The notes under the pieces: generated by a model
What the model was told of the DNA's origin: nothing
Databases searched by the model: none
The model's input: only the letters and a program-made list of their open reading frames with translations
Shown here: positions 1 through 27,570 of the stretch, piece after piece
Layout of the letters: each line of letters starts with the position of its first letter
Numbering within the stretch: the first letter of the stretch is position 1
Position numbers and translations under genes: made by a program
IMG/VR virus record: IMGVR_UViG_3300025415_000010
Location: 1 to 27,570 of that record
DNA: 27,570 bases
DNA from: a virus
Direction: 5' to 3' (one strand)

Positions 1-1759
1 AACCCTTACCAACAGTAAGACCTGATATAGAAGCATCATTAGTTGATGTTAAAACTGTTGATGTTAAATTCCCAGTAGAAGGCACAAAACTTAATTTGGT
101 AGAACTTGTAGTTTGTGGCAAATTACCTGATGTATTTGAAACAATAGTTGGATACCATGTTGCACTAGAACTTGTATTGTCAGTAATTGCAGTATTTGTA
201 GCGTTTGTAGCAGTTGTAGCCGTTGTTGCGCTGGTTGCTGATGTTGCAGTTGCGGCATTACCACCAATAGATAGACCTGATGCAGTTCCAGTTAAATTAG
301 TTGCTACGCCGCTAGATGGTGTACCTAATGCACCACCATTGGTTACAAAAGCACCAGCAGAACCTACGTTTACGGCTAAAGCAGTTGCTACACCAGTTCC
401 TAAACCGCTGATTCCAGTAGAAACTGGCAATCCAGTAGCATTAGTAAGAACTGCGGCAGAAGGTGTTCCAAGCGCTGGAGTTGTAAAACTTGGACTTGTG
501 GCCAAAGCTACTACGGTTCCTGTGCCGGTTGTGGAATAGCTTGTACTCCATGCAGAACCAGTTGAATTAGCAATACCAGCACCAGGATAAACTTGTGATG
601 GAACCGTTGCATTAATAGTAATTGCGGCAGAACCGTTATATGTTGTTCCTGAACTAAACGTAATGTTTGAGCCAGCAGTCAAACTAAACAAATTACTACC
701 TAATGAAACACCGCTAATAGTGCTATTAGCTAATTGTGCGTTAGTAATCGTGCCGCTTAAGGCAGTAGTTGGAATAGTTGAAGAAGCCGTAAATGCGCCA
801 GTACCATTACCAATTAAATAACCAGTTAATGTAGTAGCACCAGTACCGCCATAAGCCACGCCAATTGTTCCAGCGTTCCATGTGCCAGCAGTTAACGTAC
901 CAACGCCTGTAATGCCTGTATATGAGCCTGTAATATAGCTAGAACCAATTGTTCCGCTAGTAATTTGATTGCCGTTAATAGCAATAGAAGTGTTTGTAAC
1001 GCTTGAAACTTGACCGCTTGCATTTGTAGTAATTACTGGAACACTAGAAGCAGAACCATAAGTACCAGCAGTTCCTACTGGGGTAATGCTAAATTGAAAT
1101 CCAGTAAGGGTTAACCCTGTTCCAGCAGTATAAGTTGCAGAAGTTGTAAATTGCGACCAGTTAACGGCGGTAACGCCTAATGTTCCACCTGAAGTTGCCG
1201 TACAAAACCATGCAGAACCGGCTTGTGTTCCATATTCCACAAATGCTATGGCTGAAATTAATTCATTCCATGTATTTGCATCAGATGCACGTGTCCATGC
1301 GCCTGAAGCGGCAATATAAATACCATTATTAGCGGCAGTTGATTGATTTTTAACTATTACACGGTCGCCAGCAAGGGTTGTATAACCATCAATTGTCTGT
1401 AATCCCGATAATGTAATGTTTGTCAAAGTCGCACAAGCTACTGGTTGTTTCCAGCTAATGCCAGCGGCATAAGATTGCAACGCCAACAAGTTAACAATAT
1501 CTGTTGCACCGCTTGGTTGTGTAGAAATCGTGCCGGTTGTTGTGCTAAAGCTAGTAAATGCCCCAGTTGACGGTGTAGTTGCTCCAATTGGACTTGAATC
1601 CAATGTGGAATTGGTAATGGTTAATCCTGATTGAACAGGGTTTGAAGTCGCATAAAACGGCTTACCTTGACCAATAAAAGTATTAAAACTGCCATCAACG
1701 TTGAAATACGCTTGAACTGGCAGTAAATTCTGTACCGCAGAATTTGATGGTGTAGTCAT
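1..1759 (-). CDS. Tail-fibre protein, repeat-rich N-terminal part (C-terminus outside window)
   Basis: The frame is open from the ATG at 1759 to the left edge, giving about 586 residues with no stop. An AAGG Shine-Dalgarno sits 6 nt upstream. The start resembles the neighbouring 162-residue protein (NS-V-NLLPVQA). The rest is Thr/Ser/Gly/Ala-rich and low in charge, with repeats typical of phage fibre shafts such as GGTGATTLTGYLIGNGTG, ALGTPSSGVATNLTG and ISGLGTGVATALAVNVGSAG. The last visible residues, ASISGLTVGKG, match what often precedes a head-like repeat and an S74-type chaperone tip in related fibres; that tip is not visible here. The likely role is host-receptor binding at the tail. 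The gene is last in the visible head-to-fibre unit. Fibre-like repeats are clear; receptor and exact tail position are unknown. Confidence 0.82.
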   Translation of the reverse strand, partial: MTTPSNSAVQNLLPVQAYFNVDGSFNTFIGQGKPFYATSNPVQSGLTITNSTLDSSPIGATTPSTGAFTSFSTTTGTISTQPSGATDIVNLLALQSYAAGISWKQPVACATLTNITLSGLQTIDGYTTLAGDRVIVKNQSTAANNGIYIAASGAWTRASDANTWNELISAIAFVEYGTQAGSAWFCTATSGGTLGVTAVNWSQFTTSATYTAGTGLTLTGFQFSITPVGTAGTYGSASSVPVITTNASGQVSSVTNTSIAINGNQITSGTIGSSYITGSYTGITGVGTLTAGTWNAGTIGVAYGGTGATTLTGYLIGNGTGAFTASSTIPTTALSGTITNAQLANSTISGVSLGSNLFSLTAGSNITFSSGTTYNGSAAITINATVPSQVYPGAGIANSTGSAWSTSYSTTGTGTVVALATSPSFTTPALGTPSAAVLTNATGLPVSTGISGLGTGVATALAVNVGSAGAFVTNGGALGTPSSGVATNLTGTASGLSIGGNAATATSATSATTATTATNATNTAITDNTSSSATWYPTIVSNTSGNLPQTTSSTKLSFVPSTGNLTSTVLTSTNDASISGLTVGKG

Positions 1760-1767
1760 ACTAAACC

Positions 1768-2256
1768 TTAATAGGCAATACAGTTAACTAGGATTACATC
1801 ACTTGCTGACATTGGTGCCGCGGCGCCAGTTGTTACTGAAAAGCTAGTAAATGTTACTGAAGTTGTTGTGCTTCCAGTTAATTGTAAAAATAATGTAGAA
1901 CCGCTTGTTACGTCAGCGGAAAAAGCTAACCATCCATTTGGCGCGGTTGGAAGTGTAATCGTTCCGCTTGAAGCACCGCCCGAACCAACAACAATTTTAA
2001 ATACAAAAGTACTTACGGCGGTAATTGTTGGGCTTGTGCCAAATCCTGAACTAATTGTAGGCAATGTATTTGAAGTAGCAATTAAATTGCCACCCATAGA
2101 CAAAGTTGCTGGATTTTCGGTATTACCGCTTAATGGTGGTGAAAATACTGCACCGCCAGGACCAATCAAACCGGTGCAAGCCCCAGCCGTATTAAATGTT
2201 GCCTGTACTGGCAGTAAATTTGTTACTGAACTATTTGCTACGCCTGGGTTTGCCAT
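1768..2256 (-). CDS. Small fibre-like structural protein sharing the fibre N-terminus
   Basis: 162 residues, with AAGGAAACATT just before the ATG. The first 35 residues align with the start of the downstream fibre (pattern NSxVxNLLPVQAxFNxxG....IGxGxxF), suggesting a shared docking module. The remainder is beta-rich, Thr/Ser/Gly-rich and almost uncharged (TITLPTAPNGWLAFSADVTS, LFLQLTGSTTTSVTFTSFSV) and ends in NCIAY. It lies 8 nt upstream of the fibre gene and 9 nt after the preceding gene, so it is co-translated with them. It could be a short fibre, a fibre-assembly partner or a virion decoration. The family is not recognised beyond the shared N-terminus. Confidence 0.75.
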   Translation of the reverse strand: MANPGVANSSVTNLLPVQATFNTAGACTGLIGPGGAVFSPPLSGNTENPATLSMGGNLIATSNTLPTISSGFGTSPTITAVSTFVFKIVVGSGGASSGTITLPTAPNGWLAFSADVTSGSTLFLQLTGSTTTSVTFTSFSVTTGAAAPMSASDVILVNCIAY

Positions 2257-2265
2257 AATGTTTCC

Positions 2266-2616
2266 TTACGATTGGTCTGCTACTGGCATTACATACAGGG
2301 TTCCTGAAGTACCAATTGCGGTAATTGAGAAAATCTGTGGAACTGCAATAACAGTAGGTTGTGACATTGATACGCCTAATACAAACGATTGGCTACTATT
2401 TCCACCAGTAGGCAATACTGCGGCCGGTGCAGAACCAACGCCCTGAACAACTGGGGTAATGGTAATTGCAACCGGTGTAGAAGCAGTATTTAGAAACGCA
2501 CAATAGTTAATTTGGTAGTTGCCGCTTGGGGTAATGGTAACTGCCGTTGACGATGTTCCACTAACGGTAATAGCCGTTGTTGGTCCAATAAAACGATAAA
2601 CGGAAGTATTAGCCAT
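2266..2616 (-). CDS. Hypothetical Thr/Ser-rich structural-type protein
   Basis: 116 residues, starting MANTSVYRFIGPTT. The sequence is an alternation of hydrophobic and Thr/Ser residues expected of a small beta-sandwich (TAVTITPSGNYQINYCAF, VAITITPVVQG, FSITAIGTSGTLYVMPV). There is no signal peptide or long helix. It sits 2 nt after the previous gene's stop and 9 nt before the next start, inside a run of four similar small genes between the coat and fibre genes. The position and composition suggest a virion accessory protein (decoration or head fibre), but no family is recognised. Confidence 0.68.
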   Translation of the reverse strand: MANTSVYRFIGPTTAITVSGTSSTAVTITPSGNYQINYCAFLNTASTPVAITITPVVQGVGSAPAAVLPTGGNSSQSFVLGVSMSQPTVIAVPQIFSITAIGTSGTLYVMPVADQS

Positions 2617-2618
2617 GA

Positions 2619-2954
2619 TTAAACCGCCGTTGCTGGTGCTGGGCCTTCAAGACGAACAACTTGAATTGTGTAAGCGCCGCTTGCTGGTTTTAAAGTAGCA
2701 GTAGCAGTCAAGTTACCAAATTGAATTGATAGAACGTTGGCAGTTAAACAATCAGCTTCAGCGATTACAACACCAGCAGTTTGTGAACCGTTATAACCAA
2801 TAACAGTCACAATATCAGTAGTTTGTAAGCCAGGTAAGCTATAAGTTACGGAAGTTGTAGTATTTGCGGCCAATGAATTAGACGTATTGTCTAAAGTTGG
2901 GACTACGTAAAAAGTTTCGTGGGCATTTCCACGTGTAACGGTAGTAGATGACAT
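2619..2954 (-). CDS. Hypothetical beta-rich structural-type protein
   Basis: 111 residues with an AAAGGA Shine-Dalgarno upstream. The middle and end look like a compact beta domain (TTTSVTYSLPGLQTTDIVTV, AYTIQVVRLEGPAPATAV). It is the first gene after the strong terminator at 3000-3026, so its transcripts must come from read-through or a promoter in 2955-2999, where none is obvious. Its neighbours are Thr/Ser-rich small structural-type proteins. It is probably a virion accessory protein; the family is not recognised. Confidence 0.68.
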   Translation of the reverse strand: MSSTTVTRGNAHETFYVVPTLDNTSNSLAANTTTSVTYSLPGLQTTDIVTVIGYNGSQTAGVVIAEADCLTANVLSIQFGNLTATATLKPASGAYTIQVVRLEGPAPATAV

Positions 2955-2999
2955 GATTTTTCCTTTAAATGAGGATAATTAATTATAAGTCTAAATAAG

Positions 3000-3026
3000 A
3001 AAAAAGCCACCCTTTTTGGGGGCGGC
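3000..3026 (-). terminator. Rho-independent terminator of the head-gene unit
   Basis: Read on the minus strand this is GCCGCCC, a short loop and GGGTGGC (7 bp with one G-T pair), followed directly by TTTTTT (3005-3000). It lies 23 nt after the stop of the 148-residue gene downstream of the coat gene. The single non-Watson-Crick position pairs as G-U only in the minus-strand RNA, which agrees with leftward transcription. This is the clearest intrinsic terminator in the window and would reduce transcription into the fibre genes. Confidence 0.85.
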
Positions 3027-3048
3027 CTTTCCTTTACTTCTTACTTAA

Positions 3049-3495
3049 TTAAGCCCCAATAGGGTTAGTTAAGTTGTAGTTGCTAAAGTCGTAACCGTAA
3101 ACATAAACGTCACAAGTAGCGGCCGCGCCTTGGGCGGTAGTTACACGGAAATATACGTTTTGTGTTGATTGAGTAGCAGTAGAAGCTACTGTCAACTGGT
3201 TAACAACTGTTGCACCAGTATTGCCTGAAAGCGCAGTAGAAGCCGCAACAATAGCAGTACCTTGTGCGTTAGCCGCTGGGTAAACTGCCGCAACTGCCGT
3301 TGTCAAGCTAGTAGAAGCATTGGTAACGATAAAGTTGCTTACAGAAAAGTTAGAAGTGTTTTGAATAGGGATTGCGTTATCGCCAGTAGCGTTAACGTTT
3401 ACGCCAGTCAATACACCTAACAAACGAATAGCTTGGTTAGAAGCTAGATTTGATGGGTGAATCGTTTGGGTTGATGCTGGTCCTGGATTGCTCAT
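3049..3495 (-). CDS. Hypothetical virion-type protein downstream of the coat gene
   Basis: 148 residues, starting MSNPGPASTQTIHPSNLASN. It is Ala/Thr/Ser/Asn-rich with few charged residues. The N-terminal third is more polar, followed by beta-like strands such as YFRVTTAQGAAATCDVYVYG. It directly follows the major coat gene and precedes the intrinsic terminator at 3000-3026, so it is the last gene of the head unit. That is where decoration or head-fibre proteins are often encoded. This placement supports a capsid accessory role, but no family was recognised. Confidence 0.7.
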   Translation of the reverse strand: MSNPGPASTQTIHPSNLASNQAIRLLGVLTGVNVNATGDNAIPIQNTSNFSVSNFIVTNASTSLTTAVAAVYPAANAQGTAIVAASTALSGNTGATVVNQLTVASTATQSTQNVYFRVTTAQGAAATCDVYVYGYDFSNYNLTNPIGA

Positions 3496-3523
3496 GATTT
3501 TATTCCTTAAATATGGTTGAAAT

Positions 3524-3543
3524 GCCGGGTTTTTAGGCCCGGC
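3524..3543 (-). terminator. GC-rich intercistronic hairpin after the coat gene
   Basis: GCCGGG (3524-3529) and CCCGGC (3538-3543) pair perfectly over an 8-nt loop, immediately after the coat-gene stop. On the minus strand it is followed by ATTTCAACC rather than a T-run. It is therefore more likely a 3'-end stabiliser or a leaky attenuator than a strong terminator. It may let coat mRNA accumulate relative to the next gene. Confidence 0.5.
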
Positions 3544-3553
3544 TATTTAATGC

Positions 3554-4798
3554 TTACGATGCTACGCGGCAAGCAAGTTCAGGGTACAAAGGCGCCCAGC
3601 CATACAGAACATCCAAACGAGTAGGAATACTATCGTTATTGATGGTGTATTGACGGACTACACGGAGTGACAAGCCAATTTCTTTATCAGAGGCGCGCCC
3701 CGCGAAATGGACCCCTTCAGGCAATTCAAGGTCAGCTACTGCTAATGTAAAGGCATTGCGGTGCATGATGATGTTTTGTGAAGAAGTTGTACCAGTATTG
3801 TTAAATGGATTAACAGTCTGTGAACCAGTAGAAGTTACGCTAACGTTTTGGAACTGACCAGCAGTAATAACGGCTGGGGAAACAGTAACGGAAGCAGTAC
3901 CACCTGAACTGATAGATACAGGAGCAGTTACAACGAATGAACGTAGTTTGCCTGAACCGTAAGCTTGACGGTTTTGTGGGTTAACTGCATATACGCCAGC
4001 GATAGTGAATGTATCACCTTGGTTCAATGTTGCGGCCGCACTTGTAGCACCAATAGTGATGGTAGAAGTTTGTGCCCAACCTGAAGTCAAGAAGCCAGTT
4101 GCAGTTGTAACGTTGCAAGACAAAGTAGCAGAAGAATAACTACCGAATGTTTGTGCCTGAACGTTTTGGTCCATTTTCCAATTCATACCGCCGGAATCAC
4201 GACCCATAAGGCCTTTACGATACTGTTCGCCAATTGCTTCTTGTGGAACAAACAAACCTTTCAAGCTATCAACAATAGTTGCAGATGTGAATGGCTCAAC
4301 GATGCAAGAACGGCGACCGTCACGTGGCGCACCTTCAGAATCAAGGTAAGCGGCCGCAGTCAGGTAAGTAATCAAACCAGTTGGAGCAGTACCAGCAGTA
4401 CCAACGATGTTTGCAGTATTATTTTTAGCCATCAATAGACCATCACGGTCTATCTTATTTGCAATAGTTGCTACCGCGGGTTTCAGCACTCTGTCCGAAA
4501 ACATATCCAGGCTCAATGCCAAATCTTGCGTTGTGAACTGGGTCGCAACTTGGAATTGAGTTGTCAATGTTACTGGTACAGAAGTTTCGTTAAAATCCTC
4601 GACCGAGAGGGCGGGACCTGTCGCACCTACGAAGCGTCCAGGACGTCTTACGTTAACGGTTGCGCCAATTTTGCCGCCAACTACTGCGAACTGGTCGTCA
4701 TAGTTACGGTCAACTTCTGAAGTGAATGTTAGTTCGTTTTCCAAAACCATCAACGCTTCGTTGGTGATTTTGCTAATGGTTAATAAATTATTTGCCAT
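3554..4798 (-). CDS. Major capsid protein, P22 coat-protein family
   Basis: 414 residues, close to the 430 of P22 gp5. The N-terminus (TNEALMVLENELTFTSEVDR) and the block GGKIGATVNVRRPGRFVG match the N-arm/E-loop region of this HK97-fold family. Around residues 230-290 a segment with NQGDTFTIAGVYAVNPQNRQ corresponds to the P22 insertion (I) domain, where P22 has a GDKISFAGV-type motif. The C-terminal part (HRNAFTLAVADLELPEG... to YPELACRVAS) matches the family's closing region. It builds the icosahedral shell around the scaffold and portal. P22 coat folding depends on GroEL/GroES, which is notable because this phage encodes a GroES-like protein. The gene lies directly after the scaffold gene. 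Confidence 0.93.
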   Translation of the reverse strand: MANNLLTISKITNEALMVLENELTFTSEVDRNYDDQFAVVGGKIGATVNVRRPGRFVGATGPALSVEDFNETSVPVTLTTQFQVATQFTTQDLALSLDMFSDRVLKPAVATIANKIDRDGLLMAKNNTANIVGTAGTAPTGLITYLTAAAYLDSEGAPRDGRRSCIVEPFTSATIVDSLKGLFVPQEAIGEQYRKGLMGRDSGGMNWKMDQNVQAQTFGSYSSATLSCNVTTATGFLTSGWAQTSTITIGATSAAATLNQGDTFTIAGVYAVNPQNRQAYGSGKLRSFVVTAPVSISSGGTASVTVSPAVITAGQFQNVSVTSTGSQTVNPFNNTGTTSSQNIIMHRNAFTLAVADLELPEGVHFAGRASDKEIGLSLRVVRQYTINNDSIPTRLDVLYGWAPLYPELACRVAS

Positions 4799-4834
4799 GA
4801 TGCAAGTTCCTTAAATGTAAATTAAATTTTTACC

Positions 4835-5752
4835 TTAACGAATCTTTCCTGTCTTGCGGCCGGCTTTCCAAGCTTGATAGTCGATTTGTTCGCCATCTGT
4901 ATATACGCTTTGACTGCCTGTCCCACGAATCGGATTAATCGGTTTCGGTGCATTTGACTTCACCGCAACAGGCTTACTTGTAGCTGGTTCTTCGGCTTTC
5001 GCTTCAAACTTCGCTTCTAACTTTCCAATCAGCTTTAACGCACTAGCGGTAGATAGTCCGGCAATCTTGGCGCCCAATTCATCGTCTGAAGCAAGTTCAT
5101 ACAGAATCCTAGGACCAACATCACTTTCCAAAATCGCATCACGCACTTCATTGCTTACTGCAACTGTCGATGATGCAACCATATCTTCGTAATCGGGTAA
5201 TTCAACTTTAACTGAATCAAGCTTTTGTTGCCAGGTTTGTAATACTGCCTGTTGTTTAGCTTGTTCTTGTTGTTGCTTTACTTCCCTATCACGTCTTGCT
5301 ACTGCTTCATTTGCTGACCATTCGGCTAACGCTTCAGCGTATTTAAACGCATCCGGATAGTCGTCAGGTTGTGGCTTTGTATTGGCAGTTTGCGTTTGTG
5401 GCGCTGGTTGTTGCCCTTCTAAAGCCGCTAAACGTGCTTCCAAACTTTCCCTAGCTTCGCGTTCACGTGCCGCATTTTCTTCGGCCGCCTTACGTGCTTT
5501 GGTCAGTTCAGAAAAACGTTTTTCTAACTTGGGGTTAGATTTCGGTTCCTCTGTTACGGTCGCATTTTCTTCCGATGGGGCTGGTTCACTCTGACTTACT
5601 TCGGCCGCTGGCTCTACTGGAGTTTCCTCAACAGTAGCCGCAGTTGGGCTTTCTTCGGTAGCTAAACCTAATTTCCCAGCATAAAAATCTGCTGAATTAT
5701 CATTTGTTACTACGTTTGTTGCCAAACGTTCTGCTACATTTGCTTCTGACAT
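4835..5752 (-). CDS. Scaffold-like capsid assembly protein
   Basis: I chose the ATG at 5752 (305 residues) because GGAG at 5764-5761 lies 8 nt upstream. The longer reading begins at a GTG that overlaps this Shine-Dalgarno. The N-terminal part is acidic and rich in Glu/Pro/Ala/Thr. A charged heptad-like coiled coil follows (roughly residues 75-110, LTKARKAAEENAAREREARE), then a second helical Gln-rich segment and a conserved tail YQAWKAGRKTGKIR. The composition, the lack of aromatic core motifs and the place between portal and coat genes fit an internal scaffold that directs coat assembly and is then lost. The basic C-terminal tail would suit coat binding, as in P22 gp8. The family assignment rests on context and composition. 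Confidence 0.82.
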   Translation of the reverse strand: MSEANVAERLATNVVTNDNSADFYAGKLGLATEESPTAATVEETPVEPAAEVSQSEPAPSEENATVTEEPKSNPKLEKRFSELTKARKAAEENAAREREARESLEARLAALEGQQPAPQTQTANTKPQPDDYPDAFKYAEALAEWSANEAVARRDREVKQQQEQAKQQAVLQTWQQKLDSVKVELPDYEDMVASSTVAVSNEVRDAILESDVGPRILYELASDDELGAKIAGLSTASALKLIGKLEAKFEAKAEEPATSKPVAVKSNAPKPINPIRGTGSQSVYTDGEQIDYQAWKAGRKTGKIR

Positions 5753-5774
5753 GGACTTCACTCCAAGAATTTGC

Positions 5775-5790
5775 CCGATGAACCCATCGG
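5775..5790 (-). other. Small perfect hairpin between portal and scaffold genes
   Basis: CCGATG (5775-5780) and CATCGG (5785-5790) form a perfect 6-bp stem over a 4-nt loop in the 60-nt gap between the portal stop and the scaffold Shine-Dalgarno. There is no T-run after it, so it is not a terminator. It may protect mRNA ends or mark a processing site. Confidence 0.45.
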
Positions 5791-5815
5791 TAGGTTGTTT
5801 TAACTATACAACACT

Positions 5816-7909
5816 TTACTGCGGTTGTGCAACATTAGTTGGTTGCAAACTACCAGTTGCTTGATTTGCAAAACCATACTGTTCTTTATTCCGTGCTTCA
5901 ATTTCTCTTTCAAGCTTTGCGGTGTCCATGTGATGCAAGATAAGTTCCATAAGGGCATCAATTTCCATCTTGTTTTGGCTAGTAACTGACCTAGTATTTT
6001 GGTCATTAACCTTGACTTGGGCGTTAAGCATGGCACGTCTATCTTCATGGCCTTGTTTAACTTCTTCAATGTCTTGGCGTTGCTTAATGTACATCTGCAA
6101 TTGCTGGTTCTGTTGACCCATTTGTTGCAATGCTTGTTGCATTTGCTGGATTTGCATCTGAACTTGTGGCGGTATCTTGGATTGGTCGTCAATATTGGCC
6201 AATGGGTTGATAGAAGCCAAGCGGTCTGCGATAACTTCTGCGCCTGGGAAGTCCATATTTCTAAATACCAAGTCACCAATCTGACCAAATAGATTCGGAT
6301 TAGCAGTCAAGGCTTGCATCATGGATTCCACGGCTTCCTGGCGTTTAGTGCTATATCCAGGGCCAGTTTCCATCACAATGTCGTATTCGCCAACGGTCAC
6401 GTCATTCAAAACCTTATCAATGCCGCTTTCGTCTTTGCCTTGCTGGTTAATCGTAATAATCTTTGGCTTGCCATCATCACCAATAATCCGCATTACACGT
6501 TCTTTATCGTAAATTTTGGGGATTAAATCAAGAATAATGCGGCCAGTATGGGCAATTGAACGGGTCAAATTGTCGTAATAATGGTAATTGGTCATGTCAA
6601 CTTGCATCTGTTGACCTTGTAATGCTTTACCGGATATTGGGCCTTGTGGCAGTTGTGATGGGTCAAAAATACCTACCACGGCCATCAAATCAGCATTAAT
6701 TCCAGCGGCCGCGGCCATAATTCCGGCTGGCGGTTGCTCCGGTGCTTTGCGAATTGGGGGTGGTGCTGGTATGCCATCGGTATCTGTCTGCTTGTAACGC
6801 AGATAAGACATTGCTTTGGTATTAGCTTGCGCCCATTCGTTTTCGTGGCCTTCATCTTGACCTTCAGCCATAATCCATTTGGCTTTGGGCGCGAGGGCAA
6901 CGCTTTCAGTAATGGATGTAACCCAAAAGTTGTACATACGTTGTGGGTCTTTGGCCATACGAACCAAACCAAATTTCTTACGTTTGCCTTCAATAACCAA
7001 TTGCTGACCATAAGTAGGCACGATTGGAATGTATTTTCCAGCCCATTTGCCTTCTTCAAGGATTTGCATACCAGTTAGCTTGCACCAATGGATTTCTTTG
7101 CGCCATGAACTGCGTCGGCTTACTTCATAAATGCCGGCAGATTCTAAAACCTTATCACTTGGCATTTCATCTTCATAAACATGGGTGCCATCGGACAATA
7201 GGATTAGGTCTGCATTAACAATCTTGGTATAAAAGTATTCAGCCAGGCGAATATCTTCCTTCATTACCCATTCAACATCGCTATCACCAGTACCACGTTG
7301 GGTAAATCCGCTTCCATCTTCAGCGCCAGGATACATTGCTCTAAAGTTTTCTTTAGGAATTACCGTTGTAATTAATACTTTTTCGGCATCTGAACCGTCC
7401 GGCAATACGGAATTAGGGTCAAAATAGACTGTAAATGGGTTATCAATCGTATCAATACAGATTTCTTGGTCAAACGACTTTTCATTCACATAACGTGTAT
7501 TTACACGCCAAAAACCCCATCCCATACGAACTGCTGATTCATAAGCGGTGTCATAAGCATGGTCAGCATTGGATTGATTTTCAATGTGACGGCACATACC
7601 AGTAACAATATCGGCTAACTGTTCGTCAGTTTCATTGTTCATCCCGTGGGCTTTCATCCTTGGGCGTTGCTGGCGTTGCTGATTGCATAGTTGACGGATA
7701 TACGCATCAACTTTATTAATTGTTAAGCATGGGCGCGATTCCACGCTACGGCTATTTTGAATTTCTACTGGCCATTGGTCGCCACCGGCGAACTTTAGGT
7801 CATCTAATGCTTCTGAACGGTTATTAGTATCGGCATCTGCCGCAAAACGTAGGAATTGCTTTGCATCATCAATTCTAGGGTCATAATCATCGTATTGCGA
7901 TTCAGTCAT
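5816..7909 (-). CDS. Portal protein, P22-like
   Basis: I chose the ATG at 7909 (697 residues), with a GGATGG purine stretch just upstream and 2 nt after the terminase stop. A TTG at 7924 lacks a Shine-Dalgarno. The length fits P22 gp1 (725 residues) rather than the shorter portals of other phages. The N-terminus has DDYDPRIDDAKQFLRFAADAD and PCLTINKVDAYIRQLCNQQR, typical of the family, and GWGFWRVNTRY follows near residue 135. The C-terminal part has Gln-rich coiled coils (QMQIQQMQQALQQMGQQNQQ, roughly residues 595-615) like the helical barrel of P22 portal. It forms the dodecameric DNA entry vertex, binds terminase and nucleates scaffold/coat assembly. Confidence 0.92.
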   Translation of the reverse strand: MTESQYDDYDPRIDDAKQFLRFAADADTNNRSEALDDLKFAGGDQWPVEIQNSRSVESRPCLTINKVDAYIRQLCNQQRQQRPRMKAHGMNNETDEQLADIVTGMCRHIENQSNADHAYDTAYESAVRMGWGFWRVNTRYVNEKSFDQEICIDTIDNPFTVYFDPNSVLPDGSDAEKVLITTVIPKENFRAMYPGAEDGSGFTQRGTGDSDVEWVMKEDIRLAEYFYTKIVNADLILLSDGTHVYEDEMPSDKVLESAGIYEVSRRSSWRKEIHWCKLTGMQILEEGKWAGKYIPIVPTYGQQLVIEGKRKKFGLVRMAKDPQRMYNFWVTSITESVALAPKAKWIMAEGQDEGHENEWAQANTKAMSYLRYKQTDTDGIPAPPPIRKAPEQPPAGIMAAAAGINADLMAVVGIFDPSQLPQGPISGKALQGQQMQVDMTNYHYYDNLTRSIAHTGRIILDLIPKIYDKERVMRIIGDDGKPKIITINQQGKDESGIDKVLNDVTVGEYDIVMETGPGYSTKRQEAVESMMQALTANPNLFGQIGDLVFRNMDFPGAEVIADRLASINPLANIDDQSKIPPQVQMQIQQMQQALQQMGQQNQQLQMYIKQRQDIEEVKQGHEDRRAMLNAQVKVNDQNTRSVTSQNKMEIDALMELILHHMDTAKLEREIEARNKEQYGFANQATGSLQPTNVAQPQ

Positions 7910-7911
7910 AT

Positions 7912-9198
7912 CTAGCCCATCCAACTGGATTGAACGTGTGGAACGGTCTTTTTGACCACTTTCCTTGGTTCGTTAATCATAAGTCCTATGTACCGAAAGG
8001 CATCGGCCCCGTTCGAGTAATGGTCGTGCAATGGCTTTTGGCTAAATTGCTTTGTTTCGGGGTCAACTTCGTACCGGTAGTGACGTAAACATTGTAAGCC
8101 TTCTTCCGTATTTTGCCTATCAAAATAGCATTTAGGGAATATTGTTCTTGCCGCGTTAATAGAATCTACAACAGGCACTCTATCTAACACTTTAGTTCTA
8201 TGCCCTGTTTGCCGGACAATTTGTTCAATCGTCATTCCAGTTTGATAAGAATGGGCTTTGGCATCATGTGGCAACCAAATCGTATCAATCATGTATCCAT
8301 AGGATTGAATCTTGGCCAGCCAATAGCTTATGGTCTGCTGGTTATCTTCTTCGTAACGTATCAACCTGGTTTCAGTTGGGAATAGCTGGACATACCAAAT
8401 TGCCGTATGGTCGTTGAACCCCAAATCGAACACAATGTGAACGCCCTTCATTGCATCGTATGGAACATTGCATATACGTCCTTGTAATTCAGCCATAGTG
8501 ACTTCTTTAGCAAAGATGGCACCATTAATCGTCTGACGTGGAATTCCTTCCCAAACGTTGTTATACGCTTCTATATCACGTGCTTGCAGTTGTCTGCGTT
8601 CTATGTCCAATACTTCAGGAAAATAAGGGTTATCACTCCAATTAAGTTTGGTGACTACGGCATTTTCCGGTGGATTTAATACAAATCGCTTATAAGTTTC
8701 ATCTGTTGGCAGTTCAGGGTTAAAGCTTACCCATATTTCACTACCTTCTTTTCTTATCGTTGGGGCCAAAATTTCCCAGGAATGGGAAGTAACGTTATTT
8801 GCTTCCTCTACCCAGCAAATGTCTATTCCTTCGATAGATTTTAGGCCGTTAATGTTGTTTTTAATGCCAGCAAAGATAAATTCTGAACCATTGATACCAC
8901 GAATAGTATTTTGGGTGATTTCATAATGGGCTTCTAATCCCATAGCGTAGATTTGGTCGCTTAATAGCTTATGTACCGAATCCTTAATACTGGTTTGGAA
9001 CTCACGGGCGCATAGCACACGAATAGGCGCTTTAATACCCTTGATTAACAGGGCGCGAGAAATTCCCCAAGATTTTGAGCCGCCGCGTCCACCATACAAA
9101 ATTCTGTATCGAATTTGCTTGGGTTCAAATAAACACTTTAGTTTGGCCGGAAACCGTTCCCTGGCAATGGCATCTTTAATCTGTTGTGACGGTTCCAT
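7912..9198 (-). CDS. terL: Terminase large subunit, PBSX-type ATPase-nuclease
   Basis: The start is the ATG at 9198 (428 residues), 23 nt inside the upstream gene with GTGGA just before it. An in-frame TTG at 9210 is the longer alternative. Walker A is GGRGGSKS at about residues 36-43. Walker B with the catalytic Glu is IDICWVEEAN near residue 130. The nuclease half shows VFDLGFNDHTA (first Asp cluster) and HDHYSNGADAFRY (last Asp) near the C-terminus. It cuts concatemeric DNA and pumps it through the portal. The P22-like head genes are paired with a PBSX-type terminase rather than P22 gp2. Confidence 0.95.
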   Translation of the reverse strand: MEPSQQIKDAIARERFPAKLKCLFEPKQIRYRILYGGRGGSKSWGISRALLIKGIKAPIRVLCAREFQTSIKDSVHKLLSDQIYAMGLEAHYEITQNTIRGINGSEFIFAGIKNNINGLKSIEGIDICWVEEANNVTSHSWEILAPTIRKEGSEIWVSFNPELPTDETYKRFVLNPPENAVVTKLNWSDNPYFPEVLDIERRQLQARDIEAYNNVWEGIPRQTINGAIFAKEVTMAELQGRICNVPYDAMKGVHIVFDLGFNDHTAIWYVQLFPTETRLIRYEEDNQQTISYWLAKIQSYGYMIDTIWLPHDAKAHSYQTGMTIEQIVRQTGHRTKVLDRVPVVDSINAARTIFPKCYFDRQNTEEGLQCLRHYRYEVDPETKQFSQKPLHDHYSNGADAFRYIGLMINEPRKVVKKTVPHVQSSWMG

Positions 9199-9487
9199 CA
9201 GGGTCCACAAAAGTTATCTGAACGCCAGTTTTAAGTTCTGCACCATTTGGACCGGTGACTTCTTGCGTTGCAATAGCCTTTCCATCAACACGGTCCATTA
9301 CTTCCTTTACTGCCCATGCTTCACCTGATTCTGCAAGTGAAATAAGCTTTTTAACGATATTAGCTAACTTGGTTGGGTCTTGAATCAAATCCATGCGAAT
9401 ACGGTCATAAAAGAGTTTGCCCTTCTTAGCATTTTGATTGCCAATTTGACCCCCTCTTGAATTATTCGTATCGATTTCCATGTCCAT
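9176..9487 (-). CDS. Putative terminase small subunit
   Basis: 103 residues. The N-terminus carries RGGQIGNQNAKKGKLFYDRI, a GNxNAKKG element common in small phage DNA-packaging proteins. A helical segment follows (LANIVKKLISLAESGEAWAV, KEVMDRVDGKA), then a short beta-like tail ending in TVTTD. It lies just before the large terminase and overlaps its start by 23 nt, the usual arrangement for the DNA-recognition subunit. AGAAGG lies 10 nt upstream of the ATG. The assignment is mainly positional. It could instead be a small packaging accessory protein, since no classical HTH is obvious. Confidence 0.7.
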   Translation of the reverse strand: MDMEIDTNNSRGGQIGNQNAKKGKLFYDRIRMDLIQDPTKLANIVKKLISLAESGEAWAVKEVMDRVDGKAIATQEVTGPNGAELKTGVQITFVDPDGTVTTD

Positions 9488-9507
9488 GATTGTAAAGCCT
9501 TCTTTAG

Positions 9508-9774
9508 TTATGCTTGTGGTGGTTCTGCTGGTGCGCTACCGTCAGTTGCTACTGGTGTTTCAGTAGTAGTTTGTGCTGGTGCTTCTACTGGAGTATCTGC
9601 TACTTTTTCGATGCTTTGTGCAATATGGCTATCAACCATTGCTTTCGCGCCCAGGTGCAGTTTGTTATGGATTTCTAGGGCCACTTCAATAGGAAGCTTA
9701 CGCAATCCCTGAAGGATTACTTCCATTTCCTGTACTGAATGGTCAAATGTTAGTTTTAAGTCGTTTAAATTCAT
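9508..9774 (-). CDS. Hypothetical small protein upstream of terminase
   Basis: 88 residues. The first 60 are predicted helical (MNLNDLKLTFDHSVQEMEVI, LQGLRKLPIEVALEIHNKL). The tail is Pro/Ala/Thr-rich and disordered (TPVEAPAQTTTETPVATDGS). The LKLTFDHSVQEMEVILQGLRKLP pattern resembles small unnamed proteins often encoded next to phage head genes. Its start overlaps the previous stop as ATGA, implying translational coupling. Function unknown. Confidence 0.7.
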   Translation of the reverse strand: MNLNDLKLTFDHSVQEMEVILQGLRKLPIEVALEIHNKLHLGAKAMVDSHIAQSIEKVADTPVEAPAQTTTETPVATDGSAPAEPPQA

Positions 9775-10055
9775 TTTTTCTTACCTTTCTTTTTTTCTGT
9801 TTCACGTTGTACGGCATATCCAATCGCTTCAGCTTGCTTGGGTGGCTTGCCGGCGCGAATTTCCTTGGCTATGTTTTCTGAACGTGTCTTGTTGCTAGTA
9901 CCTTTTTTCAATGGCATATCTTTTTCCTTTCGGGTGGTTGCTTTACGTACTTGTGGGCGCTTTTTAGGTGTTTCAAGTGGAAAATCAATTACTTTTGTAT
10001 CTTCCGCATACTTTTCAGCTTCGGATTTAAACCAGTTCAGTATTTTTTTCAGCAT
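9771..10055 (-). CDS. Small basic protein with a possible second in-frame start
   Basis: 94 residues, very Lys/Arg-rich. The ATG at 10055 has GGAAG 6 nt upstream and lies within the end of the GroES-like gene. A second in-frame ATG at 9917 has an even better Shine-Dalgarno (AAAGGA, 7-8 nt away). It would give a 48-residue product starting MPLKKGTSNKTRSENIAKEI, which looks like a free-standing small phage protein family. The long form adds a helix plus a linker. It ends ETEKKKGKKK. A nucleic-acid-binding role is possible from charge alone; function unknown. Confidence 0.68.
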   Translation of the reverse strand: MLKKILNWFKSEAEKYAEDTKVIDFPLETPKKRPQVRKATTRKEKDMPLKKGTSNKTRSENIAKEIRAGKPPKQAEAIGYAVQRETEKKKGKKK

Positions 10056-10374
10056 AATCTTCTTCCGTTAAGAAACATACGTCTTGCCAGGACATAATAA
10101 GATAACGTTCATCGTTAGTAAAGTATTCTTGAAATTTAAGATATTCATCTTGGGCGTTTTTACTCATAGTTCCAAATCGAACATGGTCGCCAACATTAAC
10201 TGGCATGGCTTCACGGCGGCCATTGACCTTCTTACCAGGTCCTACGGCTACTACGGTACCCATATTGTCTGCTTCTTTGTTTTCAACAATGATTACAGAA
10301 CTCAAAATGCGTTTATCAGGGCGTACAACGATTTTCTCACCCATCGGTTTTAATATAAAATCTACATCAGCCAT
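10027..10374 (-). CDS. Phage GroES-like co-chaperonin (Cpn10 family)
   Basis: 115 residues, slightly longer than the 97 of E. coli GroES. The Cpn10 pattern is clear: KPMGEKIVVRPDK at the N-terminus, a region in the mobile-loop place with VIIVEN (residues 27-32; E. coli uses IVL there to bind GroEL), then GTVVAVGPGKKVNGRR and VNVGDHVRFGTM, and a closing strand YLIMSWQDVCFL. AAGGAG 5 nt upstream of the ATG predicts strong translation. Such proteins cap host GroEL, as T4 gp31 does for its coat protein. Its place just upstream of packaging and head genes, with a P22-type coat whose family needs GroEL/ES, supports a role in coat folding. It may instead replace or compete with host GroES. Confidence 0.85.
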   Translation of the reverse strand: MADVDFILKPMGEKIVVRPDKRILSSVIIVENKEADNMGTVVAVGPGKKVNGRREAMPVNVGDHVRFGTMSKNAQDEYLKFQEYFTNDERYLIMSWQDVCFLTEEDYAEKNTELV

Positions 10375-10407
10375 ATCAACTCCTTAATAGTTGGTTGGTT
10401 AGAAAGG

Positions 10408-10433
10408 CCCTAGTTTACCTTCACGTGCTAGGG
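10408..10433. terminator. Intercistronic hairpin with a T-run on the plus strand
   Basis: CCCTAG (10408-10413) pairs with CTAGGG (10428-10433) over a 14-nt loop. On the plus strand it is followed by TTTTT (10434-10438). On the minus strand, the direction of the flanking genes, it is followed only by CCTTTC. It may block antisense transcription, act as a weak leftward attenuator before the GroES-like gene, or simply stabilise mRNA. Confidence 0.45.
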
Positions 10434-10442
10434 TTTTTCGCT

Positions 10443-10670
10443 TTAATCTGCGTAATAATTTGGGTCTGTTGGTGCTTGACTGCCTGAACCAGCGGTAAAT
10501 GAAATGTCTTTGCCGCTTTGCATCGACTTGTCATTCCACGGCGTTGCTTTAGCCTTTTGGACTTGCATTGCCCGTTGTGCATCTTTAACGTATGCGCTGG
10601 TCTTTAATAAGTCCCCCAAGCTAGTTTGATTACTAGATGAGGGATTTAGATTGGCAGTAAACCCAGCCAT
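10443..10670 (-). CDS. Small protein sharing its N-terminus with the 477-residue internal protein
   Basis: 75 residues. It starts MAGFTANLNPSSSNQTSLGD, nearly the same pattern as MAEFTADLNPKNTNQMTLGD at the start of the protein at 26860-25427, about 15 kb away. The similarity covers roughly 25 residues (FTAxLNPxxxNQxxLGDxxK). The rest is polar and probably disordered (SGKDISFTAGSGSQAPTDPN). It lies 3 nt after the preceding gene's stop. Because its relative looks like a virion internal protein, it may be a minor virion component; this is inference from the shared start. Confidence 0.68.
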   Translation of the reverse strand: MAGFTANLNPSSSNQTSLGDLLKTSAYVKDAQRAMQVQKAKATPWNDKSMQSGKDISFTAGSGSQAPTDPNYYAD

Positions 10671-10672
10671 AA

Positions 10673-11029
10673 TTACATATCGTCTTGGTCGTGGCCAGCG
10701 CGCTTATGGTCATAGCATACGGATTCACCAGTATTGCCATGATTAAACTCACCTAAACGGCCATCGTGTTTGCCCATGTGCATTTCACGACCGCCCATTC
10801 CATCTTCCATACCAAGGGCTACGCCACCAGCAAATGATTTTGCATGACGTTCGCCAGTTGTATCGCTTGATGTTGCGCCTTTAGGAATCTTTTCACCAGT
10901 AGCGCCAGGCATAAATTTTGTAGAATTTACGCCAGTTTCACGTGGTTCACGTTTTTCGCCTGTACGGTCGCTTGATTTAACACCTTTTGGAAAGCGTTCG
11001 CCGCTTTCACCTTTCATACCATAACCCAT
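10673..11029 (-). CDS. Small hydrophilic protein with duplicated GE-PKG-SSD-TGE motif
   Basis: 118 residues, Gly/Lys/Glu-rich with no hydrophobic core. An AAGGA Shine-Dalgarno precedes the ATG. It contains two copies of a roughly 19-residue unit, GERFPKGVKSSDRTGEKR and GEKIPKGATSSDTTGERH, with about 27 residues between repeat starts. The C-terminal half is rich in Met/His/Gly (GMEDGMGGREMHMGKHDGR). The repeats and composition suggest an intrinsically disordered protein, perhaps nucleic-acid or metal associated, packaged or acting in assembly. No family is recognised. Confidence 0.68.
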   Translation of the reverse strand: MGYGMKGESGERFPKGVKSSDRTGEKREPRETGVNSTKFMPGATGEKIPKGATSSDTTGERHAKSFAGGVALGMEDGMGGREMHMGKHDGRLGEFNHGNTGESVCYDHKRAGHDQDDM

Positions 11030-11046
11030 AATATTTTCCTTTTTGC

Positions 11047-11070
11047 AAAAAGAACTAGAAAAGCCTAGTT
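11047..11070 (-). terminator. Weak terminator-like hairpin
   Basis: Read on the minus strand: AACTAG, a loop GCTTTT, CTAGTT, then C and TTTTT (11051-11047). The stem is only 6 bp and AT-rich. It lies 14 nt after the stop of the 62-residue gene. It could give partial termination or attenuation before the genes to its left. Confidence 0.4.
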
Positions 11071-11083
11071 TGTTTATTTTCCT

Positions 11084-11272
11084 TTAATTATTATTTTTGT
11101 CAATGTCTTTGCGAATTTCTTCAGGCAAACCCATGTGATGTTCATAACCAAAGTTTTCAGGCAATCCTTCCGGATAAGCCAATCCAAGATAATTTTCTAA
11201 CGTTGTTGGAATACCGTGCTTTTTCATTGATTCAAGCACGTAATCGTGTTCATTGTTTCCATTCAGGTTCAT
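11084..11272 (-). CDS. Small conserved-type phage protein
   Basis: 62 residues with a textbook GGAGGA Shine-Dalgarno 5 nt before the ATG, located inside the end of the 534-residue gene (23-nt overlap). The sequence is acidic with the pattern SMKKHGIPTTLENYLGLAYP and GLPEEIRKDID. This Leu/Pro-spaced pattern is familiar from many small unnamed phage proteins. Function unknown. The strong ribosome site implies it is made in larger amounts than the upstream gene, whose own start lacks a Shine-Dalgarno. Confidence 0.72.
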   Translation of the reverse strand: MNLNGNNEHDYVLESMKKHGIPTTLENYLGLAYPEGLPENFGYEHHMGLPEEIRKDIDKNNN

Positions 11273-12854
11273 TTATTCCTCCAGCTTTTTCAAATACTTG
11301 TTTTCTAGCTTCATCAGCGGATATATTGCCTTTTTTATGGTTTAACCATATTTTATCAATTTCTTCAACATTTTTGGCATTTTTAAATGTATCAGGGAAT
11401 AAACCGCGAACTGCTTCCCATGTAATAGATTGCATTTCTCTAGGTAATACGCCACGTTCTTTTGCGGCACGTTGATAAGCTTCGTGATACAACGGGTAAG
11501 TGCCTTGCGAACCAGTAAATGCGCTATTTTTAGGGCCAACTTCACCCAATACATTGCTACCAAAATTGTGTGCTACTTCCCTAGATGCGCCGGACAATGG
11601 GCGTAACAATCCAGCGGCTACGGCATGGGTGTCAATGGTTGTATGACCTTGTGGGTTTTCAGGGTCATAAATGTTCATATAAAAATTACGAACTTTATGT
11701 TGGCCGCCTAAATTTTTACTAATGTTTTCTTTAGTTGGGTTTTCATAAATGTTTACGCCTTTAGCAATTTCATTTAATGAACCCCAGCCAGTTTTGTATG
11801 GTTCACCTTTTCCGGTCAATCTAACGCCCGAATAATCGCCTTCAGGGTTAACAATAAAATGTTCTCTAGGATTATGTGCCTGGTCATGGGTTCTAATCCA
11901 CATAGCTTTTTCTACTGGGTCTGACAACTCACCCAATGTTTTGCCTTCAATTGCTTTAACCATTGGCGCATATTGCGGTTTATTCCATATTTCTTTAGCA
12001 ATATTAGACATTTCAGGCGACCAGGATGTTCCTTGATGGTTTTTCATGGCGCTAATTAAACGTTCACCTAAAGATACGTTCATAAACCAATCTTTTTGTG
12101 GTGATAAAACGGCCAATACTCCTGAAGCCGCTTGGTCAGGAACCCCATATTCTTTACCGAACTTGTCCACAATGTTTCGGGCGCCGTTATACCAAAGTTT
12201 GCTACGTTCTCTAGTGTCTGCCGGCACCGCATCATGTAAATAAAGCAAGTTGTCTTTTACATGATTAATAAACTTTTCTGCATTTACATCTACGTTTTTA
12301 GACTTTAATCCAATATTTGGATAGTCTTTTAGCAATTCAACGTTGTGTTTAAAAGCTTCAGGTTCTTTTTTAGCCGCTTCATAATTGGAAAATAAATGTT
12401 CTGTAATTGGATTTTCCGTTGCTTTTACGGCGGTTGGAACTCTAGTGCTAACTGCGTGTTCTGCGGCGGTTACTGGCTTAATACTTAATCCAACCGGTAA
12501 ACCTTTAGTTATTTCTGCGGTTTTCCCTAATGCTGGTGCGGCCATAGCGGCCACATCAAAAGTAGGTTCAAAACGTCCTGATTTCCATATATCAGCACGG
12601 TTTCCACCGGTTTTTACTATATCGGATGGGTTTCTTACTGGATAATCGCCTTGGCCCCATCGCTGAACTTCTTCCGGAGCCTGGCATAATAAAAAGTCGC
12701 CTAATTGGGTTCCACCAATTAATGGAACTTGGTCTTTTACGTAATATTGATTGGCATATGTTTTAGCGGCATTGAGCAATTCCCCAATTTTTGCAACGTT
12801 GGGATTAACGGTTGGTATTGGGCCTACCGTGCCTAGTTCATAATCATCAGCCAT
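11250..12854 (-). CDS. Large protein with an uncharacterised enzyme-like domain
   Basis: 534 residues. Residues 45-75 (PLIGGTQLGDFLLCQAPEEV, RWGQGDYPVRN) resemble the start of large phage 'polyvalent' or ejected proteins. From about 170 onward lies a conserved-looking domain: KLWYNGARN (219-227), VLAVLSPQKDWFMNVSLGERL (from 247), KVRNFYMNIYDP (387-398) and TTIDTHAVAAGLLRPLSG (405-422). The ordered LSP-W-N and TIDTHA blocks resemble an uncharacterised phage domain (I believe DUF7178-like) with a helix-hairpin-helix-glycosylase flavour, which I cannot confirm. The start MADDYE echoes MADDIE of the peptidase-bearing virion protein at 25427. No Shine-Dalgarno precedes the ATG. It could be an ejected enzyme or a DNA-metabolism protein; its neighbour upstream is RusA-like. 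Confidence 0.72.
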   Translation of the reverse strand: MADDYELGTVGPIPTVNPNVAKIGELLNAAKTYANQYYVKDQVPLIGGTQLGDFLLCQAPEEVQRWGQGDYPVRNPSDIVKTGGNRADIWKSGRFEPTFDVAAMAAPALGKTAEITKGLPVGLSIKPVTAAEHAVSTRVPTAVKATENPITEHLFSNYEAAKKEPEAFKHNVELLKDYPNIGLKSKNVDVNAEKFINHVKDNLLYLHDAVPADTRERSKLWYNGARNIVDKFGKEYGVPDQAASGVLAVLSPQKDWFMNVSLGERLISAMKNHQGTSWSPEMSNIAKEIWNKPQYAPMVKAIEGKTLGELSDPVEKAMWIRTHDQAHNPREHFIVNPEGDYSGVRLTGKGEPYKTGWGSLNEIAKGVNIYENPTKENISKNLGGQHKVRNFYMNIYDPENPQGHTTIDTHAVAAGLLRPLSGASREVAHNFGSNVLGEVGPKNSAFTGSQGTYPLYHEAYQRAAKERGVLPREMQSITWEAVRGLFPDTFKNAKNVEEIDKIWLNHKKGNISADEARKQVFEKAGGINEPEWKQ

Positions 12855-12862
12855 GATTAATT

Positions 12863-13207
12863 TTATATGACTTCAATCAATACATCAACGCCGCCACCCT
12901 TACGAATTTCACCACGATTAATCATAAGTACATCAATCTGTCCGTCATTGTCATAAACGCCGGCATCTTCTAAACCGTCTAAAACGGCTTTCAAACGATT
13001 ATCTAGGTCTGTGACTACCTTTGACCGTGGATATAAAAATAATGTCACTTCAAGGCGTTTGGTGCCAAATTTGGGTATGTTTTGCGCTACGACACATTCT
13101 GCCACCGCAGTTTTAAATTCGCGCCCAGCTTTGCTTAATACTGTATGGCCACGAAAATTGCGCCAGTACGTGTTAACACTAGGTGGGTATGGCAATTTAA
13201 TTATCAT
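12863..13207 (-). CDS. rusA: RusA-like Holliday junction resolvase
   Basis: 114 residues, close to the 120 of RusA. The N-terminal substrate-binding pattern PYPPSVNTYWR (residues 6-16) and the catalytic core TDLDNRLKAVLDGLEDAGVY (66-85) with D67, D69 and the following DNDGQ acidic group are family hallmarks. RusA dimers cut four-way junctions symmetrically. In phages they resolve recombination intermediates or clear branched DNA before packaging. The start overlaps the HNH gene by 11 nt, and it is the last gene of a three-nuclease cluster. Confidence 0.92.
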   Translation of the reverse strand: MIIKLPYPPSVNTYWRNFRGHTVLSKAGREFKTAVAECVVAQNIPKFGTKRLEVTLFLYPRSKVVTDLDNRLKAVLDGLEDAGVYDNDGQIDVLMINRGEIRKGGGVDVLIEVI

Positions 13208-13478
13208 TTAGCAATTTTTCAACTTTTTCGTGTAAATCTTCTTCGCTAAATCCCCAGTATTTTTGGAATCCTTTGTGTCCAAGGGAATGAACGCTGGTAT
13301 TTCCAAGACGGTGGTGCCACATACACAAGGGTATAGTGTTGGCGGTTTTCCTAGGCTGACCATATCGGCGTATATGATGGATTTCCACGGGCGTGTCGGT
13401 GTCAGTAATTCCATTTTGCCGGCACAATATGCACCCCAATCTTGCCAATTTAGCATAGTGTTCTTTTTCATTTGCCAT
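13197..13478 (-). CDS. HNH nuclease, Ref-like
   Basis: 93 residues. Zinc or structural pairs are C16-x-x-C19 (GCILCRQNG) and C52 with H55-H56 (PLCMWHHRLG). The HNH His pair is H34-H35 in PVEIHHIRRYG. The spacing, plus a C-terminal HSLGHKGFQKYWGFS segment, fits the single-domain Ref/HNH phage nucleases, of which P1 Ref is a RecA-dependent member. Whether this copy needs RecA is unknown. It overlaps both neighbours (the PD-(D/E)XK gene by 11 nt, rusA by 11 nt), so the three are translated together. Confidence 0.85.
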   Translation of the reverse strand: MANEKEHYAKLARLGCILCRQNGITDTDTPVEIHHIRRYGQPRKTANTIPLCMWHHRLGNTSVHSLGHKGFQKYWGFSEEDLHEKVEKLLNDN

Positions 13479-13836
13479 TCGCTAGTTCGTACCATTGCTT
13501 GTAAAAGTCTTTAAACATACTAAACCCTTGACCAGCAAGCATACATTGTCCATCCGGTTGAACCAAATAATATTTATTGATAATTGTTTCAGTATCGGTA
13601 TTACCATAAATGATTACAACCATAAAATCTTCTTTTTTTGCTAATGCTTGAAGCAAATACTTTTGGCCTTTGCTTACTTTTTCACCAGGCCGTTTCCATT
13701 CCATAATTAAAAAACAACCATTGCGTTCACATATTCCATCTACATTACTTGGTACAAAATGTGGGTTTTCTTCAATTAATCCTTGAAAATCCACATAATC
13801 TGTATGTGTCGCATAAGCGTTACGCATTAGACTCAT
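13468..13836 (-). CDS. PD-(D/E)XK-like nuclease
   Basis: 122 residues. The core reads SNVDGICERNGCFLIMEWKR: Asp33, then Glu46-x-Lys48 on a hydrophobic strand, the E-x-K arrangement of the PD-(D/E)XK fold, followed by a helix GQKYLLQALAK and a strand FMVVIIYG. It is small and single-domain, like VRR-NUC or Hjc-sized enzymes. The ATG overlaps the stop of the 54-residue gene (ATGA). It leads the nuclease trio with HNH and RusA-like genes. The fold assignment rests on motif order only; it may be a structure-specific nuclease or an accessory without activity. Confidence 0.7.
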   Translation of the reverse strand: MSLMRNAYATHTDYVDFQGLIEENPHFVPSNVDGICERNGCFLIMEWKRPGEKVSKGQKYLLQALAKKEDFMVVIIYGNTDTETIINKYYLVQPDGQCMLAGQGFSMFKDFYKQWYELANGK

Positions 13837-13997
13837 TGTTCAGCCAAATCCTTTGCAATCAACTCTAGGTCATGCGCTACGTCAGTCATATCTAGCGATA
13901 TTTGATAAGCTTTATCGTATTGACCTTTTAATGTGGCTTTATGAAAATCTTTAATTAATTTTAATAACGCTAAATATGGTGTTGAATAATCATTCAT
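13833..13997 (-). CDS. Small acidic helical protein (54 residues)
   Basis: An open frame of 54 codons from the ATG at 13997: starts MNDYSTPYLALLKLIKDFHK, ends AHDLELIAKDLAEQ. An AAGGCGGAAGA leader lies just upstream, and the stop overlaps the next gene's start as ATGA. It is helical and mildly acidic. Its leader is nearly identical to that of the gene at 14178, which argues both are real. Function unknown. Confidence 0.72.
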   Translation of the reverse strand: MNDYSTPYLALLKLIKDFHKATLKGQYDKAYQISLDMTDVAHDLELIAKDLAEQ

Positions 13998-14013
13998 TTC
14001 TCTTCCGCCTTTC

Positions 14014-14178
14014 TTAATTTGTTATATATGTAGCTTCTTTGCCAATAAAACTAGGCATTTCACTTTTAATTGCCATTTCAACCATATCGTCTGCAATCTC
14101 CAAAGCAATGCCGTAACCTTCTGTTGTCATAGTAATTTTGTCAGTATCATCAACCTCAATAAGAATTGTGGCTTTCAT
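14014..14178 (-). CDS. Small protein (54 residues)
   Basis: An open frame from the ATG at 14178: MKATILIEVDDTDKITMTTE, then a helix (YGIALEIADDMVEMAIKSEM) and a short end IGKEATYITN. It looks like a beta-beta-alpha mini-domain. The upstream 17 nt (14182-14198) match the leader of the next gene exactly. It follows the small membrane peptide gene, whose stop lies inside that leader. Function unknown. Confidence 0.72.
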   Translation of the reverse strand: MKATILIEVDDTDKITMTTEGYGIALEIADDMVEMAIKSEMPSFIGKEATYITN

Positions 14179-14194
14179 TTTTCTTCCGCCTTTC

Positions 14195-14284
14195 TTAACT
14201 ATATCTAGCTATGATGTAAAAAATAACCACACCAAGTAACCACCATTTAAAACTGCCGTCAAATACCCAGTTTATAAAATTCAT
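14195..14284 (-). CDS. 29-residue membrane peptide
   Basis: The ATG at 14284 overlaps the stop of the 86-residue gene as ATGA. The frame reads MNFINWVFDGS, then FKWWLLGVVIFYIIARYS, a single transmembrane segment with an aromatic belt and a basic end. An AAAGG element lies about 10 nt upstream. It is one of four tiny membrane peptides of similar design here. Coupled overlaps at both ends and the clean hydrophobic segment support it as a real gene. Function unknown. Confidence 0.6.
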   Translation of the reverse strand: MNFINWVFDGSFKWWLLGVVIFYIIARYS

Positions 14285-14541
14285 TTCTCACTAGCCTTTC
14301 TTAGTATTAGATAAGCAAAATAATGTTGTTGTGTAGTAAACCCTTGTTGCATAGCAATACCATCTTCCTGTGATTCTGCCCACAATTCGTTTACTACAGC
14401 ATCTGTTAGTGTCTTTGCTGGATGGGTGTAGATTGGCTTTTCAACTGCCACAAAATTTTTATCATGTTTCTCTCGTGTTCCGCTAACCCAACTAACACCA
14501 TTTTTATTTTCGTAATACCACGCTACTGGTTCATTGTTCAT
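14281..14541 (-). CDS. Hypothetical protein with NEPVAWYY N-terminus
   Basis: 86 residues. It begins MNNEPVAWYYENKNG and contains PIYTHPAKTLTDAVVNELW. The xEPVAWxx...PIYTHP pattern is widespread in small phage proteins of unknown role. A Gln-rich helical C-terminal part follows (GIAMQQGFTTQQHYFAYLIL). It overlaps its upstream neighbour by 4 nt (ATGA-type) and its downstream membrane peptide in the same way. Confidence 0.75.
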   Translation of the reverse strand: MNNEPVAWYYENKNGVSWVSGTREKHDKNFVAVEKPIYTHPAKTLTDAVVNELWAESQEDGIAMQQGFTTQQHYFAYLILRKASEK

Positions 14542-14879
14542 TTTGTTAGTCTTTCAAGGTTACGGTTACTGGCTTCTTGGGTACGCCACGCTTCAAAACG
14601 TAGCTTTGCCGCTTCCAGGCGGTACTTCCACATTTCTGTTTTGTACGTTGCCGCGCCAATAGCTTTGCATAAGTCTTGATATTCTTGGCTGGCGTAAGCT
14701 TCACGTTCTTGGGCGCCCAAACTTTGTTCGCTTGATTGTTTCATTTTTATGGCTTTTAGGCTGGATTTATAGGCTTCTAATTCAGCCAGTTCACCCTTTG
14801 CTTTAGCGTATTCCGGGGCAAATTCGTATAGATAATCTACACAATCATTGGGGTCAACTACACGGGTTTCAGCTTTCAT
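14538..14879 (-). CDS. Hypothetical helical protein (coiled coil)
   Basis: I chose the ATG at 14879 (113 residues) because it overlaps the stop of the tiny membrane gene as ATGA and has GGA upstream. The longer reading from 14891 has no ribosome site. The sequence is almost entirely helical and charged (AKAKGELAELEAYKSSLKAI, YKTEMWKYRLEAAKLRFEAW). It resembles small coiled-coil phage proteins of unknown role that accompany replication genes. Confidence 0.72.
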   Translation of the reverse strand: MKAETRVVDPNDCVDYLYEFAPEYAKAKGELAELEAYKSSLKAIKMKQSSEQSLGAQEREAYASQEYQDLCKAIGAATYKTEMWKYRLEAAKLRFEAWRTQEASNRNLERLTK

Positions 14880-14971
14880 CGTTCCATCCATATTTTAGCT
14901 ACTACTAACAAAACAAAAACCCAAAGCACTAGGCCGCTAAAAAAGAAAAATATAAAAATAAGTTCATTCAT
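14876..14971 (-). CDS. 31-residue membrane peptide
   Basis: The frame from the ATG at 14971 reads MNELIFIFFFFSGLVLWVFV, then LLVVAKIWMER. The single very hydrophobic segment with a positive C-terminus predicts N-out/C-in insertion. Its start overlaps the stop of the 77-residue gene and its stop overlaps the next start, both as ATGA, so it bridges two genes. It could be a lysis-timing or membrane-anchor peptide; there is no direct evidence. Confidence 0.62.
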   Translation of the reverse strand: MNELIFIFFFFSGLVLWVFVLLVVAKIWMER

Positions 14972-15201
14972 CGCCAATCCCCAATTTGTCCACGGTTGCC
15001 TTTTTTCCATTGGTCGTACATATCTTTAGCAAGTTGCTCACGGCGTTTATCAAACTTAGGATTAGCAAAATAACTCCTAAAACCGGTAAGCCCAAACTTG
15101 GTACGGTATATAAGTAATTGTCTAATTTCGCACTCATACCGCCATCTTTCCAATATGTTGTTGGATTCGTTGTCGGTACTGTCCCATTGTTTCCCCGGCA
15201 T
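14968..15201 (-). CDS. Hypothetical small basic protein
   Basis: 77 residues from the ATG at 15201. The C-terminal two thirds (ERWRYECEIRQLLIYRTKFG, FDKRREQLAKDMYDQWKKGN, RGQIGDWR) look like a compact helical phage domain with a closing GNRGQIGDWR. The start overlaps the primosome-like gene by 68 nt, unusually long. A TTG at 15153 would shorten the overlap but has no Shine-Dalgarno, so the N-terminus is uncertain. Confidence 0.68.
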   Translation of the reverse strand: MPGKQWDSTDNESNNILERWRYECEIRQLLIYRTKFGLTGFRSYFANPKFDKRREQLAKDMYDQWKKGNRGQIGDWR

Positions 15202-15508
15202 AAGCTTTTAGTCCCAGTTCGCGGCCTTTAGCCAATGTTAATTCATCGGTACTATACCAAGGCATAGCTGGGCGTTTTGCTTCTTTTGGGGTCATGTCCA
15301 GTTCATCTTCCCAGCGGCCTTGATTAATCCAAGTGCTTGCATGGGGGATAAAGTCTGATTCAGTACCCTTTAATTTCCAGTACGCAACGTGTTCTTCAAT
15401 GGCTTCTATTGCTTGGGTTTGTTCGTCCTTTGTCAGCCGGTTAAACGCCCCCAGGGCGGCACGTTTAGCTACCTTCCTGGGGTAATGTTTCCAAAAGGTT
15501 TCAAACAT
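15134..15508 (-). CDS. Phage replication accessory domain (primosome/DnaT-type C-terminal domain)
   Basis: 124 residues. FETFWKHYPRKVAKRAALGAF at the start and FIPHASTWINQGRWEDEL near residues 52-69 form the FWxxYPRKxxKxxA...IPHxxTWxNxGRWEDE pattern seen at the end of many phage replication initiators and helicase-loader-type proteins. Here it stands alone, without the usual N-terminal winged-helix part, so it may work with another protein or be a trimmed initiator. It is the second gene after the 15713 start, fitting an early replication role. AGG lies 7 nt from the ATG. Confidence 0.78.
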   Translation of the reverse strand: MFETFWKHYPRKVAKRAALGAFNRLTKDEQTQAIEAIEEHVAYWKLKGTESDFIPHASTWINQGRWEDELDMTPKEAKRPAMPWYSTDELTLAKGRELGLKAYAGETMGQYRQRIQQHIGKMAV

Positions 15509-15713
15509 TTTCAGCCTGATTGTAATAATTATTGATGGCTTTTATTGCTTTGTCGCAAATTGCATCGCTTCTGCACCAACGGCCATTAGGAGTAAAAAAT
15601 TCAAAACTTGTTGCATTTTTTTCTAATGTTGCGGTGTATTCATTATCAAAAATTGTTTTTGAATATTCAGTACCGTTTTCTCTAGTAATGAACCAAACGT
15701 CTGTAACTTTCAT
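15501..15713 (-). CDS. Hypothetical small protein, first gene of the leftward operon
   Basis: I chose the ATG at 15713 (70 residues) since AAAGGA sits 7 nt upstream and the promoter/hairpin cassette lies directly before it. A longer frame from 15785 would run through that promoter. It reads MKVTDVWFITRENGTEYSKT, then mixed beta strands and a helix (AICDKAIKAINNYYNQAENV). It is likely a small early protein of the leftward unit; no family recognised. Confidence 0.75.
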   Translation of the reverse strand: MKVTDVWFITRENGTEYSKTIFDNEYTATLEKNATSFEFFTPNGRWCRSDAICDKAIKAINNYYNQAENV

Positions 15714-15782
15714 TTTTTTTCCTTTTGTTTTCACGGTAAAGCACCGTATTAATAATTTACTAAAGTAATCTTTACTTGTAAA
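15714..15782 (-). promoter_or_regulatory. Promoter plus 5'-hairpin leader cassette, copy 1 (leftward)
   Basis: On the minus strand: TTTACA at 15782-15777, a 17-nt spacer, TAAATT at 15759-15754, then a hairpin ACGGT-gcttt-ACCGT (15747-15733) starting where the transcript should begin. An A-rich leader with AAAGGA and the ATG at 15713 follow. A palindrome TTACTTTAGTAA (15768-15757) overlaps the -10. The layout and about 30 nt of sequence match the cassettes at 17005 and 19590. It should drive the long leftward operon. Confidence 0.75.
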
Positions 15783-15850
15783 CAATTATTTTCTAGTGAT
15801 ATACCCTAATATCTAATAACTGTTGTATTTATGTTGCTTTTTGGTGGACA

Positions 15851-16025
15851 AACCTAGCCCACCTAGGTTGCCTTAATAAGTTTTGCTTTTCGGAGCCACT
15901 TAACCCGTCAGTCGTTCAGGAAACCGGCACTAACTTCGCCACCGGCATTTGCGTTATTACATTCCTTATCCCCCAGTAACGCTTCTATTCTGACCGCTGG
16001 TGGTGGTGAATCCCCAATCAGAACG
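15851..16025. ncRNA. Structured noncoding region (candidate regulatory RNA)
   Basis: No gene fits the 466-nt gap 15714-16179. This part is more GC-rich than its surroundings and holds several inverted repeats: AACCTAG/CTAGGTT (15851-15857 with 15863-15869), GCGTTA/TAACGC (15951-15956 with 15977-15982) and TTCTGA/TCAGAA (15988-15993 with 16018-16023). Overlapping the first is an alternative stem (15842-15864; on the minus strand GGTGGGC with GTCCACC, including one G-U), so two structures are mutually exclusive. Expression and strand are not shown; the G-U favours the minus strand. Confidence 0.35.
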
Positions 16026-16041
16026 ATTGCGAATAAGAAAC

Positions 16042-16138
16042 AAAAAACCCCTTAGTGGATAGACTGTATGGAAACTAAACTAATTAAATGGTTCAAGTGC
16101 ATTTAATTAATTCAGAACAATCTACCCATTAAGGGGTT
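16042..16138 (-). terminator. Long imperfect hairpin with T-run after the methyltransferase gene
   Basis: Arms 16046-16066 and 16118-16138 pair over 21 positions with few mismatches (AACCCCTTA with TAAGGGGTT is perfect at the base). An inner perfect stem TAATTAAAT/ATTTAATTA (16081-16089 with 16101-16109) sits in the loop. On the minus strand the base is followed by TTTTTT, so it could end the HTH-methyltransferase transcript. It is much larger than a usual terminator and may be a stable small RNA or a remnant of an inverted-repeat element. Confidence 0.55.
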
Positions 16139-16179
16139 CTAACTTCAGCGGTTTCCATGTCGCAATGGTTAAAACTATA

Positions 16180-16749
16180 TCACATATTTCCCCATTGGTC
16201 AGCCATTGCATCAGCAATTCCTTGATAAGTTGTGCTTCTTAATTTCCAACGGTCTGCGCTGGGCGGCAATTTATGCAAACGTTGTTCACGTCCTTCAACA
16301 ATATTTGTTGGTTGTAATTCCGGCAAACCTTTTAACCATAAGCAAGTAGCTTTAGTTTCACCATGCCCAAACATCCAAGGTTTAATAATTTGATTTTGCC
16401 GCCTACCAATGATTTCTACGGCGTATTTGTGCATTATTGGATTTTCAATTGCAAATTTAGGAATGTTGCAATCTAACAATTTTTTAAAAAAATTAGCACC
16501 ATCACGCATTTTGTCCCAACGGCCTTCTTGCTTATAAAGCCATGAAACGCCTGAATTACACAAATAAGTGCATGGTGGATGGGCTACCATCAAATCCCAG
16601 CCATCATTAATAATGTCAAAAATATTGCCTTGGTAATGCGGCCCTTCGGCATCAGAAGGCAATAAATCACAACTCATAGCTTCGTGCCCCCCCCCGATGA
16701 ACGCATCACGTACACGTCCTGAATACTCACAAGCTACTAAAACTTTCAT
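16180..16749 (-). CDS. DNA cytosine methyltransferase-like protein
   Basis: 189 residues, short for a C5-methyltransferase but typical of a phage family with the pattern VLVACEYSGRVRDAF (motif I-like, residues 3-17), DLMVAHPPCTYL with the catalytic-type Pro-Cys at 59-60, and FAIENP at about 99-104 (motif VI-like). The C-terminal part has PWMFGHGETKATCLWLKGLP and ends IADAMADQWGNM. It may modify phage DNA against host restriction; the specificity is unknown and a full target-recognition domain is not evident. The start overlaps the HTH gene stop as ATGA. A run of nine Gs encodes three consecutive glycines at codons 19-21. Confidence 0.82.
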   Translation of the reverse strand: MKVLVACEYSGRVRDAFIGGGHEAMSCDLLPSDAEGPHYQGNIFDIINDGWDLMVAHPPCTYLCNSGVSWLYKQEGRWDKMRDGANFFKKLLDCNIPKFAIENPIMHKYAVEIIGRRQNQIIKPWMFGHGETKATCLWLKGLPELQPTNIVEGREQRLHKLPPSADRWKLRSTTYQGIADAMADQWGNM

Positions 16750-16976
16750 AAATTTTTAAGTTCCGGCCACACGACCCACCAGTTGTCAGGAAACAACGTT
16801 TTCCTAGTTACTAATCCATGACTTTCGCGTTCAATGGTTGCGGCCATTAACGTTAATGGACCCATCGGAATAGCATCCTTGTTGCGCCATTGACACACCG
16901 CTTGAACGCTTACGCCACATAGCTTTGCGACCTTTGCGGGCTTTCCTAACAAGTCAATTAATTCTGCATTAGTCAT
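16746..16976 (-). CDS. Cro/YdaS-like HTH transcription regulator
   Basis: 76 residues. A helix-turn-helix lies at about residues 12-36: KPAKVAKLCGVSVQAVCQWR, with the AKLCGVSVQAVCQW spacing of Cro/YdaS-like proteins. A short segment (AATIERESHGLVTRKTLFPD) as in that group follows. AGGA sits about 7 nt upstream of the ATG. It is divergent from the rightward early promoter at 17005, so it is well placed to repress that promoter and its own. It is likely the early-switch regulator and may bind the TTTACTTTA-type elements there; this is inference. Confidence 0.85.
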   Translation of the reverse strand: MTNAELIDLLGKPAKVAKLCGVSVQAVCQWRNKDAIPMGPLTLMAATIERESHGLVTRKTLFPDNWWVVWPELKNL

Positions 16977-17004
16977 TTATTTTCCTAAAATTACTAAATA
17001 TTTC

Positions 17005-17075
17005 TTTACAAGAACTAAATTTTACTTTACATTTGTCAGTACGGCAATGTCGCCGTGATAAATAAGGAAATAAAA
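17005..17075 (+). promoter_or_regulatory. Promoter plus 5'-hairpin leader cassette, copy 2 (rightward)
   Basis: TTTACA at 17005-17010, a 17-nt spacer, TACATT at 17028-17033, then the hairpin ACGGC-aatgtc-GCCGT (17041-17056) at the predicted transcript start, then AAGGAAATAAAA and the ATG at 17076. The TTTACTTTA element is present but, unlike the other two copies, not a full palindrome. It faces the HTH gene across about 100 nt, the arrangement of a divergent phage control region. Confidence 0.72.
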
Positions 17076-17324
17076 ATGCAAAACGAATTAAGCCAGCTAA
17101 TGTTGGAACATGAAGAATTCCTAGAAAAAGCTTTAGATGACATGGAATTTAGTAATGAATTCCTGACCCAAGAACAAGTTGATTGCATCCGTCAAGCTTG
17201 TGGAAAACCACGTAATAGTCACGTTAACCCATTGTTACGTGATGTGATAAATGACTTTGCCAATGTTTTTGGAAGTAATTTCAAAAAATTTGATGAAGAA
17301 ACTAAAAAAATGTTTGGAAAGTGA
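17076..17324 (+). CDS. Hypothetical early protein
   Basis: 82 residues from the ATG at 17076, preceded by AAGGAA. A GTG at 17055 would put the start inside the leader hairpin and is rejected. The protein is acidic and helical (SQLMLEHEEFLEKALDDMEF) with a C-terminal FGSNFKKFDEETKKMFGK. It is the first gene of the rightward unit and overlaps the next by a GTGA or lies 5 nt from its ATG. No family is recognised; the position predicts very early expression. Confidence 0.75.
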   Translation: MQNELSQLMLEHEEFLEKALDDMEFSNEFLTQEQVDCIRQACGKPRNSHVNPLLRDVINDFANVFGSNFKKFDEETKKMFGK

Positions 17325-17329
17325 AAAAA

Positions 17330-17974
17330 ATGATAATTGCAAAAAGAAACAATTCAGGCACCAGCGACTTTAAATTACCGCCATCAGGTAGCTTTCTAGC
17401 CCGTCTATATCGCATTATTGACCTTGGCACCCAAACAACTGAATGGATGGGTAAAAAGAAAATGCAACGCAAAGTATTGTGTATGTTTGAGTTGCACGGG
17501 GAAGATAACGATGGCAATCCGTTAGTTATGGATGACGGCAAACCAATGGTTGTTTCAAAGCGTTATACGCTATCCCTAGACGAAAAAGCCACATTGCTAA
17601 AGGACTTACAAGCTTGGCGCGGAAAAGAGTTCACACAAGAAGAATTAGACGGTTTTAGCCTAGAAGTATTGCTGGGCAAATTCTGTATGGTTTCTATCAC
17701 GCATAGCGAATACCAAGATAAAACTTATGCCAATATTGCCAGCATCAGCCAGGTGCCGGCCGCATTGAAAAAGCTTGGCGAACCCGTTGGTGTCAATGAA
17801 ACTTTAATGTTTTCTATTGACCCGTGGGATAGAGAAAAGTTTGATAAGTTATCACAAGGGTTGCAAGATTTAATTAAAAAATCTGCTGAATACCGGAACA
17901 CCTTTGATACTGCGCCAGCTAAACAAGGTGCAACAATTGAAGATGATAATTTTGATGATATACCTTTTAATTAG
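17330..17974 (+). CDS. Putative single-stranded DNA-binding protein
   Basis: I chose the ATG at 17330 (214 residues); a GTG at 17321 is possible. The body looks OB-fold-like with SGSFLARLYRIIDLGTQTTE and SKRYTLSLDEKATLLKDLQA, a pattern seen in phage replication proteins of poorly known function. The C-terminus is EDDNFDDIPFN: a disordered acidic tail ending almost exactly like bacterial SSB (DFDDDIPF), the tip that recruits repair and replication partners. An SSB or SSB-like annealing cofactor is therefore likely. The Cas4/RecB-like nuclease downstream is a plausible partner. Confidence 0.75.
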   Translation: MIIAKRNNSGTSDFKLPPSGSFLARLYRIIDLGTQTTEWMGKKKMQRKVLCMFELHGEDNDGNPLVMDDGKPMVVSKRYTLSLDEKATLLKDLQAWRGKEFTQEELDGFSLEVLLGKFCMVSITHSEYQDKTYANIASISQVPAALKKLGEPVGVNETLMFSIDPWDREKFDKLSQGLQDLIKKSAEYRNTFDTAPAKQGATIEDDNFDDIPFN

Positions 17975-17982
17975 AATGGGTC

Positions 17983-17988
17983 TATAAT
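17983..17988 (+). promoter_or_regulatory. Possible -10 element before the HNH gene
   Basis: A perfect TATAAT lies just after the SSB-like gene and 30 nt before the ATG at 18018. No convincing -35 box is found at 16-18 nt. It is a weak internal promoter candidate at best. Confidence 0.25.
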
Positions 17989-18017
17989 GGTTGTATGTTC
18001 AGGCAAGGATATACAAC

Positions 18018-18455
18018 ATGATTCATTCAAAAAAATGCTTTAAATGCCAAGACGTCAAGTTATTAACGGATTTTTATAAACATCCAGCAATGCTTGACGG
18101 TCATGTTAACAAATGCAAAGAATGTAATAAAAAAGACGTTTTAGAACATCGTTTAAAAAATATTGACCGTATTCGTGAATACGATAGGGTTAGAAGTAAA
18201 AATGCTGAACGTATGAAAACTGCTTCTGAAATTTCAAACGCTTGGCGTAAAGCTGATAAACGTAGAACTAAATGTCAAAACGCAGTTAGACGTGCAATAC
18301 AAAATGGAATTTTAATTCGTATGCCATGTATTAGATGTAACGCTGAAAAAAGTTTAGCCCATCATGAAAATTATGATGAACCGTTAAATGTTATGTGGCT
18401 TTGTCAACCATGCCACAAACAACGACACAAGGAAATATTAAATGAAATGCGCTGA
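18018..18455 (+). CDS. HNH endonuclease-like zinc protein
   Basis: I chose the ATG at 18018 (145 residues) with AAGGA 8 nt upstream; a TTG at 17991 is the longer option. The N-terminal zinc knuckle is CFKCQDVKLLTDFYKHP with CKECNKKD. The C-terminal HNH-like part has PCIRCNAEKSLAHHENYDEP and WLCQPCHKQRHKE, with the His-His-Asn and Cys-x-x-Cys-His ligands in order. The middle is basic and helical. Such proteins occur as stand-alone phage HNH genes, often homing or repair-type nucleases; the activity here is untested. Codon use looks similar to its neighbours. Confidence 0.8.
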   Translation: MIHSKKCFKCQDVKLLTDFYKHPAMLDGHVNKCKECNKKDVLEHRLKNIDRIREYDRVRSKNAERMKTASEISNAWRKADKRRTKCQNAVRRAIQNGILIRMPCIRCNAEKSLAHHENYDEPLNVMWLCQPCHKQRHKEILNEMR

Positions 18456-18675
18456 ATGTAAACATTTTGCTGGCCAACCGGGCGACCGGTATGGTTTGTG
18501 CAGAAGATACCCAAAAAACGAAAATAAATCACAAGAAGATTTGTGTGGTGAGTTTTCATTAAAAATCTTTCCACAAAAAGAAGTTGAAGTTGAAGTTGAA
18601 TTTATTCGTGAATACGATATAACTACTGACGAATTCAAACCCAAACGTGGAAGAAAACCCAAAAATGTTGATTAA
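18442..18675 (+). CDS. Small four-cysteine (zinc-ribbon-like) protein
   Basis: 77 residues starting inside the HNH gene (14-nt overlap), with GGAAATATTAA before the ATG. Cysteines at 3, 6, 20 and 35 (CAECKHF, YGLCRRYP, EDLCGEF) could bind one zinc ion. An acidic VEVEVE stretch and a basic end (KPKRGRKPKN) follow. It overlaps the nuclease gene downstream by 11 nt. Small Cys-rich proteins are common beside phage recombination genes. Function unknown. Confidence 0.72.
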   Translation: MKCAECKHFAGQPGDRYGLCRRYPKNENKSQEDLCGEFSLKIFPQKEVEVEVEFIREYDITTDEFKPKRGRKPKNVD

Positions 18676-19453
18676 GGAACGTCAAAGTGAAAGTGGACAT
18701 TGGTACGACCGTGAAGGCAATCCAGCCTACACAACAATTGGCAAAAATGGCAAACCCAGGGGAACAACCTTACGTGACGCCCGCAGTCAAAATTTGTGTC
18801 CATCGGTCACTACCATCCTGGGTGTCGCCGCACGACCTGGGTTGGACTTATGGAAACAACATCAGGTTTTATTATCTGCGCTAACCTTACCTAAAGAACC
18901 GACTGAATCGGAAGAATCATGGCTTGAAAGGGTCATGATGGATTCCAAGCAAACTGGACGTATTGCCGCGGAACGTGGTACGGCCATCCATGCGACCATA
19001 CAGGCGTTATTTGAAGGTGCTTTGATACCTGAAGCCATGCCAATCTGTCGGCCGGTAGAACAGGCCATTAAAGACCATTTTGGGGAACAATTGTGGTTGC
19101 CGGAATTAAGCTTTGCACATCCTATGGGTTTTGGTGGCAAATCAGATTTGACGGCCAAAGCAAAGCATGATTTTGCTGGTATTTCTATTGACGTCAAAAC
19201 CAAAGAAACTACGGACATTTCTAAAATTGACGTTTATCCGGAACACGGTATGCAATTAGCCGCTTACCGCCAAGGTTTTAATATGCCAGCCGCCAGGTGC
19301 GCCAATGTGTTTGTAGGCTACAAAATGGTTGAAGGCACTATTGTTTTTACTGGCGTTAAGGTTATTGAACATGCCGCAGAAGATTTGGACCGCTATTGGT
19401 TAATGTTTACTAAACTGTTAGAGTTTTGGCAGTTAAAGAACAACCATAAATAG
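18665..19453 (+). CDS. Cas4/RecB-like PD-(D/E)XK exonuclease
   Basis: The start is the ATG at 18665 (262 residues). A GTG at 18647 has no ribosome site. The RecB-family motifs are in order: GTAIHATIQ with H109, the FGGKSDLTAK block with D161, ISIDVKTKET with D176 and K178, and QLAAYRQG with Q197 and Y201 (the QxxxY motif). This supports a metal-dependent DNA exonuclease, probably for 5'-end resection in phage recombination or replication. It is encoded after an SSB-like protein, the natural partner of such an enzyme. Confidence 0.87.
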   Translation: MLIKERQSESGHWYDREGNPAYTTIGKNGKPRGTTLRDARSQNLCPSVTTILGVAARPGLDLWKQHQVLLSALTLPKEPTESEESWLERVMMDSKQTGRIAAERGTAIHATIQALFEGALIPEAMPICRPVEQAIKDHFGEQLWLPELSFAHPMGFGGKSDLTAKAKHDFAGISIDVKTKETTDISKIDVYPEHGMQLAAYRQGFNMPAARCANVFVGYKMVEGTIVFTGVKVIEHAAEDLDRYWLMFTKLLEFWQLKNNHK

Positions 19454-19542
19454 GGCGGTTAACGGGGCGTTGAAGGATGCAACAAGGTGGGGCTTTTCCC
19501 CGTTTCGACCCACCAGCTATCAGTTGCCAAATTCACGCCCTA
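19451..19542 (+). ncRNA. Structured intercistronic element (candidate RNA)
   Basis: TAGGGCG (19451-19457) and CGCCCTA (19536-19542) pair perfectly and enclose further nested pairs: GCAAC with GTTGC, GGTGGG with CCCACC, and a GGGG-ctttt-CCCC tip that competes with the last one. The 5' arm begins within the stop codon of the exonuclease gene. No T-run follows the closing arm. It could stabilise the upstream mRNA, act as a leaky attenuator or be a processed RNA. Confidence 0.45.
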
Positions 19543-19589
19543 CTCTGTTGCAGATTTACAACTAAGGGTATGTCCTAATAAAATATCGC

Positions 19590-19661
19590 TTTACAAGTGA
19601 AGTTTACTTTAGTAAATTATCAATACGGCAACGGTGCCGTGATTAAACAAAGGAAAAAATC
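19590..19661 (+). promoter_or_regulatory. Promoter plus 5'-hairpin leader cassette, copy 3 (rightward)
   Basis: TTTACA at 19590-19595, 17-nt spacer, TAAATT at 19613-19618, then the hairpin ACGGCA-acgg-TGCCGT (19625-19640), the strongest of the three, then ATTAAACAAAGGAAAAAATC and the ATG at 19662. The palindrome TTTACT-tt-AGTAAA (19603-19616) overlaps the spacer and -10, a typical repressor position. It gives the last rightward genes their own promoter. Confidence 0.77.
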
Positions 19662-19940
19662 ATGAAAGCAATCGACATTCAGTTAAGCAAAATTGACCAG
19701 TTGGGTATGTTGTTGGCCCAAATCGCTGACTTGGAAAAACAAGCAGATGCAATCAAAAACGAACTTAAACAAAATGAAGGCCACATTGAAGGCAATTTGT
19801 TTAAAGCTTGCGTTACCCTTTCACAACGCGCTACCGTTGACAATAAAGCAGTATTCGCAGAAGCCAATGTGCCAGCAGAATTAATTGCCAAGCACACCAA
19901 AACTACTGCCGTAATCACTTTAAAAGTTACATCCAAATAA
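19662..19940 (+). CDS. Hypothetical coiled-coil early protein
   Basis: 92 residues. The first 40 form a helix with heptad spacing (LGMLLAQIADLEKQADAIKN). A small mixed domain follows (FKACVTLSQRATVDNKAVFA, TTAVITLKVTSK). This helix plus TVDxKAV pattern is common in small phage proteins of unknown role found near recombination genes. It is driven by its own cassette promoter. Function unknown; DNA-binding or accessory roles are possible. Confidence 0.75.
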   Translation: MKAIDIQLSKIDQLGMLLAQIADLEKQADAIKNELKQNEGHIEGNLFKACVTLSQRATVDNKAVFAEANVPAELIAKHTKTTAVITLKVTSK

Positions 19941-19945
19941 TCTAG

Positions 19946-20014
19946 GACAGGCCGTTGACACTATTCAGCTTTATGGCCCGTGGGGATTTCAAACTAAAAA
20001 GACCTCGGCCTGTC
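19946..20014 (+). other. Long-loop hairpin before a membrane-peptide gene
   Basis: GACAGGCCG (19946-19954) pairs perfectly with CGGCCTGTC (20006-20014) across a 51-nt loop, between the stop at 19940 and the AAGGAAAACAA ribosome site at about 20022. A 9-bp G/C-rich stem of this kind should form in the mRNA. No T-run follows, so it is more likely a regulatory or stabilising element than a terminator. Confidence 0.55.
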
Positions 20015-20033
20015 ACCCAATTAAGGAAAACAA

Positions 20034-20129
20034 ATGAAAGACTTTATATTAGGCGGTTTATTAGGGGCGGCAATAGCCGTGTTTTTAGTAATTGTTTATG
20101 GATTTAGGATTGGGGTATATCACTTATGA
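20034..20129 (+). CDS. 31-residue membrane peptide
   Basis: ATG at 20034 with AAGGA 7 nt upstream. The frame reads MKDFILGGLLGAAIAVFLVI, then VYGFRIGVYHL: one transmembrane segment with small residues (GGLLGAA) that could pack in a multimer. The stop overlaps the next ATG (ATGA). It is the fourth such peptide in the window and the only one in the rightward block. Function unknown; a superinfection or membrane role is possible. Confidence 0.65.
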   Translation: MKDFILGGLLGAAIAVFLVIVYGFRIGVYHL

Positions 20130-20323
20130 AAGCCGCTAAAAACGTGTTTGAAACGTGGTATGAAGCAAATTATGACCATAAACCCGGTGAAGATGATATA
20201 AAAGAACTGTTTAGAGAAGCTTTTGAAGCTGGAATGGTGTCAGGTATTACTTTTATGCAAGCACGTATGATTAAAGATGCTGAATACCTTATAGAAGATT
20301 ACAAAGGATTTCAAGATGAATGA
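20126..20323 (+). CDS. Hypothetical small acidic protein
   Basis: 65 residues, helical (NVFETWYEANYDHKPGEDDI, KELFREAFEAGMVSGITFMQ). The ATG overlaps the preceding membrane peptide's stop. The WYEANYD...EAFEAG pattern resembles small unnamed phage proteins. It overlaps the next gene by 8 nt. Function unknown. Confidence 0.72.
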   Translation: MKAAKNVFETWYEANYDHKPGEDDIKELFREAFEAGMVSGITFMQARMIKDAEYLIEDYKGFQDE

Positions 20324-20519
20324 ACATATTTGGACGGCCGCTGGCACGGATATAACAATTAGATGGCGTTTGGCTGGCTGGTTGCCACCGTCAGAACTTC
20401 AAGAATACCGTGATAAATGGAAATATTATCAAAACCTACCATTACGGCAATTGGACGACCAGGCTAAAGAACAATACGAACAAGTATTGCGTAAAGCTAA
20501 AGTCGCCCGTATTCGTTAA
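20316..20519 (+). CDS. Hypothetical small protein, last rightward gene
   Basis: 67 residues. It starts MNEHIWTAAGTDITIRWRLA with a helical charged C-terminal half (LDDQAKEQYEQVLRKAKVAR). The stop TAA at 20517-20519 overlaps the opposing gene's stop by 3 nt, so there is no room for a terminator between the converging operons. Function unknown. Confidence 0.7.
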   Translation: MNEHIWTAAGTDITIRWRLAGWLPPSELQEYRDKWKYYQNLPLRQLDDQAKEQYEQVLRKAKVARIR

Positions 20520-20734
20520 TATTTACGCATATTAGGTAACGGCGCATCTTTTTGACTAACGCCTTTACTTTCAGGCTTATGGGCTTTTTCCATAGGCAAA
20601 GCAATATGTTTATTAAGCTTTTCTTTTAGCCTGGTTAACTCATGCTCTGTATGTTTTTCATGCTCACGCAAAACAACATAATGACCTTTTGGTGTGCTTG
20701 CTAATTTACCTTTTACTTCAAAATTTGTAGCCAT
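20516..20734 (-). CDS. Hypothetical small basic protein after the endolysin
   Basis: 72 residues, Lys/His/Glu-rich (LREHEKHTEHELTRLKEKLN). AAGGATAAAAA, made from the end of the endolysin gene, provides its ribosome site. It is the last gene of the leftward lysis unit and overlaps the opposing gene end to end. It may be a lysis accessory or a small unrelated protein; function unknown. Confidence 0.66.
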   Translation of the reverse strand: MATNFEVKGKLASTPKGHYVVLREHEKHTEHELTRLKEKLNKHIALPMEKAHKPESKGVSQKDAPLPNMRKY

Positions 20735-20737
20735 TTT

Positions 20738-21328
20738 TTATCCTTCCAAGATTTGTAATGCTTTAGTAATTTTAGCAATTCTGTCGTCTAAACCCAACAC
20801 ACCGCCGTTAATTTTTCGAGTAATTTCTTCCCAACCTGACACATCAGCCGTGGCGTTTAGGCCACGTTTATTCCAAAACCATCCAGCAGATAGCATAGCG
20901 TTCATTGGCTCTAATAATAGGTCAGGATTGTCCATTAAAGGCAGTTTAAGCGCTTGTCCACAAAATACATAGTTATCCTTACCGGTTAGCTGAATAACGC
21001 CCCTACCGTGGTATTTCCAGCCATCCCCATCTTCAGTATTGCCCATACGTCCGGCATAGACTTTATTAGCTATTTTTTCAGGGTTATTGGCGTATTGGTC
21101 GGCCGTTGCTTGGTCAGGGAATCTTGATGGCCATACACGCATTAATGAAGCGGCAGAATAATGTAAATTTTCTTCTAAGGTTTTAAAGTTGCCTGATTCA
21201 TGCTGACATTGGCCTATAAACCCAGCCTGGCGTTTTGGCGTGTTAATTTCGTATTTATCAAAGGTGGCATTTAATGGGTCAAGCCATTTATCTTCAATAC
21301 CTAAAGCTATTAATTGGTCATTCGTCAT
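20738..21328 (-). CDS. Endolysin, glycoside hydrolase family 19
   Basis: 196 residues from the ATG at 21328; a TTG at 21340 is the longer alternative. GH19 features are FIGQCQHESGNFKTLEENLH, with E44 and E53 fitting the catalytic pair, and WKYHGRGVIQLTGKDNY, the family's conserved GRGxIQLTG block. It should cleave peptidoglycan glycan strands at the end of infection. There is no signal peptide, so it would need the holins. It is encoded directly after two holin-type genes. Confidence 0.92.
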   Translation of the reverse strand: MTNDQLIALGIEDKWLDPLNATFDKYEINTPKRQAGFIGQCQHESGNFKTLEENLHYSAASLMRVWPSRFPDQATADQYANNPEKIANKVYAGRMGNTEDGDGWKYHGRGVIQLTGKDNYVFCGQALKLPLMDNPDLLLEPMNAMLSAGWFWNKRGLNATADVSGWEEITRKINGGVLGLDDRIAKITKALQILEG

Positions 21329-21530
21329 CACTATTGCCAATCTTTATGCCAGTAATAAGACCAATAAAACCACCAACAATAGTTTGAAATGCTGGGCCAA
21401 TAATTTGAAATACTTTTTCATCGTCAACGTTTGGGTCAATAACGGCAAAAGCAAACATAGCTAACATAGCCACTACAACACAAACTAATGACCATGCGGC
21501 AATCGTCAGAATATGTTCCTTGTTGTTCAT
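21318..21530 (-). CDS. Small two-span membrane protein (holin-like)
   Basis: 70 residues with two clear hydrophobic segments: about residues 8-31 (TIAAWSLVCVVVAMLAMFAF) and 43-65 (IIGPAFQTIVGGFIGLITGI), separated by an acidic loop DPNVDDE and ending acidic. The ATG overlaps the previous stop (ATGA) and its end overlaps the endolysin start. It may be a class II holin or antiholin in the cassette with the 135-residue protein. Confidence 0.78.
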   Translation of the reverse strand: MNNKEHILTIAAWSLVCVVVAMLAMFAFAVIDPNVDDEKVFQIIGPAFQTIVGGFIGLITGIKIGNSDDE

Positions 21531-21934
21531 TTTGAAGCAACTCCCTGAATCTTTTCAAAAGTACGTAAACCGCCCATACCAAGCATACCCATCATGAGTT
21601 GCCATAAATTGTCATCAAGGCCAGGCAAAGGGGGAATAGTAACGCCAAGAACACCCGCTACGGTGCCAGCAAGGGGTCTAAATAAGTATTGGTAGGCCAA
21701 TGCTAGGGCGCATACCCAACCGATTGCTGGGCGCCATCCTGACACGAATAAAGATGAATTTGTGGCTTCTACTTTATTAATGTCTGTTTGTGCAGTCATT
21801 GTGGCCAAATCGCCACTTTGTTGAAGTGCCAATAACTTTAATTTGGCATCAGCGGCTTGGGTTGGGTCCGGAAAGAAATGGTCAATAAGTTTGCCGCCAA
21901 GGTCTAATGCCGCTGAAATAGGGTCTAAAGACAT
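21527..21934 (-). CDS. Holin of the three-transmembrane gene-transfer-agent type
   Basis: 135 residues with AAGGAAAACATC before the ATG. The N-terminal amphipathic part DPTQAADAKLKLLALQQSG is followed by SLFVSGWRPAIGWVCALALA (membrane span 1), a middle span and a last segment QLMMGMLGMGGLRTFEKIQG. The SGWRPxIGWVC and GMLGxGGLRTFEK elements match the family known as 3-TM holins for gene transfer agent release. It sits beside the endolysin. It would permit endolysin access to the cell wall. Confidence 0.85.
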   Translation of the reverse strand: MSLDPISAALDLGGKLIDHFFPDPTQAADAKLKLLALQQSGDLATMTAQTDINKVEATNSSLFVSGWRPAIGWVCALALAYQYLFRPLAGTVAGVLGVTIPPLPGLDDNLWQLMMGMLGMGGLRTFEKIQGVASK

Positions 21935-21958
21935 GATGTTTTCCTTATGCTAAACATA

Positions 21959-22039
21959 TTAGTAAGTTCCCATAATTAAAATTCCCGCAATAAGCCAAAT
22001 ACACAATGCTGTAAAAAACCATAGCCATCTTTCGTTCAT
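21959..22039 (-). CDS. 26-residue membrane peptide
   Basis: ATG at 22039 overlapping the preceding stop as ATGA. It reads MNERWLWFFTALCIWLIAGI, then LIMGTY: a basic/aromatic cap then one membrane span. It lies between a coiled-coil protein with its own C-terminal span and the holin. It might be a lysis regulator; function unknown. Confidence 0.55.
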   Translation of the reverse strand: MNERWLWFFTALCIWLIAGILIMGTY

Positions 22040-22485
22040 TTAATACCCCAGGTCAAATACCAGGCAATTAAAGCCGCTACTGCAAAACAAATAAATTGAA
22101 CTCTACGCACTTCTTTAAGGTCATGTTGATATTCTTCGTTTGCTTTTCTTTCCATATTTTCAATATCCAACTTAATTCTTAATACTGCATCCCATTCTTT
22201 AGCGCCGTACTTCTTAACAAAGTCTATTTTTAACTTTGCTTCTTGGTCGCTAATTTGCTTCTTTTTATTCCAATCTTCCAATGCTTTTATTAATGCCGTT
22301 TGTTTTTTATGTTCTGCTTCCCGTGCCGCCCTACGTCTTTCATTTGCCTTGCGTTGCGCTACGTCTATACCGTCTTGCTGAACACTTTCAATACTTTTAG
22401 ATAAACCTTTAGCCGCTTCCCGGCTTGCATCAAGACTACCGGAAAGAGTTTTTACTCCTTCTGTAATTCCGAACGGGTCTGACAT
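22036..22485 (-). CDS. Coiled-coil protein with C-terminal membrane anchor
   Basis: 149 residues. The bulk is charged and helical (AQRKANERRRAAREAEHKKQ, ISDQEAKLKIDFVKKYGAKE). A single transmembrane helix ends the protein (residues 130-148, FICFAVAALIAWYLTWGIK). The layout is a cytoplasmic coil tethered to the inner membrane, with short C-terminal tail. In the lysis cassette it may be a spanin-like or holin-regulating part, but a spanin would normally have its anchor at the N-terminus. Function unknown. Confidence 0.74.
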   Translation of the reverse strand: MSDPFGITEGVKTLSGSLDASREAAKGLSKSIESVQQDGIDVAQRKANERRRAAREAEHKKQTALIKALEDWNKKKQISDQEAKLKIDFVKKYGAKEWDAVLRIKLDIENMERKANEEYQHDLKEVRRVQFICFAVAALIAWYLTWGIK

Positions 22486-22510
22486 AAATGTTCACTTTCT
22501 TACACCGTCC

Positions 22511-22738
22511 TTATTTGTTACTTAAATAATGTCCAATAAAACCAATAACAGAACTTATTCCGGAAATAAACATCATTCCCATCCAAAATCCACCACGGCC
22601 TTTATTGGCCATAGCAACTAATTGTTCTATGGAACTTTCCATCTTGTCTATTTTTTTGGACATTTCATCGAATTTTGCTTCATAGCTTTCTACTTTCTGC
22701 CATAGAACGCCATACTTAACAGGGTCAATTTCAAACAT
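22511..22738 (-). CDS. Small coiled-coil membrane protein of the lysis cassette
   Basis: I chose the ATG at 22738 (75 residues) with GGA 7 nt before it. The ATG at 22750 overlaps the upstream stop (TAATG) and is also possible. A helix with heptads (KVESYEAKFDEMSKKIDKME, SSIEQLVAMANKGRGGFWMG) leads into a membrane span (MMFISGISSVIGFIGHYL). The arrangement is like XhlA-type lysis proteins or small holin partners. The lysis role is positional. Confidence 0.72.
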   Translation of the reverse strand: MFEIDPVKYGVLWQKVESYEAKFDEMSKKIDKMESSIEQLVAMANKGRGGFWMGMMFISGISSVIGFIGHYLSNK

Positions 22739-22749
22739 AGTCATTTCCA

Positions 22750-23463
22750 TTATGTTTTCATGATGAACGCTAATGCGTAGTACGGTGGCAAATTAGCGCC
22801 TGTTCCACTTGTACCAGCAGTTTGTAATGTAATGCCAGTAGTTGCAGTATCAGTTGTTGTAGTGCTTGCGCCAGTATTGCCGGACGGTGAATCGTTAGCA
22901 ATAGCGCCTGAACCAGTAGAAGCAATGTTGTGCTTATGGCCTGGGTCAGTAACAGTATGGGTATGGCTTACGACAATAGCATCAGCAGAACCGCCGGTTT
23001 GACCAACGGAATAAGTAGAACCAGCACCAATAATGAAGCTTGAACGCAAATCGGGTGTGCCATTGGTACCATCACAAATTAACCAGCCGGATGGAATAGA
23101 ACCGGTAGAACCTGACCAAATAGCAATTAATCCGCTTGGAATAGTCGCGCCCGAACCCGTTGCATTTTGCAATATTGGATAGATATTGTCTAACGTTTGA
23201 ATGGTTACACCGGCAGAAGTTTGAATAACAAACTTATAGCTATATCCAGTTTGTAACCATACTTCATTAGGAACTTGTCCTGAAGCATTTAAAACAATAG
23301 GATTTGGATTAGCAATAGTACCGTTAACCGTTGTATATGTGGTTAGCAATGTGCTAGAACCAGCTTGATAGGTATAAATCAAACCAGCATTTAACGGTAA
23401 ACCATTGTTATCAAAAAATGGAATACCGCTATTTCCAACTGGGGATAAAAGTACGCTTGCCAT
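22750..23463 (-). CDS. Tail collar/fibre protein with phage-head-binding-like N-terminus
   Basis: 237 residues with AGGAAATAATT upstream. Residues 10-95 (GNSGIPFFDNNGLPLNAGLI, GTIANPNPIVLNASGQVPNE, TIQTLDNIYP) resemble the particle-attachment part of short-tail phage fibres and tailspikes. Residues 108-150 (IPSGLIAIWSGSTGSIPSGW, LICDGTNGTPDLRSSFIIGA) are a phage tail collar domain. Later residues carry His-rich VSHTHTVTDPGHKHN, common in collar tips. It probably binds the tail or adhesin to the particle. It lies between the ejection-type genes and the lysis cassette. Confidence 0.85.
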   Translation of the reverse strand: MASVLLSPVGNSGIPFFDNNGLPLNAGLIYTYQAGSSTLLTTYTTVNGTIANPNPIVLNASGQVPNEVWLQTGYSYKFVIQTSAGVTIQTLDNIYPILQNATGSGATIPSGLIAIWSGSTGSIPSGWLICDGTNGTPDLRSSFIIGAGSTYSVGQTGGSADAIVVSHTHTVTDPGHKHNIASTGSGAIANDSPSGNTGASTTTTDTATTGITLQTAGTSGTGANLPPYYALAFIMKT

Positions 23464-23465
23464 AA

Positions 23466-25427
23466 TTATTTCCTAGAAGTTATTTCGCTTAATTTTGTTT
23501 TAGCGGCTTGTTTGGCTTCAACTGCTTTTCTAGCAACTTGGCCGCCCTTGTACATTAATTCGCCCATTACACGTGGGCTTTGGAATGGAAGTGCTAATCC
23601 TGATAATGGGGTTACATCGCCTGATAAAACGCGCCCAGTTGTATAAAGTGCGTTCATTCCCAATGCTGGGCCAGCTAAACCGGATGGGTGCCATTCTTTT
23701 AATGATTGACCAGCTAATGCTTCCATTAAGTTTTGGTTGCCTGATTCAGCCAATTGACGTGTTAATTCACGTCTAAATTCATTACCCATAGTGGATGTTG
23801 GACCCATCATGGTTTTAAGGCGGCGCAATGTAAGGTCAACAGAAGCTTTTGGACCAAGGCCTAAAGATTTTTCAATTTCACGTTCTGTGGCTAAAGCTTC
23901 TTCATATTCGCCCATTGTTTTTTCGTAATTTTTGTCTTGTTTGACAATAGTTTCTTTGACTTTATTGCGAGTATTGGTAAGAACACGTTTAGCTTGACTG
24001 GTCATTCCTTGACTATAAACATCATCAATACGTTGTTTAAGGTCATCCAATCCACCGGCAGTATGAAGTTCAGGTTTGTTTTCCCATTCATCCAAAATGC
24101 CTTTAATTTCATTAACTTTGGACATTGTTTCAGGACCAACTTTAGAAGCTTCTACGCCACCAACACCCCTAGATTTAAGGGTTTCAAGTGTCTTATTAAA
24201 TTCTTCACGAATAGGTTTGAAATCCAAAAATACTTGATTGCCTTTGGTGGTTGCAATACCTTCTTTATAAGCTTCGCTACGTGCATGACGTGTGTTTTCT
24301 AAAGCAGAACGGAATTGCTCAACCAAATCAGCCGGCGACCTATTGCCACGCATATTTTCAGCAAGTTCTGAAACTGTACGTGGATTGGCATAACCTGAAC
24401 GTGCGGCTTCACGCAATACTTCACCGCTTTTATCAATAGGAATACCCATTACATCAGTTGCAATGTTTCCAATGGTTCCGGCTTTTACATTGCGGCCTAC
24501 TGCACCACCAACGCTAGATATTGCATTGCCAGTTTTTTCAGCAGTTTTTGCAACCATGCTACCTAATGGTGTTCTGACTGCAAATTCAGGGTCATAAATT
24601 GCGCCTTTTAACGTTTCGCCAGCAAAACGCCCAGGGTTTTCATAAATATTTTTGGCAACATTAGCAATTGATTCACTAGGATGTTCTGCAAAAGATTTAA
24701 CGCCTTGTTTAGCGGCTTCGTATTTTGCAAGCAGATTGGCTTCAGCTTCTTTTTTCATAGCTTCATCGCCAATTATCGGCATACTGCCAGCGGTATAAGC
24801 TATTATCGGTGCGGCCAAACTTTTTTGTTTCCAATCTTCCATTGACATTTCATGCAATGGTTTTTTAAATTCTTCAAACCAATTTTTTGGTTTTTCGTAA
24901 TTTTGGTCAACAAATTTTAGCCCTGGAATTTCAATGTCATCGCCGGTATTTGGTTCTACTTTTGATTCGTATGGCAAATCAGGATTAATTTGTACGTGAA
25001 CTGGGTCTTTAGCGCCATGTGGACGATGTAAACCAACTTCTGCAAGCAATGAATCAGGGACACGTGGATGAATGTCCACGGCATCGCCTTTTTCATGACG
25101 ACTTTTACCTGGTTCAGCTACTAAATTAGGGTTTTTTAAACGGTTCTTATATTCTTCACGTTGTTGTTCTAGGGTTCTATAACCGCTAGTAATAGGCAAA
25201 TCTTCGCCTTTAGGATTTAATTCTTTATTGCTTTTCCAAAGGTCTTTAAGTTGATTTACTCGGTCAAGCAAATCCGGTTGTAGATTTGCAGTATCAACCG
25301 GCGCTTTAGTAGTAGATATTGGTTTTGCATTGTCATAAATGCTTGGCGCACCTACGCTAACAGTAACGGAAGGTGCGGCATCAGCGCCTAAGAATTTTAG
25401 TCCAGGGACTTCAATATCATCAGCCAT
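23466..25427 (-). CDS. Virion internal/ejection-type protein with an M15 peptidase domain
   Basis: 653 residues with GGAAAG about 8 nt before the ATG, which overlaps the previous stop (TAATG). Residues 75-150 hold an M15 DD-carboxypeptidase/endopeptidase: ITSGYRTLEQQREEY, then SRHEKGDAVDIHP with H111 and D118 as zinc ligands and DPVHVQINP with H144 as the third. DDIEVPGLKF (3-12) recurs as DDIEIPGLKF (163-172), exactly bracketing that domain. The rest is helical and long, as in ejected internal proteins (P22 gp16/gp20 type). It may digest peptidoglycan during DNA entry. Confidence 0.85.
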   Translation of the reverse strand: MADDIEVPGLKFLGADAAPSVTVSVGAPSIYDNAKPISTTKAPVDTANLQPDLLDRVNQLKDLWKSNKELNPKGEDLPITSGYRTLEQQREEYKNRLKNPNLVAEPGKSRHEKGDAVDIHPRVPDSLLAEVGLHRPHGAKDPVHVQINPDLPYESKVEPNTGDDIEIPGLKFVDQNYEKPKNWFEEFKKPLHEMSMEDWKQKSLAAPIIAYTAGSMPIIGDEAMKKEAEANLLAKYEAAKQGVKSFAEHPSESIANVAKNIYENPGRFAGETLKGAIYDPEFAVRTPLGSMVAKTAEKTGNAISSVGGAVGRNVKAGTIGNIATDVMGIPIDKSGEVLREAARSGYANPRTVSELAENMRGNRSPADLVEQFRSALENTRHARSEAYKEGIATTKGNQVFLDFKPIREEFNKTLETLKSRGVGGVEASKVGPETMSKVNEIKGILDEWENKPELHTAGGLDDLKQRIDDVYSQGMTSQAKRVLTNTRNKVKETIVKQDKNYEKTMGEYEEALATEREIEKSLGLGPKASVDLTLRRLKTMMGPTSTMGNEFRRELTRQLAESGNQNLMEALAGQSLKEWHPSGLAGPALGMNALYTTGRVLSGDVTPLSGLALPFQSPRVMGELMYKGGQVARKAVEAKQAAKTKLSEITSRK

Positions 25428-26860
25428 TATCTAAACTTTCCTTGCTCTAAAGCATGAAGATTTGACCATTTACGGTTGAAATCTTCACGTTGGTCTTTAG
25501 GAATACTAGCGTAAATTTCGTTTGCTTTGGCTTTTGCTTCAGGTGAATTAGAAGCGGCCAAAGCATCAATTTGGGCCATACGAACATCATAGTTATCAAC
25601 CCAAGCAGATTTAAGTTTTTCTGCTTGAATGTAACCATTGACACCACGTTTTTCAATAAGCTTGTTGTAGGCGCTATTAAACATAGTAGCGGCCTTAACA
25701 GTAGCATCTGCACGGGAAACAATGTCAGTTAATGCTTGTGCGGTTAAATCATCGCTACCATTAATAACTTTGGCATCTGCACGGGATTGGTCAGTTTTAG
25801 CAGTTCCCATAACTTCAGAAGCCGCGGCCATACGTGCAATGTTTTTATTTAACATTTCTTGTGTTGCATTGCCAATAATGTATTTTCCACCTTGACGTAA
25901 CAATTGACCTGGGCGGTTTCCTGAAGCGGCAGAAATGTTTTCCATAACGCCACGTGTATTGGCTTCTTGTTCTTTAGCGGCAGAAGCAAGTGCATTGCTT
26001 TCTTTAAGCAAGTTTTTACCATTATCCAAAGCTTCTTTTTGCTCTGTTGTATAGTTTGCAAGGGCTGGATTGCCTTTGTAATCAAGATATTGGTCATACT
26101 TAATAAGGTCACGGTCTTTAGCACTTGGTTTAGGTGTTTCAGTTGCGCCACCACCACCAACGGCATTTTGACCGCCACCAAATTCAACCGGAGTAATTTT
26201 AGGTTGTTCACCGGTCATAGATGGAGTACGTACAACTGGACGTTGTGCGCCACCAATAGTAGCGGTTTCAGCTTTAGGTGCAAATTGGTCAATTAACTGG
26301 GTTGGTGTTAATGATTCATTACGTGCTTTTAACAAGGACTGTGGGTCAACTGGATGGTCTGACGGATAAGCTTTCCAACCTTTAATTTGACCATCTGCCG
26401 CTTTTGTTAATTGTGGATAGTATTGTTTTAAAGTTTCCAAAGAATTAATAATGTCTGTTGGATTAACTTTTTGACCATTTGCGGCCATTTGTCCATAAGA
26501 ACCATAAACAGAAGCAAACGGCTTTCTGTTGCTTTCTGAAAGTTCATTTAAAGCTTTATTGGTTTCAATATGATTTTTAGTCAAACTGATAATTTTGTCG
26601 GCATATTCAGGACCGGACATTGGCGCTACTGAAATTAATGCTGGAACTTGCTCTAAATCAAAAGAACCGTCAGGAAGCTTATTTGCTGGGTCTTTTGCCC
26701 ATTGCTGAATAATTGGCATTTCTTTAGTCTTTTGTTCTGCCATTTGCGCTTGACGTTGTGCAATAGCAGTTTCGGCCGAATAAAGGCCTACTTTCATCAT
26801 GTCCCCAAGGGTCATTTGATTAGTATTTTTTGGGTTTAAATCCGCAGTAAATTCAGCCAT
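25427..26860 (-). CDS. Virion internal/ejection-type protein
   Basis: 477 residues with AGGAAA 8 nt before the ATG. The start MAEFTADLNPKNTNQMTLGD is shared with the 75-residue gene at 10670. The protein is long, helical and rich in Ala/Gln/Lys, with a Gly-rich middle (GGGQNAVGGGGATETPKP) and a helical C-terminal half (KSAWVDNYDVRMAQIDALAA). It lies between another ejection-type gene and the peptidase gene, matching the three-gene ejection blocks of P22-like phages (gp7, gp20, gp16). The function is inferred from position and composition. Confidence 0.78.
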   Translation of the reverse strand: MAEFTADLNPKNTNQMTLGDMMKVGLYSAETAIAQRQAQMAEQKTKEMPIIQQWAKDPANKLPDGSFDLEQVPALISVAPMSGPEYADKIISLTKNHIETNKALNELSESNRKPFASVYGSYGQMAANGQKVNPTDIINSLETLKQYYPQLTKAADGQIKGWKAYPSDHPVDPQSLLKARNESLTPTQLIDQFAPKAETATIGGAQRPVVRTPSMTGEQPKITPVEFGGGQNAVGGGGATETPKPSAKDRDLIKYDQYLDYKGNPALANYTTEQKEALDNGKNLLKESNALASAAKEQEANTRGVMENISAASGNRPGQLLRQGGKYIIGNATQEMLNKNIARMAAASEVMGTAKTDQSRADAKVINGSDDLTAQALTDIVSRADATVKAATMFNSAYNKLIEKRGVNGYIQAEKLKSAWVDNYDVRMAQIDALAASNSPEAKAKANEIYASIPKDQREDFNRKWSNLHALEQGKFR

Positions 26861-26869
26861 AATTGTTTC

Positions 26870-27570
26870 CTATCCAACCGTTGGAGTTGTTGGCGCGTTC
26901 ATTTTGTTTAAACCATACAACATAGCGTAATTGCTAATACCGCTTAAACCATTAGCATAAGCATTGGCAGAACCCATAGTTGCAGAAGCTTGGGCATTAC
27001 CGATGCTAGAAAGCATATTAGAAACGTTAGAAGCAGTTCCAGTACCAGCATTAGAAACAGTACCAAGGGCGTTCATGCCTACGTTATTAGCATTAAATAT
27101 GTTGCTGGCTACGTTTTGACGATTTGCTTGATAGTTATTAAATGCGTTTTGTAATTGATTCCCAGCATAATCTTGGGCAAATTGTTGGCCGCCTTGAATA
27201 GCATTTCCGCTTACTGCACCACCGCCAGCATTAATACCAGCATTAAATTGACCCATGCCTTGCGTTAATCCAAATTGATAATTTGGCATCAAAGTAGTCA
27301 AATCGTTCATTGTTGGCTGGGCAGTCAAATAACCGCTACCGGTCATTGTTTGTCCATTTGGCCCTGTATAAGTGCCAGGCAACATAGAATTAATAGCATT
27401 ATTAGCTTGTGTGCCAGTATTTAAGTATGGTTGTGCCATATTAGAAATATTGTTGTAAATGCCTTGGCTATAATTAATGCCTTGATTAGCGGCATTAGCA
27501 TATTGACTAGCGGCATTTCCAGCGGCTTGTGACTGCAAATAAGCAGAACCAAGCATGGCGCCGCCAACGA
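26870..27570 (-). CDS. Virion internal/ejection-type protein, N-terminus outside window
   Basis: The frame stays open to the right edge (codons for V-G-G-A precede the first ATG at 27556), so the start is probably outside. The visible part is Asn/Ala/Gly/Gln-rich and low in charge: AYLQSQAAGNAASQYANAAN, GGQQFAQDYAGNQLQNAFNN, NYAMLYGLNKMNAPTTPTVG. A GGAML-type hydrophobic start followed by Ala/Gln-rich helices resembles the first gene of P22-like ejection blocks (gp7 type). If the ATG at 27556 is used instead, the protein has 228 residues. It is the first of three adjacent ejection-type genes. Confidence 0.75.
   Translation of the reverse strand, partial: VGGAMLGSAYLQSQAAGNAASQYANAANQGINYSQGIYNNISNMAQPYLNTGTQANNAINSMLPGTYTGPNGQTMTGSGYLTAQPTMNDLTTLMPNYQFGLTQGMGQFNAGINAGGGAVSGNAIQGGQQFAQDYAGNQLQNAFNNYQANRQNVASNIFNANNVGMNALGTVSNAGTGTASNVSNMLSSIGNAQASATMGSANAYANGLSGISNYAMLYGLNKMNAPTTPTVG

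Follow-up and report, generated by a model that had tools for sequence, protein, structure and literature searches.

P0001, a 534-residue protein of a freshwater phage, is rather likely to be an OGG-like base-excision enzyme, probably borne in the virion and reaching the cell with the DNA. The phage is represented by an IMG/VR virus record, 27,570 bases long, the whole of which was analysed (the window), and it is a P22-like podovirus with portal, coat and scaffold proteins. P0001 belongs to DUF7178 (PF23802; phrog_3842), to which Pfam, PHROGs and NCBIfam assign no function. By model and sequence register, it appears closest in fold and pocket to the 8-oxoguanine DNA glycosylases OGG2, AGOG and OGG1.

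P0001 and the DUF7178 family

The first-pass annotation had placed an open reading frame of this length at 11250-12854, which was borne out with the minus strand as the coding strand; the plus strand over the same interval was full of stops. Hmmscan analysis showed DUF7178 as the sole recognisable domain of P0001, at 81.5 bits (E 1e-22) against a curated Pfam cut-off of 27 bits, and phrog_3842 matched at E 6e-22. Serine-protease-inhibitor matches from a PDB sequence search (E 0.18) were taken as chance. The parts of the gene were as follows.

11250-12854, minus strand: P0001, DUF7178 protein of 534 residues (ATG start; PF23802 and phrog_3842 matches)
12459-12854, minus strand: N-terminal region, residues 1-132, homologous to the N-terminal regions of ejection-cassette DUF7178 proteins (phmmer/BLAST)
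11385-12266, minus strand: DUF7178 domain, predicted HhH-GPD-like glycosylase, about residues 197-490, interrupted by an insert (hmmscan, A2-profile match, AlphaFold2 model of 133-534)
11778-11978, minus strand: insert of roughly 70-95 residues (about 293-359); the A2 profile covers 198-292 and 360-483 only

Four motifs that had been picked out by eye were present in the order claimed: KLWYNGARN (219-227), VLAVLSPQKDW (246-256), KVRNFYMNI (387-395) and TTIDTHAVAAG (405-415). They are not chance patterns, because invariant residues of DUF7178 fall in them, and they were unchanged in 28 representatives with less than 90% mutual identity.

Close relatives of P0001 were found in at least 206 viral stretches among the viral contigs searched, and the DUF7178 profile scan matched at least 589. 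Bacterial copies were rare (12 loci in a GTDB-based collection; 2 of 299 genomes of one phylum), and at least one of them, L099, adjoined phage structural genes. The family takes two forms: a stand-alone protein of about 190-210 residues, and the P0001 type, in which the domain bears an insert, missing from the compact proteins, and lies within a longer protein. Stand-alone members were carried by SIO1 (gp9), cyanophages and Celeribacter, Mycobacterium, Streptomyces and Microbacterium phages, and depositors had named some of them “N-glycosylase/DNA lyase” or “glycosylase”. Large relatives also bore ART-PolyVal, LPD22, LPD38, RadC or methyltransferase domains, and two or more disparate domains, as in polyvalent proteins, were found in L084, L086, L095, L098, L102 and L104. 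Among the large proteins, one of about 2,050 residues from Virus Rctr197k (L085:3041-4820) had two tandem DUF7178 domains; one viral-contig scan queried with the Rctr197k copy gave zero matches. The 2,872-residue protein of L095, on a Pseudofulvimonas gallinarii contig, combined the domain with GGDEF and RadC and carried Arg for the pocket Trp (QSITR); it is perhaps a decaying prophage copy.

Predicted fold and active-site pocket

The HhH-GPD fold is a helical bundle with a helix-hairpin-helix ahead of the catalytic Asp. The AlphaFold2 model of P0001 residues 133-534, built with 27 relatives (pLDDT 85.9, pTM 0.86), was all-helical save for two short strands. When this core was compared with the PDB by Foldseek, the match of top probability was AGOG (1xqp, 0.33) and the other listed matches had 0.06 or less, with E-values short of significance; the insert and extra loops are the probable cause. 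A compact stand-alone homologue of the S-CBP42 type got round this difficulty. Its model, from 41 sequences, had pLDDT 96.2 and pTM 0.91, and its best 16 matches were all 8-oxoguanine DNA glycosylases (AGOG, archaeal and Thermotoga OGG2, and mammalian OGG1), with E 0.0042 to 0.44, probability 0.87-1.00 and query TM-scores of 0.48-0.60. The first seven had probability 1.00 and TM-scores of 0.54-0.60, and the first unrelated match had probability 0.06. No PDB match of the P0001 core or the compact model reached E 0.001, so that the argument for the fold depends on how coherent the list is and on the pocket residues. The predicted compact structure had the arrangement of an HhH-GPD protein: helices 108-115 and 118-127 flanked a short turn, and D137 capped the next helix. 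The hairpin of DUF7178 was shortened, and a canonical LPGVG was not recognisable from sequence.

PF00730 (HhH-GPD) matched neither P0001 at E<=1 nor any of six compact homologues at E<=10, and PDB sequence searches with P0001, A2 and A3 and an NCBIfam search gave no usable match. Hhalign against endonuclease III/MutY profiles placed the Lys and Asp in register at a low HHalign probability (8-16%), with a score of 26.5 against a decoy maximum of 24.4 and 150 of 150 column shuffles beaten. A scan of 149 genomes of one phylum with PF22175 (Ogg-HhH) gave zero matches over the cut-off, and the weak matches resembled endonuclease III.

Members of the HhH-GPD superfamily share a catalytic Asp, which in bifunctional members is accompanied by a Lys at a spacing of about 18-21. 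Both residues were found in nearly all DUF7178 members, mostly 17-21 apart. In hOGG1, K249 and D268 are catalytic, the base is stacked between C253 (Lys+4) and F319, Q315, four residues before F319, reads the guanine edge, and H270 (Asp+2) touches a phosphate (PMC3397491, PMC4207560). AGOG has Phe at the place of C253, OGG2 and AGOG have Asp/Trp at the places of Q315/F319, and CacOGG1 has Trp at the place of H270 (PMC3397491, PMC4207560). The pocket of P0001 was matched to these enzymes by sequence register rather than coordinate superposition, and gave the following residues.

11694-11696, minus strand: K387, predicted catalytic Lys (hOGG1 K249, AGOG K140); invariant, in hhalign register
11682-11684, minus strand: F391, predicted base stacker at Lys+4 (hOGG1 C253; Phe in AGOG); invariant
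11631-11633, minus strand: D408, predicted catalytic Asp (hOGG1 D268, AGOG D172); invariant
11625-11627, minus strand: H410, His at Asp+2 (hOGG1 H270, phosphate contact); His family-wide, Trp in two actinophage members
11430-11432, minus strand: Q475, predicted contact to the guanine Watson-Crick face (hOGG1 Q315); invariant
11418-11420, minus strand: W479, predicted stacker at Gln+4 (hOGG1 F319; Trp in OGG2/AGOG); invariant in A1, A2 and A3, Arg in L095
12078-12104, minus strand: SPxxxWxxN loop, S251-P252, W256 and N259; conserved

Thus F391, H410, Q475 and W479 occupy the positions of the OGG base pocket (a stacker at Lys+4, His/Trp at Asp+2, Gln/Asp, and an aromatic residue four further on). 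The equivalents in the compact form were K119, F123, D137, H139, Q184 and W188, the two numberings being linked by profile alignment. The complete signature with the SPxxxWxxN loop was present in 290 of 296 distinct DUF7178 sequences; four of the six misses ended at a sequence or contig edge, and two were genuine substitutions in large relatives. The two actinophage members with Trp at Asp+2 resembled CacOGG1 in this respect.

Compared with AGOG and OGG2 (PDB 1xqp, 3knt, 3fhg, 3n0u), DUF7178 has a similar predicted fold, the catalytic Lys and Asp, the Phe at Lys+4 of AGOG and the Trp at the stacking position of both. In contrast, identity in structural alignments was 9-17%, the HhH hairpin is shortened, Gln stands where OGG2/AGOG carry Asp, and P0001 adds the insert and an N-terminal extension. 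With OGG1 it shares the Gln-x3-aromatic pair (Q315/F319), Lys, Asp and the His at Asp+2, whereas it lacks the N-terminal beta-sheet A-domain and has Phe for Cys253 and Trp for Phe319. The pocket residues were also present in the stand-alone members SIO1 gp9 (Roseobacter phage), Synechococcus phages S-CBP42 and S-CRES3 gp63 (“N-glycosylase/DNA lyase”) and Mycobacterium phage DroogsArmy gp83 (“glycosylase”), which unlike P0001 are separate non-structural genes outside an ejection context.

Taken on model and sequence, P0001 is very probably an HhH-GPD-type enzyme. The glycosylase flavour suggested at first reading was well supported by the fold and the active-site residues, and a purely structural fold was not what emerged from structure prediction and fold search. 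The HhH segment and the SPxxxWxxN loop of P0001 would make the DNA contacts, and a base that is damaged or modified would be flipped out; guanine, oxidised or modified in another way, is the most likely target. F391 and W479 would clasp the flipped base from either side and Q475 would read its Watson-Crick edge; K387 and D408 would cleave the glycosidic bond, and nicking of the abasic site is possible. The preference for guanine is predicted because Q475 matches the guanine-reading position of OGG1, and by this register a guanine lesion as the substrate has about an even chance. No DUF7178 counterpart was identified for the OGG readers of the oxidised N7-H (Gly42, C-terminal Lys or Gln31); the invariant W221-Y222 is a candidate only.

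Gene setting and probable delivery with the DNA

The DUF7178 gene lay in a T7-like ejection cassette at 79 of 108 distinct viral loci, in the order tail tubular proteins (TTPB), gp14-like, gp15-like, DUF7178, gp16-like and fibre. Most relatives are thereby comparable to T7 gp14-gp15-gp16 and P22 gp7-gp20-gp16, although no homology of DUF7178 to any of these was detected and it forms an extra member ahead of the gp16-like gene. A window-like class (19/108) had RusA upstream and/or a small ORF, a GroES-like gene or terminase downstream; a few of its loci had terminase alone in common with the window. Locus L184, outside both classes, had terminase and portal upstream. In L147, the gene that follows DUF7178 matched the internal virion protein phrog_6651, and in phage CRP-738 the domain was part of gp40, between portal and coat protein. 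Large relatives with ART-PolyVal, LPD22, LPD38 and RadC resembled, also in their late-gene context, the polyvalent multidomain phage proteins that have been interpreted as injected (Iyer 2017, PMC5512222); P0001 differs in having one recognisable domain. From the cassette position in most relatives and these architectures, DUF7178 proteins across the family probably enter the host with the phage DNA. In the SIO1-like phages and the T7-like cyanophages, the gene stood alone in a group of small genes upstream of those for replication or RNA polymerase, which suggests early expression.

A packaging motif common to DUF7178 and the adjoining ejection proteins was sought and is not claimed, the pattern occurring in 49 of 108 DUF7178 N-termini and 2 of 68 gp16-like ones. 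At L129-L164, N-termini of both proteins were often acidic and Pro-rich, and a short hydrophobic (V/I)(Q/L)(V/L)A(G/A) segment came next; a looser signal common to both could be looked for.

In the window phage and its close kin, the DUF7178 gene lay between the RusA and terminase genes, and the ejection genes of the window were elsewhere.

12863-13207, minus strand: RusA-like resolvase (PF05866, E 2.7e-13), immediately upstream of P0001
23466-27556, minus strand: P22-like ejection trio of 228, 477 and 653 residues (phrog_598; position; VanY)
10443-10670, minus strand: ORF of 75 residues, of which the first 49 or so match the 477-residue ejection-type protein (BLASTP, E 3e-10, 47%)

The 228-residue trio protein matched phrog_598, “DNA ejection” (E 1.3e-12), the 653-residue protein had a VanY peptidase domain (E 3.2e-6), and the 477-residue protein (25427-26860, minus strand) was assigned to the ejection type from position alone. 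The 75-residue ORF, two genes downstream of P0001, might represent a virion-incorporation or docking segment present as a separate copy, and the 49 residues in common hint at virion links for this stretch of genes. Other neighbours were a 118-residue ORF (10673-11029, minus strand) with internal GExxPKGxxSSDxTGE repeats, which was kept beside the DUF7178 gene in window-type phages and matched nothing in Pfam or PHROGs; a GroES-like co-chaperonin just upstream of the packaging genes (10027-10374, minus strand; PF00166, E 9.7e-11); and a DNA methyltransferase-like protein of 189 residues (16180-16749, minus strand; phrog_757, E 1.3e-60).

The N-terminus of P0001 had been likened to large ejected phage proteins. 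This held for other phages, where homologues were found near the N-termini of several ejection-cassette proteins (31-38% identity); it did not hold for the ejection proteins of the window itself, against which the best E was 0.14. All 17 phmmer matches of the N-terminal 130 or so residues were DUF7178 proteins. The tree grouped the ejection-type sequences in a single clade (support 100/100); within it, the four window-type sequences fell among sequences with genes in T7-like cassettes. The first-pass annotation had also called the gene virion-associated, which finds good support in the family; the window gene itself lies outside the ejection trio, and for this reason its packaging is inferred from kinship, that is, N-terminal homology. 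On these sequence grounds, incorporation of P0001 at virion assembly and its entry into the cell with the DNA are somewhat favoured for the window phage.

Alternative roles and meaning

The gene setting also bears on a less probable reading, in which P0001 is never packaged and works inside the cell as a late or DNA-metabolism protein in recombination or repair. RusA, upstream on the P0001 strand, is separated from the gene by 8 bp, and past it comes a RecA-dependent nuclease; the arrangement recurs in window-type loci, and the stand-alone members are non-structural genes; against this, the closest relatives outside the window-type clade lie in the ejection cassette and have the N-terminus partly in common. 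That the fold and DNA binding were kept merely for an internal virion scaffold, with catalysis lost, is very improbable. Most relatives do have the gene among structural ejection genes, and the pocket Trp was lost in the bacterial-genome copy L095, but the Lys, Asp, His, Gln and Trp were kept in nearly all relatives, even in stand-alone proteins at about 30-45% identity, and a scaffold would have no need of pocket residues.

If P0001 is a delivered glycosylase, its target could be the incoming phage DNA (repair) or the host DNA (early takeover), both of which fit equally. An enzyme of this class might instead attack: it would strip normal or host-specific modified bases from host DNA, leaving abasic sites that disable the host genome or a modification-based defence. 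Such an attack is consistent with delivery alongside the DNA, with the upstream setting of the stand-alone genes in SIO1-like phages and T7-like cyanophages, and with the ART, RadC and methyltransferase domains that accompany DUF7178 in polyvalent relatives. It is nonetheless rather unlikely, as the phage's own DNA would then need protection in that cell and the pocket matches a lesion-specific repair family. Tentatively, freshwater and marine podoviruses may inject a guanine-directed glycosylase, either for pre-replication repair of oxidised bases acquired during exposure of the virion or, as a counter-defence, for excision of modified guanine from the DNA of the host.

The HhH-GPD fold family and the glycosylase names of some stand-alone members were known already. 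The literature searched, which excluded most subscription papers, mentioned DUF7178 nowhere and described no glycosylase within an ejection protein, and the main text of PMC5512222 does not contain the word “glycosylase”; an ejection protein containing an OGG-like enzyme appears unreported in that literature. With this proposal, a common phage family found in at least 589 viral stretches, SIO1 gp9 included, acquires a function that can be tested. If it is true, base excision would be added to the set of enzymes believed to accompany phage DNA into the cell (lysozymes, ADP-ribosyltransferases and methylases), and since the enzyme is also stand-alone in other phage lineages, phages would have two routes to its early possession. 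Bacterial glycosylase defences against phage have recently been described (e.g. PMC13160076), and a co-injected base-excision enzyme would be their reverse. Repair of phage DNA on entry would then become a directly testable question.
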